Below, piece after piece: positions 1-64,000 of a DNA stretch of 64,000 nt (positions within the stretch are counted from its first letter, which is position 1; each line of letters begins with the position of its first letter). The notes beneath the pieces were generated by a model. That model made no database searches, was not told the DNA's origin, and saw only the letters and a program-made list of their open reading frames with translations. Both the position numbers and the translations under genes were made by a program. Location: assembly GCF_000365425.1 (NCBI RefSeq), contig NZ_AQOV01000001.1, positions 496,001-560,000 of the forward strand. Reading direction: 5' to 3'. The stretch is from Methylomonas sp. MK1. Lineage in GTDB: Bacteria; Pseudomonadota; Gammaproteobacteria; Methylococcales; Methylomonadaceae.

Positions 1-1157
1 TCGATCAGATGCTGGCGGTCGTTTTCCGCGCCGCTGCTGCTGATACCGACAAACACTTGCGCCATGCGCGCATCGAAATAGCGGTAATTGAATTCGGTGA
101 TGCTGCGCTTGCCGATGACTTTGCAAAATCTTAAAAAGCTGCCCGGCACTTCCGGTATTTCTACCGCCAGCAGAATTTCTCTATGCTCGCCTACCAAGGT
201 GCGCTCGGCAACGTAACGCAAGCGGTCGAAATTGATATTAGCGCCGCTGTCGATGGCGATCAGCGTGTGTTGCTGCAGATGCTGTTGTTCGGCGTATTTT
301 TTCAAACCCGCCACCGCCAACGCGCCAGCCGGCTCGGCGACCGAGCGGGTGTCGTCGAAGATGTCCTTGATGGCCGCGCAAATCTCGTCGGTACTGACGG
401 TAATCACCTGATCGACGTACTGCCGGGCGATGCGAAAAGGTTCCTCGCCAATCTGCTTCACCGCCACGCCATCAGCGAACAAACCGACTTGTTCCAATAT
501 CACGCGCTGACCGGCGCGTAAGGCTTGATTCAAACAATCGGCGTCGTCCGGCTCCACCGCGATGACTTTAATATCCGGGCGCACGAATTTGACGTAAGCG
601 GCAATGCCAGCCACTAGTCCGCCGCCGCCGACCGGCACGAAAATCGCGTGAATATCGCCGGTATGCTGCCGCAGGATTTCCATGCCAACGGTGCCCTGCC
701 CGGCTATCACGTCCGGGTCGTCGTAAGGATGGATGAAGATCATACCTTTTTCGGCGACCAACTCCATCGCGTGGGCGTAAGCATCGTCGTAAGAATCGCC
801 ATGCAGCACAATTTTCGCACCGCGCGCCTTGACCGATTTGATCTTGATTTCCGGCGTGGTTTTAGGCATCACAATCAAGGCTTTGATCCCCAATTTTTTG
901 GCCGCCAAGGCCACACCTTGGGCATGATTGCCGGCAGACGCGGCGATAACGCCGTGAGCGGTTTGTTGCGGTGTCAGCGAGGCAATCTTGTTATAGGCGC
1001 CGCGCAATTTGAACGAGAACACCGGCTGTAAATCTTCGCGTTTTAGATAGACCTTGTTGTTGGTTTTCTCCGACAGCGTAGCGGCAAAATCCAGCGGGGT
1101 TTCCTCGGCAACGTCGTAGACTTTTGCCCGCAATATTTTTTCTATGTATGTCTGCAT
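1..1157 (-). CDS. ilvA: Threonine ammonia-lyase (biosynthetic threonine dehydratase), 3' end cut by window
   Basis: PLP-dependent deamination of threonine to 2-oxobutyrate, the first step of isoleucine synthesis. Translating the minus strand from the ATG at 1157 gives 385 codons, open to the window edge. The N-terminus MQTYIEKILRAKVYDVAEET is followed by FSFKLRGAYN, which holds the PLP-binding lysine. Further on are ASAGNHAQG and the phosphate-binding loop PVGGGGLVAGIA, both as in E. coli IlvA. The start has a GAGGA ribosome-binding site a few bases upstream. The C-terminal part visible (around EILLAVEIPEVPGSFLRF) begins the regulatory ACT-like region, so this should be the long, isoleucine-inhibited form, but the second regulatory half lies outside. 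It is divergent from rpiA, an arrangement common in gammaproteobacteria. Identification is firm; feedback control is inferred from family knowledge. Confidence 0.95.
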   Translation of the reverse strand, partial: MQTYIEKILRAKVYDVAEETPLDFAATLSEKTNNKVYLKREDLQPVFSFKLRGAYNKIASLTPQQTAHGVIAASAGNHAQGVALAAKKLGIKALIVMPKTTPEIKIKSVKARGAKIVLHGDSYDDAYAHAMELVAEKGMIFIHPYDDPDVIAGQGTVGMEILRQHTGDIHAIFVPVGGGGLVAGIAAYVKFVRPDIKVIAVEPDDADCLNQALRAGQRVILEQVGLFADGVAVKQIGEEPFRIARQYVDQVITVSTDEICAAIKDIFDDTRSVAEPAGALAVAGLKKYAEQQHLQQHTLIAIDSGANINFDRLRYVAERTLVGEHREILLAVEIPEVPGSFLRFCKVIGKRSITEFNYRYFDARMAQVFVGISSSGAENDRQHLI

Positions 1158-1347
1158 TATTGTCCTCGGCAACTGCTGGCGCAATTGCCGTCCATGCTTA
1201 AGTCCTGGGGCTGTTTAGGCGAAGCTGCCTGGAGCCGTGTCGGCGTAAAAACTGCTGAGAGATCAGCGTCAATCGGTTATTATCCCATACAATGACGGGT
1301 TAAACGCCGTGTCAGATTTATAAGAGCAATCCATCAGGACCATCACC

Positions 1348-2025
1348 ATGACTCAAGACGAATTAAAAAAACAAGTCGCTCAGGCTGCCCTGCAATATTT
1401 GAAAAACGTGCCCATCATCGGCATGGGAACCGGCTCCACCGTCACCCATTTAATCAATCTGTTGGCCGACTGCGATTTCAAAAGAGACATCGAAGGCGCG
1501 GTATCCAGCTCGGCTAAAACCACCGAACACTTACAATCCATCGGCATTCGCGTCATCGACCTGAATCAATCCGGCGATCTGGATATTTATGTGGACGGCG
1601 CGGATGAAGTTACCCCACATAAAAAAATGTTGAAAGGCGGCGGCGGCGCATTGACCCGCGAGAAAATCATCGCCGGCGCCAGCAAAAAATTTGTCTGCAT
1701 CGTCGACGAAAGCAAATGCGTGGATGTGATGGGCAAGTTTCCGTTACCGGTTGAAGTATTACCGTTATCGCGCAGCTTCGTGGCCCGGCAATTGGCTAAA
1801 CTGGGCGGCCAACCCGAATTGCGCATGAACAAGGACACCGGCGTTAGCTATATCACCGACAACGCTTGCGAGATTCTGGATGTGCATAACTTGAGCATTC
1901 TGGATCCAGTCGAATTAGAAAAAACCATTAACAATATCCCCGGCGTGATCACCAACGGTCTGTTTGCGATCCGTGCCGCAGATGTGGTGTTGGTAGGTAA
2001 AGGTAGCGAAGTGATTACTTACTAA
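1348..2025 (+). CDS. rpiA: Ribose-5-phosphate isomerase A
   Basis: Interconverts ribose-5-phosphate and ribulose-5-phosphate in the non-oxidative pentose phosphate pathway and, in methanotrophs, the ribulose monophosphate cycle. At 225 residues it matches the usual RpiA length (about 219). Signature elements are visible: GMGTGSTV near residue 26 (phosphate loop), DGADEV near 82 and [11 protein letters not shown] near 95, which carry the catalytic Asp/Lys region. An AGGA ribosome-binding site precedes the ATG. It stands alone, divergent from ilvA and followed by a stem-loop. Nothing unusual was seen. Confidence 0.96.
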
Positions 2026-2070
2026 ACCGCTTATTGCGACAGGTTGTCCAGCGCGACGACCTTAATCGCC

Positions 2071-2114
2071 GAAAAGCCGGCAGCGCCCTACCCGTCTAGC
2101 CTTGCCGGCTTTTC
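2071..2114 (+). terminator. Stem-loop downstream of rpiA
   Basis: Perfect 12-bp inverted repeat, GAAAAGCCGGCA at 2071-2082 and TGCCGGCTTTTC at 2103-2114, with a 20-base loop. The A/T runs at the base of the stem resemble an intrinsic terminator for rpiA, although the loop is long and the T run short. Confidence 0.6.
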
Positions 2115-2222
2115 TCCATTAAATTTCTGGCTGCCCAGGCCGTTGAACTCTACAATATCCGCCCATCGCAGCCGCCGGCTGCTCTGCTTTTGCAACACTT
2201 CTCAGAGTATTTAGGAACTACC

Positions 2223-3896
2223 ATGTCTGACATTGAAATTGCCCAACAGGCAAGCATGCGCCCGATTATTGATTTGGCCGACGAAAAATTCGGCATTCCC
2301 GCCGAACATCTGGACCCTTACGGTCACTACAAAGCCAAAATTTCCCTGGAATATGTCAACAGCTTGAGCGATAAATCCGACGGCAAACTGATTTTAGTCA
2401 CCGCGATCAGCCCCACCCCTGCCGGCGAAGGTAAAACTACCACCACCGTGGGCTTGGGCGATGCTTTGAACCGCCTAGGCAAAAAAACCATTATCTGCCT
2501 GCGCGAGCCTTCATTAGGCCCCTGCTTCGGTGTAAAAGGCGGCGCGGCCGGCGGCGGTTACGCGCAAGTGGTGCCTATGGAAGACATCAATCTGCATTTT
2601 ACTGGCGACTTTCATGCCATCGGCGTGGCGCACAATTTATTGTCCGCGTTGATCGACAACCATATCAATCACGGCAACAAACTGGACATCGACCCGCGCC
2701 GCATCCAATGGAAGCGGGTGATCGATATGAACGACCGGGCGTTGCGCAGAATCACTATCGGCCAGGGTGGGCCCGCTAATGGCTATTTGCGCGAAGACGG
2801 TTTCGACATCGTCGTCGCCTCGGAAGTAATGGCGATTCTATGCCTGGCCACCAGCCGCGCTGACTTAAAAGAACGTTTGGGCCGTATCGTCATAGGCTAT
2901 AAATCCGATAAAGTCACGCCGGTTTACGCCAGCGATCTGAAAGCTCACGGCGCAATGGCGGCCATCTTAAAAGATGCGATCAAACCGAATCTAGTGCAAA
3001 CGCTGGAAAACAATCTGGCGATTATCCACGGCGGCCCATTTGCGAATATCGCCCACGGCTGCAATACCGTCACTGCCACCAAAACTGCCTTGAAACTAGC
3101 CGACTATGCGGTGACCGAAGCCGGTTTTGGCGCCGATTTGGGCGCGGAAAAATTTCTGGACATCAAATGCCGCATGTCTGGCTTAAAGCCCTCGGCAATG
3201 GTATTGGTCGCGACAGTACGCGCTTTGAAATTCCACGGCGGTGTAGCTAAAGACGACTTGAACCAGGAAAACCTGGCAGCGCTGGAAAAAGGTTTTGCCA
3301 ATCTGGAACGCCATCTGCATAACATCACGACGCATTACGGGCTGCCCTGTGTCGTCAGCATCAATCATTTTACCTTCGACACCGATGCCGAAATTAGCCT
3401 GCTGCAACAGAAATGCGAAGCGCTGGGGGTTAAATGCGTAGTCGCCAAACACTGGGCGCACGGTGGGGCCGGCGCGGAACAGCTGGCTCAAGAGATACTG
3501 AACATCGTCGATCACCGCGAGCCCGGCTTTAATTTCGTTTACGACAGCGAACTGCCGCTATGGAATAAAATCGAAGCCATCGCCACCAAACTTTACGGCG
3601 CGGCAAAAATCAGCGCCAGCCCGAAGATCGTCGCCGAGTTAAAGGCGCTGCAAGCCAACTACGGCCATTTCCCGGTCTGCATGGCCAAAACCCAAATGTC
3701 ATTTTCCACCAACCCCAACGCCAAGGGCGCACCGACCGACCACGTTGTGGAAATCAATGAAGTACGCCTGGCCAACGGCGCCGGCTTCATCGTAGCAATT
3801 GCCGGCGACATGATGACCATGCCGGGCTTACCGAAAGTACCGGCGGCAGAGCGTATCGATATTAGCGACGACGGCGTCATCAGCGGTTTGTTCTAA
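2223..3896 (+). CDS. fhs: Formate--tetrahydrofolate ligase
   Basis: ATP-dependent ligation of formate to tetrahydrofolate giving 10-formyl-THF; in methylotrophs it feeds one-carbon units to the serine cycle or biosynthesis. The ATG at 2223 ([15 protein letters not shown]) is preferred over an in-frame TTG at 2190 because TTAGGAAC lies just upstream and the resulting 557 residues fit the family length of about 556-560. The ATP-binding loop [18 protein letters not shown] is near residue 60, followed by [19 protein letters not shown]. The protein ends at the expected GLF. Monocistronic in appearance. Gene names fhs and ftfL are both in use for this family. Confidence 0.96.
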
Positions 3897-4036
3897 ATCT
3901 AAATATAGAAAGGCGAACGGAGTCGATTCGGCGAGTTTTTTTGAACGCAATCGGCCCGTTTCCCTCGACGTTGCACGTAGCAGGTATAAGCACCCTGGAC
4001 TATGCTTGAGCATATAAATAGTCGCCGGGAGTGGAC

Positions 4037-5914
4037 ATGCTTGACTTGAAAACCGTTAAATTCAGCCACAAAATAGCGGCCCTATCGCTGATACCGTTGG
4101 CGGGCTTACTGCTAATGTCCTCCTTCGTGGTCTACACCCATATTGTGGAGATGCAGTCAGCGGGAAAGATTATCTCTTTAGCCGACTTTTCCGTGTACGC
4201 CAGCGATCTGGTACATGAATTACAAAAAGAACGCGGTTTGTCGGTGGGGCATTTGGGTAGCGGCGGCCAGAAATTCAAAGCAGAACTCGAGCAACAACGC
4301 TTAGCCACCGACGAAAAGCTGAAACAACTGAATGCGTTTCTCAAAACATTCGACACCAAAGCCGCCGCAACCAATCTGAAGGCCGGTTTGGCGGCGGCAG
4401 ACAGGCAAATCGACCAACTCGACGAGACTCGCCAGTCAGTCACTGCTCTACGCGCCAGCGGCGAAGCCACCATCAATTACTATTCCAATCTGAATGCCGC
4501 TTATCTGGCCATCATCGCCCAATTGCCGCAGTTGAGCACCAATGTGCAAATCAATCACAAACTGGATGCCTACGCCAATTTCCTGAAAGGCAAGGAACAA
4601 GCAGGCGTGGAGCGGGCAGTATTGGCCAACACTTTTGCCAAGGATGCTTTTGGGCCTGGCATGTATGAAAAACTGGTGACTCTGATCGCTTTTCAGAATA
4701 CTTATCTGGATATTTTTGCCTCGGTAGCCCCCCAACCGTACCTGGATTTTTTACAACAAACGCTGCGCGGACAGTTCATTGACGACACTGCGGCCATGCG
4801 CAGCAAGGCGCTCAGCCATGCCGACAAGGGCGGTTTTGGGGTGGACCCGGCCCACTGGTTTGCGATGCAAACCGGCAAGATCAATCTATTGAAAGAAGTG
4901 GAAAACTATATCGCCAAGGACACCATAGACTCGTCTAAGGCGATTGAAAGCAGCGCCATTCGCCGTTTGTTGTTCAACGGCGTGTTTATATTTGTGGTGG
5001 CGGGCTTATCTTTTTCGTTATTTTGGATACTGCGCAAGGATATAGCCAATCAGTTGGGCGGCGAACCGTTGCAGGTCAATAATCTGGCGGTCAATATCGC
5101 TGCCGGCAAACTGGAACGGCGGGGCATGCCGCAAGCGGAGCAACATGTCGGCATTTTTGCCGCAATGCTGACCATGCAAAAACGTCTGGCCGATGTAATC
5201 GGCACTATCGGCAGCTGTTCTGCGCAAATCGCTCAAGCCTCTACTGAAGTCAATAATGCCGCGCAAACACTCAGTCAAAGCAGCTGCGAACAAGCGGCCA
5301 GCATCGAACAAACCAGCGCCGCACTGGAACAATTGACCGGGTCGGTGGAGCACAACCACGAGAATGCGCAGACTACGGAAAAAATTGCACTTACCGCCGC
5401 CGAATCGGCGCAAAGCGGTGAACAAGCAATCAGAGACACCGTGGTGGCGATGAACAAAATCGCCGAAAAAATCGGCTTAATCGAAGCAATTGCCTACCAA
5501 ACCAATTTGCTGTCATTAAACGCTTCGATTGTCGCCGCCAAAGCGGGCGAACACGGCGCCGGCTTCTCGGTGGTGGCGACGGAGGTTCGGAAGTTGGCGA
5601 CCCGCAGCCAGGATACTGCCAACGAAATCGGCGAACTAGCCAATACCGGCCTGGACATCGCTCAAAACGCCGGCCGTATCTTCAGCCAAATGCTGCCCAG
5701 CATTCAAAAAACCGCTACGCTTGTACAGGAAATAGCTACCGCATCCGACGAACAGGCTGCCGGCGTCCGGCAAATCAGTCAAGCGGTAGGACAGTTGGAC
5801 ACGGCGATTCAGCATAACGCGGCAGCTTCAGAGCAATTGGCCGCCACCGCGGAAGAGTTAAACGATCAAAGCCAAACGCTAATGCGAGAAGTTGGTTTTT
5901 TTAAGATGCACTAA
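4037..5914 (+). CDS. Methyl-accepting chemotaxis receptor with NIT-type sensor domain
   Basis: Membrane chemoreceptor of 625 residues from the ATG at 4037 (GGGAG upstream; a GTG at 4031 is the alternative). A first membrane segment lies at about residues 12-33. The periplasmic part contains [16 protein letters not shown] followed by LEQQRLATD, the hallmark of the NIT (nitrate/nitrite-sensing) family; the ligand is not proven. A second membrane segment at about 305-330 leads to [20 protein letters not shown], a HAMP-like stretch. The signalling tip near 480-515 reads [20 protein letters not shown]. Compared with E. coli Tsr, the trimer-contact residues E385 and R388 are replaced by Val499 and Lys502. 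There is no C-terminal CheR-tethering pentapeptide. The next genes are two hemerythrins, then the che cluster on the other strand. Confidence 0.9.
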
Positions 5915-5936
5915 CAAAAAAGATGACGGAAACAAC

Positions 5937-6350
5937 ATGAACAAATTCGTTTGGGAAAATCAATATTTGCTCGGAAACGAAGTGGTTGACCAACAGCACA
6001 GAGAACTGTTCGATCTAGCAAACCAACTGGTGAACTCGAAAGATACGCAAGCGCTAGCCGAAAACATTATGTTGCTTTATCAACACGTTAGAGAACATTT
6101 TCAAGCTGAAGAAGCCTTTATGAAACAACACGGCTATCCAGAATATCAACATCATGTGCAAACGCACAATTTGATGCTCGAGAAACTGATCGCGTTTAGT
6201 CAAAAAATCAATCGGCAAAAATGCCAGGAATTAGATGTGTCTGGCTTCATGCGCGACTGGCTTAACCATATCCTGGAGGAAGATGCCGCTATTAATGCTT
6301 ATTTCAAAATCCACAAAGAACAGAATTCAGACCATTCACAAACCGTTTAA
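5937..6350 (+). CDS. Bacteriohemerythrin, first copy
   Basis: Di-iron oxygen-binding four-helix protein of 137 residues. The ATG at 5937 (MNKFVWENQYLLGNEVVDQQ) is chosen because it matches the family N-terminus. Iron ligands appear in the usual order: QQH near 20, HVREHFQAEE in the middle, HHVQTHN, and a terminal HILEED. The start lies only 22 bases after the receptor stop, so the two are probably cotranscribed. A role in oxygen delivery or oxygen sensing for the neighbouring receptors is an inference; in methanotrophs bacteriohemerythrins have also been proposed to supply oxygen to methane monooxygenase. Confidence 0.9.
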   Translation: MNKFVWENQYLLGNEVVDQQHRELFDLANQLVNSKDTQALAENIMLLYQHVREHFQAEEAFMKQHGYPEYQHHVQTHNLMLEKLIAFSQKINRQKCQELDVSGFMRDWLNHILEEDAAINAYFKIHKEQNSDHSQTV

Positions 6351-6373
6351 TTTCACAATAACTAGGCCTTAAT

Positions 6374-6763
6374 ATGAGCGAGTTTATCTGGCAAGAAGAC
6401 TACACAATAGGTCACGCTAAGGTGGATGCCCAGCATAGGCAATTGTTCGATCTGGCAAATAAAATTGTTGAAGCCGGTAGCAGCGAGGCATTGACGCATT
6501 TGTTCATGCTGTTTTATCAGCACGTCCGTGAGCATTTCGAAGCGGAAGAACAGCTAATGAAACAATGCCGATATCCGGGTTATATTCAACATATATCCGC
6601 ACATAATCAGATGCTGGAAAAGCTGAACGAAATTTCCGAAACAATTTTCGATAGACATTGGCAACCGGCTGATATAAAAGCATTTGTCACCCGGTGGGTG
6701 TTGGTACATATACTTGAAGAAGATAAGCTGCTGGGAGAATACCTAAAAAATCTTCCAGCATAG
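6374..6763 (+). CDS. Bacteriohemerythrin, second copy
   Basis: Tandem paralogue of the preceding gene, 129 residues, 23 bases downstream. Ligand motifs are conserved: AQHRQLF near 23, HVREHFEAEE, QHISAHN and HILEED near the C-terminus. The spacing between motifs is the same as in the first copy, which indicates a local duplication with later divergence, most visible after the third helix. It is probably the last gene of the receptor-hemerythrin-hemerythrin transcript, convergent with cheW. Confidence 0.9.
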   Translation: MSEFIWQEDYTIGHAKVDAQHRQLFDLANKIVEAGSSEALTHLFMLFYQHVREHFEAEEQLMKQCRYPGYIQHISAHNQMLEKLNEISETIFDRHWQPADIKAFVTRWVLVHILEEDKLLGEYLKNLPA

Positions 6764-6778
6764 CTCCCAGATCAAAAG

Positions 6779-7324
6779 CTAGTCCGAATTGACGATCAGA
6801 TGCTCTTGAGATTGCGCCAAATCGGTTAGTAGCGATAATTCGTCCAGCGACAGCACCCGGCTAATCGCCAAAAGTATAATAAAAACGTCATCGACACGCG
6901 CCATGGCTTGAATAAAATCGGTACGAATGTCGGTGCCGAAATCCGGCGCCGGCTGGATGTTGGCGGGAGGAATTTCCAAAATTTCCCGGACCTCGTCCAC
7001 CAACATCCCTATCAGTTGCGAACCCTCGCTGGTTTCAACCGCCACCAACACGATACAACTGCGTTTGCTGACTTCCGAGCAATGCCGGCTTAAACGCGCC
7101 GATAAATCTATAACCGGCACCACACTGCCGCGCAAATTGATCACCCCGTGAATATAGTCCGGCGTCAAAGGCACCCGAGTAACGTTGGCAATTTCGATAA
7201 TTTCCTTAACATCCAGAATGCTGACCGCAAAACTTTCTGTCCCCACTAAAAAAGTCAGGTATTGGCCTACCTGCTCCTGAACCGCTACTGCGTGGCCGGT
7301 TTCTCTCCGAATCAGATTACTCAT
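6779..7324 (-). CDS. cheW: Chemotaxis coupling protein CheW
   Basis: Adaptor that links receptors to CheA. It has 181 residues. The core starts near residue 18 with QYLTFLVGTESFAVSILDVKE and contains HGVINLRGSVVPVIDL, the typical CheW surface loop. A GGAG ribosome-binding site sits before the ATG at 7324. It lies 17 bases downstream of the second receptor gene on the same strand and appears to be the last gene of a minus-strand operon running cheY-STAS-cheA-receptor-cheW. Confidence 0.95.
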   Translation of the reverse strand: MSNLIRRETGHAVAVQEQVGQYLTFLVGTESFAVSILDVKEIIEIANVTRVPLTPDYIHGVINLRGSVVPVIDLSARLSRHCSEVSKRSCIVLVAVETSEGSQLIGMLVDEVREILEIPPANIQPAPDFGTDIRTDFIQAMARVDDVFIILLAISRVLSLDELSLLTDLAQSQEHLIVNSD

Positions 7325-7341
7325 GGTCTGCTCTCCAGAGA

Positions 7342-9378
7342 CTAAAAGCGCTCAAAATCTTGGTCGTTAAAATCCAACGAGTTGTCGGCAAGGTTATTCA
7401 CTGCTACCGGTTTTTTAACATAGTTTTGCGCAGGCCCTCCGCGAGACTGGCGCTTAGCGGCTGGCGGTGTTTTACCAAAAGATTGCGACTTAGTACTGTT
7501 GCCATCCAGTTTGAAAAACGCTACCGCATGCTGCAACTGGGTGGCCTGTCCATTTAATTCCTCGGACGTAGCGGCTAATTCTTCGGCGCTGGCGGCATTT
7601 TGCTGAGTCGCTTTATCAAGCTGGCGCATCGCATCGTTAATTTGATTAATTCCACTGGATTGCTCCATGGACGCCGCATTAATTTCCTGCACCAAATCGG
7701 CTGTTTTCACAATATTCGGTACTACCGCAGCGATCAAGGTACCGGCTTTTTCAGCTATCGCTACGCTGTTGGTGGCAAGCTCGTTGATTTCTTCCGCAGT
7801 GACGCGGCTGCTTTCCGCCAGTTTTCTAACTTCCGCGGCCACTACCGCAAAGCCCTTGCCGTGTTCGCCGGCAGAGGCCGCTTCAATCGCCGCATTTAAT
7901 GACAGCAAATTGGTTTTATAGGCAATATCCTCGATCAAACCAATTTTTTTGGCGATGTTCTTCATGGCCAGAACAGTCTCGTTCACTGCTTCCCCGCCGT
8001 CACGGGCTTCCCCTGCCGACTTGGTTGCCATTTGTTCGGTGACATGGGCATTTTCGGTATTTTGCTGTACCGAAGAATTGAGCTGTTCAATCGAAGAAGT
8101 GGTCTCCTCGACGCTAGCCGCCTGCTCGGTGGCCATCTGACTCATGGACTGAGCAGTGGCGCTGACTTCTTGAGAGGCGCTGGCCAAGGTATCCGAATTG
8201 GAACGTACTTGCGCCACCACTTGACTGAGCTTATCGCGCATATCGCGCAATGCCTGTGCAAGTTGACCGATTTCATCTTTGCCGTTAACGTCCAATTTCG
8301 CGGTCAAATCGCCTTCGGACAGCGATTGAGCAAACTTAACCCCAATGGTAATCGGCACGGTAATCAAGTTCGCCAGGAACATCGCGATGATGACGCCCAA
8401 AATCAATGCGGCAATGATGGTGCCGATAATAATTTTATTGGCCTCATCGACTAATTGGTCGGCGCTTATAGCAGCAGCAGCTAATTGCGCATAACCCGCC
8501 TCTTCGGCAGTTTGAGCTTGTTTAACCACATTATCAGCTGCTTCCAGCATATCCTTGCGAATGCCGTTGCGTTTATCGTCGTTATCAATCCACTCTTCGG
8601 CCGCTTGTTGATATTCGCGGGTGCTAGTCCGGGCGGTGTCTATCAGACGCAAGGCTTCTTCAGAATTAACGATTTTTTGTAAATCATCATATGCTTTCAA
8701 TAAAGCAGGCAAGGCTACCTGCATTTTTTTCCAAGCAACTCGGTCTTTATAATTGACCTCCTCCTTTTCGGCCCGCATGATTTCCATGGCTTTCATGTAT
8801 ATCTCAGTCGCGCCTATATAGCGTTGGACGTAGGCGTCCAGTTCCGGACCCGTCACACCCTTTTTCTGGGCTTCATTGTATAGACGTACTTGACGATCCT
8901 GAAAGTCGTCGGCAGCTTTGGCAACCGCGTTGCCTTTGGTGGTCATAGTTTCCACAGCGGCTTTGTTCAATTTAATGGAAGCCACCATCGCTCGAAACTT
9001 CTCGGAGAAATCCAAAGTACCCTCACGCGCCAGTTTAGACTGGTTAAGCAATTCAGCGTTGTTAAATTGCTTCGCCTGTTGATCAACTTTATCCAAAGAA
9101 CCGAGAACATTTTTGATACTTTCTTGAACTTTATCGGCATCGGCGTCGCTTTCAGATATTCGATAAGTGCGCTGCGCCATGACAGTTTGTAATGCAGCTC
9201 GCTCTACACCCGTCGCATATTCCACCGACTTACCGTTGTTAGCGGTAATCGATTCAATTGCTTCGGCAAGATAACCAATGTATAGTTTGGACAAGCCACC
9301 GAAAGCAATAGTAATTGCCACCAGTAGCATCGCCCCCGTCAAGATTTTTGTTTTTATTTTTAGGTCGTTAATGTTCAT
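7342..9378 (-). CDS. Methyl-accepting chemotaxis receptor with long helical periplasmic domain
   Basis: Chemoreceptor of 678 residues. Membrane segments lie at about residues 12-32 and 312-338. The 280-residue periplasmic part is predicted all-helical and resembles HBM-type double four-helix-bundle sensors, though the subfamily is uncertain. A HAMP domain follows ([13 protein letters not shown]). The signalling tip reads [20 protein letters not shown]; the position equivalent to Tsr R388 is serine. The C-terminus ends in DFERF after a flexible linker, matching the x-aromatic-x-x-aromatic pattern of CheR/CheB tethering pentapeptides (NWETF in Tsr). AGAGGGAAAAG provides the ribosome-binding site. 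It sits between cheA and cheW. Confidence 0.92.
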
Positions 9379-9423
9379 GCTCTTTTCCCTCTATTAGGAA
9401 TATAACTGTAAGAAATCTTTAAC

Positions 9424-11625
9424 TTACTGGATTCGCTGCGACGTTAAGAATGGTGCCGGTCGGCTTTTATTTTTGATGGCGGCTTGAATCAAACCTTGCA
9501 CATCCAAAATCAGCGCGACATTGCCATCGCCCAGCACGGTTGCGCCGGTGATACCGTTTAATCTTTCGAACACTTTGCCAAGCGGCTTGATCACGGTTTG
9601 ATGCTCGCCATGCAATTCATCGACAACAAACCCGGCCTTGGTTTGCCCGAATTTGACCACCACCACGCTTTCGCGCTTTCTATTAATGTCGGCGATTTGG
9701 TTATGGAAATAGTCGCCCAAACGTAAATATGGCAAGACCTGGCCGCGTAAATTAATGTAATGCTGTAATTCATCAATCTCGCATTCGTTGGCATTCATCT
9801 CGATGCATTCGTCCACCATACTCAACGGGATGATGTAGCGGTCCTGACCGGTACCGACCATAAAACCGTCGATAATCGCCAAGGTCAGCGGTAAGCGTAT
9901 GGAAATGGTGGTGCCCTCGCCTTCTACGCTGTCTATCTCGACGGAGCCGCGTAAGGCTTCGATATTTTTTTTCACCACATCCATGCCGACACCGCGCCCG
10001 GATAAATTGGTGGCTTGATCCTTGGTGCTAAGTCCGGCGGCGAATATCAGATTGTGAATGTCTTGTTGGGACAAATCGTGATCGGGTTTAATCAAACCGT
10101 TGGCTAGTGCTTTGGCGAGTATTCGCTCGCTGTTCAAACCAGCGCCGTCATCGGCGATTTGAATCACGATATGCCCGGATTCGTGGTAGGCATTGAGTTG
10201 CACGGTACCTTGTGCCGGCTTACCAACGGCGAGCCGCTGCTCGGGACTTTCAATGCCGTGATCGAGGGCGTTGCGGATCAAATGCGTTAATGGATCGTTG
10301 ATTTTTTCGACGACCGTTTTATCCAACTCGGTTTCGCCGCCGCTGATAAAAAGTTCGATGTCTTTATTCAATTCTTTACTAACGTCGCGCACCACCCGTT
10401 TAAACCGGGAAAAGGTTTCGCCAATTTGCACCATGCGCAATTCCAATGCGGTATCGCGAATACTGCCGACTAAGGCATTCATGCTGGCGGCCACATCGCC
10501 GGCATCGCTGAGGCCATGCCGCTCAACGATCAAATTCATCGCGGCACTGGAAATCACCAGTTCACCGACCAAATTGATCAAATGGCCTAGTTTGGTGGCA
10601 TCGACCCTAATGTAATTGGCTTCGCTTGCCAGTTTTTGTTTGGTCTGCTCCTGTTTTTTCAGCGCTTGATCGACCAATGGCTGCTGTACGACGTGTTGCT
10701 CAACCAGTATTTCGCCCAACGGTTTGCCGGGAGCTTCCTGTTCCGCATCAACACTCGCCTGCTGGCGTTGCAAGGCATGATTGACATCATTCTGAGTCAG
10801 GGCGCCGACCTGCACCAGCATATCGCCCAAACGCTTAACATGATTGTCATCCTGAGCATTCAACAGATTTAGATATTCCTCTAGTTTGGAATTGGGCGGC
10901 AAAATTTTGATATCGCAATCGTCCGCGGCAAAGTCAAACACCGCCTCTATCGTCTGTTTATTCGCATCGCTCTGAAAAGCAATTTTGAAATGCAAATAGC
11001 AGCTTTCCGGATCCATGTCGTCACCGACCGGCATCTCCGAGGCTACGGTAAGAATTTGTTTAATCTCTCCCAAGGTGCACAGATAGCGAATAAACGACAA
11101 GGGATCCATGCCGTTTCTGAAAGCATCTTTCTGAAACTCTAAAGAAATGAGCCAGTTGTCGTCCACCGATATTTCGCCGCCGCCTTCAATTTCCAGCTGG
11201 ACAATATCGTCGCTCTGCTGCATGTCGGTCGTTTGCCGTCCGGTCAACTGCCGAATCAAACGTTCTCCGTCCGCCGCCAAACTCGCCGGTAATGCAGCGT
11301 CTTTCTGCGTCAAACAATGTTCGATCAATTTAGCCGTGTGATCCTTACTGTCCAGTAAGACAGAAATCAATTCCGCGTCGATGCTGTGTTCACCATTACG
11401 CACCTTATCTAGAACCGACTCGGCTTCGTGGGTAAAGCCCACAATGGCATTGAAGCCAAACAATCCGGAAGAGCCTTTGATGGTGTGCATGGCCCTGAAC
11501 AAACTATTGATGGTTTCGCTATCGTCCGGTTTGCTCTCCAGAGACAACAAAGCGTCTTCCATATCCGTCAACAACTCTTCAGCCTCTTGGGCGAAAACCG
11601 TTAAGGCAGCATCAAATTCGCTCAT
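9424..11625 (-). CDS. cheA: Chemotaxis histidine kinase CheA, with MshEN-like repeats
   Basis: Receptor-controlled histidine kinase, 733 residues from the ATG at 11625 (MSEFDAALTVF). This start overlaps the STAS stop as ATGA, giving translational coupling. Order of domains: Hpt with phospho-His47 (HTIKGSSG); a non-canonical middle region in place of a recognisable CheY-binding P2; two repeats near 266-325 beginning RLGDMLVQVG and PLGEILVEQ, each continuing to an A-L-x-x-Q end, which resemble MshEN cyclic-di-GMP motifs; dimerisation helices; the ATPase domain with IRNALDHGIE, ADDGAGL and GRGVGMDVV; and a C-terminal CheW-like domain. The kinase core is complete. The cyclic-di-GMP reading is an inference. 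Confidence 0.95.
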   Translation of the reverse strand: MSEFDAALTVFAQEAEELLTDMEDALLSLESKPDDSETINSLFRAMHTIKGSSGLFGFNAIVGFTHEAESVLDKVRNGEHSIDAELISVLLDSKDHTAKLIEHCLTQKDAALPASLAADGERLIRQLTGRQTTDMQQSDDIVQLEIEGGGEISVDDNWLISLEFQKDAFRNGMDPLSFIRYLCTLGEIKQILTVASEMPVGDDMDPESCYLHFKIAFQSDANKQTIEAVFDFAADDCDIKILPPNSKLEEYLNLLNAQDDNHVKRLGDMLVQVGALTQNDVNHALQRQQASVDAEQEAPGKPLGEILVEQHVVQQPLVDQALKKQEQTKQKLASEANYIRVDATKLGHLINLVGELVISSAAMNLIVERHGLSDAGDVAASMNALVGSIRDTALELRMVQIGETFSRFKRVVRDVSKELNKDIELFISGGETELDKTVVEKINDPLTHLIRNALDHGIESPEQRLAVGKPAQGTVQLNAYHESGHIVIQIADDGAGLNSERILAKALANGLIKPDHDLSQQDIHNLIFAAGLSTKDQATNLSGRGVGMDVVKKNIEALRGSVEIDSVEGEGTTISIRLPLTLAIIDGFMVGTGQDRYIIPLSMVDECIEMNANECEIDELQHYINLRGQVLPYLRLGDYFHNQIADINRKRESVVVVKFGQTKAGFVVDELHGEHQTVIKPLGKVFERLNGITGATVLGDGNVALILDVQGLIQAAIKNKSRPAPFLTSQRIQ

Positions 11626-11954
11626 GATGATTTCCAATCTGCGGAGATTACGATAGGGTCCCCGAAATGCTTACTCAGGTTAAGCAGTTCCAACACTTCA
11701 ACGACCGCCTCGCTATGTTGACTGAGGCTAAAGCTGATATCGCGGCTGACGGCTTCCTGCTTTAGAAACATCAGTAATTGCAAACCGGCACTATCTATTT
11801 CAGTGACATCGGCAAGATCGATTTGGATGTCCTTAGCCGAGCTCAGATACTGGGATAGTGCTTGTTTGTGTTCCAGCACCGAATAAATGGTTAATTCACC
11901 CTGTATAGCTAGCTGGGTGACGCCCTTTTTTTGTTGTTTTAGTTGGATAGCCAA
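11622..11954 (-). CDS. STAS-domain (anti-sigma factor antagonist-like) protein
   Basis: Small cytoplasmic protein of 110 residues with the STAS fold pattern. The key segment is DLADVTEIDSAGLQLL, where Ser55 in DSAG is the position phosphorylated in SpoIIAA-type proteins. It lies between cheY and cheA and overlaps cheA by four bases (ATGA). STAS proteins occur in several environmental che clusters, where they may tune kinase or adaptor output. No partner serine kinase or phosphatase is visible in the window. Confidence 0.88.
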   Translation of the reverse strand: MAIQLKQQKKGVTQLAIQGELTIYSVLEHKQALSQYLSSAKDIQIDLADVTEIDSAGLQLLMFLKQEAVSRDISFSLSQHSEAVVEVLELLNLSKHFGDPIVISADWKSS

Positions 11955-11985
11955 GGTTTTCTCCCCTTGTGCGGCGGAGTTGTTT

Positions 11986-12354
11986 TTAAGGCAACACCAA
12001 TTTGGACACCGCGTCGAGTAAAGTGGGGGCCTGAAACGGTTTGGTCAGCCAGGCTTTCGCCCCTGCCGCCTTGCCAGCCTGCTTTTTATCGTCGGCGGCT
12101 TCGGTAGTCAGCATCATCATCGGAGTGAATTTGTAAGCCGGCAATTTTTTGGCTTCCGTAACAAAGGTTATGCCGTCCATATTCGGCATATTCACATCGG
12201 TGATGATCAGATTGATTTTTTGCCCGGTTAATTTATTCAGCGCATCCCGGCCGTCGCAGGCCTCGATCACATCGTAACCCGCGCCTTTAAGGGCAATACC
12301 GACAACCTGCCGGATGGATGCCGAATCATCAACAATCATGATGGTTTTAGCCAT
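11986..12354 (-). CDS. cheY: Chemotaxis response regulator CheY
   Basis: Stand-alone receiver domain of 122 residues, without an output domain. The acidic pocket D9-D10, phospho-acceptor D53 (IITDVNMPNMDG), Thr83 (MLTTEA) and Lys105 (WLTKPF) are all present, so it should accept phosphate from CheA. It begins 20 bases after the short receptor-like gene and precedes the STAS gene, inside the same minus-strand operon. The flagellar or pilus target is unknown because no motility genes lie in the window. Confidence 0.95.
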   Translation of the reverse strand: MAKTIMIVDDSASIRQVVGIALKGAGYDVIEACDGRDALNKLTGQKINLIITDVNMPNMDGITFVTEAKKLPAYKFTPMMMLTTEAADDKKQAGKAAGAKAWLTKPFQAPTLLDAVSKLVLP

Positions 12355-12374
12355 TACTCAATCCTTCATTGAAT

Positions 12375-13583
12375 TTAGAAAAATGTAATCTCGTCGTTGG
12401 CGGAAGTACTTTGGTGACTCACTGCCGTCCCGGAAGAGTGATTCAATAATTCTTCCGGCATCGTGTAACTGAGCTCCATTCGAGCCAAAGTTGCCCCGAC
12501 ATCGAGACTATTCGCTTGGCGCTCGCCGCTATTACGCGTGGCGTCTACCGCACTTTGCAGGCTGTTTAGATTGTGTTCGACATGCGACAGCATTTGGCTG
12601 ACCCGATCCTGAAACTGGAAGGCTGTCAATACGGAGAAAATTTCATCGCGAATTTGCGCACTGTTGCCGCGCAATTGGTCTGCATCGTTTCTGAACATAT
12701 CCAAAGCGACCCGCAAATCGTCCAGCGCGGTGCGGATGGCGTGCTCAGCATCGCGTATCGATTTGTCGTCGGAAGAGCCGGATGCCTCGGACATTTTCAA
12801 GGTAGAGGCCATGGCTTTGTTGATATCGGAAATTGCGTGACTGATCTTTTCCCCGGTAGATGACGAAAAACCGGCCAGTTTACGGACTTCGTCGGCCACA
12901 ACCGCAAAGCCCCGGCCATTTTCGCCTGCCCGGGCAGCTTCGATAGCGGCATTAAGCGCTAATAAATTGATTTGTTCGGCGACCTTGCGCACTTCCTGCG
13001 CCATGGTGTCCAGTTGACCGGTATGCGCGGACAGTTTACGAACCTCGTCGACTACCGCGTGCTCAACGTCTTGAATTTGACTTAAAACTTTTAGAACCGC
13101 AGTCAAGGCATCCCGGGTTTCGCTGAATAACACGTCGACACTGCGGCCTTGACGGCTCTGCGCCCCACCGGAAATCAGTCTCTCCAATTGATTGACCATG
13201 GCTGCAAAGCGGCTGGTCAGCACGGTGATTTCCTGTTCGGTATGCGTTCTGGAGGTTTGTACTTGTCTGAGCAGAATGGGCACTACTTGCAGAAACAAAC
13301 GCTCCAGCTCGATCGCGTATGCTTCAAGATCTTGCAGCTTTAAGTCTTCGTCGCCACGCCAAGCCTTATTAGCTTCATTCAGCACGGCTTGCTGCTTGTT
13401 GTACAAAGTAGACCCGACCAGAACGCCGGCAAAGCCAAGCGCAGCGGTGGCTCCCATGCTGATCAAACTGAAACCGGTTTGCACGCACGCTAACAATCCG
13501 CCTATCACTCCCAGCCCGACCGTCAACAGATAAAAACCAAGTGGACCGGGGCTTTTGGCTATAGGATAAGGTTTTCGAAGCAT
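12375..13583 (-). CDS. Short membrane-anchored receptor-like protein with CheZ-like motif
   Basis: 402 residues. Two membrane segments near residues 15-60 are separated by only a few residues, so there is almost no periplasmic sensor. A coiled coil follows, then a canonical tip [20 protein letters not shown]. After the tip the protein departs from ordinary receptors: near residues 320-332 it reads [11 protein letters not shown], which matches the FQD-x-x-x-Q core of the CheZ phosphatase (D143/Q147 in E. coli). The product may therefore both scaffold CheA and stimulate CheY dephosphorylation; no other cheZ, cheC or cheX is seen here. First gene of the minus-strand che operon, divergent from cheR. 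Confidence 0.85.
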
Positions 13584-13750
13584 GGGAATTCCGTTTGGGT
13601 TTTGGGTATGTTAAGGATAGTAGAGAGTTTTAAACTTGCATTCAACCCACTACCATCTTAGGTTTTTCGTTAATGTTAAGTTCTCAGCAATTCATGTAAT
13701 TAATTACTGACATAATTGCTTCGTAAATCCTTACTAACGGAGAAGATTTT

Positions 13751-14557
13751 ATTAGCATCGCCCCTATCACGACCGAAGAATTCGAACGCTTCAGACGTCT
13801 GATTTACGACCATGCCGGCATCGCTCTGACACCGGAAAAGAAAGTCATGGTAGCCAGCCGGCTAGCCAAGAGACTCGACTATTACCAGCTGCATAGTTAC
13901 GGCGAATACTATCAGCTGGCTATCAGCCCCGATTATCCTGATGAATTTCAAACGCTGGTCAACATTCTGACCACCAATGAAACCTATTTTTTTCGAGAAC
14001 CCAAACATTTCGAATTCTTCCAGCAGCAGATTCTTAAACCTTGGCGCGGCGAGCAATTTCGGGTTTGGAGTGCGGCCAGCTCGACAGGAGAAGAAGCCTA
14101 TACTTTAGCGATGGTACTGGCGGAGAACCTAGGCATGCGCAATTGGGAGATTTTCGGCTCCGATTTGAGTACCCGGGTGCTGGAAATTGCCCGTCAAGGC
14201 GTATACCCGCTGGACAGACTGGATCATATGGACAAACGTCTGCTAGAAAAATATTGTCTGAAGGGCGTGCGCAGCCAGGAGGGTTTTTTTCGCGTGGATA
14301 ACAAACTGCGCAGCCGAGTCAAATTTGATCAGGTCAATCTGATGAGTTCACTGCCGCTAGCATTGGGTAGGTTCGAAGTGATTTTTCTGCGTAACGTTCT
14401 AATATATTTCGACCAAGACACCAAAAAACAGGTAGTCGAACGGCTGATTACCGCCCTAAAGCCTGGCGGGCATTTCATCATCAGTCATTCGGAAAGCCTG
14501 CATCGGGTCACCGAACAGTTACAAATGATCAAACCCTCGATATACAGGAAACCATGA
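13751..14557 (+). CDS. cheR: Chemotaxis protein methyltransferase CheR, probable ATT start
   Basis: S-adenosylmethionine-dependent methylation of receptor glutamates. The first in-frame ATG is at 13847, but the reading frame upstream encodes ISIAPITTEEFERFRRLIYD and then HAGIALTPEKK, the conserved CheR N-terminal helices. Between the in-frame TAA at 13724 and that segment there is no ATG, GTG or TTG. The ATT at 13751 lies 8 bases after GGAG in CGGAGAAG, so it is the best start and gives 268 residues, the normal CheR size. Motifs seen: NETYFFREPKHFE, WSAASSTGEEAYTLAM (SAM loop), FLRNVLIYFD. It overlaps cheD by ATGA. Confidence 0.9.
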   Translation: MSIAPITTEEFERFRRLIYDHAGIALTPEKKVMVASRLAKRLDYYQLHSYGEYYQLAISPDYPDEFQTLVNILTTNETYFFREPKHFEFFQQQILKPWRGEQFRVWSAASSTGEEAYTLAMVLAENLGMRNWEIFGSDLSTRVLEIARQGVYPLDRLDHMDKRLLEKYCLKGVRSQEGFFRVDNKLRSRVKFDQVNLMSSLPLALGRFEVIFLRNVLIYFDQDTKKQVVERLITALKPGGHFIISHSESLHRVTEQLQMIKPSIYRKP

Positions 14558-15150
14558 AAGTCCTGCCCTTCAGAGATACCCAACGTATCGTCATCGACCC
14601 GGGCGAGTTCTATGCCTCCCGCCAGCCGGAAGTCATTTCGACGCTGTTGGGCTCTTGTGTGGCAGCCTGCCTATACGATCCGATCAATCGGGTATTTGGC
14701 ATGAATCATTTTTTGCTGGCTTATCGCTCTCACTCCCACAATGTACCTATCATTGAGTCCGAAGAAGGCCGCTACGGCATTTATGCGATGGAATTACTGA
14801 TCAACGACATGATGAAACTCGGCGCCAACCGGCTGAATCTGCAAGCCAAATGCTTTGGTGGCGGCAACGTTTTAAAGCTGCGAGAAGACAAAAACCGCAA
14901 GGAAACCGTGGGCGATGTGAATGTTTTATTCATCAAAGAGTTTTTAAAAAAAGAAAACATTCCTATGCTTAGTGCCTGTCTCGGCGGCAATATCGGCAGA
15001 AACGTCCATTTCGTCGGTAGCGATTATTCGGTCTTTATCAAAAAAATCGACCACAATCAGCAACTGTCTCTCGAAAACGAAGAACGTCGCTATTGGAAGA
15101 AAAACATCGACGAACACGAAAAATCCAGAAGCAACGCCGAATTCTGGTAA
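14554..15150 (+). CDS. cheD: Chemoreceptor glutamine deamidase CheD
   Basis: Deamidates receptor glutamines to glutamates that CheR can methylate. 198 residues. The catalytic Cys lies in [12 protein letters not shown] near residue 34 and the His in [11 protein letters not shown] near 50; the third conserved region is FGGGNVLKL near 106. It overlaps cheR (ATGA) and precedes cheB by 40 bases, the common cheR-cheD-cheB order. No CheC partner is encoded nearby. Confidence 0.94.
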
Positions 15151-15190
15151 CCGGTTCAAGACCACTCTAACAGGCAAACCCAAGGACACT

Positions 15191-16285
15191 ATGACAGACA
15201 CAAAAGTATTTATTGTCGACGACTCTGCGGTGGTACGGCAGGTTTTGACCGGCTTGCTCGACAGCCTGCCGGGCATCAAAGTGATTGGCGCCGCGCCGGA
15301 CCCGATCTTTGCCTTGACCCGCATGGAAAAAGACTGGCCGGATGTCATCATCCTGGACATCGAAATGCCGCGCATGGACGGGATTACCTTCCTAAAGAAG
15401 CTGATGCACGAACATCCGACGCCGGTGGTGATATGCTCGACGCTCACTGCAAAAGGCGCGGAAGTCACGATGCAGGCCATGAGTGCCGGCGCCGTTGACA
15501 TCATCACCAAACCCACCGTTAACCTGAAAGGCTTTCTGCAAGACTCGAAAACGCTGCTGGCCGATGCGATTAAAGGTGCTTCGCATGCGAGACTAAAAAA
15601 ATCGGCGGCCCCAACCGGCAAGCCCCTGGATGGCAGCCCGAAATTAACTGCCGACGCAGTGATTTCCCCAACCAGCTTGATCTCGATGACGGAAACCACC
15701 GACCGTGTCGTCGCGATTGGTACGTCAACCGGCGGCACCCAGGCCTTGGAATACGTATTGACACGGCTACCCCGCACCACGCCGGGTATCGTCATCGTCC
15801 AGCACATGCCCGAGGCGTTTACCGCCGCATTCGCCAAACGGCTGGACAGCCTGTGCCAGATCACTGTCAAGGAAGCCGAGCAAAACGACCGGGTGATTCC
15901 CGGACTGGCCTTGATCGCGCCAGGAGGCAAACACATGTTGTTGCGCCGGAGCGGTGCGCAATACCGGGTAGAAATCAAGGATGGCCCGCTAGTGAGCCGC
16001 CACCGTCCCTCGGTGGACGTGCTATTCCGTTCCGCTGCGCAAGCGGCAGGCAAAAATGTGCTGGGCGTAATTATGACCGGCATGGGCGACGACGGCGCAC
16101 ACGGCATGAAGGAATTGCACGATACAGGGGCGCTGTGCATAGCCCAAGATGAGGCTAGTTGCGTGGTCTACGGCATGCCCAAGGAAGCAGTGAAGCTGGG
16201 TGGCACGGATGGTGAGCTTCCGTTATCAGCTATCCCCAACTTGATTATACAGTCGCCGAACCGGGCAAAATTCTTGAAAGGTTAA
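15191..16285 (+). CDS. cheB: Chemotaxis protein-glutamate methylesterase CheB
   Basis: Removes methyl groups from receptors and is activated by phosphorylation from CheA. The ATG at 15191 ([17 protein letters not shown]) follows AAGGA with good spacing, giving 364 residues. Receiver domain: D10-D11, phospho-D56 ([11 protein letters not shown]) and a TKP lysine near 110. Esterase domain: Ser179 in GTSTGG, His in VQHMPEAF, Asp in MTGMGDDGA, the expected catalytic triad. A longer in-frame extension reaching back inside cheD was not accepted. Last gene of the plus-strand che set, convergent with the sugar transporter. Confidence 0.95.
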
Positions 16286-16298
16286 AGAGCAGGTTTAA

Positions 16299-17555
16299 TT
16301 ACAACTGGCGGCAACGATAACCGTAAAAGGCGATGTACAGATAGCACGTTAAAGGGATAAAAAAAGCGTGCTGAATGCCAATATGATCGGCAAACGCGCC
16401 TTGCAGCAGGGGTAAAATAGCCCCCCCAACGATGGCGGCGCAGAGAATGCCGGAGCCTTGACCGGTATGCCCTCCCAAGCCGGTTAAAGCCAGCGAAAAG
16501 ATGGTGGGAAACATGATGGAATTACACAAACCCACCGCTAGTATCGTAAACATCGCCAGTGTGCCGCTGCCCAGCATCGTCGCCAATACCAAAGCAGCTG
16601 CCGCCAAGGCGTTAAACGCCAGCACCTTGCCGGGATGGATTTTCTGCATCACCACCGAACCGATAAACCGGCCGACCATCGCCCCGCCCCAGTAAAACGA
16701 CACATATTTGCCGGCATCCTGCTCAGCCAAACCGGCAATATCCGGCTCGCCGAGAAAGTTAACCAGAAAACTGCCAATCGACACTTCACCACCCACGTAA
16801 ACAAAAATCGCCACAGCGCCCAATACCAAATGCGAATAGCGCCAGGCGCTGCCGTCAGCTGCGTCCGTCGCACTCGCTTTGGATTGCAGGTTAATCCTCG
16901 GCAACTTGAGCATCGCAAACACTGCGGCCATTAAGAACAAGACTGCCGTCAGAAATAAATACGGATTCTGCACCGCCGCCGCTTCCGCCGCTTGATAAGC
17001 CGACAATTGCTCAGCGTCCAGCAGTTTTATCTCCTCGGCACTTTTAACCGCATTCGACAAGATAAACAACGCCCCAAAATACGGCGCCAGCGTGGTGCCC
17101 AAGGAATTGAAGGCCTGGGTCAAGGTCAAGCGGCTGGACGCGGTGTGCGGATCGCCCAACACTGTCACGTAAGGATTAGCGGAAACCTGTAACAAAGTAA
17201 TCCCGGAAGCCAGCACAAAAAATGCCCCCAAAAACAAAGGGTACGAATGCAGCCCCGCCGCCGGATAAAACAGTAAACAACCGCAACCGGCAATCGCCAA
17301 ACCGACGATGATACCGCCCTTGTAATCGATTTTTTCCACCAGATAACCGCTGGGCACCGACATCAAAAAATAGGCGGTGAAAAAACAGAACTGGATCAAC
17401 ATCGCCTGGGTATAGCTCAGCGTAAACACCGCCTTCAAATGCGGAATCAGGATGTCGTTAAGACACGTAATAAAGCCCCAAATAAAAAACAGCGACGTCA
17501 GAATAGCTAACGAGCCCGTATATGACTGTCTACCTCGGTTTTGTTGATCCGGCAT
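16299..17555 (-). CDS. Sugar:proton symporter, FucP/GluP family (MFS)
   Basis: Inner-membrane sugar importer of 418 residues with about 12 membrane segments. N-terminal [19 protein letters not shown] and later [39 protein letters not shown] are typical of the glucose/galactose-fucose permease family. It lies 21 bases downstream of a secreted beta-glucosidase, so the pair could release glucose from beta-glucosides outside the inner membrane and import it. Sugar specificity cannot be read from sequence alone. Confidence 0.9.
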
Positions 17556-17576
17556 GAGTTAATCCCGCAAATTGAT

Positions 17577-19859
17577 TTAGGGTTTGGCAACGTGGAAACG
17601 TGCGAATTCATCACCGACCATCACCTCAAACTCGCCCGGCTCGACGATGCGCCGCATATCCACACCGATAAACGACATATCCTGCGGGGTTAAGCTAAAT
17701 TGTAAGGTCTGCTCCGCGCCGGGTTTTAACTCGACCTTTTTAAAGGCCTTCAACTGTTTGACCGGCCGCGACACCGACGCCGCGACATCGTGTAAATAGA
17801 CCATGACGGTTTCCTTGCCGGTCAGCGCGCCGGTATTTTTCACCTTAACCGTCAGATCGATATTCTCGCCCATCGCAATGCTTTCTTTGCTCAGACGCAG
17901 CCCACTGGTTTGGAACGTGGTGTAACTCAAACCATGTCCGAAGGGATACAGCGGCCGATACTGATTGCTCTCGAAGGCCTCTATAGGCTTGTGATCGTAC
18001 ATCACGATATCGTTGGTATCGCGCGGATAGGAAATCGGCAATTTGCCGCTGGGATTGGTATCGCCGAACAAAATATCGGCCATCGCCGCCCCGCCTTCCA
18101 TGCCCGGCAAAAAGCCCAATACCACCGCCTGAGCCTTGTTAGCTATTTCGGTGATGATACGCGGCCTACCGCCGAACGTGACTAGAATGACCGGCTTGCC
18201 GATTTCGAATATCGCTCTAGCCAATTGCAACTGCACCGGGTCCAGATACAAGGATTCGATATTGCCTTCGGTTTCGGTATAGGTTTTTTCGCCTAGCGCC
18301 AAAATCACCACATCGTGCTGCCGCGCCTGAGTCACCGCCTGCTCGATATTAATTTCGTCGCTGAAATTTTTCCCGCCCACGTAAGTTACTTTACCGCTGG
18401 TTTTTTGCTGCAGGGCTTGCAACAAGGTTGGCTTGTCTTTGGGATACAAATGTTCCGCGGCACCCTGCCAGGTGATGGTCCAACCGCCGTTCATCACGCT
18501 TAATAAGTTCGCGGTCGGCCCGGTAACCAGAATGCTGGCCTGCTTGCTCAAGGGCAGAATATGCTGATCGTTTTTCGCCAAAATGATGGCTTCCCGCGCC
18601 GCTTGCCGATTGGCAGCAACTGCGTCTTCAGTGACAAAGTTGCCATTTACAGCCAGCGCGGGCTCGTGTCTGTCGAACAAGCCGCTTTGATACTTCACCC
18701 GCAAGATCCGCGATACCGCTTCGTCGATGCGGGTCATCGGCACTTCGCCGGTTTTGGCTAAATCCAAGAGTAAATCGTAAAACGAGTAATCAAACGGCAC
18801 CATGCTCATATCAATGCCGGCCATGACCGCCATCTTGACCGCTTCGCGCGGCGAGGCCGCGAGTTTGTCGCGGGTGTATAAACGGCTGATGTCGGCCCAA
18901 TCGGATACAGTAAAGCCTTTAAAACCCATCTCGCCGCGCAAAATGGTGTTCAGGTAATGATGATTGACGTGACCGGGGATGCCGTCCACTTCAGCTGAGT
19001 TGATCATCACCGTCGGCGTACCGGCTTTCACGCCAGCCTCGAAGCCCGGCAGAAAATATTCGCGCAACGCCCTTTCGCCTATCCAGGCAGGGGTGCGGTC
19101 CTTGCCGTTTAAGGGATAGCTATAGCCGACATAATGCTTCAAGCAAGTCGGCGCTTTGTCGGCTGCCGCAAAATCGTCGCCGTGGTGACCATGGATATAG
19201 GCACTACCCATCGTCACCGCAAGATGCACGTCCTCGCCATAGGTTTCCCATAAGCGCGGCCACAGCGGTTGCCGGCCGATGTCCATTACCGGCATGAAAT
19301 TCCAATCTAAACCAGACGCCTTGACTTCGCGGGCGGTCACTTCGCCTTCCTTGAAAGCCAGATCAGGATTAAACGTGGCCGCCATACTGATGGCTTGCGG
19401 AAACAGCACCGCGTTTTCGGTATAGGTAGCGCCATGAATTGCATCGATACCGTAGAGCACCGGAATTTTCAACCGGCTTTTCGCGGCCACCTCGCGTATC
19501 GTCTGGGTCATCCGTCGCCATTTTTCGATGGGCTGGGTTTGATTATTCGGCGTGGTGGGCGTGTTCAGGATCGAGCCAATATGCCGATTCAATATGGCGT
19601 CTTCCAGTTTGGCCTGATCGATCGGATTATCGGCAATCTCGCCGTTGACCACCGAAACCACGCTAAAGTCGATCTGGGTCATTTGCCCGACTTTTTCTTC
19701 CAGGCTCATTTGCGCCAACAAGGCCTGGACCTGCGCTTCAACATTGTCGTTTGTTTCTTCTGCACTCACGCCGGACTCCAAGGCCACGAATAGGGAAAGA
19801 ATTAAAAAAACTAATTTTGTTTTCAAGAGATTTGCTTGGTTTGAATGATGCCTGCTCAA
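17577..19859 (-). CDS. bglX: Secreted beta-glucosidase, glycoside hydrolase family 3 (BglX-like)
   Basis: Hydrolyses terminal beta-glucosyl residues in the periplasm or outside. 760 residues with a signal peptide (KLVFLILSLFVALESGVSA). GH3 N-terminal barrel: QMTQIDFS, YGIDAIHGATY, GLDWNFMPVMDIGRQPLWPR; the nucleophile Asp is in GFTVSDWADI near residue 318. The C-terminal GH3 sandwich (LALGEKTYTE, VILVTFGGRP) and a fibronectin III-like tail (LTVKVKNTGALTGKETVMVY) are complete. The frame opens at TTG with no good ATG nearby, so the exact start is uncertain. Upstream of the FucP/GluP-type transporter. Confidence 0.93.
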   Translation of the reverse strand: MSRHHSNQANLLKTKLVFLILSLFVALESGVSAEETNDNVEAQVQALLAQMSLEEKVGQMTQIDFSVVSVVNGEIADNPIDQAKLEDAILNRHIGSILNTPTTPNNQTQPIEKWRRMTQTIREVAAKSRLKIPVLYGIDAIHGATYTENAVLFPQAISMAATFNPDLAFKEGEVTAREVKASGLDWNFMPVMDIGRQPLWPRLWETYGEDVHLAVTMGSAYIHGHHGDDFAAADKAPTCLKHYVGYSYPLNGKDRTPAWIGERALREYFLPGFEAGVKAGTPTVMINSAEVDGIPGHVNHHYLNTILRGEMGFKGFTVSDWADISRLYTRDKLAASPREAVKMAVMAGIDMSMVPFDYSFYDLLLDLAKTGEVPMTRIDEAVSRILRVKYQSGLFDRHEPALAVNGNFVTEDAVAANRQAAREAIILAKNDQHILPLSKQASILVTGPTANLLSVMNGGWTITWQGAAEHLYPKDKPTLLQALQQKTSGKVTYVGGKNFSDEINIEQAVTQARQHDVVILALGEKTYTETEGNIESLYLDPVQLQLARAIFEIGKPVILVTFGGRPRIITEIANKAQAVVLGFLPGMEGGAAMADILFGDTNPSGKLPISYPRDTNDIVMYDHKPIEAFESNQYRPLYPFGHGLSYTTFQTSGLRLSKESIAMGENIDLTVKVKNTGALTGKETVMVYLHDVAASVSRPVKQLKAFKKVELKPGAEQTLQFSLTPQDMSFIGVDMRRIVEPGEFEVMVGDEFARFHVAKP

Positions 19860-20063
19860 TCGCTTTGTATGCCTGCCGTCCGCACGGCAACAGTCTGCTC
19901 AAAGATAGCAAGGCGCTCGCAATTATGGGTAAAAAGAAATTATGGTTATGAATCTCGCAACGCTACAGACGCACGTTAACGAAGTAGCCGGGATAGTGTA
20001 TCCAGACCTGACTGCGATGTCCCCTATTTTATAAGCAATCGCGCCGCAGACAATGTAACGAAA

Positions 20064-20741
20064 TCAGGCCTGGCTTGGCTTTTTACAGGACAGGTGATAA
20101 ACCTTGTACAGCCCGGCTTCACCAGCCGCAAATGCTTGCGAATCAGCCTCGTCTATGCGTTGCACATGACTGAGTTCGATCACAAAGTCCTTGCCGTATA
20201 ACGCGATGATTTCGTCGGAAACATCGTCAGTCTCATCGCTAACACATTCCAGTTCAAGGTCCTCCGCAGTCAACAGCAAGATAGTCGCGGTCTCCGGCAC
20301 GATGTGCCGCAGCTGCGACACATATTGCCCGCGAATATCTTCGGGCAAGGCGGTTAAGGCCGCCCGATCGTAAACGGTGTCGATTTTCCCTAATTCGGCG
20401 GCGCTTAACGCAAAATAATCACCGCACAAAATACTTAATCTGCCGCTACGCCACAGCGTAAATTTACCCAAACGCCGCCGCACCGGCCGCAGGCGGTTTT
20501 CTTTAAAAAAGGCCTTTACGGCTACTTCGCTTAATTCGACACCGATGACCTGATGCCCTTGCTCGACCAGCCAAAGCATATCCAGACTCTTGCCGCACAG
20601 CGGTACGAAGACCCGGCTGCCTGGGGCCGCGTGCAGGCTCGGCCAGAATTGCGCCAGCAAACTATTGACGGCAATCTGATGAAAATCGGTACGCCGGTCG
20701 CGCCAAAACTGCAACCACAAGGCGTTATCGCGCCCGGTCAT
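20064..20741 (-). CDS. tpm: Thiopurine S-methyltransferase family protein
   Basis: SAM-dependent methyltransferase, 225 residues. The pattern FVPLCGKSLDMLWLVEQGHQVIGVELS near residue 48 and YDRAALTALP near 120 identify the TPMT family. Bacterial members methylate sulfur, selenium or tellurium compounds as well as thiopurines, giving a likely detoxification role. The ATG at 20741 overlaps the stop of the upstream methyltransferase gene as ATGA, so the two are cotranslated. The N-terminus reads NALWLQFWRDRRTDFHQ, close to the usual xFWxxRW start. Confidence 0.88.
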   Translation of the reverse strand: MTGRDNALWLQFWRDRRTDFHQIAVNSLLAQFWPSLHAAPGSRVFVPLCGKSLDMLWLVEQGHQVIGVELSEVAVKAFFKENRLRPVRRRLGKFTLWRSGRLSILCGDYFALSAAELGKIDTVYDRAALTALPEDIRGQYVSQLRHIVPETATILLLTAEDLELECVSDETDDVSDEIIALYGKDFVIELSHVQRIDEADSQAFAAGEAGLYKVYHLSCKKPSQA

Positions 20742-21409
20742 GCCGCTTCCCCAACGACCACTTGGCTGAAGGTCAGAAATCGGCCTTTGTAATGCTCGCC
20801 GTTTTCAGTCAGACGTTCGGCAATCCGGCTGGTACAGCCATAGCCCAAAGCCGTCATTTCCCGGCAAAATCCCACACGATTGCCGCGATCAGGATCGACA
20901 ATAATGATTTGTGCATTCGGCGCGGCGTGCCGGTCGATGAAATTAGCCAACTGCTCGGGCTGCTGACGTTCGTAAAGCACATCGCTGCCGATAATCAGAT
21001 CAAACTGACCCAAGCCCGGATTGCCGATTTCCCAATTGCCGGTTTTATATTGCAACGGCCCCAGTTTATTTAGCAGCAGATTTTCGTTAAGAAACGTCTC
21101 GCTCAAAGGATGCCAGTCGCTGACCGTAATATCGCCAGCCCGCCGGTGAATCACCAGACTGGCCAACCCCAAACCCGCGCCGATTTCCAGGACGCGCTTC
21201 CCCACCAAATCGACACTATGCATAGCCAAAGCCAACACCCGCGCGGACGGCCAAACCTTGCCGAACAGCGACCAACTGGCGGACGAAATCCCGGCCAGCT
21301 CAGCTTCGCCGAACGGATCGGCATATTGCTGCAAATCGGCTAAAGAGCGAATCACGTAATCGAAACCGGCAACGGTGACGGTCTCGAATTTGACACGATA
21401 ATCTGACAT
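20738..21409 (-). CDS. Class I SAM-dependent methyltransferase (METTL16-family fold, PF10294-like)
   Basis: 223 residues. The SAM-binding motif is GKRVLEIGAGLGLASLVIHR near residue 85, with SDWHP for the acidic loop and IIGSDVLYERQQPEQL as motif post-II; the latter is typical of the lysine/nicotinamide methyltransferase-like family. The substrate is unknown. Overlaps the thiopurine methyltransferase gene by four bases, and a 14-bp perfect palindrome lies about 145 bases upstream. Confidence 0.8.
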   Translation of the reverse strand: MSDYRVKFETVTVAGFDYVIRSLADLQQYADPFGEAELAGISSASWSLFGKVWPSARVLALAMHSVDLVGKRVLEIGAGLGLASLVIHRRAGDITVSDWHPLSETFLNENLLLNKLGPLQYKTGNWEIGNPGLGQFDLIIGSDVLYERQQPEQLANFIDRHAAPNAQIIIVDPDRGNRVGFCREMTALGYGCTSRIAERLTENGEHYKGRFLTFSQVVVGEAA

Positions 21410-21551
21410 TGAGGGTTACAGCGACAAGGTTGTGCATCAGGAAAAGGTTCTGATCGAAGGGCACAACGCTTCCTGAAAAGAGGCATGCAGGCCGAAAAGG
21501 CACTCGCGGAGTTACCCGGAAACGGGAGACTGTTTATGCAGGGTAACACAT

Positions 21552-21565
21552 TGTTAGCGCTAACA
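21552..21565. promoter_or_regulatory. Perfect 14-bp palindrome, LacI-type operator-like
   Basis: TGTTAGCGCTAACA is a perfect palindrome with a central CG, as in many LacI/GalR-family operators. It lies in the 274-base gap between the methyltransferase pair and the LysR gene. No lacI-type gene is in the window and no second copy was noticed near the glucosidase. Confidence 0.5.
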
Positions 21566-21683
21566 CGGCAGTAGCTAACTCAGTGATTACGAATTGGAGG
21601 GCATGGATTCAAAGCTTTGATAGCGTGACGCTGACCGATAGCAGCTATACCGCTCTCCTCTCAAACCAAAATCGCTCGACATG

Positions 21684-22595
21684 TTATGCGGGAAACAATT
21701 TATCCCGCGCATTTTCCAGAATCGCTGTCACGGCCGGATGCTTGAGTTTACGGCGCATGGTAATCGCATAAAAGCGCTCATGTACCGAGTCGATGCGGCC
21801 GATGGCCTGCACACCGTACTGGCTTTGGATTTCCACTTCGACATTACTCGGCGCGACAAACAATCCCACCCCGCCGCTACCAAAGGTTTTAATTAACGCG
21901 CTGTCTTCAATTTCGGCCTGGATAGCCGGGCTAATGCTTTCGGTGTCAAACCATTGATCCAGCGAACGCCGCAACGACGTATTGCCGGTCGGCAGCAAGA
22001 ACGGCGCGCCGCTCAAGCAGCGCGGGAAGTTTTGACTATAGGTCGCAGCCAATGCCGGCGCGCCGAATACGGTCACTCCGCATTCGCCCAGCAGATGATT
22101 AAACGCCTTGGCACCACTGGTAGGTGTCAGCGGCGCATCGGACAAAACGATATCCATCCCTTGCATAGCCATCTCGCTCAAAAGACGCTCGGTTTTGTCC
22201 TCGTAACAAAGAATCTGCACCGGCTCCGGCAATCGGAATGCCGGCTCTATCAAACGGTAAACCACCATTTTCGGCAATGCGTCCGCGACGCCCACCACCA
22301 AACGCAAGGCCCGTCCGGTGGGTCGGCCTTTTAAGGTATTACTTAACTCTCTACCCAGCGAAAAGATTTCTTCCGCATAATTAAATACCAACCGACCGGT
22401 GTCGGTGAGTGCTAGTTTACGGCCTTGTTTATAAAATAATTTTTCGCCGATTTGCTGTTCCAGAACCGCTAATTGGCCGCTGATGGTCGGTTGCGCCAAA
22501 TGCAGTTTTTCGCAAGCGCGAGTGATGCTTTCTTCACGTGCGACATTCCAGAAATAAAACAAATGTTGGTAGTTGATACGTTCCACAGCACTCAA
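21684..22595 (-). CDS. LysR-family transcriptional regulator, NhaR-like
   Basis: 303 residues. The N-terminal winged helix-turn-helix reads YQHLFYFWNVAREESITRAC and LAQPTISGQLAVLEQQIGEKLF, closest to the NhaR branch. The C-terminal inducer-binding domain is complete. Transcribed divergently from ppc with about 100 bases between the starts, the typical position for a LysR protein controlling its neighbour, so it is a candidate regulator of phosphoenolpyruvate carboxylase. The inducer is unknown. Confidence 0.88.
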   Translation of the reverse strand: MSAVERINYQHLFYFWNVAREESITRACEKLHLAQPTISGQLAVLEQQIGEKLFYKQGRKLALTDTGRLVFNYAEEIFSLGRELSNTLKGRPTGRALRLVVGVADALPKMVVYRLIEPAFRLPEPVQILCYEDKTERLLSEMAMQGMDIVLSDAPLTPTSGAKAFNHLLGECGVTVFGAPALAATYSQNFPRCLSGAPFLLPTGNTSLRRSLDQWFDTESISPAIQAEIEDSALIKTFGSGGVGLFVAPSNVEVEIQSQYGVQAIGRIDSVHERFYAITMRRKLKHPAVTAILENARDKLFPA

Positions 22596-22698
22596 TATAT
22601 AGAAATTTACGATGAATTCATTCTAAACATTCTATTTAACAATATCAAAATGCTGCGCTAGGCTATGACGCAACCGTAACCTAACCTGAGAACTGAAC

Positions 22699-25620
22699 AT
22701 GCAAAAGCTAAAAGCACTGCACGGCGAAGACAACGCTCCAAGTACCGGATCCGCGGCAGCGGAGTACGACAAGTCAGCGTTCGAACTGGATAACCTCAGC
22801 GCCAGCCAAATCCTCAGTGATCGCCTGGCCGATGCCCACTGCGACGACAAAGAATTACGCAGTTCGATACGCCTGCTCGGTTCGATATTGACTAAAGTGC
22901 TCACCGCACAAGCCAAGCCGGAAGTCGCTACCGCCGTCGCGCAGTTGCAACGCAAGTTTGCCAGCTTGATCCGAGAGGGCAGCGCCAACCGCCGCCGCCA
23001 GTTCATGGAGATTCTGGAAGACCTGGATGCGGAAGAAATAGGCGAAGTGGTGCGGGTGTTTAACGGCTATTTCAGCCTGATCAATATCGCCGAAGAATCG
23101 CACAATCTGAATTTGCGCCGGCAAAACCAGACCGGCCGCTACTGGCCCGGCTCGTTTCACGACACACTGATCAAATTGCGCGATAGCGGTGTCAGTGCCG
23201 ATAAATTACAGGTTTTATTGGACGAGATGCTGTATTTGCCGGTGATGACCGCTCACCCCACCGAAGCCAAACGCCGCACGGTCAAAAGCGCTTTGCGCAA
23301 TGTCTTTCTCAGCCAGGAGGCCTTGGACGATCCACGCTTACGTAGCCAACAGCGCAGCGAGGCCCTGGACAAGCTGCAAGCACAGATTCAATTGCTGTTA
23401 AAAACCGACGAAGTGCGCGCCCGTAAGCTGGGCGTGGCCGACGAAATCGACGCCGGTTTGTTTTATTTTTCGCTGTCGCTATTTCAGGCCACCACCTTGG
23501 TTTACCGGAACTTGCAACGTGCGCTTAGCGATGTGTTTGGTGCCGACGTTGCCGGCCAAATCCGCATCCCCAGCTTCCTACGGTTTGGTTCCTGGATAGG
23601 CGGCGACCGCGACGGCAATCCGAATGTCAAGCCGGAAACCACCGAGCTGGCCTTACGCATGCAGGCGCAAACCATCATGCAGGAATATCTTGCCCGCCTC
23701 GATCAATTGCGCGGCCAGTTGTCGCATTCTTACGGCCTTTGTGACTTGGCGCCGGAATTTATCGACAGCCTGCACGCCGACCGCGCCATGTTGGGCGCGG
23801 CGGTCGCGGACTTGGAAAAACCGTATTTGCAGGAACCTTACCGGCACAAACTGATATTAATGAAATATCGGATGCAATCCACCTTGCAACGCGTGCAACA
23901 ACAGTTACAGGGCCAACCGGAACAAGCCAATCGCCATGCCTATGCCAGCGTCGCTGAGTTTTTACAAGATCTGCGCTTGATCGATGCGTCCTTGCGCAGC
24001 CACGGCGACGCCAACATCGCCGATCTTGAATTAGCCGATCTGATTCGCTTGGCCGACGTGTTCGACTTTCACTTGATGCAACTCGATGTCCGACAAGAAT
24101 CGATTCGCCACAGTGAAGCGGTCGCGGAAATCCTGGCGGCAGCATTGAATATTGACTATCTGGCGCTGGACGAAGCACAACGCATCGCATTGTTAGCCGA
24201 GGCTATCGCCGCACCGGGCGGTCTGATGTTCGATGCCGCAGCGCTAACACCGGCCAACCGCGAAACGCTGGAGTTGTTTACGGTGATGGCAAAAATGCGC
24301 CGGGAAATAGGCCCGAATTGCTTTGGTAAATATGTGATTTCCATGACTCATTCGGCCAGCCATGTCTTGGAAGTCTTGCTGCTGGCTGCACAAGACGGCT
24401 TGGTCGGCAAAATTGGCGGGCATTGGCATTGCCATATCGGCGTCAGCCCCTTGTTCGAAACCATAGACGATTTAAACCGCATTTCCGACGTGCTGACACA
24501 ATTGTTCGATACCGCCTGCTACCGGGAGCTGTTGCGCGTCAGCGATGACCGCCAGGAAATCATGCTCGGCTATTCGGATTCCTGTAAGGACGGCGGTATC
24601 CTGGCATCGGCTTGGGGCTTGTCGCGCGCGCAGCGGCAAATTATTGCGATCAGCGAGCGTTACGGTTTGAAATGCCGCTTATTTCATGGCCGCGGCGGCA
24701 CCGTCGGTCGCGGCGGCGGCCCAACTCACGAAGCGATTCTGGCCCAGCCGCCCGATACCGTGCGCGGCCAGATCAAATTTACCGAGCAAGGCGAAGTGCT
24801 GTTTTATCGGTATAACAATATGGAGACGGCGGTCTACGAATTGACCATGGGCGTTACCGGCTTGCTGAAGGCCAGCGTCAGCCTGGTGCAAGCCGTACCG
24901 GAGGATCATGCGGAGGATTTGGCGGTGATGGACGAATTGGCGCGGATCGGCGAGCAAAGCTATCGCGACTTAACCGAACGCACACCCGGCTTTTTGGATT
25001 ATTTCTACGAAGCGACACCGGTGGGCGAAATCGGCGGCTTGAACATCGGTTCGCGGCCTTCGCACCGCAAAAAACTGGATCGCTCGAAAAACTCGGTGCG
25101 GGCGATAGCCTGGGTATTCGCCTGGGCGCAATCGCGGCAGACGTTTCCGGCTTGGTACGGCATCGGTTTCAGCTTGGCCAGCTGGTGCGCCGGCAAACCC
25201 GAGCGCTTGGAAACGCTGCGCCGGATGTATCGGGACTGGCCGTTTTTCCGCAACCTGCTCAGCAACGCGCAAATGGCATTAAGTAAATCCGACATGAACA
25301 TCGCCCGCGAATACGCGCAATTGTGCAACGATCCGGAAACCGGCAAACGTGTTTACAACCTAATAGCCGGCGAACATCAGCGCTGCGTGGAGTGGATATT
25401 GGAGATAGCCAACGCCGACCGCTTGCTCGCGGAAAACCCGGCCTTGGCGGCATCATTGCAACGCCGCGATGCCTATTTGGGCCCGCTAAACTATCTCCAG
25501 GTATTTTTGATCCGGCGACTGCGGGAAATGAATACCGAGAATGCCGCCGACAGCCCTTGGATGAAACCCTTGTTGCGCAGTATCAATGCGATTGCCGCGG
25601 GTATGCGCAATACCGGCTGA
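22699..25620 (+). CDS. ppc: Phosphoenolpyruvate carboxylase
   Basis: Adds bicarbonate to phosphoenolpyruvate giving oxaloacetate, an anaplerotic and serine-cycle CO2-fixing step. 973 residues, longer than the usual 880-930, mostly through an N-terminal extension. Catalytic segments: LTAHPTEAKRR (essential His near 185), GSWIGGDRDGNPNV near 300, GYSDSCKDGGILAS near 615, FHGRGGTVGRGGGP near 664, and the conserved C-terminal AAGMRNTG. Divergent from the LysR gene and followed by a palindromic repeat. Allosteric control is known for the family but cannot be read here. Confidence 0.96.
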   Translation: MQKLKALHGEDNAPSTGSAAAEYDKSAFELDNLSASQILSDRLADAHCDDKELRSSIRLLGSILTKVLTAQAKPEVATAVAQLQRKFASLIREGSANRRRQFMEILEDLDAEEIGEVVRVFNGYFSLINIAEESHNLNLRRQNQTGRYWPGSFHDTLIKLRDSGVSADKLQVLLDEMLYLPVMTAHPTEAKRRTVKSALRNVFLSQEALDDPRLRSQQRSEALDKLQAQIQLLLKTDEVRARKLGVADEIDAGLFYFSLSLFQATTLVYRNLQRALSDVFGADVAGQIRIPSFLRFGSWIGGDRDGNPNVKPETTELALRMQAQTIMQEYLARLDQLRGQLSHSYGLCDLAPEFIDSLHADRAMLGAAVADLEKPYLQEPYRHKLILMKYRMQSTLQRVQQQLQGQPEQANRHAYASVAEFLQDLRLIDASLRSHGDANIADLELADLIRLADVFDFHLMQLDVRQESIRHSEAVAEILAAALNIDYLALDEAQRIALLAEAIAAPGGLMFDAAALTPANRETLELFTVMAKMRREIGPNCFGKYVISMTHSASHVLEVLLLAAQDGLVGKIGGHWHCHIGVSPLFETIDDLNRISDVLTQLFDTACYRELLRVSDDRQEIMLGYSDSCKDGGILASAWGLSRAQRQIIAISERYGLKCRLFHGRGGTVGRGGGPTHEAILAQPPDTVRGQIKFTEQGEVLFYRYNNMETAVYELTMGVTGLLKASVSLVQAVPEDHAEDLAVMDELARIGEQSYRDLTERTPGFLDYFYEATPVGEIGGLNIGSRPSHRKKLDRSKNSVRAIAWVFAWAQSRQTFPAWYGIGFSLASWCAGKPERLETLRRMYRDWPFFRNLLSNAQMALSKSDMNIAREYAQLCNDPETGKRVYNLIAGEHQRCVEWILEIANADRLLAENPALAASLQRRDAYLGPLNYLQVFLIRRLREMNTENAADSPWMKPLLRSINAIAAGMRNTG

Positions 25621-25625
25621 TGTGA

Positions 25626-25738
25626 TTAGCCCGGCCCTGAAATACCGTTCGTCCTAAGCTGGTCGAAGGACTCGCCAAATCAGGCTTAGACAGGCTTAGC
25701 GCAAACGGTGGTACCCGGATTAAATAGGGCCGGGTTAA
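25626..25738. repeat. REP/MITE-like palindromic element after ppc
   Basis: Terminal inverted repeats of about 14 bases, ATTAGCCCGGCCCT at 25625-25638 and AGGGCCGGGTTAAT at 25726-25739, bound roughly 115 bases. The interior contains CGTTCGTCCTAAGCTGG-TCGAAGG, a sequence type seen in widely dispersed bacterial repeats, and ACCGTT/AACGGT inverted arms. It contains no coding sequence and may also end ppc transcription. Confidence 0.55.
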
Positions 25739-25822
25739 TAACAAAGGGAAGCCGGTCCGGAGTGGAGCGAATTTAGGTTATTTGTACAATATTTGTCATC
25801 AGGACATCGTATAACGAATGCG

Positions 25823-25856
25823 CCCTTCTCCCCTGAATAGTGAGAAGGGGCTTTTT
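25823..25856 (+). terminator. Hairpin with T run upstream of the export operon
   Basis: CCCTTCTC at 25823-25830 pairs with GAGAAGGG at 25842-25849 across an 11-base loop and is followed by GCTTTTT. This is intrinsic-terminator geometry. It ends only 28 bases before the start of the small membrane protein, so it may either stop upstream transcripts or act as an attenuator in the operon leader. Confidence 0.6.
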
Positions 25857-25883
25857 CGGCAGACTCTAAAAGGGAGGAGAACC

Positions 25884-26324
25884 ATGCAAAAAGCCTACGC
25901 ATTGGCACACTGGTTGAGAGTAATCATCATTAATACCGGGCACTGGCTGTTCGAAAACAAGCCTGCCATGGCAATCTTGACCCTGATATTCTTATATAAC
26001 TTTGGCGACACCTTGCTACCCTTTCTATGGCACATTCTGCATCTGGCGATCGAAGTAGTCGAAATGCTGGCCGAGCATTTTTTGGAACATGTGTTTGGGG
26101 TAACGCCGCGTCAAGCCGAGTTCATTGTGTTTTGGACCGGTCTGACTTTGCTCGGTACCGTGGTTTGGCACTTGTCGTATAAAGCTTATCTCGTGGCCGT
26201 GCAAGCATGCGAAGCCGCTTGGCAGAACTGGTGTGAAAAAGCCGGCCCGGCCAAATTACTCGCGACTCTTAAGCTGACACTTTTGTTGAGCATACTCGGC
26301 AAGACCATGCTGTTATTCGTTTAA
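25884..26324 (+). CDS. Small integral membrane protein of the export operon, unknown function
   Basis: 146 residues from the ATG at 25884, which has a very strong ribosome-binding site (GGGAGGAG). Three hydrophobic segments are visible, near residues 28-48 (AMAILTLIFLYNFGDTLLPF), 80-98 and 124-144, and a helix with many Trp/His residues between them. No family was recognised. It starts a plus-strand run with the ABC, HlyD and TolC-like genes (21-base gap to the ABC gene), suggesting an accessory role in that exporter. Confidence 0.75.
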   Translation: MQKAYALAHWLRVIIINTGHWLFENKPAMAILTLIFLYNFGDTLLPFLWHILHLAIEVVEMLAEHFLEHVFGVTPRQAEFIVFWTGLTLLGTVVWHLSYKAYLVAVQACEAAWQNWCEKAGPAKLLATLKLTLLLSILGKTMLLFV

Positions 26325-26345
26325 ACCGATAGGATTTCGTTACGT

Positions 26346-28439
26346 ATGAGCACCGCCTCAGGATTTAAGGAACACCCGCACCGAAAACAATCGACGCTGA
26401 CCCTACTGGAGTTTTTATTCGGCTTGCTGGAGATGCACAGCCAAGCCCAAGGACTTACGGAGCGTTTGATAGAATCAGCCGGCGACGATACTCAGGCAGC
26501 GCTGGTCGCTATCGGCGACCATTTGGGCTTGAACATGGAGAGTGTGCTGCTCACACCAACCGCCGCCGCAAATGCCTCCGCCCCGCAAACCCCATTACTA
26601 ACCAGCCTGTCCGACGGTTACGGCTGGATAGTCCTGTACGGATTTCGCGGCGGCAAAGTCAGAGTGGCTTTGGCCCAAGGTGAGGTTATCGAAGAGCGCC
26701 TCGTCAAGCCGGCTGACATCGGTAAATTACTGGGCCGATCCGATGCCGGCATTAGCGAATGGCTGTTAGCGCAAGCTCAGGCGCCGTTTGAGAATGCCGT
26801 CAGCCAAGACCATCACGCGCACATGCCGCCATTCCGCCGCTTGCTGGAATTGTTACGCGCCGACCGCCACGATCTCTGGCTATTGTTGGGCTTGGCTTTG
26901 GGCTCCGGCTTACTGGCCCTGGCTTCGCCGGTGGCGGTGCAAGCGCTGGTCAATACCGTGGCGATGGGCGGCATGGGTCAGCCTTTAATCGTGTTGGCGA
27001 CCATCCTGTTTTTCTTTCTAAGCTTCGCCGGCGCGGTCTATGTGCTGGAATCCTATCTGGTGGAAATCGTGCAGCGGCGGATTTTCGTGCGCCTGGCCGC
27101 CGACTTGGCCCATCGCTTGCCCAGGGTGCGTAGCGATACCTATGACAGTCAACACGGCGCGGAACTGGTCAATCGCTTTTTTGATGTATTGACCTTGCAA
27201 AAAGCCGGTTCGTCGCTGCTATTGGACGGTTTGAGCACAGTGGTGCAAACCTGCGTCGGCCTGATCATGCTGGCCTTCTATCACCCCTTCCTCTTGGCTT
27301 TCGATGTGGTTTTGCTGTTGGCTATCACAGCGATAGTATTTTTGTTGGGCTGCGGCGCGGTCACGACGGCGATTCAGGAATCCATCAGCAAATATGCCTT
27401 GGTAGCCTGGCTGGAAAACGTGGCCGGCAACATCCAGACCTTTAAATTCGGTAACGGTGCCACGATGGCCGCCAACCGTACCGACCAACTGGCACTGGAT
27501 TATTTAACAGCCAAACGCCGGCATTACCGGGTGCTGTTGGGCCAAGTGATCGCCTCTGTGGCCTTATATGCCATCGCCAGTACGGCCTTGTTGGCTATCG
27601 GCGGCTATCTGGTAATAGACGGCCACTTAACCTTGGGTCAATTGGTCGCAGCGGAACTGATCGTCTCGTCGGCCTTACTGGCATTGATCAAATTCGGTAA
27701 ACATCTGGAAGGTTTTTACGACTTGATGGCCGGCACGGACAAGATCGGTCATTTACTGGATTTGCCTTTAGAAACTTCCGCTGAGCTGGATGCAGAATTC
27801 AATGGTCCGGCGTCTTTAACGATCAGCAATTTGAAATTTGGCTTCAATTCGCAGCGACCATTGTTCGCCGATTTTTCCATGCACGTACAGCCGGGCGAAA
27901 AAGTCGCGATTTTAGGCGGCCCCGGCAGCGGCAAAACCGCTCTGGCCTCGCTATTGAGCGGGATGCGGCAAGCACAAGCCGGGCAGATACAAATCAACGG
28001 CCAGGCTCTGGACGATCTGCGCCTGAGCAGCTTGCGGCAGAACATCGCGGTGGTCAGCCGACTGGAGATTTTTCACGACAGCATGCTGGAAAATGTCCGG
28101 CTCGGCGATACGAACTTGAGCGTCACCGATGTCGAGCGGGCCCTAGCCAAGGTCGGCCTGACCGGCATGGAGTTGGATACCGTGATGAGTCCCGGCGGCT
28201 CACCGCTTGCCCATAGCCAAGCCATACAAGTCATGTTGGCTAGAGCCATCATCGCCAGCCCCGCCTTGTTGATCGTGGATGGCATACTCGATGGGTTGGA
28301 CACCGGATTGCAGCAGCAGTTGGCACCGGCGCTATTTGCCGCCGATGCACCCTGGACGCTATTGCTACTGACCGGAGCAACCGAAACAGCCGCGCTTTGC
28401 CAACGCGTTATTCATTTGCCCGGAGCCGCCCATGACTGA
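26346..28439 (+). CDS. Type I-like ABC exporter protein with degenerate ATPase domain
   Basis: 697 residues: N-terminal soluble domain (1-165) in the position of a C39-like domain, without an obvious catalytic Cys/His pair; a six-helix membrane domain (about 170-470); and an ATP-binding domain (about 490-697). Walker A is intact (GGPGSGKTALAS). Other ATPase elements are not: the Q-loop reads VVSRLEIF (Gln replaced by Arg), the signature LSGGQ is replaced by SPLAHSQ, Walker B reads LLIVDGILDGLD with Gly where the catalytic Glu should be, and the switch His is missing (LLLTGATE). It may bind but hardly hydrolyse ATP, unless it pairs with an intact subunit not seen here. Overlaps the HlyD gene by 8 bases. 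Confidence 0.85.
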   Translation: MSTASGFKEHPHRKQSTLTLLEFLFGLLEMHSQAQGLTERLIESAGDDTQAALVAIGDHLGLNMESVLLTPTAAANASAPQTPLLTSLSDGYGWIVLYGFRGGKVRVALAQGEVIEERLVKPADIGKLLGRSDAGISEWLLAQAQAPFENAVSQDHHAHMPPFRRLLELLRADRHDLWLLLGLALGSGLLALASPVAVQALVNTVAMGGMGQPLIVLATILFFFLSFAGAVYVLESYLVEIVQRRIFVRLAADLAHRLPRVRSDTYDSQHGAELVNRFFDVLTLQKAGSSLLLDGLSTVVQTCVGLIMLAFYHPFLLAFDVVLLLAITAIVFLLGCGAVTTAIQESISKYALVAWLENVAGNIQTFKFGNGATMAANRTDQLALDYLTAKRRHYRVLLGQVIASVALYAIASTALLAIGGYLVIDGHLTLGQLVAAELIVSSALLALIKFGKHLEGFYDLMAGTDKIGHLLDLPLETSAELDAEFNGPASLTISNLKFGFNSQRPLFADFSMHVQPGEKVAILGGPGSGKTALASLLSGMRQAQAGQIQINGQALDDLRLSSLRQNIAVVSRLEIFHDSMLENVRLGDTNLSVTDVERALAKVGLTGMELDTVMSPGGSPLAHSQAIQVMLARAIIASPALLIVDGILDGLDTGLQQQLAPALFAADAPWTLLLLTGATETAALCQRVIHLPGAAHD

Positions 28440-29742
28440 TTTACAGATTAGGCTGTCCGCGCTATCGGCGGCCCACACCCCGCGCCTGGTTAGCAGTTTA
28501 GCGCGCTCTTGCGTCTGGTTATTTTTGTTAACCCCGCCAGCCCTGCTGCTGACACCCTGGCAACAAAACATCAACGGCAACGGCCGGGTCTCGGCCTTTG
28601 CGCCGCTCGAACGTCAACAGAATTTAGATGCGCCGGTTTCCGGGCGCATCGTCAGTTGGCATGCTAAAGAAGGCACCAAAGTTAAGGCCGGCGATTTGCT
28701 GATGGAAATAACCGATGTCGATCCGGAATTGCTGGAACGCCTGCAACAACAACGCGCGGCAGCTGCTGCTAAATTGGCGGCCAAGGAAGCAGAGCTAAAG
28801 GCATACCGCCTGCAAATCGACAACTTGATTGCCACCCGCGATTTACAAGTGGCTACCGCGCAATACCGGCTGGATGTGGCAAGGCAACGCGCGCGCTCGG
28901 CCAGCGAAGCCATCGCTTCGGCACGCGCTACCTTGGAAGCGGCCAGCGTGCAAACGCAGCGTCTGCAACGGTTGATCGGCGACGGCTTGGTGTCTCAACG
29001 TGATTACGAAGTCGCACAACGCGATGGCATCGTGGCGCAGCGCAGCTTAAACAGCTCCCAAGCCAGTCTGGAAGGCGCTTTGGCCGAACAACGCGCCGCC
29101 GAAGCGGAAATAGGTCGGATTCGCGCCGATGCTCAGGCCCGGATTGATTCGGCGACTGCCTCGGCCAACAAAACGCAAAGCGAACTGGAAGACAGCCGCA
29201 GCAGCTTATTGAAAAGCGAAGTGGATGTCTCCCGCCAGCAGTCGCAACAAATCAGGGCCCCCCGCGACGGCAGCATCCTCAGACTGCTGGCCAATCCGCA
29301 GAGCGACATCGTCAGACAAGGCGATCCGCTGCTGGTATTGGTGCCGGACATGGATGTGAAAGCCGTGGAACTGTGGGTGGACGGTAACGATGCGGTACTG
29401 ATCACCCCGGGTCGGCATGCGCGTTTGCAATTCGAGGGCTGGCCTGCCCTGCAATTTGCCGGCTGGCCGGAAGTGGCCGTGGGCACCTTTGGCGGGCTGG
29501 TAGCCTTTGTGGATTCTACCGACGACGGCAAGGGTAAATTCCGGGTGCTGATCGTGCCCGACCCCAAAGACCGGCCCTGGCCGGCTGAACGCTTCGCCCG
29601 CCAAGGCGTGAGAGTGAAAGGCTGGGTCTTGTTGAACCGGGTAACGATGGCCTACGAACTGTGGCGTCAACTGAATGCCTTTCCGCCGCAAATGACTACG
29701 GAAGCGCCAGCAACCGATCTGGTCAGACAAAAATTGAAATAA
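28432..29742 (+). CDS. HlyD-family membrane fusion protein
   Basis: Periplasmic adaptor of 436 residues linking the inner-membrane exporter to an outer-membrane channel. A membrane anchor near residues 22-45 (VWLFLLTPPALLLTPW) is followed by a lipoyl half (DAPVSGRIVSWHAKEGTKVKAGDLLMEI, split across the hairpin), a long Ala/Gln/Arg-rich coiled-coil hairpin (about 100-260), the second lipoyl half (IRAPRDGSILRL) and a beta-barrel region. The start overlaps the ABC gene; the TolC-like gene begins 6 bases after its stop. Confidence 0.9.
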   Translation: MTDLQIRLSALSAAHTPRLVSSLARSCVWLFLLTPPALLLTPWQQNINGNGRVSAFAPLERQQNLDAPVSGRIVSWHAKEGTKVKAGDLLMEITDVDPELLERLQQQRAAAAAKLAAKEAELKAYRLQIDNLIATRDLQVATAQYRLDVARQRARSASEAIASARATLEAASVQTQRLQRLIGDGLVSQRDYEVAQRDGIVAQRSLNSSQASLEGALAEQRAAEAEIGRIRADAQARIDSATASANKTQSELEDSRSSLLKSEVDVSRQQSQQIRAPRDGSILRLLANPQSDIVRQGDPLLVLVPDMDVKAVELWVDGNDAVLITPGRHARLQFEGWPALQFAGWPEVAVGTFGGLVAFVDSTDDGKGKFRVLIVPDPKDRPWPAERFARQGVRVKGWVLLNRVTMAYELWRQLNAFPPQMTTEAPATDLVRQKLK

Positions 29743-29748
29743 GCGCTT

Positions 29749-31560
29749 ATGAATCGTTTTGCATCCCGTCACCACCACACAGGGGCTACGGCCAAGCAGT
29801 TGCGAGCCTGCGGGCGGCTTATCGGCACAATATTGCTGATACCTTTACTGGTCAGTTGCGGACAGTATCTCGATACCAGCCCCGACCGTAAACTCGTGAA
29901 GCGGGTGGAAGAACGTCTGAATCCCGATGAAGGCTTGCCGCTGCCGGCCATCTCGCAGTTGCCGCCGCAAACCGTGGAGCAGGCCTTACCCAAGTTTAAG
30001 GAAGGCCGGCCAAAATCGGCGACCATCCTGCCCCCGCCCAGCGCGGCTAAACCCGAGTTACCCAAAGTAGCGCCGGAAGCTAGCAAGCAGCTATCCATCT
30101 CGGACGTGCGCAGCATGGCTTTAGAAAACAATCTGGACCTGAAGATCGCCCAGGCCGACCCGAAAATCGCTGCCACCGCGGTTAGCGAAGAAGAAGCCAA
30201 ATTCGACGATTTGATCTTTGCCAAGGCCAAATACGGTAAGAAAAATACACCCGCGCAAAATCTGGATGTGGTCAGTTTCACCCCGGTCGACCCCACTTCT
30301 CCGCTGAAGAACGAAATCGATAAACTCACCGCCGTCCCGCAAGAGACCGAAGTATTGGATATGGAAGCGGGCATCGTGATTCCTTTACGCACCGGCGCAA
30401 AAGTCACCGTCAGCTCGCCGTTCGACGGTAAACGCCAGTTTCGCGGCGTCGCTTCCGACCAATATCAGAATGCGCTGCGCTTCTCCATCAGCCAGCCCTT
30501 GCTGCGTGACGCCGGTATTTCCAATAACGTAGCAGGGATCCGCATCGCCCGTTACGAACAACAAGCGGTAGACGTAAAAACCCGCTTGCAGGCGATTCGA
30601 GTGTTGGCGATGGTCGAACGCGCATATTGGAGCCTGTATGTCGCCTGGGGCGAGTTGGACGTGCGCCGCCAACAGTACGAAAACGCCTCGAACAACCTGA
30701 ACATGGTGAGAAAACGGGTGGCGGAAGGTTTAACTGCCAGCGTGGAAATCAACCGTGCCGAAATCGGTGTGGCCGAACGCCTGGAGTCGCTGATTATCGC
30801 CGAAACCAGCTTAAAGACCCGCCAACGCCAGCTGAAATTGTTATTGAACGCACCCGGTCTGGATTTGGATTCGCAAACTCTGTTGATCCCCGATACCTCG
30901 CCGACCCTGCTGGAATTTAATCTCGACCGCGAGCAGCTGGCACAACGCGCCTTGGACGGCCGTTTGGAATTGCTGGAACTGGAATTAAAGCTGGCCGCCG
31001 ATTTGACCAAGATCGATTATCTCAGCAATCAAACCTTGCCGATGTTTATGCTGGATTACAACTACGCCGCGCTGGGCCGCGACACGTCGTCCTACGGCGG
31101 CGCTTTCGATCAGACCTTGAGCGGCAATTATTCGGATTGGTCGGTGGGCTTACGCGTGGAAATCCCCCTCAGCAACGAGCTGCGCCGCGCGCGTCTGGAC
31201 CGGGCCGTGCAGGAACGCATGCAACGTTTGACCACCCAACAACTACGCGAATTGAGCGTACGCCGGGAAATCTACGACTCACTGGATCAAATGAGCCAGA
31301 ACTGGCAACGCATTCTAGCCACCCGCCAAAACGTGGTGCTGGCCGGCTTGAATTACGACGCCGAACTCAAACAGTTTAAGGAAGGCCTGCGGACGATGAC
31401 CGAAGTACTGGAAACCCTGACTCGCCTCGGCGAGGCGCAGCTGCGCGAAGTGCGTGCGATCGGCGACTATCAAGTGTCGATGATAGATCTGGCGTTTGCC
31501 ACCGGCACCTTGCTGGGACATAGTCGGGTGGATTTGGGCCTGAACACCACCCCTCATTAG
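29749..31560 (+). CDS. TolC-family outer-membrane efflux lipoprotein
   Basis: 603 residues. An N-terminal hydrophobic stretch ends in the lipobox LLVSCGQ, so Cys near residue 36 is probably lipidated. After a 90-residue proline-rich linker, the two-repeat outer-membrane factor pattern is present (SDVRSMALENNLDLKIAQ, and the second repeat ending EVLETLTRLGEAQLREVRAIGDYQ). Third partner of the ABC and HlyD genes. The cargo is not encoded next to them. Confidence 0.88.
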   Translation: MNRFASRHHHTGATAKQLRACGRLIGTILLIPLLVSCGQYLDTSPDRKLVKRVEERLNPDEGLPLPAISQLPPQTVEQALPKFKEGRPKSATILPPPSAAKPELPKVAPEASKQLSISDVRSMALENNLDLKIAQADPKIAATAVSEEEAKFDDLIFAKAKYGKKNTPAQNLDVVSFTPVDPTSPLKNEIDKLTAVPQETEVLDMEAGIVIPLRTGAKVTVSSPFDGKRQFRGVASDQYQNALRFSISQPLLRDAGISNNVAGIRIARYEQQAVDVKTRLQAIRVLAMVERAYWSLYVAWGELDVRRQQYENASNNLNMVRKRVAEGLTASVEINRAEIGVAERLESLIIAETSLKTRQRQLKLLLNAPGLDLDSQTLLIPDTSPTLLEFNLDREQLAQRALDGRLELLELELKLAADLTKIDYLSNQTLPMFMLDYNYAALGRDTSSYGGAFDQTLSGNYSDWSVGLRVEIPLSNELRRARLDRAVQERMQRLTTQQLRELSVRREIYDSLDQMSQNWQRILATRQNVVLAGLNYDAELKQFKEGLRTMTEVLETLTRLGEAQLREVRAIGDYQVSMIDLAFATGTLLGHSRVDLGLNTTPH

Positions 31561-31567
31561 GGGCTAG

Positions 31568-31600
31568 GTAAGCGATAAAAGCAGCGCGTTTATCGCTTAC
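31568..31600. terminator. Convergent hairpin between export operon and slyD-like gene
   Basis: Perfect 12-bp inverted repeat, GTAAGCGATAAA at 31568-31579 and TTTATCGCTTAC at 31589-31600, with a 9-base loop. It lies directly after the TolC-like stop and 24 bases before the end of the opposing gene, so it could serve both directions; the T run is weak. Confidence 0.6.
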
Positions 31601-31624
31601 TGATTTGTAGCTAAGGGGCAGCTG

Positions 31625-32101
31625 CTAGTGATGACAACCTGAGCCATGGATATGGCCGTGGGCCACTTCATCGGCTGTCGCCGGTCTGACATCGATAACT
31701 TCCACGTCAAACGTCAAATCTTCGCCGGCTAAAGGATGGTTGCCGTCGATGGTAACATCGTCGCCGTCGATCTCGACGATGGTGATAACGCCGGGGCCGT
31801 GGCTAACGTCGGCATGAAACTGCATGCCAATATCGATATCCATACCGTCGAACATTTTTTTGGATACCACTTGGATCATTTCTTCGGACACTTCACCGTA
31901 AGCCTGATCGGCCGCTATAGTGACGTTGAATTTATCGCCTGCTTGCTTGCCGTGTAAAGCAGCTTCCAAACCCGCAATAATGTTGCCCGCGCCATGCAAA
32001 TACAACAACGGCTCTTCGCCTCTGGAACTATCCAGCTGCTCACCGTCTTGGTTGGTTAAGGTATAATGGATGGAAACAGCCGTTTTGTCTGTGATTTGCA
32101 T
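31625..32101 (-). CDS. slyD: FKBP-type peptidyl-prolyl isomerase, SlyD-like
   Basis: Proline isomerase and chaperone of 158 residues. The ATG at 32101 (MQITDKTAVSIHYTLTNQDG) matches the family start; an in-frame extension further upstream would overlap the greB promoter and was not chosen. FKBP core: EPLLYLHGAGNIIAGLEAAL; insert-in-flap region: AYGEVSEEMIQVVSKKMF; DGNHPLAGEDLTFDVEV. The tail HGHIHGSGCHH is a short metal-binding motif, as in nickel-binding SlyD. Divergent from greB with 58 bases between starts. Confidence 0.92.
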   Translation of the reverse strand: MQITDKTAVSIHYTLTNQDGEQLDSSRGEEPLLYLHGAGNIIAGLEAALHGKQAGDKFNVTIAADQAYGEVSEEMIQVVSKKMFDGMDIDIGMQFHADVSHGPGVITIVEIDGDDVTIDGNHPLAGEDLTFDVEVIDVRPATADEVAHGHIHGSGCHH

Positions 32102-32159
32102 AAGCGTCTTCGCTGGATGAAAAAAAGCCGACATCATATAACCTTTTCCCCGAAAAAAC

Positions 32160-32651
32160 ATGTCACGCTGGCGACCGCCCCGCCCTAAATCTTCGCCGTA
32201 CATCACCGCCGAAGGCTATCGCACTCTGGAAACCGAGCTAAAACAGCTCTGGGAACGGCGTAAAGATGTCACCATTGCGCTGTCAGCCGCCGCCGCAGAA
32301 GGCGACCGCTCGGAGAACGCCGAGTATATCTACCGGAAAAAGGAACTGCGGGAAATTGACCGGCGCATTCATTATCTGCAAAAACGTTTGCCGTCACTGA
32401 CAGTGGTGTCCGAAAAGCCGGGCAATCGTAATCAGGTGTTTTTCGGCGCCTGGGTGACGCTGGAAACCATGGATGGCGAAGAAATCACTTATCGCATCGT
32501 CGGCGCCGACGAAATCGATACCACGGGCGGTTTGATCAGCCTGGATTCGCCTTTAGCTAAAGCCTTATTGAAGAAGATGCTGGACGACGAAATAGCCGTC
32601 CGACACGCCGAGCAAGAAACGCGGTATTACATCACCGCCATTCGTTACTGA
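32160..32651 (+). CDS. greB: Transcript cleavage factor GreB
   Basis: Rescues backtracked RNA polymerase by stimulating transcript cleavage. 163 residues. The N-terminal coiled-coil hairpin carries acidic residues at its tip (AAAEGDRSENAEYIYRKKEL) and the C-terminal domain reads FGAWVTLETMDGEEITYRIVG. The basic N-terminus SRWRPPRPKSSPYIT separates GreB from GreA. First gene of a tight plus-strand series through dtd. Confidence 0.95.
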   Translation: MSRWRPPRPKSSPYITAEGYRTLETELKQLWERRKDVTIALSAAAAEGDRSENAEYIYRKKELREIDRRIHYLQKRLPSLTVVSEKPGNRNQVFFGAWVTLETMDGEEITYRIVGADEIDTTGGLISLDSPLAKALLKKMLDDEIAVRHAEQETRYYITAIRY

Positions 32652-32657
32652 ACGACC

Positions 32658-32822
32658 ATGAGTAAACAAGCCTCGTTTGCCCGTTTAAAGTGGTTTGTCT
32701 TCATTCTGTTATTGACTATTGTCGAAATTGGTCCGGTTCCGCTGATGGGTTTGACCCTGCTTTATATCGTGGCCTTTCGCCCACGCTGGTTCAAGGACTT
32801 GGTCGACCGCATTTATTCATGA
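32658..32822 (+). CDS. Small single-pass membrane protein, 54 residues
   Basis: Reading from the ATG at 32658 gives MSKQASFARLKWFVFILLLT, then a hydrophobic helix and a basic C-terminus ending RFKDLVDRIYS-like (read as RPRWFKDLVDRIYS). It begins 6 bases after the greB stop and its TGA overlaps the next ATG as ATGA, so the frame is held on both sides by neighbours. No family recognised. Confidence 0.7.
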   Translation: MSKQASFARLKWFVFILLLTIVEIGPVPLMGLTLLYIVAFRPRWFKDLVDRIYS

Positions 32823-33229
32823 CAGAACCGCAATACCTGTTTGTCTACGGCACACTGCGCCGAAGCCGTCAAAATCAAATCCAACACCCGTTTCTCGCAG
32901 ATTGCGATTACATCGGCGATGCATTTATCCACGGCGAACTATACGAAATTGATGCTTATCCGGGCACTATTGCTGGCGGAACAAAGCTGGTCAAAGGCGA
33001 ACTGTATCTAATGCAAAACCCCGAACAAACGCTGCCGGCTCTGGATATTTACGAAGAATGCGCCGCGTATTTTCCGCAGCCGCACGAATACCTCCGCCGT
33101 GAACTACAGGTAAGTTTGCCGGATGGACAAACCGTTTTGGCTTGGACCTATCTTTACAATCGCCCCGTGAACGAACTAATGCGCATCCACAGCGGCGACT
33201 ACCTAAACTATTTGCAGGAACACACATGA
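32819..33229 (+). CDS. Gamma-glutamylcyclotransferase-like (AIG2/GGCT fold) protein
   Basis: 136 residues from the ATG at 32819 (MTEPQYLFVYGTLRR). The substrate loop YGTLR is at residues 10-14, and LDIYEECAAYF near 77 supplies the conserved acidic residue. The C-terminal AWTYLYNRPV is also typical. Family members cyclise gamma-glutamyl peptides, but many bacterial ones have unknown substrates. It overlaps both neighbours by ATGA, so greB, the 54-residue gene, this gene and dtd form a coupled series. Confidence 0.88.
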   Translation: MTEPQYLFVYGTLRRSRQNQIQHPFLADCDYIGDAFIHGELYEIDAYPGTIAGGTKLVKGELYLMQNPEQTLPALDIYEECAAYFPQPHEYLRRELQVSLPDGQTVLAWTYLYNRPVNELMRIHSGDYLNYLQEHT

Positions 33230-33672
33230 TCAGCATTATCCAGCGCGTGACCCAAGCCAAAGTCACGGTAAACGGTATCGACATCGGCGTGATCGGCACC
33301 GGCGTCATGGCCTTGGTGGCTGTCGAGAAAGCCGATACACCCAAGCAAGCCGACCGTTTGCTGGAGCGGATTTTGAATTACCGGATATTTGCGGATGCAG
33401 ATGACAAAATGAATCTGAGTTTGCGCGATATTCAGGGCGGCCTGCTGCTGGTACCGCAATTTACCCTGGCAGCCAATACCGATACCGGCAACCGGCCCAG
33501 CTTTGCTTCGGCGGCCCCGCCGGAATTGGGCCGGGAATTATTCGCGTATTTGCAACAGCGTGCGCAGGAGACCTACCCAGCTAGCCAATTCGGCAAATTC
33601 GGCGCAGATATGAAAGTAGCATTGATCAACGACGGCCCGGTAACTTTTACATTACGTTGCCAGGGAATATAG
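33226..33672 (+). CDS. dtd: D-aminoacyl-tRNA deacylase
   Basis: Hydrolyses D-amino acids and glycine mischarged on tRNAs. 148 residues. Begins MISIIQRVTQAKVTVNG. The active-site segment reads LLLVPQFTLAANTDTGNRPSF, split by a Pro where E. coli has Ser before QFT; the cross-subunit Gly-cisPro motif NDGPVTF near the C-terminus is present. The start overlaps the upstream gene by four bases. Identification is firm. Confidence 0.95.
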   Translation: MISIIQRVTQAKVTVNGIDIGVIGTGVMALVAVEKADTPKQADRLLERILNYRIFADADDKMNLSLRDIQGGLLLVPQFTLAANTDTGNRPSFASAAPPELGRELFAYLQQRAQETYPASQFGKFGADMKVALINDGPVTFTLRCQGI

Positions 33673-33768
33673 CTCAGCAACCAATTTTTGGCATCGATTT
33701 TCCTACCTTCTCATTGACCCATCGCCAGCAAACACCCCATACCGAGCTTTCAGGAACCAAAAATAAAC

Positions 33769-33784
33769 TGTGTTAAATAACACA
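33769..33784. promoter_or_regulatory. Operator-like inverted repeat upstream of the Cys/His-rich lipoprotein
   Basis: TGTGTTAAATAACACA has 7-bp perfect arms around AA and ends 6 bases before a -35 hexamer. The position suits an activator or a repressor binding next to the promoter. The regulator is unknown; the sequence does not match the FNR or Fur consensus. Confidence 0.5.
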
Positions 33785-33790
33785 TTTTAT

Positions 33791-33819
33791 TTGCCTAACG
33801 CGCACCTTACCCCTACAAT
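33791..33819 (+). promoter_or_regulatory. Sigma-70-type promoter for the Cys/His-rich lipoprotein
   Basis: TTGCCT at 33791-33796 and TACAAT at 33814-33819 are separated by exactly 17 bases. Transcription would begin near 33826, leaving a leader of about 27 bases before the ATG at 33853. Confidence 0.65.
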
Positions 33820-33852
33820 TGCGCCTCCTTTATCACCAACCGAGAAATACAT

Positions 33853-34419
33853 ATGAAAATTCAACATTTGCTCATCGCCTTAACCTTGCCGGCTTTGCTG
33901 ACCCTGACGGGCTGCGAATCCGCAAAACCGGTCGAAGCAACTGCTGAGCCTGCGCTAGTGGCGCCAGTAACCGCGGCACCGGCTGAAACCGCCGCCCCCG
34001 CGCCAGCGGCACCCGCCATGTCCCCGGAACATTGCGCTAAACATAAAGCCGATGCCGCAGCGCACAATTGCGTTGAGCATTGCGCCAAACACAAAGGTAA
34101 AAAAGGCAAAGCCTGCCTAAAACATTGCGCCGATAAAGCCGCGGCCGAACACGATTGCGCAAAACATTGCGCCGATCACCCAGGCGCTAAAGACAAAGTC
34201 TGCGCCCAACATTGCGCGCAAGATGCCAATGCCAGCGCCCACCAATGCGGCACCGAGCATTGCGCCCATCACGAAGCCGCCGCTGCCGCCAATTGCAGCA
34301 GCCAGCATTGTGCCCATCATCAAGGCGGCGCAGCCCATGATTGCAGTGCGGATCATTGCAAAAAGCACGGCGGCGATATGGCCGATTGCTGCGGCTCCGC
34401 GCATAAATGCGATAAGTAA
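33853..34419 (+). CDS. Cys/His-repeat lipoprotein, probable metal-binding
   Basis: 188 residues. The signal peptide ends in a lipobox (LTLTGCES), so the protein should be lipid-anchored in the periplasm. An Ala/Pro/Glu linker (about 25-60) leads to roughly nine imperfect units of the form C-x(2,3)-H-C-x(2)-H, for example EHCAKH, KHCADH, QHCAQD, EHCAHH, DHCKKH. The tail is ADCCGSAHKC. Cys and His make up a large part of the last 130 residues, pointing to binding of several soft metal ions (copper, zinc, nickel or mercury); which metal is not known. It has its own promoter and operator-like site and a downstream hairpin. No named family was recognised. Confidence 0.85.
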   Translation: MKIQHLLIALTLPALLTLTGCESAKPVEATAEPALVAPVTAAPAETAAPAPAAPAMSPEHCAKHKADAAAHNCVEHCAKHKGKKGKACLKHCADKAAAEHDCAKHCADHPGAKDKVCAQHCAQDANASAHQCGTEHCAHHEAAAAANCSSQHCAHHQGGAAHDCSADHCKKHGGDMADCCGSAHKCDK

Positions 34420-34440
34420 TCTGTAATCTCAGATCCGATT

Positions 34441-34482
34441 CGGGTTTAACTGCGGCGACTACACCATCCGCAGTTAGGCCCG
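34441..34482 (+). terminator. Hairpin after the Cys/His-rich lipoprotein
   Basis: TAACTGCGG at 34447-34455 pairs with CCGCAGTTA at 34468-34476, and outer CGGG/CCCG arms extend the stem. There is no T run, so it may be a terminator helper or an RNA-stabilising structure. The remaining bases to 34682 show nothing recognisable. Confidence 0.4.
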
Positions 34483-34682
34483 ATAAAACCAGTCCAGACC
34501 TGTCAAATATTCCAATACCGCCTTCCTTCACGCGGCTGGATCCAGCCTCTTCACTCCCACCACTTTATTCAACAGCCAACAGGCGCATCTTTTAGATTGC
34601 CGAATCGCTTAAATCTGCGCTAAATTCTCAACCTGTGCCACGTCAGTCGGCCGGACATTTTTATTCAGCAATAGAGGAGCTT

Positions 34683-35195
34683 ATGGCCGAATCCAATCAA
34701 AATCCCGCTATCGCCGCCGCGATCATTGGTGTAATCGGCTCGATCAGTGTCGCTATCATCACTAACTGGGATAAATTGACTGGACAGCAGAAGGACGCCG
34801 CATCGCCCCCGGCTCAGCAAATTGTGACGGCAACTTATCCGCCGATTGCCAAGACAACACCTGCGGTTGTCGAGTCTTCTCCGGTCATCGACATCAGCGG
34901 CGACTGGTATAACCCCGCCGCGCCGACTGCGGGCGGCACCCACATAGACCAACAAAGCGATAGTTTTGAATTCCAGGGATGGGGGATGCTGGCGCAAGGC
35001 ATAGGCTACACATCAAAGGGCAGCGGCAATCTGATCGCCCAAACCCTGACTTACGATTACACCGCACAGTACCAAAACGGCTGGGTATCGAAGGGCAATT
35101 GTACCGGCACGGTAACGCCAAACGGCGCTAAGATTACCGCGACGTGCACTGATACCATCATGGGTACCTATGTGTCCGCCGGCGTGCGGCAATAA
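34683..35195 (+). CDS. Hypothetical membrane-anchored protein
   Basis: 170 residues from the ATG at 34683, which has a strong GAGGAG site. An N-terminal membrane helix (AIAAAIIGVIGSISVAIITN) is followed by a Pro/Thr linker and a compact beta-rich domain from about residue 75 (ISGDWYNPAAPTAGGTHIDQ, then repeated Gly/Thr strands) with two cysteines late in the protein (GNCTGTV, TATCTD) that could form a disulfide. This architecture suggests an anchored periplasmic domain. No family recognised. Confidence 0.7.
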   Translation: MAESNQNPAIAAAIIGVIGSISVAIITNWDKLTGQQKDAASPPAQQIVTATYPPIAKTTPAVVESSPVIDISGDWYNPAAPTAGGTHIDQQSDSFEFQGWGMLAQGIGYTSKGSGNLIAQTLTYDYTAQYQNGWVSKGNCTGTVTPNGAKITATCTDTIMGTYVSAGVRQ

Positions 35196-35254
35196 AGCTG
35201 GATAAGGCGCAGACAACGATCCATAGGAGGCTGTCTGCCCTTGAACTAAAACAT

Positions 35255-35650
35255 CTAGCGAATGGCTAACAACGCTCTTAGCACATCGACCCGGCTAATC
35301 ATGCCGACAAACTGATCGTTTTGAAAAACCGGAAAACTCCTGGTCGGCGATTCCTGAAATTTACTGGCCACATCCACGAGACTGGCATCGGCATCAACAA
35401 ATTGCGGGTCTTTGCTCATGAACTCTCCCACCTTTCCGGCCATACTTTGGTTGTAAGCGGATTCGACAAACACCTTCATGCCGTCTTTTTCGGAAAATAT
35501 CCCCACCAACTTACCTTGCTGGTCCACAACCGGCACGCTAGTCACTTTGTGGTCCAATAAGATTTTAACCGCCTGAGAAATTTCGGTATCGGGGGTAACG
35601 GTAACGATTTTGGTCGACATATAATCGACTACAGCTATTTTGGCTAGCAT
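35255..35650 (-). CDS. Two-CBS-domain protein
   Basis: 131 residues made of a tandem CBS pair, which binds adenosine nucleotides in many families. Repeat 1: MSTKIVTVTPDTEISQAVKI and SVPVVDQQGKLVGIFSEKD; repeat 2: MSKDPQFVDADASL and SFPVFQNDQFVGMISRVDVL. A near-perfect AGGAGGT ribosome-binding site precedes the ATG. It has no attached effector domain, so it is probably a regulatory module acting on another protein. Confidence 0.9.
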   Translation of the reverse strand: MLAKIAVVDYMSTKIVTVTPDTEISQAVKILLDHKVTSVPVVDQQGKLVGIFSEKDGMKVFVESAYNQSMAGKVGEFMSKDPQFVDADASLVDVASKFQESPTRSFPVFQNDQFVGMISRVDVLRALLAIR

Positions 35651-36042
35651 GGTGTACCTCCTGTTATTATTTTTTATTCTAAGCTTGGACAGCCATGTAA
35701 GCGACCGGTTCAGCGATCAGCTAACTTCTGCCCTATGCGATTATTATAAAAATTCCCCGCACTAGCTAGCTTTATTATTCCCAGCAACATGGCAGCAACG
35801 GCTACGGAAATGCGTTGTGATCTCGGTGTTGAAAACCATGTCCGGGTTAACGGGTTAATTCCGTATTTATCTCACCCACTAATTCGCTGTAACCGCCCTT
35901 TCCAAAAAGCCGCCGCTCTCTACCGGGAACGACAACATGCATGCTTCGGATTAATCAGCTACAAAATGACTATACAACTCGCGTATCAGTCTAAACTTGT
36001 CAAACCGCACATTGACGTTTCTGCTAAATATGGACACCGCTT
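35651..36042. other. Divergent intergenic region between CBS gene and receptor gene
   Basis: 392 bases without a convincing gene. It must hold both divergent promoters. It includes an AT-rich stretch (35740-35785) and TAGCTAGC near 35763. A short open frame at 35789-36103 has no ribosome-binding site and composition unlike the neighbours, so it was not called. Confidence 0.5.
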
Positions 36043-38073
36043 ATGCTTGATTCCCTTAGTAATCACTCCGGACCCCAGGATTTTTCATTACGCAAACTAT
36101 TGACGGTATTAACTGCCACAGTGGCTTTACTGCTGGTAGTCGGCAATATATTTGTCTGGATTAGTCACGGCAAACTACAAACAGCGGAAACCGAAAAGCA
36201 GCGCTTGGTAAACGCTACTCTGGCGTTTAAAAATGTTCGCTATCACGTGGTGCAAATCCAGCAATTTCTGACCGATGCGTCAGCGGTCGGTGAAGACGAT
36301 TACAGCGAAGCCTTAGCGGAAAAAAACGCCGCTCATGCGGAACTGACGAGTTTACTGGCGATGATGCCGGACAAGAAACCGGCGATTAAAGACGCCGATA
36401 ACGCCGTGAGCGAGCTTTATGCCACCGGTGAACGCATGGCAAACGCCTATTTTCAGCAAGGCCGTGAAGCCGGCAACCTGATCATGAAAGCCCCGGAGAA
36501 TGGCTTCGACGCGGCCTCGGAAATTCTGGCCGACAAACTCAATCAGCTTGCCGGCACCTTGGAACAACAAGCCAACGCCGCATCGCAGCAACAAAATCAG
36601 ATGCAAAACCAAATGTTTACGGTCAGCGCCACGGTTGCCGGCCTGGCTTTATTATTGATCGTGTCCGCCAACGTCTGGCTAACGCGAAAATTATTTACCG
36701 TATTAGGCGGCGAACCCAGCTACGCATCAAAAATTGCCGGCAGTATCGCCAAGGGTCAGTTGGACATCAACGTCGCCACTGAGAAAAATGATACCAGCAG
36801 TCTACTGGCTATTATGAAGCTGATGGGCCAGGAACTGACCAGCCATATGCGCGAGATCAACGCGGTTAGTAAGCAAATCGGTCAGTCTTCCTACCAAATA
36901 TCCAATATCTCCGGCGGCATTTCCAATGCCAACCGCTCGGAACAGGCTCGATCTTCCGAGGTAAAAACCGCTACCGAACAACTACGTACTACGACCGAAG
37001 AAGTCGAACGCTTTTCCGTAGAAATCCGCCACCGCACCCAGGAAACGCAAAACACCGCGCAAAAAGGCATCGTCGCCGTTAACGAAAATCTTGATGAAAT
37101 GCGCCGGGTTGTGAAAGAAGTGGAAAGCGCGGAAGCGAAAACCCTGGCACTGCGTCAGGCCAATCGGCAAATTCAGGATATTACCACCACGATCCGTAAC
37201 ATCACCGAGCAAACCAATTTATTGGCCTTGAACGCCGCCATCGAAGCCGCCAGAGCCGGCGAATACGGCAGAGGCTTTGCCGTAGTGGCCGATGAAGTGC
37301 GGAAACTGGCACAAAACGCCTCCAGCGCTACCGCCGAAATCGCCAGCATTATTGGCGAATTAACCAAAATCATCGAAGAAAACACGCACGCGATGGGCTC
37401 CATCATCCAGACCACCAAACAAGGTATGGAAAAAGCCGAAACCACCAGCGTAGTGATTAACGAAATTGTCGGCCAGATAGCGGAAAACGCCGGCACTGCG
37501 CAACAAATTTCCACGGTCACTCGACACCAACTGGATAATGTCAACCAGTTACAAGCCAGAGTACAAGCCTTGTTCGAAGCACTGGGCCAGAACGAATCGA
37601 AAGTGCATATCACTCGAACCATCAGTGATGATCTTTACGTGGTGACCGAAAAAATGCGCAACATGTTAGAGCACTTCAGCTTCGATGCGCAGTGGACGGC
37701 AACACCAGCCGCCAACGAGCACCGCAAATTTCCACGCAGCAGCCACTATTTGCTGGCACATGTGGAAATCGCCGACTTGGTTCTCGACGGGGTCACCGCC
37801 GATTTCAGCATGTCCGGCGCCTGTTTGCGTCTGCCCGTGGCACTGCCCTGCCCGCTAAACAGCTCCATTACTATTCAGCTGCGCATTCCGTACGACAATA
37901 TTCAGCAATACGAATCCCAACTGCCACTGGAGCTTACCTGCACCCTAGTCTGGCACAAACCCGTGGATGGCGAACACCACTACGGCGTCAAATTCAACGA
38001 ATTCATGTCACCGGAGTCCGCACAGAGTTTAAAAGCCTGTTTTGCCTTTTTCAATCACTCCGCAACCTATTAG
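36043..38073 (+). CDS. Chemoreceptor with C-terminal PilZ domain
   Basis: 676 residues. Membrane segments near 20-42 and 190-212 enclose a periplasmic sensor of about 145 residues. [20 protein letters not shown] follows, as in the first receptor of the window. The signalling tip is canonical ([20 protein letters not shown], with both trimer-contact Glu and Arg). The last 125 residues form a PilZ domain: RKFPR (the RxxxR motif) and [11 protein letters not shown] (the D/NxSxxG motif), both required for cyclic-di-GMP binding. The gene stands alone, away from the che cluster. Cyclic-di-GMP probably modulates this receptor directly, as reported for PilZ-bearing Tlp1 in Azospirillum. Confidence 0.92.
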
Positions 38074-38103
38074 CCGCGGTTTGAAAATACTCGGCTCAAA
38101 AAC

Positions 38104-38460
38104 TCAATCGAACGCGTTGCAGCAAGGGCATTTCCAATCGACGTCCGCTGGCCGCGTCGGGTGCACATGATTCAGCAGTTTTTTCGAGCCGCCGAAATCA
38201 TGATAATTTTGGCAGACTTTTTCGAACGCGGCCTTGGGCGATGCGGCATAGCTAAACTTAAATTTGGGATATCTGCCCACGTGTTGTTTCAAGCGGGCGT
38301 TTAGGTCGGTTTCCGAACGGCCCACGTATTTGACGACAAACTTATTGGTTTTTTGATTGATAATGCCCAAGGCATAATTGCCCTCGGCGCTTTCGGTGAT
38401 TAGTTCGTTGATTTTGGCATTGCTCAAATCGTAAGCCCCTTGCATATCAAGTGAAGCCAT
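38104..38460 (-). CDS. GIY-YIG-like small protein with CxxC tail
   Basis: 118 residues. NYALGIINQ and KYVGRSETDLNARLKQHVG resemble the GIY and YIG strands and the following Arg/His of GIY-YIG nucleases; AAFEKVCQNYH would supply the catalytic Glu and KLLNHVHP the late Asn. The C-terminus WKCPCC has two closely spaced Cys pairs suited to a zinc site. The tripeptide spacing deviates from standard members, so assignment is tentative. Monocistronic, with a GGAGG ribosome-binding site. Confidence 0.6.
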   Translation of the reverse strand: MASLDMQGAYDLSNAKINELITESAEGNYALGIINQKTNKFVVKYVGRSETDLNARLKQHVGRYPKFKFSYAASPKAAFEKVCQNYHDFGGSKKLLNHVHPTRPADVDWKCPCCNAFD

Positions 38461-38668
38461 GTGTCCTCCTGTAGCGTCTAGCTATTCTTATAATCAAGTC
38501 GTAGGTCTGGCAAATATGCCTGATAGCAGGATAATACTCTCATCTGGGTCAAGTATTACTTTAAATATTGCAAGTTCAGTCCGACGCATTTGTAAGGGGC
38601 TGCTCGACCGGACAGAATATACCGCTTAGGATTAACGAATTTTACAGGTGTCCACACCAGGAGCCGGG

Positions 38669-39838
38669 ATGCATCGCTTGATATTTTCGGAGTGTTTGGC
38701 AAGTGTTGTTTGTTTGCTGCTGGCTTTCCCGGCGCACAGCACCGAATGGCAAGTCGGCCCGCAGCGCGCGCTTAAACTGCCTAGTGCCGCTGCGAGACTG
38801 GCCAAAGACGGCGATGTAGTCAGTATCGATGCCGGGCTTTATCGGGGCGATATCGCCAGCTGGCCGCAGCAGCGGCTGACCATACGCGGACTGGCAGGCG
38901 GCGCCCATCTGGAAGCGCTCGGCAATTCTGCGGAAGACAAAGCGATTTGGGTGCTAAAAGGCAACGACGTTGTCGTTGAGAATATCGAACTTTCGGGTGC
39001 AACCGCGCCGGCTCTGAACGGCGCCGGCATCCGCTTCGAAGGTACTAATCTGACCCTGAGGAACTGCCATTTCCATCACAACCAGATGGGCATCTTGACC
39101 GGAGTTAACCCTGACAGCGACATCGTGATCGAAAACTCGGAGTTTAACGACAATACCGTCGATTATCCGCGCTACGGCAAACTGGGCCATAACATCTACA
39201 TCGGCAATATCCGCCGTTTTACCCTGCAAAATTCTTATGTCCACGATGCCAGCACCGGCCATAACGTCAAATCGCGGGCCAGGGAAAACTATATTCTTTA
39301 CAATCGCATCACCGACGAACGTAACGGCTCCAGTTATCTGGTGGACTTACCCGATGGCGGCGCCGGCTATCTGATTGGGAATCTGTTTCATCAGGGTGCA
39401 AACACCGAAAATGCCGCAATGCTGGCGTTTGCCGCCGAAAACAACCAAACCCAGCCGAATCAACAGCTTTATCTGGTCAACAATACCTTCGTCAACGATC
39501 ATCCCGGCGGTGCATTCCTGAATAATCACAGTATCGCCACAGCGATGTTAATCAACAATCTGTTGGTAGGCGAAGCCACCGAACTGGTTGGTCCCAACCT
39601 GGAAAACCACGACCTCAAGGCTACGGCCACCGTGTTAAGCGATCCGGCAAGTTACGATTACCGCCTGAAGTCAGATGCCCCGGCAATCGATCAAGGCATC
39701 TCTCCCGGATTCGCCGCCAACGGGATGCTGCTTAATCCGCAATTTGTCTATCGCCATCCGCGCGGCAGCGAAAAACGCCGCCAACAAGGACCGCTTGATG
39801 TGGGTGCCTACGAATTTATCGCCAAACAGCCGGATTAA
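38669..39838 (+). CDS. Secreted right-handed parallel beta-helix protein
   Basis: 389 residues from the ATG at 38669 (AGGAG upstream). The signal peptide ends LLLAFPAHSTEW. Repeating coils of 20-25 residues rich in Asn, Gly and Ile (GNDVVVENIELSGATAP, GTNLTLRNCHFHHNQMG, NSEFNDNTVDY, RRFTLQNSYVHDAS) are the mark of the Pbh1 beta-helix fold used by polysaccharide lyases and many carbohydrate-binding surface proteins. No catalytic signature was identified. Located on the plus strand next to the OFA transporter pair, which is on the opposite strand. Confidence 0.82.
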   Translation: MHRLIFSECLASVVCLLLAFPAHSTEWQVGPQRALKLPSAAARLAKDGDVVSIDAGLYRGDIASWPQQRLTIRGLAGGAHLEALGNSAEDKAIWVLKGNDVVVENIELSGATAPALNGAGIRFEGTNLTLRNCHFHHNQMGILTGVNPDSDIVIENSEFNDNTVDYPRYGKLGHNIYIGNIRRFTLQNSYVHDASTGHNVKSRARENYILYNRITDERNGSSYLVDLPDGGAGYLIGNLFHQGANTENAAMLAFAAENNQTQPNQQLYLVNNTFVNDHPGGAFLNNHSIATAMLINNLLVGEATELVGPNLENHDLKATATVLSDPASYDYRLKSDAPAIDQGISPGFAANGMLLNPQFVYRHPRGSEKRRQQGPLDVGAYEFIAKQPD

Positions 39839-39841
39839 ACC

Positions 39842-39970
39842 TCAGCCGAACAAAGCCAAGGCCTTTTTCAACGTAGACCACACCCCCCAACTAAGCGGAA
39901 TCAGCACATAAAGCCAAAATACCGCCAACAGCCAGGGGCTGGAAGATTTACTGGTTTCTGAGTTATTCAT
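39842..39970 (-). CDS. Small partner of OFA-type MFS transporter, 42 residues
   Basis: Minus-strand frame from the ATG at 39970: MNNSETSKSSSPWLLAVFWL, then a membrane helix and the tail WSTLKKALALFG. Such tiny single-helix proteins are found next to oxalate/formate antiporter-family transporters and are annotated as a small subunit. It begins 20 bases after the stop of that transporter, on the same strand, so the two are surely cotranscribed. Confidence 0.75.
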   Translation of the reverse strand: MNNSETSKSSSPWLLAVFWLYVLIPLSWGVWSTLKKALALFG

Positions 39971-39989
39971 GGATTGCCCCCTGCCTTGC

Positions 39990-41396
39990 TTAATGATCGG
40001 CGTCATCGGCCGGATAAATACCGTCCAGCTCGTCGAAATCGCCGTGTTTCATGTGATGTTTCTCGTGTACCGGCCGTATCGACAGATTGGCAATAAAACC
40101 CACCACCAATAATCCGGCCATGATGTACATGGTGACGTTGTAGGCATCGGCCTTTGCTACGCCCTGGTTTATTTGATATTCGCGGATGTAATTGACCAAC
40201 ACCGGTCCCAACACCCCGGCAGTGGACCAGGCCGTCAGCAAGCGGCCGTGTATGCCGCCAACGAAACGGGTGCCGAAAATATCCGCCAGATAAGCCGGAA
40301 TTGTGGAAAAACCGCCGCCGTACATACTCATAATCAAGGCGTACAACAGCACGAACAGCGCCATATTGCCGGTCATACCCATGGTAGGTATCGTGGAATA
40401 CAAGCCAGCGCCCACTGCGAAGAAAATAAAGTAAGTATTTTTACGGCCGAGAAAATCCGAAGCCGACGACCAGAAAAACCGCCCACCCATATTAAACAAG
40501 CTCAGCAAACCGACGAAACCGGCCGCCGAAGCCGGCGTTACCGAGCCTTTAAACATCTCTTGTATCATCACCGAGGCTTGACCCAACACACCGATGCCGG
40601 CTGTCACGTTCAGACACAACACCAGCCACAACAAATAAAACTGCGGGGTTTTCAGGGCTTGGTCGATATGCACATGCTTGTCGGTGATCATTTTGTTTTG
40701 CACCAACGGCGGTGTCCAGCCTTCCGGTTGCCAGTTGGGCGGCGGTATGCGGATGGTCAATGCGCCTATCAGCATCGAACAAAAATACAGGCCGCCCATC
40801 ACCAAAAATGTTTGCACTACCCCGACCGATTCGGCCGATTTGAACTGGTCCATCAGCAGCACCGACAAGGGCGCGCCTATCATCGCGCCGCCGCCGAAAC
40901 CCATGATGGCCATGCCGGTTGCCATACCGCGCCGATCCGGAAACCATTTGATCAAAGTCGATACCGGCGACACATAACCCAGGCCTAGGCCAATCCCGCC
41001 GATTACCCCGTAACCGAGATAAATCAACCAGATTTCGTGCAGGTGCACGCCCAGCGCAGAGATCAAAAAACCGCCGCCAAAACAACAGGCCGCGACGAAC
41101 ATCGTTAAGCGTGGCCCGACTTTTTCCAGCCATTTGCCGCCGAACGCCGCCGACAAACCTAAAAACACAATCGCCAGACTGAAGATCCAGCCCAGCGTAG
41201 TCAGCTTCCAATCGTCCGGCGCGGAACTAGCGACACCTATCACTCGCGTCAACGGATCATTAAACACACTGAATGCGTAGGCTTGGCCGATGCACAAATG
41301 CACCGACAAAGCCGCCGGAGGTACCAACCAACGGCTATAGCCGGGCTGCGCGACGCTATGTTGTTTGGAAAAAAATCCCGACATACTTGAATCCAT
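39990..41396 (-). CDS. OFA-family major facilitator transporter (oxalate/formate antiporter-like)
   Basis: 468 residues and 12 membrane segments. The family motif PPAALSVHLCIGQAYAFSVF opens the membrane domain, and GYGVIGGIGLGLGYVSPVSTLIKWFPDRRGMATG covers the central loop (quoted in part: GLGLGYVSPVS). The C-terminal tail is His/Asp-rich (HEKHHMKHGDFDELDGIYP). The OFA family exchanges small carboxylates such as oxalate and formate; the real substrate here is not shown. Followed by its 42-residue partner. An alternative start lies four codons in. Confidence 0.9.
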   Translation of the reverse strand: MDSSMSGFFSKQHSVAQPGYSRWLVPPAALSVHLCIGQAYAFSVFNDPLTRVIGVASSAPDDWKLTTLGWIFSLAIVFLGLSAAFGGKWLEKVGPRLTMFVAACCFGGGFLISALGVHLHEIWLIYLGYGVIGGIGLGLGYVSPVSTLIKWFPDRRGMATGMAIMGFGGGAMIGAPLSVLLMDQFKSAESVGVVQTFLVMGGLYFCSMLIGALTIRIPPPNWQPEGWTPPLVQNKMITDKHVHIDQALKTPQFYLLWLVLCLNVTAGIGVLGQASVMIQEMFKGSVTPASAAGFVGLLSLFNMGGRFFWSSASDFLGRKNTYFIFFAVGAGLYSTIPTMGMTGNMALFVLLYALIMSMYGGGFSTIPAYLADIFGTRFVGGIHGRLLTAWSTAGVLGPVLVNYIREYQINQGVAKADAYNVTMYIMAGLLVVGFIANLSIRPVHEKHHMKHGDFDELDGIYPADDADH

Positions 41397-41705
41397 TGTT
41401 TAGCTAAATTATCGATATTGGCGTTTTCCCGCAGCGCCGGCCTATGCGACATTTTAGCATTGCCGGCCGGCAGGCTTTAAATCCAATATCGGCCAAGCCG
41501 CGTCCTGATACTTGCTGTCTGCATCAACGCCAAGCCTGCAAACAAAGCCATATACCGCAAACCGACCCATTTAATTAACACAGATTAATTAAAAAATTAA
41601 CACTTGATCTACCGTATTCCCCGCCACTCTGGGTCTTCAGATCTCGGCACACTACTTGCTGTCTCCGAAAAGCCTTATAACTTCTAAATACCTGACTAAA
41701 AAACA
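41397..41705. other. Divergent intergenic region before the TonB receptor
   Basis: 309 bases between the OFA transporter and the TonB-dependent receptor. It contains a striking AT-rich patch at 41572-41602 with two copies of TTAATTAA separated by six bases, likely a regulator-binding or promoter region. No canonical Fur box was recognised. Confidence 0.45.
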
Positions 41706-44057
41706 ATGAAAAAAACCAAGTTACAGGATTTTCCAGTTGCCCAAACCGGCCAACTAGCAGGCGTCGCCGCCTTGCTTTTTTCGCTGCACGGCATCGCTAA
41801 CGCCGCCGAGCCATCGCCGACCGAGGATCTAAAAAACAGCGAGACAACCAGCAAAACCAAAATCGCCAGAACCGCCAACCAAAGCCAAACCAGCGACAAT
41901 GCCACTACCCTGGATACGGTCACCGTCGCTGGAACGGCCCCATTTAATCCACCCAACCAAAAACCGCAACTGGATACCGAAGCCGCCACCGGCAGCCGCT
42001 TGGGCCTGACGCCTCGCGAGACGCCGGCTTCGATCACCATCATTGACCGGGCGACTTTCGAAAAACGCGGCGCTCAGACTACGCAGGAAGCCTTGGAAAA
42101 AGCTCCAGGCATACTCGTATCGTCGCAACCCGGCTCGGCCGGTTCTGTATCGATGCGCGGCTTTACCGGCGCGCAAATCACCCAGTTATTCAACGGTATC
42201 ACCGTGCAATATGATGTCGTTGCCGCTCGGCCCATCGACAGCTGGATCACTGACCGGGTTGAGGTGTTGGGCGGACCGTCTACATTCTTATACGGTCAAG
42301 GCGCGGTAGGCGGCTCGGTCAACTACGTCAGCAAAATCGCGCATCGCGGCCTGGATGAACACCACGGCTTGGTCTCGCTGGGCGAATATTTAAACCGCAG
42401 AGCTTCCTATGGTTTTAACGGCCAGCTCGGCAATACGGATAACTGGCTACAAGCGGACATCAGTTACTTAGGTTCCGAGGGCTATATCGACAACACGGAA
42501 GCCGATTCCGGGGTGATGTCGTTTTCCTTGTTAAGCGACATTACGTCCAAACTGTCGCACACCATCGCCTTTGAGCACCAGATGGAGGATCGTGACTCTT
42601 ACTGGGGTACGCCGGTACTTAATCCGGTGGTCAACGGCCGAATCGTACCCTGGGGCACTGAGGGATTGGGCCCCAACGAAGGGCAAATAGACCCCGGCAC
42701 CCGCTTTAAAAACTATAACGCAAGTGGTTCGGTATTTGATCAGCAGGTGTTTTGGTTACGCGACATTGTCGATTATCAACTGTCCGATAACACGCAATTC
42801 AAAAACACCTTTTACTATTACAAAGCGGATCGCCAGTACTTAAACGTAGAAGGTTACGACTGGAACAGCACGAATACCCTGATTACCCGTAATAAATCGT
42901 TTGCGGTAAATCACGATCAGGCTCTGGTCGGCAACCGATTCGAAATCGTGCATAGCAGCAATTGGTTCAGCCTGCCTTCGAAAGTCTCGGCCGGGGTCGA
43001 CATTGCCTACAACAAGCAAACCCGCGCACCCAGCATGGAAAGCTCGTCAGGCACCGTCAGCATCGTCAATCCATATAATTTCAGCACCGGCACCTACTAC
43101 GACAACCCTTTAGCCACCGGGCCAATCACCAACGCCCGCAACGAGTTGTATACCGTCGCCGGCTATGCCGAAAACCGCCTGACCCTGGTGCCCGATCTGA
43201 ATTTGATCACCGGCGTGCGGGTGGACGACATACGCTTGGATTCAAAGAATCTGCGCACGTCCTTTGTTGCACCAACCGCCACCAACCCCGCCGCTTTCGG
43301 CCGCCGCTGGACCGCTGTGACCTGGCGCGCAGCACTGATGTACGACATCACCTCCACCTTTAACGTCTACGCGCAATACAGCACCGCCGCCGATCCGCCA
43401 TCCGGCATTTTGACCACCGGCACCTTCGCCGCGCTGCAAGACTTCGACCTCACAACGGGCCGGCAAGCGGAGGTGGGTACTAAATTCGACTTTTGGGACG
43501 GCAAAGGCTCGGCGACGCTGGCGGGCTACTACATCGAACGCAAAAACCTATCAATAACCGATCCGACGGACCGAAATCGGCAGTTACCAATAGGTGCACA
43601 GTCCTCTGGCGGTGTGGAGGCCAATGTCGGCGTACAACTCAACGATCAATGGAGCGTACAAGGCAACATGGCCTATGTCGATGCCCAGTACGACAAGTTC
43701 CTGGAAACCGTCGGTACCAGCACGGTGTCAAGAAAAGGCAATCGGCCGGCCAATGTCGCCAAATGGGTGGCCAACGCGTGGCTAACCTGGGATTTCGATG
43801 CCGATTGGCAATGGAATTTTGGATCGCGCTACGTCGGCGACCGCTTCGTCGATACCGCCAACCTGATCAAAACCCCGGCCTATGCGGTATTCGATACCCA
43901 ACTGTCGTGGAAATTTAACCCAAAAGCCACCGTCACCGCGCGGGTTAAAAACCTGTCCGACGAGCAACACGTCGAATGGGGTAGCGGCGGTAGCGCCCCG
44001 TTATTCTTTGTCGCTGCACCGCGTACCTTCATGATGGAATTGAAAGTAGACTTTTAA
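41706..44057 (+). CDS. TonB-dependent siderophore receptor
   Basis: Outer-membrane importer of 783 residues. The signal peptide ends GIANAAEP; a TonB box DTVTV lies near residue 76; the plug domain contains RETPASITIIDRATFEKRG and MRGFTGAQITQLFNGI; the C-terminal barrel ends in FMMELKVDF, with the terminal Phe required for assembly. It belongs to the ferrichrome/pseudobactin-type siderophore receptor family. Its stop overlaps the ATG of the PepSY gene (TAATG), so uptake and reduction may be coupled. Confidence 0.93.
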   Translation: MKKTKLQDFPVAQTGQLAGVAALLFSLHGIANAAEPSPTEDLKNSETTSKTKIARTANQSQTSDNATTLDTVTVAGTAPFNPPNQKPQLDTEAATGSRLGLTPRETPASITIIDRATFEKRGAQTTQEALEKAPGILVSSQPGSAGSVSMRGFTGAQITQLFNGITVQYDVVAARPIDSWITDRVEVLGGPSTFLYGQGAVGGSVNYVSKIAHRGLDEHHGLVSLGEYLNRRASYGFNGQLGNTDNWLQADISYLGSEGYIDNTEADSGVMSFSLLSDITSKLSHTIAFEHQMEDRDSYWGTPVLNPVVNGRIVPWGTEGLGPNEGQIDPGTRFKNYNASGSVFDQQVFWLRDIVDYQLSDNTQFKNTFYYYKADRQYLNVEGYDWNSTNTLITRNKSFAVNHDQALVGNRFEIVHSSNWFSLPSKVSAGVDIAYNKQTRAPSMESSSGTVSIVNPYNFSTGTYYDNPLATGPITNARNELYTVAGYAENRLTLVPDLNLITGVRVDDIRLDSKNLRTSFVAPTATNPAAFGRRWTAVTWRAALMYDITSTFNVYAQYSTAADPPSGILTTGTFAALQDFDLTTGRQAEVGTKFDFWDGKGSATLAGYYIERKNLSITDPTDRNRQLPIGAQSSGGVEANVGVQLNDQWSVQGNMAYVDAQYDKFLETVGTSTVSRKGNRPANVAKWVANAWLTWDFDADWQWNFGSRYVGDRFVDTANLIKTPAYAVFDTQLSWKFNPKATVTARVKNLSDEQHVEWGSGGSAPLFFVAAPRTFMMELKVDF

Positions 44058-45553
44058 TGCTCACCAGGTTCAAGCGCTATCTATACCTGAGCCATCGCTG
44101 GCTGGGTATAGTGCTATGCCTGTTTATGGCGATGTGGTTCGTGTCCGGGGTAGTGATGATGTATATCGGCTACCCCAAACTAACGCCGCAAGAAAGGCTG
44201 AGCGGCTTACCTGGCTTGGCCGAGGAGCGCTGCCGCATCAGCCTGGCGCAAGCACTGGCCGCTACTGATCAACCTAAAAGCCCCGATAGCGTGCGCTTGA
44301 CCAGCGTGGCCGGCGTACCGCGTTATGTGTTTGCTTACGGCAAAAAGCAAATTGCCGTCGATGCCGAAACCGGGAACCGTATCGATCAAGTCACGCCGGC
44401 TCAGGCGTTGGCATCAGCCGGGAATTTTCTGGCAACAGCCAGCGGCCATTATCTGGACAGCATCAATGAAGACGCCTGGACGCATTCCAAAGCACTGGAC
44501 GAACATCGCCCGCTACACCGAGTGCAAATGGACGACGAGCAAGCCACGCTGCTTTATATTTCCAACACTACCGGCGAAGTCGTACGCGACGCCAATCAAA
44601 ACGAACGCATCTGGAACTGGCTGGGCGCCTGGATTCATTGGTTGTACCCGTTTCGCGGCGGCGCACTGGATAATTACGCTGCCGACATCATCATTTACAC
44701 CGCGCTGGCCGGTTCGATATTGAGCCTGTTCGGCATCGCGGTTGGCCTACTGCGCTGGCGGTTTAAAGGCCGGTACAAGCACGGCACGAAAACCCCATAC
44801 CGCAACGGCTGGATGCGTTGGCATCACTTGCTGGGATTGGGCTTTGGCGTAATCGCTTTCACCTGGATACTCAGCGGCTTATTTTCGATGAACCCGTGGA
44901 AAATATTCGATTCCACCGCTGCAAAACCTAGCATGCAAGCCTACATGGGCGGAGAAATTTCGCCACAATATTTCCCATTATCCGTGCCGGAGGCTTTGGC
45001 TCGCTTCCAAGAGACAGGATTTCAAGTACGAGAAATCGAATGGCGCTTACTGAACGGTCATGGATATTACATCGGCTTTGACGCCCTAGGCCGCAGCCGT
45101 ATCCAGACGGCACAGGCTAATGGCCTGGTTTTCGAAAAATTCGGCTGGCCGGAACTGCAAAATGCGGCGGAACGGCTAATGGATCAGAGCAAAATCACCC
45201 AGCAAAGCGTGTTAAACGAATACGACTTTTACTACTACAGCCGCGCTGCGCATACCATGACCGGGCACATCGAAAAACGTTTGCCTATCCTGCGTCTGGA
45301 ATTCGCCGACTCCGACAGCACTTGGCTGCATCTCGATCCCTACACCGGTAACTTCAGCAAACTCGATGCCGGTAGACGCGTCAGCCGCTGGCTGTTTGCT
45401 TTTTTGCATAGTTGGGACTGGCTGCCATTACTAAACAATCGGCCAATCTGGGATATTTTGTTGATAGTGTTTAGCACCGGCGGTTTGTTGATTAGCGCAA
45501 GCGGCATCATCATCGGCTGGCAGCGCGTGAAGCGAAAGCTGTCTACTCCTTAA
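44057..45553 (+). CDS. PepSY-domain membrane protein (PiuB/iron-reductase-like)
   Basis: 498 residues with four membrane segments: near 15-37 (LGIVLCLFMAMWFVSGVVMM), 215-237, 255-275 and 465-485. Histidines within or next to the helices (LSHRWLGI, WMRWHHLLGLGFG, FAFLHSWDW) fit a haem- or metal-binding role, and PepSY domains fill the loops. Proteins of this kind are commonly coupled to siderophore receptors and are thought to help release iron in the periplasm. Starts one base inside the receptor stop. Confidence 0.88.
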   Translation: MLTRFKRYLYLSHRWLGIVLCLFMAMWFVSGVVMMYIGYPKLTPQERLSGLPGLAEERCRISLAQALAATDQPKSPDSVRLTSVAGVPRYVFAYGKKQIAVDAETGNRIDQVTPAQALASAGNFLATASGHYLDSINEDAWTHSKALDEHRPLHRVQMDDEQATLLYISNTTGEVVRDANQNERIWNWLGAWIHWLYPFRGGALDNYAADIIIYTALAGSILSLFGIAVGLLRWRFKGRYKHGTKTPYRNGWMRWHHLLGLGFGVIAFTWILSGLFSMNPWKIFDSTAAKPSMQAYMGGEISPQYFPLSVPEALARFQETGFQVREIEWRLLNGHGYYIGFDALGRSRIQTAQANGLVFEKFGWPELQNAAERLMDQSKITQQSVLNEYDFYYYSRAAHTMTGHIEKRLPILRLEFADSDSTWLHLDPYTGNFSKLDAGRRVSRWLFAFLHSWDWLPLLNNRPIWDILLIVFSTGGLLISASGIIIGWQRVKRKLSTP

Positions 45554-45779
45554 GCCAACCCAAGACTACCGACACTTCCGAGCAAGCGGGAGCCCAACCA
45601 TTTGGGATGAGTACTATCGCAGCATGATCGGCATAATCATTAACGGTTAGAAAACTTCAGCCAAAACGCTTATTCTGTGACGACTAGCGTAGCCTCGCTG
45701 AGTATCCCCTTCTACCGAAACGCCAAATGCTGCGGATACTAAAACCATGAACGACTCAAGAACCCGCCTGGATAAAAGT

Positions 45780-46430
45780 AAAGTATCCCCCGGCAAAGCC
45801 GGGGGCTTTATGTTGTGAACCGCTCAAAGCCGTAAATAGGGTCGCTAACGCGGCCCTTTCATAATAGCCGCCAATAAGCAGCGACTCATTGCCAAAGGTT
45901 CAGTTGTTCAATTCGCTGGTCTTCCTGTTCTTGATGCCGGATATATTCCCGAATCATCGTCTCATCCCGACCCACGGTCTATACAAAGTAACCTCTTGCC
46001 CAAAAATGCTGGCCTACAAAATTTCGCTTCTTTTCACCATAAACCCGTGCCAAATGAATCGTGCTCTTCCCTTTGATGTAACCTATTACCTGTGAAACCG
46101 CATATTTCGGCAGAATCGAAATCAGCATATGCACATGATCCGGCATCAAGTGACCTTCCAATATTCGACTCTCTTTTTTGGCTCGCTAGCCTTCGAAACA
46201 CCTCACCCAAATGTTTACGCAACTCCTTGTACAGCGTTCGGCGACGGCATTTCGGAATAAACACCACATGATATTTGCACTCCCATTTCGAGTGACTTAA
46301 GCTCTCGTTCTCGTCCATCAGGCTCTCCTCTTCGCGTTTGCTTGGCGGCTCACGCGTCCGAGTGTCCTGATGGACTCCTCTAAATGTCAAACTTCAGCTG
46401 TCTCCCCGGCAGAGCCGGGGGATTTCTCAT
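45780..46430 (-). mobile_element. Decayed IS200/IS605-type insertion sequence
   Basis: A broken IS200-type transposase gene (45886-46318, minus) is flanked by two related hairpins: CCCCCGGC-aaa-GCCGGGGG at 45787-45805 and CCCCGGC-aga-GCCGGGG at 46404-46420. Such end hairpins are recognised by the TnpA of this family, so the element spans about 640 bases. Exact ends are uncertain because IS200 elements make no target duplication. No tnpB is present. Confidence 0.75.
45886..46318 (-). pseudogene. tnpA: IS200-family transposase TnpA, frameshifted and interrupted
   Basis: The frame starts at the ATG at 46318 (GGAGAG upstream) with DENESLSHSKWECKYHVVFI. It breaks in a run of six A on the minus strand (about 46173-46178), where one extra base shifts it; the rest reads LEGHLMPDHVHMLISILPKY and KRNFVGQHFWARGYFV in another frame. 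The His-hydrophobic-His metal motif (HVHML) is present. A TAG then follows GYFV where relatives read Ser, before TVGRDETMIREYIRHQEQED and the normal end at 45886. Two lesions make activity unlikely. Confidence 0.85.
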
Positions 46431-47211
46431 TTTTGGTTAAAATTGGCACAAATTTATTGGTTTGTAGAAATTTGCGTACTCACAGTTTCGGCCGATTGTG
46501 TTGAAAAAGGCGGATTTTTGAAAGTCAGTGGGAACTGCGTTTTGATTGATTGCCGTGGTTTTGCAGAAGCTGGCAGGTGAGTTTTTTGCTTTCCGGTGCG
46601 TAAATATGGCTTATATTGCCGTTATGCGGGTATCAATTGGGGTACTGGCTCATTGATGGCCAACCTCTTCGCCATTCGCCTTGCGGAACGTCCGGGGAGT
46701 CGCTATTTTTGCCGAAAGATTTTTTCGGGCATCCTGCTGGAAAAAATCGGCAAAAATTACGCGACCGCTTATGCCTACGGCGCCCCGATTCATCCGCGTC
46801 ACCTCGTTCCGACCCAACAAGGGGTCGAAACATCGGCTCTCGCATGACTTAACGCCGTGTCGCGATGCCTTGCAGGTTTTCTCCGCTTCGCTGCGAAAAC
46901 CCGCCCGGCGCTACGGCTATCGGGGACTAAAAATCTTCACTTCGCTGGCGCTCCGTTTCCAAGATTTTCAGCGCTGGTGATTACACCGGGAGTTTTGATC
47001 GTAACAACCTTGCGTGCGTTCAGCTTATTCAAAATTCGACTCATAAATCCTACCCTACTTCCTACCCTACTTTCGGCATCGGATTGGAGTATATTTTATC
47101 GAACCAAGCTGGACAATAAATTTGTAACTTATAGTTTTTTAACAAGAATTTAGGACGACAAAAAACACTATAGGACTTTTGTTAGAAGCACTAGCTCTCC
47201 GCCATATTTCT
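46431..47211. other. Non-coding, palindrome-rich spacer
   Basis: About 780 bases with no credible gene. It holds several inverted repeats: ATTTTTGCC...GGCAAAAAT around 46707-46757, GGTTTTC...GAAAACC around 46876-46900, and AAAATCTT...AAGATTTT at 46930-46937/46961-46968. A direct repeat CCTACCCTACTT occurs twice in tandem near 47049. Overlapping open frames in all phases follow from this composition. Confidence 0.5.
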
Positions 47212-47240
47212 AAAAATGCCTTGTTTAACAAGGCATTTTT
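47212..47240. terminator. Strong symmetric intrinsic terminator
   Basis: AAAAATGCCTTG at 47212-47223 pairs with CAAGGCATTTTT at 47229-47240 across a five-base loop, with A and T runs on both sides. It should work in both directions. No clear gene ends next to it, so it may mark a lost gene or a small RNA. Confidence 0.65.
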
Positions 47241-47467
47241 TGTTTAGTAGACTCAAACAAGCAATATTTGCTGCAAAACGATGCTACGAAGAATAGTATC
47301 TGGATTGCGATCCGAACCCTGAATACACTTCCAGCTGACGCGAAGGCAATCCCCATTAAGCCGAAGGGATATAAAAATATCAGGGAGGCACCCACCATGC
47401 TTTCGAACATACCCTCGCAAATCTCGAAGGTGCATTCAACAACCTTGACCGCACCTCCAAGACATTT

Positions 47468-47514
47468 ATCTAGTCGCCCCTGAAAAATTTCGACTTTTTC
47501 AGGGGCGACTAGAT
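47468..47514. repeat. Perfect 20-bp inverted repeat
   Basis: Arms 47468-47487 and 47495-47514 are exact reverse complements around a 7-base loop. Each arm contains TAGTCGCCCCTGAAAAA. The stem has GC in the middle and A/T at the loop side. It has no neighbouring gene it obviously terminates. Confidence 0.8.
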
Positions 47515-47605
47515 TACTTTTGGCGACGCACAAATCAGCCTGGAGCGAATTTGAACAGCCCATAAACTGACACGAAGCGCGAAAACCAGGGATGGTTTTC
47601 GTAGC

Positions 47606-47720
47606 GAAAGTATCGCGTTTGCCCGTCCACGAACCGGCGTTAAATCAACCCTCGCGGCAACGCATCATTATTTGTAAAAAAAGGCAGTTCCGCGTGGGCA
47701 CAAAAACCGTGCCCACCCGG
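47606..47720. repeat. Dispersed palindromic repeat, copy 1
   Basis: Begins GAAAGTATCGCG, includes GAACCGGCGTTAAAT and ends in the hairpin GTGGGCAC-aaaaacc-GTGCCCAC. Closely related to copies at 49931-50060 and 50341-50460, and more distantly to 49081-49138. Confidence 0.75.
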
Positions 47721-47831
47721 CTTGTTAGAGATTCTGGCATCAGCCAGCCACTCCAGTTTAAACTAAGGCTTTATCCTGCCTATCCTCGCTGTTAGCCAAA
47801 AATTGCACTTTTGATGAGATAGCTCGGGCCA

Positions 47832-48374
47832 TCATGCGTTTGATATACCAAGCCTGCCCGGCTTGCATTGAAAAATATAAAACAGAAAAAAACTCAACAT
47901 CCAGCCAACGGCAGGCACAGCAACAACCGCAGTATTGGCACTAACATTGACTTGGTAACCGCTCGTACGCTGAATAGACGTGGCTATACCCAATATATTT
48001 ATCGTATGAGAGCCTGCATTAAGGGTATTTTCAAATAACCAAGCTTCATTGGCGCTTTCTGGATGTTTGTCCAAAGGGCTGCCATCAAGATTTACTGCAT
48101 ATAAAAGACTTCCGGCATTAGTTTCCAGTGAATTAACAGCAACCCTAACCTGACTTGTGGTGTGTAAAGTAAAGGTCCAGTCATCAAGAACATTGGTCTC
48201 AATATATAGGCCGGTTATAGTGCCAAAAAGATCGTGCGGCGTAAGTTGACCGTATTGTAAAGTTCCAAGCGTAGGGCCATATCCGGTAATTGAATTCCAA
48301 GTTAACGTCGATGCATTAATTTTCACTGAAAACAACACCAATATCAGGCCTAATATCTTTAAATATTTGTTCAT
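47832..48374 (-). CDS. Secreted protein with PEP-CTERM/VPLPA-like sorting tail
   Basis: 180 residues from the ATG at 48374 (MNKYLKILG; AGGG upstream). The signal peptide ends SVKINAS. The middle is beta-rich and resembles a small lectin-like or cell-surface domain (DDWTFTLHTTSQVRVAV). The C-terminus AVPAVGWMLSFFLFYIF followed by a basic patch resembles the VPxPA-hydrophobic-basic signals processed by exosortase, although the motif is degenerate. No exosortase lies in the window. Confidence 0.7.
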   Translation of the reverse strand: MNKYLKILGLILVLFSVKINASTLTWNSITGYGPTLGTLQYGQLTPHDLFGTITGLYIETNVLDDWTFTLHTTSQVRVAVNSLETNAGSLLYAVNLDGSPLDKHPESANEAWLFENTLNAGSHTINILGIATSIQRTSGYQVNVSANTAVVAVPAVGWMLSFFLFYIFQCKPGRLGISNA

Positions 48375-48460
48375 ATATTGCACCCTACCCTGATTATAAA
48401 TACACAGTTATCTACGCTTTCCCATTAAGAACACTCAAATATTTTTTAACTCCATGATGT

Positions 48461-48964
48461 TTATTTCTGGTTTATTGCCTGTTCAACAATATGCTTTGAA
48501 GCTTCTTCCAATAAAATCTGGGTTGACGTTACTTCGCCGCCAAAATTGCGGAAAGTTTCGTACTTTGTTCCGGGCGCGATTTCCAATCCGGTAAAACGTT
48601 CGGCGCCATCGTAATCAACCAACACTTTACCGCTTTTTGTATATTTAGCGTTGTAAACCAACGAGCCTCGGCCGGCGCCAAAGCCCACCGTCAAACGTAA
48701 TGCCGCATTACCCGGATCAAAGTCTGAAATTGCTACATCCAAGTGCGTTGCATTGTCTTCGGTGACTAGATTAAACCCTTCGGTTAAAAGAGCGGCCTGA
48801 ATATACCGGGTAAGTTTATCGACAATATCCGCATTTGCGCCCGTGACTTTTACCGTAATATCTTTCCCATAACTGGACACATTTTCAGAAGAACCCGTAT
48901 TGAGATGATGCGTTGAACACCCGGTTAAAAGCCATGCCGATAGAATCAAAGAAAATATTTTCAC
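48461..48964 (-). CDS. DUF4410-like lipoprotein
   Basis: 167 residues with a lipobox (LSAWLLTGCSTHH). The mature part reads GANADIVDKLTRYIQAALLTEGFNLVTEDNA (middle quoted in part: YIQAALLTEGFNLV) and LTVGFGAGRGSLVYNAKY, a pattern of DUF4410 outer-membrane lipoproteins. Function is unknown. Upstream, on the same strand, of the PEP-CTERM-like gene, with an 86-base gap. Confidence 0.7.
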   Translation of the reverse strand: MKIFSLILSAWLLTGCSTHHLNTGSSENVSSYGKDITVKVTGANADIVDKLTRYIQAALLTEGFNLVTEDNATHLDVAISDFDPGNAALRLTVGFGAGRGSLVYNAKYTKSGKVLVDYDGAERFTGLEIAPGTKYETFRNFGGEVTSTQILLEEASKHIVEQAINQK

Positions 48965-49080
48965 CGTTACCTCTTTTTCTGGTTACCCTTCAAGGCATGT
49001 TAACTCTTCTTTAGCCGCACTGCGGCGATTAGGCCCGCGGCGCGGGCAGTAAATCCAACCTTAAAACAAGCCTAGCATTA

Positions 49081-49138
49081 GTGAGTCACCGTTTGTACAA
49101 ACAGGCAATTCTGCGGGCACAAAAACCCTGCCCGCCTG
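49081..49138. repeat. Dispersed palindromic repeat, short divergent copy
   Basis: TTTGTACAAACAGGCA followed by the hairpin GCGGGCA-caaaaaccc-TGCCCGC. It shares the second half of the longer copies, including the TGTACAAACAGGCA lead, but lacks the first half. It directly abuts the end of the next gene. Confidence 0.65.
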
Positions 49139-49140
49139 AA

Positions 49141-49884
49141 TTATATAGTCTGCCAATAAAGCCCGACGATACCGATTATCTGATCACCGTTATTGAGGTT
49201 TGGAAATTGCGCACCGAGTCCCAAACGCCAGTTGCCGACCAACGGGTAAATCAGCTTGACGGTTTTACTACCGACGGCGTTGTTCCCAGACCAATAATCG
49301 CCGTTCAGCCTTAGCCCATCCCACAACGGAATTTCAGCGCTGAAGTGCATACCAACACTGTCGTGGTTGGCTATACCGGCGTTGGCATAGTAAACGCCGG
49401 TATCGATATCCACATCCCAATCCGGCAGATGGCGTTGATATTCCAGATAAGACAGGCTCATAAAAACGTTATTGGGTTCGACGATGCCAATACCGCTTTG
49501 CGTACCGACAATGACTTGCAGGTTTTCCGTGGTCCAGTGTTTTTCCACGTTAAACAAAATATCCGGCTGGAACGGCGCCGCCGGCGATGTGGTGGACGCA
49601 AACTGCGCGTTCAGAACACTCAAGCCCACATCCCAACCAGCCGCCAAACCAAAGTTCGCCGATAAGTTAGCCACCGCCGCGTTAGAAAAGATATTAGTCT
49701 CTTGTTCCACATCAATGGCTGCCGGCTCGGTGGTATCGATGTCGGGTAAATTACGCGTCGCCCTTTTTCCGGACGAGGCAGACTTTTCCTTCGCGGCCAC
49801 ATCGACAACACCCAACACCGCCCACGCCAGCCACACCAATGCCAAGGCCGTTGATATATTGAAATATCTTGTCGTCTGATTCAT
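49141..49884 (-). CDS. Probable outer-membrane beta-barrel protein, unknown function
   Basis: 247 residues from the ATG at 49884 (MNQTTRYFNISTALALVWLA). The signal peptide is followed by a short basic/acidic linker (SSGKRATRNLPDIDTTEPA) and alternating amphipathic strands (LSANFGLAAGWDVGLSVL, LQVIVGTQSGIGIV, WRLGLGAQFPNL, IVGLYWQTI). The aromatic C-terminal strand fits barrel insertion. No family was recognised. Confidence 0.7.
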   Translation of the reverse strand: MNQTTRYFNISTALALVWLAWAVLGVVDVAAKEKSASSGKRATRNLPDIDTTEPAAIDVEQETNIFSNAAVANLSANFGLAAGWDVGLSVLNAQFASTTSPAAPFQPDILFNVEKHWTTENLQVIVGTQSGIGIVEPNNVFMSLSYLEYQRHLPDWDVDIDTGVYYANAGIANHDSVGMHFSAEIPLWDGLRLNGDYWSGNNAVGSKTVKLIYPLVGNWRLGLGAQFPNLNNGDQIIGIVGLYWQTI

Positions 49885-49930
49885 TGATTGATTGTAAGCG
49901 CTCAGCTGGAATATGCTGAATCCCAATATT

Positions 49931-50060
49931 TTCTTTTGACCACGCGAAAGGCTACTGGCTCGCGAACCGGCATTAAATCAGGCTTCCCGCAGAAAATCAT
50001 TGTTGATGCAAACCAGCAATCCCGCGTGGGTACAAAAACCGTGTCCACCCTACCCGGCTG
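49931..50060. repeat. Dispersed palindromic repeat, copy 2
   Basis: Contains GCGAACCGGCATTAAAT and ends CGCGTGGGTACAAAAACC-GTGTCCACCC. The same architecture as the copy at 47606 with base changes in both hairpin arms, one pair compensatory. Confidence 0.65.
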
Positions 50061-50089
50061 CGACGATCAGGCCTGCAGCGCGGGCAAGT

Positions 50090-50345
50090 CCGTCGTTCCC
50101 ACGCAGCGCATGGGAACGAGGAATTGCGGTTAGGTTTGGAGGGGTTGGTTTTGCCCCGTATGCCGCGCCGAGCACCGCAGCTTTTGCCGAGATCAGCCCG
50201 CAGGGGAGCGGCAGGGATGCCGCTCGTTTTCGGAGGGGCAGGAAGCCCCTTCCGAAAACCCTCGGCAAAAGTGAGGAGCGCAGGAAATAAGCGGCATCCG
50301 GGTCGCCTTTTCTTTGGATACTTTCTTTTGGCGACGCAAAAGAAA
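50090..50345. repeat. Composite intergenic repeat block
   Basis: Starts with a REP-like hairpin (CGTTCCCA at 50094-50101 and TGGGAACG at 50111-50118), continues through a GC-rich block with the inverted pair CGTTTTCGGAGGGGC/GCCCCTTCCGAAAAC near 50225-50262, and ends with CTTTTCTTTGGATACTTTC, whose complement recurs as GAAAGTATC at 50342. Sequences of this type occur between genes in many proteobacteria. It carries no gene. Confidence 0.65.
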
Positions 50346-50460
50346 GTATCGCGGTTGCCGGTCCGCGAACCGGCGTTAAATTAGGGTTCGCGGTAGCGAA
50401 TCATTATCTGTACAAACAGGCAGTTTTCCGCGTGGGCACAAAAACCGTGCCCACCCTACC
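50341..50460. repeat. Dispersed palindromic repeat, copy 3
   Basis: AGAAAGTATCGCGG, then GAACCGGCGTTAAAT, TGTACAAACAGGCAG and the hairpin GTGGGCAC-aaaaacc-GTGCCCAC. Nearly identical to the copy at 47606. It ends four bases from the next gene. Confidence 0.75.
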
Positions 50461-50463
50461 CAG

Positions 50464-51162
50464 CTATTCCGCCCCACCTTTATTATTATTGCCTGAGTTT
50501 TGTGCGACAGAACCTGATTGCGAACTTGGTGCCGGCTGAGTTGTTACTGGAGCAGGAGCAAGTTGCATAGTAGGTATTTGGGCACCCGCTGCTGCAACAC
50601 TCAAACCACTCGGAAATTGCTGCATAGTTGGGATAGAAGCTCCCTTGGTGAATAATTGCAAACTTGGAACTGATGCCCCATCTAAGGCAATGCCATGAAT
50701 TCTTTTTTGAGACATATTGACTCCATTTTCAAGATTGAAGATTACAAAAACAATTGTTGTGATAACAGCAAACACAAATGACACGGCAGAACCCAAGTTT
50801 GCAATATCCGTTAAGGCTGCTGCATGATTCTTCTTTGTCAGGTAAGACGAATCATTTTCTAAGTAGTACTTTTCAGCGTATTCCAATTGTGTCGAAAGGC
50901 CTTTTTGACTGACAAAAAACGACGCAATTGTTGCTACGATTGATATGCAAAATAGCACCCATGACATAGGCAAAAGCCAAGCAACTATTGCGTTTTTATA
51001 TATGACAAAATCTTTTAGAAACCCCAGGGAAAAACCTAAAAAAGTTGTCCCGAGAGAAAGCACAGCTTTATCATAGTTCTCAGTATTCGAAAGCTGACGC
51101 CGCAAGACATCCTCTCGATATTTTCCAAATAATTCATTTCGAATTTTCTGTTCGTCGTCCAT
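50464..51162 (-). CDS. Hypothetical membrane protein with Pro/Gln-rich tail
   Basis: 232 residues. Three membrane segments: near 33-52 (LSLGTTFLGFSLGFLKDF), 60-84 (VAWLLPMSWVLFCISIVATI) and 122-142 (AVSFVFAVITTIVFVIF). The cytoplasmic or periplasmic tail from 150 has three imperfect repeats, GASVPSLQ, GASIPTMQ and GAQIPTMQ, followed by a Pro/Gln/Ser/Asn low-complexity end. Base composition is lower in GC than in neighbouring housekeeping genes. No family was recognised; the three-helix core resembles small phage-defence or stress-membrane proteins only in general outline. Confidence 0.7.
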   Translation of the reverse strand: MDDEQKIRNELFGKYREDVLRRQLSNTENYDKAVLSLGTTFLGFSLGFLKDFVIYKNAIVAWLLPMSWVLFCISIVATIASFFVSQKGLSTQLEYAEKYYLENDSSYLTKKNHAAALTDIANLGSAVSFVFAVITTIVFVIFNLENGVNMSQKRIHGIALDGASVPSLQLFTKGASIPTMQQFPSGLSVAAAGAQIPTMQLAPAPVTTQPAPSSQSGSVAQNSGNNNKGGAE

Positions 51163-51220
51163 TTTGATTCCACCACATAATGAACATTATCAGAGGGTTA
51201 TTATCTGAAGGTGCCAAACA

Positions 51221-51910
51221 TCAACCGCACTTACTCTCCCCACAATTCAAACAAGTCATACACCCATCCATCAACACCATCGCCTTGGTGCTGCACTTGT
51301 TACACAACACAGCTTTCTCCGGAAACGCCTGCCCTTCCGATGCACCATGCTGGGCTTCAAACTCCCGGCGCTTTTCGTCCAGTAATTGCTGATGATGATC
51401 GCTGAGCTTGTCTGGCTTGATCATGCCGATGTGTTTCATATGCGATTCGATGGCGTGGCCGATTTCCGCTACCAGGGACGGCATGAAGACCCCGCCTTTT
51501 TTGAAATATCCGCCTTGTGGATCGAATACCGCCTTCATTTCTTCCACCAAAAAGGTGGCATCGCCGCCTTTACGAAACACCGCCGAAATCAAACGGGTCA
51601 ACGCCAGTACCCATTGAAAATGCTCCATGTTTTTGGAGTTGATGAAGATTTCGTAAGGCCGGCGCTCCTGATGCACCGTGCCCTCATTCAGGATGATGTC
51701 GTTGATGGTGATGTACAGGGCGTGCTCGGACTGCGGGGTTTTGATCTTATAGGTGGAACCCAGCAGCATCTCCGGGCGCGCCAGATTTTCGTGCATTTCT
51801 TCCAGCGAAGGTTTTGCCACTTCGGCTTCCGCCTGCGCAGCTGCTTCCAGATTTTCTTTGGTCAGCACTTTGTAGCCGACGATTTTTTTGTTGATTTTGT
51901 GTAGGGTCAT
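51221..51910 (-). CDS. nrdJb: B12-dependent ribonucleotide reductase, small C-terminal subunit NrdJb
   Basis: 229 residues. It carries the TSCPD-type segment (YITINDIILNEGTVHQERRP, FIRKGGDATFLVEEM-like as VFRKGGDATFLVEEM) and a C-terminal zinc module with Cys pairs CNKC and CMTCLNC ending GESKCG. In Pseudomonas and relatives the class II reductase is split into NrdJa (catalytic) and NrdJb; this is that second part. It lies downstream of nrdJa on the same strand, separated by a 113-base palindromic repeat. Confidence 0.88.
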   Translation of the reverse strand: MTLHKINKKIVGYKVLTKENLEAAAQAEAEVAKPSLEEMHENLARPEMLLGSTYKIKTPQSEHALYITINDIILNEGTVHQERRPYEIFINSKNMEHFQWVLALTRLISAVFRKGGDATFLVEEMKAVFDPQGGYFKKGGVFMPSLVAEIGHAIESHMKHIGMIKPDKLSDHHQQLLDEKRREFEAQHGASEGQAFPEKAVLCNKCSTKAMVLMDGCMTCLNCGESKCG

Positions 51911-51930
51911 GGGGGTATCTCATATTCTGT

Positions 51931-52044
51931 GTAGGTTGGGTTCACCCAAAGGGTGTAAAAGGCGCCAGCCGTAACCCAACACTCATCAAGGCCAAATGTT
52001 GGGTTACGCTAGGCTTTTATGCCCTGCGGGTAAACTCAACCTAC
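51931..52044. repeat. Nested palindromic repeat within the nrdJ operon
   Basis: Outer arms GTAGGTTGGGTT at 51931-51942 and AACTCAACCTAC at 52033-52044 (11 of 12 pairs); inner perfect arms CGTAACCCAACA at 51970-51981 and TGTTGGGTTACG at 51997-52008. A MITE-like element of the widely dispersed GTAGGTTGGGTT type, filling the nrdJa-nrdJb spacer. Confidence 0.8.
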
Positions 52045-52056
52045 GTATTTTGATTA

Positions 52057-54207
52057 TCAAAACTTGCCGTAATAGCCTTCTTTCAAGGCATCGAACAAGT
52101 TCGCTGCGGTGTGAATCTCGCCGTCATATTCCACATCTTCGTTACCTTTAAATTCCACCACATGGCCGTCTTCCAGGGTGAATTGGTAGGTGGTGTTTTC
52201 CAAATCGGATTCTTTCACCAACACGCCTTGGAACACTTCCGGGTTGAAACGGAAAGTGGTGCAGCCTTTCAAACCTTGATCGTAGGCGTATTCGTAGATG
52301 GACTTGAAGTCTTCGTACGGATAATCGGTCGGCACGTTGGCGGTTTTAGAGATCGAGGAATCGATCCAACGCTGCGCGGCGGCCTGAATATCCACATGCT
52401 GTTTCGGCGTGACGTCGTCGGCGGCAATAAAATAAGCCGGTAATTGTTGGTTTGGGTCTTCGCTATACGGCATCGCCTCCGGGTTGACCAGATGGCGGTA
52501 GGCCAGCAATTCAAAGGAAAATACGTCGATTTTTTCTTTGGATTTTTTGCCTTCGCGGATCACGTTACGTGAATAATGATGCGCAAAGCTGGGCTCGATG
52601 CCATTGCTGGCGTTATTCGCCAAGGACAGCGAGATAGTGCCGGTGGGCGCAATCGAGCTATGGTGGGTAAAACGGCAGCCCACTTCCGCCAGTTCCGCGA
52701 CCAATTCCGGCAGTTCCTGCGCGACTTTTTGCATGTAGCGACTGTATTTAGCGTGCAATACACGCCCTGGGACTTGGTCACCCAGTTTGTAGCCGTCGGC
52801 TTGCATTTCCGGGCGTTTGTGCAGCATTTCGCCGGTGACGGTGAATAGCTGGTCCATGATAGGTGCCGGGCCTTTTTCTTTCGCCAGTTCCAGGCCGGCT
52901 TTCCAGCCTTCGAGAGCCAACTCTTTGGTGACTTGTTCGGTAAATTCCAGCGATTCTTCATCGCCGTATTTCATACCCAGGATGGTAATAGTAGAACCCA
53001 AGCCCAAATAGCCCATGCCGTGGCGGCGTTTGCCGACGATTTCTTCACGTTGTTTTTCCAGCGGCAAGCCGTTGATCTCGACCACGTTATCCAGCATGCG
53101 GGTAAAGATGCGGATGGTTTTGCGGTAGCCTTCCCAATCGAAGCGGGCCTCTTTGGTGAAGGGTTTGTCGATGAAACGGGTCAGGTTGATCGAGCCCAAC
53201 AGGCAACTGCCGTAAGGAGGCAGCGGTTGTTCGCCGCAGGGGTTGGTAGCGCGGATGTGCTCGCAAAACCAGTTATTGTTCATTTCGTTGACCTTGTCGA
53301 TCAAGATAAATCCTGGTTCGGCATAGTCGTAAGTGGAGGACATAATGATGTCCCACAAACGGCGGGCCGGCATGACTTTGGTAATGCGGCACGCCACCAG
53401 GCCGGCCTCGTTGACCACATAACCTTTTTTATTGGGCAGATCACGCCAGACGATTTTGTCGGTATCGGTCAGATTCAGTTTATCGACATTGGCTTCGCGC
53501 TCGGTAACCGGAAAGGACAGCGGCCATTGACCGTTGTTTTTAACGGCTTCGACGAATTCGCTGGTAATCAGCAGCGACAAGTTGAACTGGCGCAAGCGGC
53601 CGTCTTCGCGTTTGGCGCGAATAAAGTCCACCACGTCAGGATGTGCTACGTCGAAGGTGGCCATTTGCGCACCACGGCGGCCACCAGCGGACGATACGGT
53701 AAAACACATCTTGTCGTAAATATCCATAAACGACAGCGGACCGGAGGTGTACGCACCGGCACCGGACACATATGCATCGCGGGGTCTTAACGTAGAAAAT
53801 TCATAGCCTATACCGCAGCCGGCTTTCAAGGTCAGACCGGCTTCGTGGACCTTGTGCAGAATGTCGTCCATCGAATCTTCGATGATGCCGGACACGGTGC
53901 AATTGATGGTGGAGGTAGCCGGTTTGTGTTCCAGCGCGCCGGCGTTGGAGACGATGCGGCCTGCCGGAATAACGCCTTTACGCAAGGCCCACAGAAATTC
54001 TTTGTAGTGTTTTTCTTGCAGCGCCTTGGTTTTCTCCACGCTAGACAGGGCTTTGGCGACGCGCTTGTAGGTATCGTCAATGGTTTCGTCAATCGCTTTG
54101 CCGTCCTTGGTTTTTAAGCGGTATTTACTGTCCCAAATATCCAGGGAAGCACTTTGTAGCGGGATTTCGGTGGTGTCTTGCGTCACAACATGAAGTTTTG
54201 CGGTCAT
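52057..54207 (-). CDS. nrdJa: B12-dependent ribonucleotide reductase, catalytic subunit NrdJa
   Basis: Reduces ribonucleotides to deoxyribonucleotides using adenosylcobalamin, with or without oxygen. 716 residues. Class II signatures: STINCTVSGIIEDSMDD (first cysteine), AGCGIGYEFSTLRP, SSAGGRRGAQMATFDVAHPD, NPCGEQPLPPYGSCLLGSIN (active-site Cys in NPCGE) and APTGTISLSLANNASNGIEP. It ends near the expected point for the split form, the rest being NrdJb. Two NrdR-box-like sites lie 113-160 bases upstream. No cobalamin riboswitch was recognised. Confidence 0.93.
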   Translation of the reverse strand: MTAKLHVVTQDTTEIPLQSASLDIWDSKYRLKTKDGKAIDETIDDTYKRVAKALSSVEKTKALQEKHYKEFLWALRKGVIPAGRIVSNAGALEHKPATSTINCTVSGIIEDSMDDILHKVHEAGLTLKAGCGIGYEFSTLRPRDAYVSGAGAYTSGPLSFMDIYDKMCFTVSSAGGRRGAQMATFDVAHPDVVDFIRAKREDGRLRQFNLSLLITSEFVEAVKNNGQWPLSFPVTEREANVDKLNLTDTDKIVWRDLPNKKGYVVNEAGLVACRITKVMPARRLWDIIMSSTYDYAEPGFILIDKVNEMNNNWFCEHIRATNPCGEQPLPPYGSCLLGSINLTRFIDKPFTKEARFDWEGYRKTIRIFTRMLDNVVEINGLPLEKQREEIVGKRRHGMGYLGLGSTITILGMKYGDEESLEFTEQVTKELALEGWKAGLELAKEKGPAPIMDQLFTVTGEMLHKRPEMQADGYKLGDQVPGRVLHAKYSRYMQKVAQELPELVAELAEVGCRFTHHSSIAPTGTISLSLANNASNGIEPSFAHHYSRNVIREGKKSKEKIDVFSFELLAYRHLVNPEAMPYSEDPNQQLPAYFIAADDVTPKQHVDIQAAAQRWIDSSISKTANVPTDYPYEDFKSIYEYAYDQGLKGCTTFRFNPEVFQGVLVKESDLENTTYQFTLEDGHVVEFKGNEDVEYDGEIHTAANLFDALKEGYYGKF

Positions 54208-54319
54208 TCGTGGATTCCCTTTTCTAGTTGAATGGTTATTGGCCTATCTCAGCACTCCGGCACGGCTAAGATATTGATGTTTATTGGGTTAAAACCGAAA
54301 AACACTACAGCCTGGCGAC

Positions 54320-54335
54320 ATACTGCATATAGTGT
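54320..54335 (-). promoter_or_regulatory. NrdR box 1 upstream of nrdJa
   Basis: ATACTGCATATAGTGT matches 13 of 16 positions of the NrdR consensus ACACWATATWTWGTGT. It lies 32 bases (about three helical turns) from the second box, the spacing expected for cooperative NrdR binding. Confidence 0.7.
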
Positions 54336-54351
54336 CTATGTGAAAATTCTA

Positions 54352-54367
54352 GCACAACATATTGTGT
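54352..54367 (-). promoter_or_regulatory. NrdR box 2 upstream of nrdJa
   Basis: GCACAACATATTGTGT matches 14 of 16 positions of the NrdR consensus. With box 1 it forms a tandem operator over the probable nrdJ promoter, so repression by the ATP/dATP-sensing NrdR is expected. Confidence 0.75.
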
Positions 54368-55154
54368 TGTCAGCGGGAAATTTTTACTAAATAACCCCGC
54401 TTGCGGCTTTGTTTTTTTAACTCAAGGAGTTAGCGGCGGCATTTAATTTTAATTTCGCTTTAGATAGCCCAGCCATAAGATTACTGTTCTGAAAACAGCA
54501 AATCGATTTTTTACGATAGCCAGCTATTGCATAGTATTTTTGGCATGCTGGCACATGCCCGAGATGAGCCAGCATGAATGCGTGAGCCTTGACTCAGCCG
54601 GTATTTTTTAGAGAGCTAGACAATTTCGCCTAAATATCCAGAAGCGCCCATTACCCAGGCAAACATCTGGGCGAACCCATTTTTAAGGGTTTCGACATTG
54701 TCGAGTGGGCTTGTGATGACCACAGAAGTCCATAGACAACTATGCGCCGGGAAAATAGCTTACTACCCGATCATACAAGCCGGTGACATCGACAAATTGG
54801 AGGTTTTGGCTTGGGGAATGGCGGACAAGCAACACCGTCGGACAAGTTTCAATCTACCCGCCCCACGATTTGACAGAGCTACCCATTGATCCATTCACAA
54901 CCAGGATTCACGACATCAATTCCGGTGACTCGCATAAACCATCGATTCAAGAGGGCGGAAACGTGCTAGATCTCAACCTCGGCAGTGCCGGTCTAAATTA
55001 CCGATAGCCGTTGCCAAGCGTGGCATCAAGGATACGGCAGTCGAGCTGGGGGTTTGAAACCGTTTACCAGAATCTGCTATCTTTCTCGCCCCGATATCCT
55101 ATCGCCGCAAAACTGGCGCTCTTTACCGATAGTTTTAACATCCAAAATTGATCC
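54368..55154. other. Intergenic region between nrdJ operon and nat
   Basis: About 790 bases. A short hairpin CCGC-tt-GCGG near 54397-54406 followed by GCTTTGTTTTTTT looks like a weak plus-strand terminator. Overlapping open frames from 54698 to 55007 share a stretch that could be an eroded gene, but no family was recognised and no ribosome-binding site fits. Confidence 0.45.
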
Positions 55155-55958
55155 ATGAGTTTCGACTTTAACGCTTACCTAAGCCGCATCGGCATAGCCA
55201 AACCGGAGGCCACCCTCGCCGGCCTAAGCCAATTACAGCAAGCGCAACTGAGCGCTATTCCGTTTGAAAACATCAATCCGCTGCTGGGCTTGATACCTGA
55301 TTTGGAAACAGCGGCGTTGATGAAAAAGATCGTCGCCAACCGACGCGGCGGTTACTGTTTCGAATTGAACGGATTATTTGGACAGGCGCTGGATGAGTTG
55401 GGATTCACTTATCAGCCGATTATGGCCAGAGTGCGGATGGGGCGTAATGAAGGTGGACCGCGCCTGCATTTAGCGTTTATCGTGGAAGCTGAAGGCGACT
55501 CTTGGCTGGTCGATGCCGGCTTCGGCGGGCCCAGCCATTATCGGCCACTACGCCTGAATACCGAGCAGGCGCAAAGCCAGGACGGTAATCAGTTTCGGTT
55601 GCGCCATGAAACGGCATCGGGAGAAACCGTGCTAGAGCGACTGCAAAACGGTGAGTGGTTCGCGTTATATAGTTTCGACCGCGCTAAGGTACAACGCTGC
55701 GACCTGGACGCGGCTAACTTGGTGTGCACAACCTGGGATCAATCACTACTGGCACAAAATCTGTTGATCTGCCGCAATACCGCCGAGGGCTGGGTGCAAT
55801 TATTTAATACCAATTTTTCGCGATACCAAGCGGGTGATCAAATCAGTCATACAATCGAAAACCGGGCGCATCTAAGCGATTTGCTGAGCGAACAGTTTGG
55901 TATCGAACTTGATTATCAGCAGTTGCACCCGCTCGCAGAACGGTTAACTTTAAAGTAG
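55155..55958 (+). CDS. nat: Arylamine N-acetyltransferase
   Basis: Transfers acetyl groups from acetyl-CoA to arylamines and hydrazines. 267 residues. The catalytic triad is visible: Cys68 (RRGGYCFELN), His105 (RLHLAFIV) and Asp120 (WLVDAGFGGPS). The N-terminal PFENINPLL and the C-terminal region are complete. It stands alone with no obvious partner, so its physiological substrate is unknown. Confidence 0.94.
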   Translation: MSFDFNAYLSRIGIAKPEATLAGLSQLQQAQLSAIPFENINPLLGLIPDLETAALMKKIVANRRGGYCFELNGLFGQALDELGFTYQPIMARVRMGRNEGGPRLHLAFIVEAEGDSWLVDAGFGGPSHYRPLRLNTEQAQSQDGNQFRLRHETASGETVLERLQNGEWFALYSFDRAKVQRCDLDAANLVCTTWDQSLLAQNLLICRNTAEGWVQLFNTNFSRYQAGDQISHTIENRAHLSDLLSEQFGIELDYQQLHPLAERLTLK

Positions 55959-56125
55959 CTACGAATAGATTGTGCGGGGCGCTGTGGTTGCATCGGAGTT
56001 GGCCTTCAAGCCGGTGCCATCTTTTTGGCTCAATCGTTTTTTATCTGAAATGTCTCGCATCACTGACACATCTGGATAAAATATCGAATGCGTTCTAGCA
56101 GCAAGGCAAACCAGGAGTTAAGACA

Positions 56126-56716
56126 ATGGCTTTGGCATTGAAAGATCGGGAATCCCACACTTACGGCGACTATCTAAACTGGCCGGACGACGTGCGTTAC
56201 GAATTAGTAGACGGCGATGCTTATTTGATGTCACCCGCGCCGGATTTGCCGCATCAGGATGTGGCGGGGGAGATTTATCGTCAAGCAGCTAACGCGCTGC
56301 AAAACAAAACCTGTCGGGCATTTATCGCACCGGTCGACGTACGTTTACCCAAAGATCAGGAAGCCGACGAATCTATCGATACGGTCGTACAACCCGATGT
56401 GTTGGTGGTATGCGATGGCAATAAACTCGATAAACGTGGCGTACGCGGGGCTCCGGATTGGGTAGTCGAAGTATTATCTCCCTCCACCGCAGGTCATGAC
56501 CAAATCAAAAAACGCCAGCTCTACGAGCGCCACGGGGTACGCGAATATTGGCTGGTTCATCCGGTGGATCGGGTGTTAACGATATACAGCTTGGCAGAGG
56601 GGGAGTTCGGCAAACCGCAACTTTACCAATTGGAAGGCGAAACCCAGGTTGGCATTTTGCCGGAAATTGTCATCCGTTGGGACGAACTGGCTGCGCGCTT
56701 GCCTACGGATTATTGA
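56126..56716 (+). CDS. Uma2-family (DUF820) restriction endonuclease-like protein
   Basis: 196 residues with a PD-(D/E)xK-type core. The N-terminus has YELVDGDAYLMSPAP; the nuclease motif is QPDVLVV followed by DWVVEVLSPST and KKRQLYERHGVREYWLV. Uma2 proteins are common in cyanobacteria and methanotrophs, usually as mobile solitary genes, with no settled function. It is the last chromosomal gene before the phage-like element. Confidence 0.88.
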   Translation: MALALKDRESHTYGDYLNWPDDVRYELVDGDAYLMSPAPDLPHQDVAGEIYRQAANALQNKTCRAFIAPVDVRLPKDQEADESIDTVVQPDVLVVCDGNKLDKRGVRGAPDWVVEVLSPSTAGHDQIKKRQLYERHGVREYWLVHPVDRVLTIYSLAEGEFGKPQLYQLEGETQVGILPEIVIRWDELAARLPTDY

Positions 56717-56830
56717 CCGGAAACTAGAGATTGTCATCGATCCATCCGCAGGCCTCATAACATGGCCGAGCCAGATTGGTCCGAGCCATATGATGTCAGG
56801 TAAATGATTACGCTTTAAACACCAATAGCC

Positions 56831-56875
56831 TGGTGGGTGCTGAGGGGTTCGAACCCCCGACCCTCGCCTTGTAAG
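56831..56875 (-). tRNA. 3' fragment of tRNA-Val (TAC): probable attachment site
   Basis: On the minus strand these 45 bases run from the anticodon loop (CTTACAA, anticodon TAC) through GGGGGTTCGAACCCCTC to AGCACCCACCA. They include the T arm, the 3' acceptor strand and CCA. The 5' half of a tRNA-Val, which would start GGGTGCT, is absent: upstream bases do not pair with the anticodon stem. This is therefore not a functional tRNA but the duplicated 3' end left when an element integrates into a tRNA gene. Phage genes lie on its 5' side, and chromosomal genes on the other. Confidence 0.8.
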
Positions 56876-57057
56876 CGCCAACCAATAACAGGCGAACACA
56901 TCGGGACACGCTGAAACGTCCTATGGATCAAAAGGATAACAGAAATTGCCCGAAGGTCAAGCGTGTTTCGATGCGTTTGGTTTGTGTCTGAATGTGCCCT
57001 AATATGTGCCCTGCCTTGCGCCCTCGGGCAAAAAAACCGATGGTCTATAGTGCCAAA

Positions 57058-57090
57058 AAAAGCCGCCTGCATTACTGCCAGGCGGCTTTT
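57058..57090 (-). terminator. Intrinsic terminator of the phage-like operon
   Basis: AAAAGCCGCCTG at 57058-57069 pairs perfectly with CAGGCGGCTTTT at 57079-57090 (9-base loop). On the minus strand it is followed by a run of seven T. It lies 21 bases after the tape-measure stop. Confidence 0.85.
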
Positions 57091-57110
57091 GATCCGGCTA
57101 ACCGATCAAG

Positions 57111-58760
57111 TTACGGCATGCCTAGATACATAGCATGGGTAAACCCATAGCCCACATCCACATTCGACCGAACCGGCCCATGAGTTTTACTCGGAGCCAC
57201 TCGCATCGTTGCGGGTGAATTGTCGAACCGGACATTGACATCAACCCCGCCTTTCACCGACCCAACAATATTTTTTTGGTAGCCCGGTGCCCGCATGCCT
57301 TCGCCGCTGGGTAATTGAACCCCCGAGAAATCAGGCAACAACGAGGCAACCGATTTACCCAAGAACATGGGCACGCTGCCAACCAGTTTTAACAGCGGAT
57401 CGTTCGAAACCCAGTTACCGATATATTTGAACATATCGATTAGCGGCTGGAAAAAATCCTTGATCTTGCCGAATCCCTCCTTAAGCCGGTTGACGATACT
57501 ATCCCAATTATCGATTATCAACGGCGCCGCGACGATGGCCGCTTGTGCCAGCAACATCAACGGGTTTAACTTCATGGCCGCCGTTATTGCGCCGATACCG
57601 CCCGCCAAACCCCAGGCCGCAACTTTCAAGCCGACAAAGGCGCCGGCCATCTTCGCTGCTGTCATCACCGCCGGCCCGTTTTGATCAATAAAGCCGGTGA
57701 GATTTTCCGATATACGGTTGACGGAATCGGCGGCCGCCTTGAGTTCCGGCGCATACTGGCTGCCGAATTTCGCCATGAAATTTGACCAGGTACCGCCGGC
57801 TGTCTCCACCTTGTTAGTGAGCGTGCCGGCGGAGTTGGCTATTTTGTCCATCAGACTGCCTTGGTTGGCCATCGCCTGCACTTGCCGGTTATAGCTTTCC
57901 AGGGTGATCAGCGCGGCTTTGCTGGCGTGCTCCTTGCCGAACAGGTTTTCCAATTTCGCAAAGCGTAGCTTGCTCGGTAGGTGGTTTATTTTATCCAGGT
58001 CGGCAATCAGCTTTGGAATGCCGGAGAATTTATTCAGCTTGGTGGCCTGGTTGATAATCTCACGAATGCCGGTACCGGCCTCTTCACCTGAAATACCCGT
58101 GCTGGTAAAGACCGAGACCAACGGCAGCATTTGGTTTGCCGCCTTTAGGCCTTCTTCACCAGCGACTTTCAACGGGCCAGAGACACGGGACATGGCATAT
58201 TGCAATTCATCCAGCTTGGTGCCGTTGAACAACACCCTTTGAATAGAATCGGCAAACGGCACCATATCACTGTCGGCAATGTTAAACGCCCGGCTGAGCT
58301 TACCCATTGATTCCGCCGCACTGTCATAAGTCACATTGATGTCTTTGCCAACGACGCCAAGGTATGAAGTGGCCCTCAATACGCCATTGGCGATAGAGTC
58401 AGCATTCACGCCAAAGGCTTTTAGTGTTGACGACATCGCGTAAAAGTCGGCTGTTGTTCCGGGTAACTGAGTTCCCAGCTTTATCGCTTCCTCGCTGATT
58501 TTCTGGAATACCGCCGGGATACTCCCGTTCTTATCCATCAAGGTGTTTTGCAGGTAGGCTGCGGAATTCTCTAAATCCATAAACGCTTTGGCCGGTACCG
58601 CCATCGACGCGGCAAAACCCGCGCCAAACATCGGCGCACCATCGCCGACAACTCTTAACTGTCTTTTGAATACATTAAGGTTTTTGGTGATGTTTTTCAG
58701 CGCTGGTGACATCTGATCTACCATTCTGATAACTGCTTTTAAATCGAAATCTTTTGACAT
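57111..58760 (-). CDS. Phage tail tape measure protein (TP901 family)
   Basis: Sets tail length in long-tailed phages. 549 residues. The N-terminal half contains the TP901-type region (YAMSSTLKAFGVNADSIANG, LGVVGKDINVTYDSAAESMG). Hydrophobic segments near 375-420 (VGLKVAAWGLAGGIGAITAA, MLLAQAAIVAAPLII) are normal for the family. The C-terminal 80 residues are Gly/Pro-rich. Last gene of the minus-strand phage set. No tail tube, tail-assembly chaperone or baseplate gene is next to it. Confidence 0.85.
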   Translation of the reverse strand: MSKDFDLKAVIRMVDQMSPALKNITKNLNVFKRQLRVVGDGAPMFGAGFAASMAVPAKAFMDLENSAAYLQNTLMDKNGSIPAVFQKISEEAIKLGTQLPGTTADFYAMSSTLKAFGVNADSIANGVLRATSYLGVVGKDINVTYDSAAESMGKLSRAFNIADSDMVPFADSIQRVLFNGTKLDELQYAMSRVSGPLKVAGEEGLKAANQMLPLVSVFTSTGISGEEAGTGIREIINQATKLNKFSGIPKLIADLDKINHLPSKLRFAKLENLFGKEHASKAALITLESYNRQVQAMANQGSLMDKIANSAGTLTNKVETAGGTWSNFMAKFGSQYAPELKAAADSVNRISENLTGFIDQNGPAVMTAAKMAGAFVGLKVAAWGLAGGIGAITAAMKLNPLMLLAQAAIVAAPLIIDNWDSIVNRLKEGFGKIKDFFQPLIDMFKYIGNWVSNDPLLKLVGSVPMFLGKSVASLLPDFSGVQLPSGEGMRAPGYQKNIVGSVKGGVDVNVRFDNSPATMRVAPSKTHGPVRSNVDVGYGFTHAMYLGMP

Positions 58761-58777
58761 GATAATTCTCCTGTCAG

Positions 58778-59095
58778 CTACTGGACTGAATACAAGCGGC
58801 CGTTCCGTTCGTGTTGGGTTTTAAACCAAGGTGGCGCGTCGCTCGTTGCCGACCGGCAGAACGCTTTGCCTTGATCTTTAAATAACTCGACCGCCCAAAG
58901 TTTTATCTCGGGATGAGCGGCTTCAAGTTTCTGCTTAATTTCGGCTAATTCTTTTAGCTTTCGCACCGTTACGCTTTTCACAACATCCTTTTCAAATGTT
59001 GTGTCCAGATAGATGCCTTGGCCTTCCTGCCTAAGCTCGCAGCGCGTCAAAAAATGCCCTTCGGCAGTGGTAATGGAAAATCCCATTTTTTTCAT
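58778..59095 (-). CDS. Phage-element hypothetical protein, 105 residues
   Basis: Begins MKKMGFSITTAEGHFLTRCE and contains a Lys/Glu-rich helix (TVRKLKELAEIKQKLEAAHP) and a Trp-containing C-terminal region. Seventeen bases upstream of the tape-measure gene, in the position where tail-assembly proteins are often found, but no similarity was recognised. Confidence 0.65.
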   Translation of the reverse strand: MKKMGFSITTAEGHFLTRCELRQEGQGIYLDTTFEKDVVKSVTVRKLKELAEIKQKLEAAHPEIKLWAVELFKDQGKAFCRSATSDAPPWFKTQHERNGRLYSVQ

Positions 59096-59116
59096 AACAT
59101 AATCCTCGGTTAACGC

Positions 59117-59308
59117 TTAACCATTGGCTAAGCGTGGCTGACATGCCCGCCCTTGCGCGTGATTTAATGTCTTTAGCATTTGTCTGCTCAGCCAATAGTC
59201 GCCATAGGTAAAGAATCCGGCTCGCTGCCAGGGTGGCCTGTCAATAACGCCAAAGTGAATTAGCTCGCTTTTGATATGATCGCCAGCGAGTTTGTTGGAC
59301 TGGCGCAT
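59117..59308 (-). CDS. Phage-element hypothetical protein, 63 residues
   Basis: Begins MRQSNKLAGDHIKSELIHFG; rich in Trp, Tyr and Arg (RPPWQRAGFFTYGDYWLSRQ). Its ATG directly abuts the stop of the upstream coiled-coil gene, which supports the frame. Function unknown; a small connector or regulatory protein is possible. Confidence 0.55.
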   Translation of the reverse strand: MRQSNKLAGDHIKSELIHFGVIDRPPWQRAGFFTYGDYWLSRQMLKTLNHAQGRACQPRLANG

Positions 59309-59806
59309 TTAGCTAAAAATCGCTTGGATGCGGCCGTCAATATCGGCAATACATGAAAGCAATCGTTTGTCATCGACAACCAGGGGCAAGGCGCGCAATT
59401 CTTCATATATGCCGTTGAGCAGGCCCGTTTTATTGGGCGTTAACGGACCGGCAGACTGTACGCGTTCATGCAGATTATTGACGGCCTGTTGGATGATCAG
59501 GGGCTTCAACTGCTGTAGCTTTTGTTCCTCGGCCTGAATAGCGGACAACACTTTGCGCCGTCTGCCTTCGATCTCCGTGGCCAGCTCGCTATATTTGCGC
59601 TGGGCTTGCGCTAGCTTAAGCGTCGAGTCGGCAACCTCTTTCTCGGCTTGTGCAAGCTGATCGGTTGGCAAATCACGCAACGCTTTGGATAAACTCTGGA
59701 TTTTTTCAGCACAAGCCTGTCTTTCGTCCGAGCGTTCTTGCAAATCGTTCTGAAACAGCTCATCGATAATTCGCGATTTTTTCAGGATACTTTCTAAGAA
59801 TTTCAT
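59309..59806 (-). CDS. Phage-element coiled-coil protein, 165 residues
   Basis: Residues 20-110 form a long heptad-type coiled coil (LQERSDERQACAEKIQSLSK, LAQAQRKYSELATEIEGRRR), followed by a globular C-terminus (NLHERVQSAGPLTPN). Placed directly after the capsid gene, where head-tail connectors or decoration proteins occur. No family recognised. Confidence 0.65.
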   Translation of the reverse strand: MKFLESILKKSRIIDELFQNDLQERSDERQACAEKIQSLSKALRDLPTDQLAQAEKEVADSTLKLAQAQRKYSELATEIEGRRRKVLSAIQAEEQKLQQLKPLIIQQAVNNLHERVQSAGPLTPNKTGLLNGIYEELRALPLVVDDKRLLSCIADIDGRIQAIFS

Positions 59807-59868
59807 ACTAGCTCTCCATCCATTAATGGCCGGGCTATGACCTAAGCCATAACCCGGTTGCGAGTTGA

Positions 59869-61206
59869 TTACGCTGGTGTTAAATCACCGCCGCGAATTG
59901 CCCCTGTTTGCTCGATAGCAAGCGCCAGCCGGCGCTCGGCTTTCACTGTAAGCAAGCCCTTGGTGAAGTTGTCGCCATCGCTATCTGACACTTCAATCCC
60001 TACATCCTGCCGATCAAAGATCGACGCAGCGGCTAAGGCATCAAGAACCGCGAAGGTATCGATTGTCACGGAGCTTGTCTCGACGACCGGCACACCGAAC
60101 AACATCTGCTGGAAGCCATTGGCAATATCACTTGAGCTGACAGCCGCCGGCGTGGAGGACAACAGATCTAAATCAAACGCTAACCAGTCCGCCGGATTAA
60201 GCAATATGGCGCTCGGCGTATAGCCCGCTGAGCGCAAATCTGCAATCACCTTGCGGATTAAGCGATGCTTTGGCAACGGTGTGCCGACCTGTGCGGCGGT
60301 GTAGCCGTGCGCGCTGAAATTCCCGGTTTGCAGCAACCCACTCATATTCGGCGCCGTACCGTTACCGTTCACAATTTGTGCATCAACACGGCGTTGAACG
60401 CCGTACATCAGGCGGGCGTTGATGTACGCGGCCATGAGGGCGTTATCCGCCGCCAGTTGTTTGCTGACCTTCATAAAATGCGTTACGGTCGATACGGGTT
60501 GTTGAACCAGGGTGACAGTTAAGCTAGATTCACTCGCCGATCCCCCTTCAGCGGTCTCTGCGGCGGCATTGGTGAACACGTTCTCACGGCTGTATTCAAT
60601 CAACGGCGAATCTGTCGGAAAATGCTGGAATAAATCCTCAACGCGCAGCGGCGCAAAGGCCCCCGGCACCATGCCGGGGCGACGGTCGACGCCGCCAATA
60701 TTACCGCTCCCGGTTAACGTGTTATTCTGAATATCGAATTTCGCACGCGCTCGGCCCCCGCGCATCATCTCGTTAAAGGTAGCGTTGTTAACGATTTGAC
60801 CACCCCAACCTTTAGAAAGCCCGCTAAAACTGCCGCCATCGGCACCGGCTACGCGTTTTTGCTCTAACATTAACAGCCTGTCAGCAAACTCGCGCTGGCT
60901 CAACTGGACATCATGTAGTGCATTTTTAGTTTCGGTAGAGACCCGACCAGATTCCTGAAGCTCTCTCTGGGCTTTCATTTGGAAGTCGGCGAGTGATTTT
61001 TCCACGCCGTCCAGCATTTTCATAACCGCGTCGGAGTTGCCGACCGTGCCCGCCATCAGCAGGCCAGTGAATAACTGACTGTGATCGAGCGCGGCCAGTC
61101 CGGACAGTCCAGCGGCGACCTCATGAGGTGCGGCGCCAACATTGAAAGCCAGGACCAGCAGTCCAAAGGAAGCCATGCAAAGGCCGATAAATTTAAAAGT
61201 CTTCAT
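59869..61206 (-). CDS. HK97-type phage major capsid protein with signal-peptide-like N-terminus
   Basis: 445 residues. From about 110 the sequence is HK97-like: a delta/scaffold helix (KSLADFQMKAQRELQESG), then RPGMVPGAFAPLRVEDLFQH, SRENVFTNAAAETAEGG, SASESSLTVTLVQQPVSTVT and a C-terminal IEQTGAIRGGDLTPA. Unusually, the protein opens with MKTFKFIGLCMASFGLLVLA followed by FNVGAAPHE, a convincing secretion-type signal or membrane anchor, in frame with no intervening stop. A later start at Met-Lys-Met near residue 62 would remove it. Follows the prohead protease with a 26-base gap. Confidence 0.85.
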   Translation of the reverse strand: MKTFKFIGLCMASFGLLVLAFNVGAAPHEVAAGLSGLAALDHSQLFTGLLMAGTVGNSDAVMKMLDGVEKSLADFQMKAQRELQESGRVSTETKNALHDVQLSQREFADRLLMLEQKRVAGADGGSFSGLSKGWGGQIVNNATFNEMMRGGRARAKFDIQNNTLTGSGNIGGVDRRPGMVPGAFAPLRVEDLFQHFPTDSPLIEYSRENVFTNAAAETAEGGSASESSLTVTLVQQPVSTVTHFMKVSKQLAADNALMAAYINARLMYGVQRRVDAQIVNGNGTAPNMSGLLQTGNFSAHGYTAAQVGTPLPKHRLIRKVIADLRSAGYTPSAILLNPADWLAFDLDLLSSTPAAVSSSDIANGFQQMLFGVPVVETSSVTIDTFAVLDALAAASIFDRQDVGIEVSDSDGDNFTKGLLTVKAERRLALAIEQTGAIRGGDLTPA

Positions 61207-61232
61207 AAATATAATTCCTGTAAAAAATGTGT

Positions 61233-62018
61233 TTAGTTGAGGATCGATTTGGGTATTTTTAAATTTTCCAATCGTTCCATAATTTCGTCGTCGGCGTTGT
61301 CGACTGCGGGCCGATTGACCACGTTTTTCAATCTGCTCACAAAGGCGGTTGCTTCACGCTTAGTGAAATGCAAGTCTCGAAGCAATCGCTCAAAGTCTCG
61401 CTCGTTCTCCAATTCATCGAAGTCCGGCTCACTCATGGGCGACATCTTGAAGCGGTGGTCAAAGGACCGGGCTTTGGCTGCCAAGCCAACACGACCTATA
61501 ACCTCATCGCAGAAGCCTAACGTCTTAGCTTCTGTTGCTGATAACCAGCTCTCTTTGGCCATCATGTCAAGAACGGTCTGGCGGTCCAGGCCGGTGCGCC
61601 GCACATAGATGTCGGCGGCGCTGCTTTGGAGCTTATCCATCAGGTCCGCCATGTCGCGCAGCTCTGCCGCATCGCCATAAGCCCCGCCTTGGGCGTTGTG
61701 GATCATCAGGAAAGCATCTTCCGGCATGGTGATCCGGTCAGCGGCCATCAAGATAATTGAGGCCGCGCTGGCCGCCAGACCATCGACATGGCCCAATATT
61801 TTGGCCGGATGATTTTTCAGCGCGTTATAAATCGCCAAGCCATCCAACAGGCTGCCGCCAGGGGAATGAATGTTAAGTTCTAGCGTGGTAACGTTACCCA
61901 GCGCCCGTAATTCGGCAATGAGTTCTGCCGCCGTAATGCCACCACGCCCAATCTCGTTAAAGATGCTGATTTTGGCGCTTGTGGCCATTTGGTTTTTGAT
62001 TTGATACCAATTTTTCAT
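61233..62018 (-). CDS. ClpP-type prohead protease
   Basis: Cleaves capsid precursors during head maturation. 261 residues from the ATG at 62018 (MKNWYQIKNQMATSAKISIF). ClpP-fold motifs: NIHSPGGSLLDGLAIYNAL, DGLAASAASIILMAADRITM with the nucleophile Ser, and LMIHNAQGGAYGD with the His. C-terminal 60 residues are acidic and helical (EPDFDELENERDFERLLRDL), a frequent scaffold-type addition. Just upstream of the capsid gene, the normal order. The frame is open further upstream to GTG 62204, giving an optional N-terminal extension (next entry). Confidence 0.88.
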   Translation of the reverse strand: MKNWYQIKNQMATSAKISIFNEIGRGGITAAELIAELRALGNVTTLELNIHSPGGSLLDGLAIYNALKNHPAKILGHVDGLAASAASIILMAADRITMPEDAFLMIHNAQGGAYGDAAELRDMADLMDKLQSSAADIYVRRTGLDRQTVLDMMAKESWLSATEAKTLGFCDEVIGRVGLAAKARSFDHRFKMSPMSEPDFDELENERDFERLLRDLHFTKREATAFVSRLKNVVNRPAVDNADDEIMERLENLKIPKSILN

Positions 62019-62204
62019 ATAGTTATCCGAACGGAAGACGACAAAAAGCCGTCGGGTTAAAAATCCGTGTGATGTAGTACGAGTGACTGGTCTGGAATGC
62101 AGCGTCGCGCCGCAGGTGGGGCAAGTCTGACGCGGTCGGCGTCTCGCCGATTCGCTAAGCCCTGCCAGCATCGCGCCGACAGAGTTATCACGTTTATAGC
62201 ACAC
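62019..62204 (-). other. In-frame upstream extension with partial Ogr/Delta-like zinc motif
   Basis: The open frame in front of the protease holds RQTCPTCGATLHSRPVTRTT and, further on, RRLFVVFRSDNYMKNW. Ogr/Delta activators have CPxC, about 22 residues, then C-x4-C; here the second pair is F-x4-Y (TTC and TAT, each one base from a Cys codon). It may be a decayed late-gene activator, now read in frame with the protease, or chance resemblance. Confidence 0.35.
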
Positions 62205-62221
62205 GGTTAAAAATTTTCAAG

Positions 62222-62395
62222 TTATTTTATTAGGCCAATGGCCCGCTTCAAATCGCGCACAAAAACAACTGATTGAGACCGGCTATAGCCCAGCCGGCGT
62301 AGGTTTTGTTCTATCTGCCGAATCGTCACACCGTCGATTCGGATAGGCTCAGACTCGAGCCCTAATACTGTTCTCAAACGATTTAGTAATTTCAT
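62222..62395 (-). CDS. Small phage-element protein, 57 residues
   Basis: Frame from the ATG at 62395: MKLLNRLRTVLGLESEPIRI, then DGVTIRQIEQNLRRLGYSRS and a basic helical end RDLKRAIGLIK. The Arg/Gln-rich helices would suit a small DNA-binding or connector protein. An AGGA sits upstream. No family recognised. Confidence 0.55.
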   Translation of the reverse strand: MKLLNRLRTVLGLESEPIRIDGVTIRQIEQNLRRLGYSRSQSVVFVRDLKRAIGLIK

Positions 62396-62583
62396 ATTTC
62401 TCGATTTCCTGTATTCATAACCCCTCTCAAATGGGCTTTTTGGATTTGCAAAACTTACTCCAGCAAAAATTTAGCTAGGGCGACGCAAAGGAAGCTGAAC
62501 GGCCTAGAGTTTTGACCCACCCTCCCCATTGCTATACCCCCTCCCAAAACTCGCGGCCCTGCAAAAAACTAATTGCTATCGGT

Positions 62584-62769
62584 CTAGGCTGGGGTTGCTT
62601 TTGACTTTTCACCCGCCCCCCCTGGACAGCTGCCCAAGATAACGGGACGGATCACCCGTAATTTTTCAACAAGTGGACGGCTGCAAGCCGCGGCGCGTGT
62701 GGCTTTGCTGGCAATCCGTCCCCTTGTCACCTGATTTTTTCGATAGTGCTTTCTTTCGTGTATTTGCAT
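62584..62769 (-). CDS. Possible small basic protein, 61 residues
   Basis: ATG at 62769 with AGGA six bases upstream. The product begins MQIHERKHYRKNQVTRGRIA and is strongly basic. It lies between the primase-helicase and the structural genes. Nothing homologous was recognised and the composition is ambiguous, so this is a weak call. Other bases between 62396 and 62924 show no gene. Confidence 0.3.
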   Translation of the reverse strand: MQIHERKHYRKNQVTRGRIASKATRAAACSRPLVEKLRVIRPVILGSCPGGAGEKSKATPA

Positions 62770-62924
62770 AAGTGTCCTGTTGTCGCTGTTACTCTCTATA
62801 TCTCTTACATGTGTGAAAAATAAGGGGACAAGGGGACACATAGCCCCGCATCCCACGGATAGCAAGGCCTGAGCACGCCCCGTTATCCGTCCCATTGACG
62901 GTAATAAACAGGGCCACATGGTGA

Positions 62925-64000
62925 CTAATCGCGCCGTGCGTCATACTCACCCAGCCACTTGATAGCCGACTGCTGCCGCCACCCCTCAATATCCCGCACC
63001 GCAAATAAGGCAACCTTCTCGCGTTTGCCGGTCGAGCGCTTACACATCATCGGCAAACACCCCAGCTCAGCCATCACCACCCCAATAGACTTGGCGCTGT
63101 ACTTATCACGCATGGCCTTTGCCACATCGATAGACCGCACACAATCAACGTTGAACGGGTAATCGCCGGCCGCTATCATGTCCTCGATCTGATGTTTGAG
63201 CGGTGACTTACTGGTGCCAATCAGCTCCGATTTGAACCGAGTCAAAGGCGCTGGTTGTTTGGGATTAAAGTCGCTTAGGTCACGATCCAGCAGCCAGCGG
63301 ACCACCAAGCCATTGCCGCCGCCATCGAGCCACCGCGCCAGGTCGTTGTAATATTCCTTAGGTCTGGGTACCGCATCGGTCCATACCGCAAAATAGCGGC
63401 CGTCGCCCTCGGATATGTGCAAGGCATCTTTATAGTTGGACATAAAGATGGCCTGAACAATATTCGGTGTTTCGTAAAACCCCCGCCCGAACAAGCGCAC
63501 CCGCAGCATATCCGGTGGCGCGGCTAGCATTGGTTTCAGTTTGTTTTCCAGGTTCAAACCCTCGAATGTTTGAATCTCCTGGAAAATAACCAATTTGGAA
63601 TGATGCAGATAATCGGTGAAGGATTCCTTCAACTCGCCCGCCGGCGGCTCACAGACATTGGCAGAACCCAGACCGTAGCGCAGCGGATTAAGCAGCATGT
63701 CCTTGCCGACTCGCGAGGTTCCCGCAATCAACAAAGCATGATTGATTTTGCACTGTGGCCGCTGCAAGGTGCTGGCCATCCAGTTCAAGATATGGGCTTG
63801 CTCAATTGGATTGGGATACAGGTAATTCAGATGCTCCAGCCACTGTTCCACATCCTCACGTGTCGCTTCATCAGGCAAACGGACGCCGGGATCGCGCCAA
63901 ATATTCCAAAGCACCGCACCGTCACGATGAACCGGGTTATCGGTTTCGCCAGGCAGATAAATCAGACCATCAACTTTGATAGTGGCCGGATTTTTTAGAA
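62925..64000 (-). CDS. Phage primase-helicase (DUF5906-like), 5' part outside the window
   Basis: At least 358 codons, open to the window edge on the 5' side: the frame runs through GLIYLPGETDNPVHRDGAVL before the first internal start. The ATPase loop is LIAGTSRVGKDMLLNPLRYG (Walker A ending GKD), followed by KLVIFQEIQTFEG (Walker B-like) and AIFMSNYKDALHISEGDGRY (sensor region). The C-terminal 90 residues look like a winged-helix domain. It would initiate replication of the element, as in P4-like satellites and many prophages. The primase half lies outside. Confidence 0.8.
   Translation of the reverse strand, partial: LKNPATIKVDGLIYLPGETDNPVHRDGAVLWNIWRDPGVRLPDEATREDVEQWLEHLNYLYPNPIEQAHILNWMASTLQRPQCKINHALLIAGTSRVGKDMLLNPLRYGLGSANVCEPPAGELKESFTDYLHHSKLVIFQEIQTFEGLNLENKLKPMLAAPPDMLRVRLFGRGFYETPNIVQAIFMSNYKDALHISEGDGRYFAVWTDAVPRPKEYYNDLARWLDGGGNGLVVRWLLDRDLSDFNPKQPAPLTRFKSELIGTSKSPLKHQIEDMIAAGDYPFNVDCVRSIDVAKAMRDKYSAKSIGVVMAELGCLPMMCKRSTGKREKVALFAVRDIEGWRQQSAIKWLGEYDARRD

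Follow-up and report, generated by a model that had tools for sequence, protein, structure and literature searches.

We find that an approximately 13.6 kb element in the genome of Methylomonas sp. MK1 is probably an integrative phage satellite, one that carries its own capsid and tail cassettes and that, judging from its genes, would be packaged by a helper. Because it combines a capsid protein, a protease, a tape measure protein (TMP), and a cos-like signal without a motor, a portal, or other tail genes, we consider it most likely a parasite of phages that takes the remaining virus parts from its helper. The first-pass annotation of the window (the whole stretch of 64,000 nucleotides analysed) had proposed a satellite that builds its own capsid and borrows packaging or tails. 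A satellite of this kind, making capsid parts, is now the best-supported reading, given that both ends are located, no terminase or portal was found, relatives exist, dN/dS is low for most genes, and a cos-like block is present.

Gene content and ends of the element

The element runs from window position 56879 to window-equivalent 70455, its far end lying outside the window, and its junction marks are 13,576 bp apart. An att boundary had been placed at 57058; the boundary exists, near the 3' half of a tRNA-Val, but its position is near 56879. Within the window we assign the following features, all on the minus strand:

56831..56879 (-): right end, attR of the tRNA-Val insertion; tRNA-Val 3' half, 44-base match at 56831-56874
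57111..58760 (-): TMP, 549 aa, SfV/Mu (contractile-tail) type; PF10145, E 2e-17, PHROG 28
58778..59095 (-): g105, small; forms a pair with the TMP gene, at the position of a phage tail assembly chaperone
59117..59308 (-): g63, small gene
59309..59806 (-): g165, helical, adjoining the capsid gene; possible scaffold
59869..61206 (-): HK97-type major capsid protein, 445 aa; PF05065, E 2e-29, PHROG 10
61233..62204 (-): ClpP-type head maturation protease; PF00574, PHROG 133
62222..62395 (-): g57, small gene; 60% relative in related element G035
62401..62530 (-): cos-like block, common to the phage HNH-TerS junction
62603..62614 (-): second core motif GGGTGAAAAGTC, within the g111 frame
62584..62919 (-): g111, small ORF; relatives in a second copy in this genome (copy 2) and in related elements G018 and G026
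62925..64000, on to window-equivalent 65228 (-): primase-helicase, 767 aa; Prim-Pol, PriCT_2, and DUF5906

The gene order read originally, from TMP through three small genes (58778-59806), capsid, and protease to small ORFs (62222-62919) and primase-helicase, held up, as did the replication gene upstream of the protease, which is the primase-helicase, from 62925. The protease probably starts near 62024, because its PF00574 match begins at about residue 61. Relatives of g57 were found in G035 only, with none in G011, G018, G026, or copy 2, and the primase used as bait against viral contigs gave no match. Beyond the primase-helicase lie small genes, toxin, antidote, and HTH genes, an integrase, and a tRNA-Met. 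The antidote protein has a weak match to the Sf6 small terminase (PF20901, E 0.008), below the cut-off, that we read as an HTH.

Pfam and PHROGs scans between the two ends (Pfam only for the integrase) found no terminase, portal, connectors, or tail gene except TMP, and no TerS, TerL, or HNH above the cut-off, bearing out the reduced gene set with TMP as its sole tail gene. The opposite end, reached by extending the sequence 6.4 kb past the window, is a tRNA-Met at window-equivalent 70408-70484, and the search for an integrase found a tyrosine integrase beside it. Like PICIs, the element has a specific att site with an integrase and its own replication gene; the AlpA-type activator expected of E. 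coli PICIs had no match in it. At the right end, the other match of the 44-base tRNA-Val segment is an intact tRNA-Val at C1:1993166. The relative in G018 has a 48-bp direct repeat at tRNA-Met, the repeats being 13,273 bp apart.

The same genome holds copy 2, a second related element in two parts, one at the end of contig C2 and the other where C1 starts. The window copy has tRNA-Met at its left end and tRNA-Val at its right, copy 2 has the reciprocal ends, and 2.4 kb at the end of the window copy is identical to copy 2. These ends would result if about 546 kb lying between two inverted copies had been inverted, and an assembly misjoin in the 2.4-kb identical stretch would give the same result. 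One element copy is inserted in the tRNA-Val gene, with hybrid tRNA junctions, pointing to mobility with a second tRNA as target. No match to g96, the toxin, or the antidote was found in copy 2.

Related elements and their cassettes

The annotation had suggested looking for the same gene order in other genomes, and the gene set recurs: reduced elements with related capsid genes are present in four other Methylomonas genomes and in one further genome from the family, and the MK1 genome has another. In the window element the capsid cassette consists of protease, capsid protein, and the helical g165, and the tail cassette of g105 and TMP. Copy 2, G018, and G026 have both cassettes and G011 has the capsid cassette, while G035 and G089 carry capsid and g165 on other integration and replication genes, placing the same capsid clade on at least three integration/replication backbones. 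In a quick tree search that included 95 phage rows, the seven satellite capsid proteins grouped as a single clade (SH-aLRT 99). TerL and portal are present at 65 of the 66 related capsid loci that have at least 3.5 kb upstream (29 of the 95 loci have less and are uncounted, and L081, a 3.2 kb fragment, is left out), the sole exception, L066, being the same element in Methylomonas sp. LW13.

An unusual reduced phage, the other reading first offered, is unlikely: none of the seven related elements yielded a portal or terminase. For the window element, G035, and G089 this comes from Pfam scans; for G011, G018, G026, and copy 2 it comes from colinearity and from a genome-wide Phage_portal search, which found none. 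Scanning 52 proteins from G035, G089, G024, and G049 against Pfam likewise gave no portal or connectors among the matches listed; the listing for G035 and G089 shows 25 of 32 families, the others being single matches weaker than E 1.9e-4. The G035/G089 protein set includes one HNH_3 protein and one AlpA-family protein.

In each of the seven elements g165 and the capsid gene are neighbours. The g165 model is helical (mean pLDDT 75.5, pTM 0.43), and it may be a scaffold. The fold prediction for g105 was of low confidence; fold searches with g105 and g165 returned nothing with E below 0.001. No Pfam or PHROG family was found for g105, and BLASTP against one phage chaperone showed no similarity. 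Its pairing with TMP recurs in G018, G026, G024, G049, and G010. Residues 4-538 of TMP align to the SfV, SfI, and SfII tape measure at about 29%, and the G011 relative holds a lambda-type tail assembly gene in place of the contractile TMP. The idea that TMP was shortened for short tails found no support: three complete phage TMP frames of the nearest group (L082, L083, and L087) are 509-568 aa, and those of SfV-type phages are longer.

The cos-like block and candidate helpers

Just upstream of the capsid module, at 62401-62530, lies a block that looks like a phage-type packaging signal. Its core, GGGTCAAAACTC, is at 62507-62518, and the core motif has two matches in the 64 kb against 0.03 expected (0 of 100 shuffles reach two). 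The block, which recurs at phage HNH-TerS junctions, gave a BLAST score of 25, whereas none of 200 dinucleotide shuffles scored above 11. One 19-mer from it has exact matches in two IMG/VR contigs, each time at the HNH-TerS junction. Across 94 phage capsid loci we counted 11 occurrences of a looser core motif, against 1-2 in five mononucleotide shuffles, and 10 of the 11 lie within 0.9 kb upstream of TerL. Copy 2, G018, and G026 carry a second cos-like core, which has no exact match in IMG/VR; G089 has neither core motif nor protease.

The block is common to the G031 phage (contig C325) and the IMG/VR phages L180/L276, L275, and L213, in all of which, unlike the window element, HNH, TerS, TerL, and portal are present. 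The capsid protein matches those of the G031 phage, L180, and L213 at 45-49%, and the ClpP protein those of L180/L276 at 54-62%. We take these phages as a candidate helper type rather than as satellites. The phage relatives of the capsid have lambda-type rather than contractile tails, where tail markers match. A search for a resident helper in the MK1 genome itself (Terminase_6N, TerL_ATPase, Phage_portal) gave no match.

We propose that entry of a helper phage would lead the satellite to excise and replicate, and that helper HNH, TerS, and TerL would recognise the cos-like block and package satellite DNA through the helper portal. Procapsids would be built wholly or partly of satellite capsid protein and cut by the satellite protease, with g165 acting as scaffold or size determinant. 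The satellite TMP would replace that of the helper to give a chimeric tail, perhaps with g105 as TMP chaperone, and the remaining tail parts and lysis would come from the helper.

Known satellites and other readings

The element is best read as a cos-type satellite that may use its capsid as SaPIbov5 uses Ccm and its TMP as PLE satellites do. SaPIbov5 of Staphylococcus aureus is described among satellites of about 14 kb with helper-type cos, whose particles contain the phage's portal (PMC8569155, PMC5052747). The element resembles it in its similar size and an HK97-type capsid homologue without portal or terminase, and its cos-like block may correspond to the helper-type cos. Unlike SaPIbov5, it has another host and backbone, and it also encodes a head protease and g165 along with a tail cassette. 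Vibrio cholerae PLE satellites are reported to build chimeric tails and likewise have a TMP and a small gene at the chaperone position (PMC12987554). Their TMP comes with a chaperone, for which g105 is the candidate here by position, and they are reported to use phage capsid protein (PMC10945586), whereas the window element has its own capsid gene. The 224 putative RepA_N satellites of E. coli are described with capsid and TMP genes, no terminase, tRNA sites, and a tyrosine recombinase, as here, but also with RepA_N replication and decoration and baseplate genes and without a prohead serine protease (PMC10448857); compared by description, the window element differs in its ClpP-type protease and Prim-Pol. 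The Gram-negative PICIs EcCICFT073 and PmCI172 are similarly reported as small islands with integrase, primase, and capsid homologue (PMC6092414); unlike them, the window element shows no AlpA and has a protease and TMP.

The lone capsid and tail proteins might instead poison assembly of invading phages, transfer being secondary or by another route. The capsid homologue is reported as the chief helper suppressor of SaPIbov5 (PMC8569155), and G024 and G049 have the tail cassette without a capsid gene. We regard this as unlikely, as a dedicated protease and phage-type cos-like block point to packaging and PLE tmp deletions are reported to reduce transduction strongly (PMC12987554), although interference and transfer may coexist.

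It is quite improbable that the element is a prophage remnant, now decaying after deletion of terminase, portal, and tail. Its capsid and ClpP relatives do sit in phages with HNH-TerS-TerL-portal-protease-capsid order, and some copies look damaged: the G011 primase is in two overlapping frames, and the LW13 copy has a Tn3-type transposon between g165 and g105. However, the reduced content recurs with one capsid clade on several backbones, and dN/dS indicates purifying selection on most genes (capsid gene 0.11-0.20, TMP 0.09-0.17, with the protease higher at 0.15-0.46). Insertion into a second tRNA, retention of the cos-like block without terminase, and a TMP from a different phage type also speak against a remnant. 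The initial view that simple decay is less likely gains support from the recurrence, the capsid tree, and the low dN/dS.

A divergent capsid-forming PICI (cf-PICI) would share the element's size, major capsid protein, head maturation protease, and replication gene, and some cf-PICIs are reported to have putative tmp genes (PMC12987554). Satellite-encoded capsids are likewise described in cf-PICIs and in Streptomyces MulchRoom/MiniFlayer, but with terminase and portal, and cf-PICIs are reported to carry portal and connectors together with HNH and the two terminase subunits (PMC10690885). None was found here in the Pfam and PHROGs scans, and we reject this very improbable reading. That the window cuts through an ordinary prophage with its remaining genes past 64000 is scarcely credible and is refuted by the extension to tRNA-Met, which revealed no structural genes in those 6.4 kb; the full prophage complement of terminase, portal, tail, and lysis genes was not found in the span that the att sites enclose.

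A tape measure in a satellite is not new: satellite TMPs have been published before, also alongside lone capsid genes (PMC12987554, PMC10448857). What is new is the combination of features, along with hints of exchange affecting cos type and tail cassette. The element adds a capsid lineage, found in methanotrophs and accompanied by a head protease, that has lived on several satellite backbones without portal and terminase, and a candidate helper type is named through a common packaging site. Tentatively, packaging site and tail gene may be swapped as a pair to match the helper, a possibility we hold with considerable doubt. The first cos-like core coupled to the lambda-type tail assembly gene of G011 would suit lambda-tailed helpers like the G031 phage, and the second core coupled to the contractile-type TMP of copy 2, G018, and G026 would suit Mu/SfV-tailed helpers. 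The window copy, with first core and contractile TMP, would be a hybrid formed by exchange with copy 2, to which its last 2.4 kb is identical. Two copies with differing cos-like cores in one genome and an either-of-two tail slot would make helper switching testable. Phage_sheath_1 matches occur in all nine genomes examined, in five of them in a frame of 736-745 aa.

Content, boundaries and integration of the element

Inward from the right att (window 56879), the minus strand of the putative satellite carries, in order, genes for a tape measure protein (TMP), the small genes g105, g63 and g165, and genes for a capsid protein and a ClpP-type protease, followed by g57, g111 and a primase-helicase. 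The window covers bases 496001-560000 of contig C1, in a genome of 5,233,591 bases and five contigs, and past its end lie g96, g316, an HTH gene, an HI1420-type antidote, a Gp49-like toxin, g141, a tyrosine integrase, g180, g137 and tRNA-Met. In window-equivalent coordinates, with window 55000 as base 1 of locus L001, two of these are placed as follows.

68292-69362, tyrosine integrase
70408-70484, tRNA-Met

The junction marks span 13,576 bp, and the G+C content is 51.0%, versus 51.9% for the window. Searches with Pfam and PHROGs (Pfam only for the integrase) found no terminase, portal, connector, sheath, tube, baseplate or lysis gene in the element; the antidote protein gave a single below-cut-off match to the Sf6 small terminase family (E 0.008).

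A related element in genome G018 has a 48-bp tRNA-Met 3' repeat, present in two copies 13,273 bp apart. The genome of MK1 itself (G000) holds two copies of the element, the window's copy and copy 2. One left end there (contig C2, L054:9047-9122) joins the 5' half of tRNA-Val to the 3' half of tRNA-Met, the reciprocal right end (window 56831-56879) holds the 3' half of tRNA-Val, and the homologous site in G011, G025, G006 and G018 is an intact tRNA-Val. These hybrid ends and intact genes show that an element with a tRNA-Met-derived att has inserted into the anticodon region of a tRNA-Val gene, a secondary-site integration. The ends of the two copies are swapped (C1, about 6.5-553 kb), a pattern that would result either from an inversion of about 546 kb involving two inverted copies or from a misassembly within an identical 2.4-kb stretch. 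Second tRNA-Met 3' halves lie 2.6-11.1 kb from the tRNA-Met gene in G007, G008, G016 and G025, so this site probably serves other elements as well.

Origins of the capsid and tail genes

The capsid protein had matches in 7 of 151 genomes. Six of these hold reduced elements, in seven copies with the two of MK1 (G000, G011, G018, G026, G035 and G089, the last belonging to the same family as the other hosts). The seventh, G031, has a prophage with HNH, TerS, TerL, portal, an S78-type protease and a tail tube (Pfam), and we assigned its further tail genes by reading. The G018 element is colinear with the window's except for g57 and a diverged g316; that of G026 (Methylomonas sp. LW13) is likewise colinear, but a Tn3-type transposon separates g165 from g105. 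In G011, where the primase is split across two overlapping frames, g105 and TMP are absent and their slot holds a 190-aa protein and a toxin-antidote pair. This tail-slot protein (L018:859-1431) falls in PHROG 32, a lambda-type tail assembly protein (E 8.5e-27), and at the DNA level its gene resembles the G031 phage's tail region (71-76%). The G035 element has a different integrase at tRNA-Leu and different replication genes, then g57, ClpP, capsid and g165. Yet another gene set, in G089, includes capsid and a relative of g165 (24%); no protease was found in it. The pair g105 and TMP occurs without a capsid gene in G024 (tRNA-Leu), G049 (tRNA-Met, integrase 65%) and a short contig of G010.

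Genome contigs yielded 16 loci with capsid relatives and IMG/VR 294, of which 80 were kept; we examined 95 loci (L066-L080, L162-L241), 66 of them with 3.5 kb or more upstream. In 65 of these 66, TerL and portal related to those of G031 were present, the sole exception being L066, the LW13 element. ClpP replaces the S78 protease in some loci (L180, L185, L206, L208, L223 and L234). Wherever tail markers matched in the phage capsid loci, they were lambda-type; contractile markers, taken from one or two contigs, had no match there. A quick tree was built from 104 rows (L069 and G031 being the same phage); in it, a branch with SH-aLRT 99 sets the seven satellite capsid proteins apart from all others. 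This single branch, together with the terminase and portal of the phage relatives, indicates that one lineage of capsid proteins has persisted with neither portal nor terminase across three or more integration and replication backbones. Residues 1-25 of the capsid protein (window 59869-61206) are strongly hydrophobic and signal-peptide-like, a feature also of the G031, L199 and L201 phage proteins and absent in L180 and L079.

The element's TMP aligns along its length with SfV-type tape measures and has relatives at 39-48% on contigs bearing sheath and tube genes. A quick TMP tree of 81 rows, 54 of them unlabelled, separates six satellite TMPs from 21 phage TMPs by a branch with SH-aLRT 90. 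Separately, a 736-745 aa frame with a sheath-family match occurs in five genomes, G000 (C1:2615548-2616021), G011, G018, G024 and G026, and is perhaps part of a contractile injection system.

Between close copies of the element, Nei-Gojobori dN/dS was 0.11-0.20 for capsid, 0.09-0.17 for TMP, 0.16-0.19 for g105, 0.05-0.24 for g165, 0.05-0.12 for primase and 0.05-0.07 for integrase; against G035, G024 and G049, all genes but the protease were saturated. The protease value, 0.15-0.46 between close copies, may be inflated by its first 60 codons, which are doubtful because the family match begins at residue 61.

A putative cos site

The element shares a block with the phage HNH-TerS neighbourhood, just upstream of the capsid cassette and, in the window, between g111 and g57.

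62401-62530, minus strand, cos-like block

Its parts are a G-rich tract, GGGTCAAAACTC, CTTCCTTTGCGTCGCCCTAG and AAAAAGCCCA. The window's copy, G011 and the phages of G031, L275, L276 and L213 carry it, and close forms occur twice in G035. The window and G031 blocks score 25, against a maximum of 11 among 200 shuffles, and the window contains two matches to the core motif where 0.03 are expected. Across 94 phage capsid loci there are 11 matches to a looser motif, versus one or two in five mononucleotide shuffles, and ten of the 11 (one in the G031 phage itself) lie within 0.9 kb upstream of TerL. The exact 19-mer TTCCTTTGCGTCGCCCTAG was found on two IMG/VR contigs, each time at a phage HNH-TerS junction; TerS of these phages is 70-75% and TerL 72% identical to those of G031. 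The core motif search found none in G089, G024, G049 or G010. By its place and conservation, we infer that the shared block is a putative cos site. A repeated motif in G035 (L023:13477-13545 and 13610-13698), 79-91% identical to 11376-11463 upstream of HNH-TerS-TerL in the G031 phage, is perhaps a copied late control region.

Copy 2, G018 and G026 have a different, second core at the same position, with no exact match in IMG/VR. The two copies in MK1 carry different cos-like cores (window 62401-62530 versus L015:1155-1370 in copy 2), as if matched to the terminases of different helpers. The first core occurs with a lambda-type tail gene in G011, with a contractile TMP in the window's copy, and in G035 with no tail gene seen (Pfam only); the second accompanies a contractile TMP in all three carriers. 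This pairing is drawn from five elements, of which four are closely related. The window's copy and copy 2 are identical over the last 2.4 kb and about 97% alike over the last 5.2 kb; further left they are 85-95% alike, dropping to 60% near g57 and the start of the protease. Given the identical stretch, the TMP end of the window's copy may derive from copy 2.

Comparison with known satellites

In the passages of the papers cited here, every part of the element has precedent among known satellites. SaPIbov5 carries the cos site of a helper, and Ccm, its capsid homologue, occupies pentamer positions in small capsids (PMC8569155, PMC5052747); EcCICFT073 and PmCI172 also have a capsid homologue (PMC6092414), and cf-PICIs a complete capsid and packaging gene set (PMC10690885). 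PLE satellites carry TMP and chaperone genes and build their own TMP into chimeric tails, those without TMP transduce poorly, and other satellites too have putative tmp genes (PMC12987554). Capsid and tape measure genes without terminase or prohead serine protease are found in 224 putative E. coli satellites (PMC10448857), and satellite AH14b of Pseudomonas encodes a protein related to a tail assembly protein I (PMC4936722). Among open-licence full texts searched for Methylomonas or methanotroph satellites, the retrieved portions of PMC6956133 and PMC12324425 describe no such element. From the satellites of these passages, the Methylomonas family differs in its ClpP-type protease, its backbones, its cos-like block and its host.
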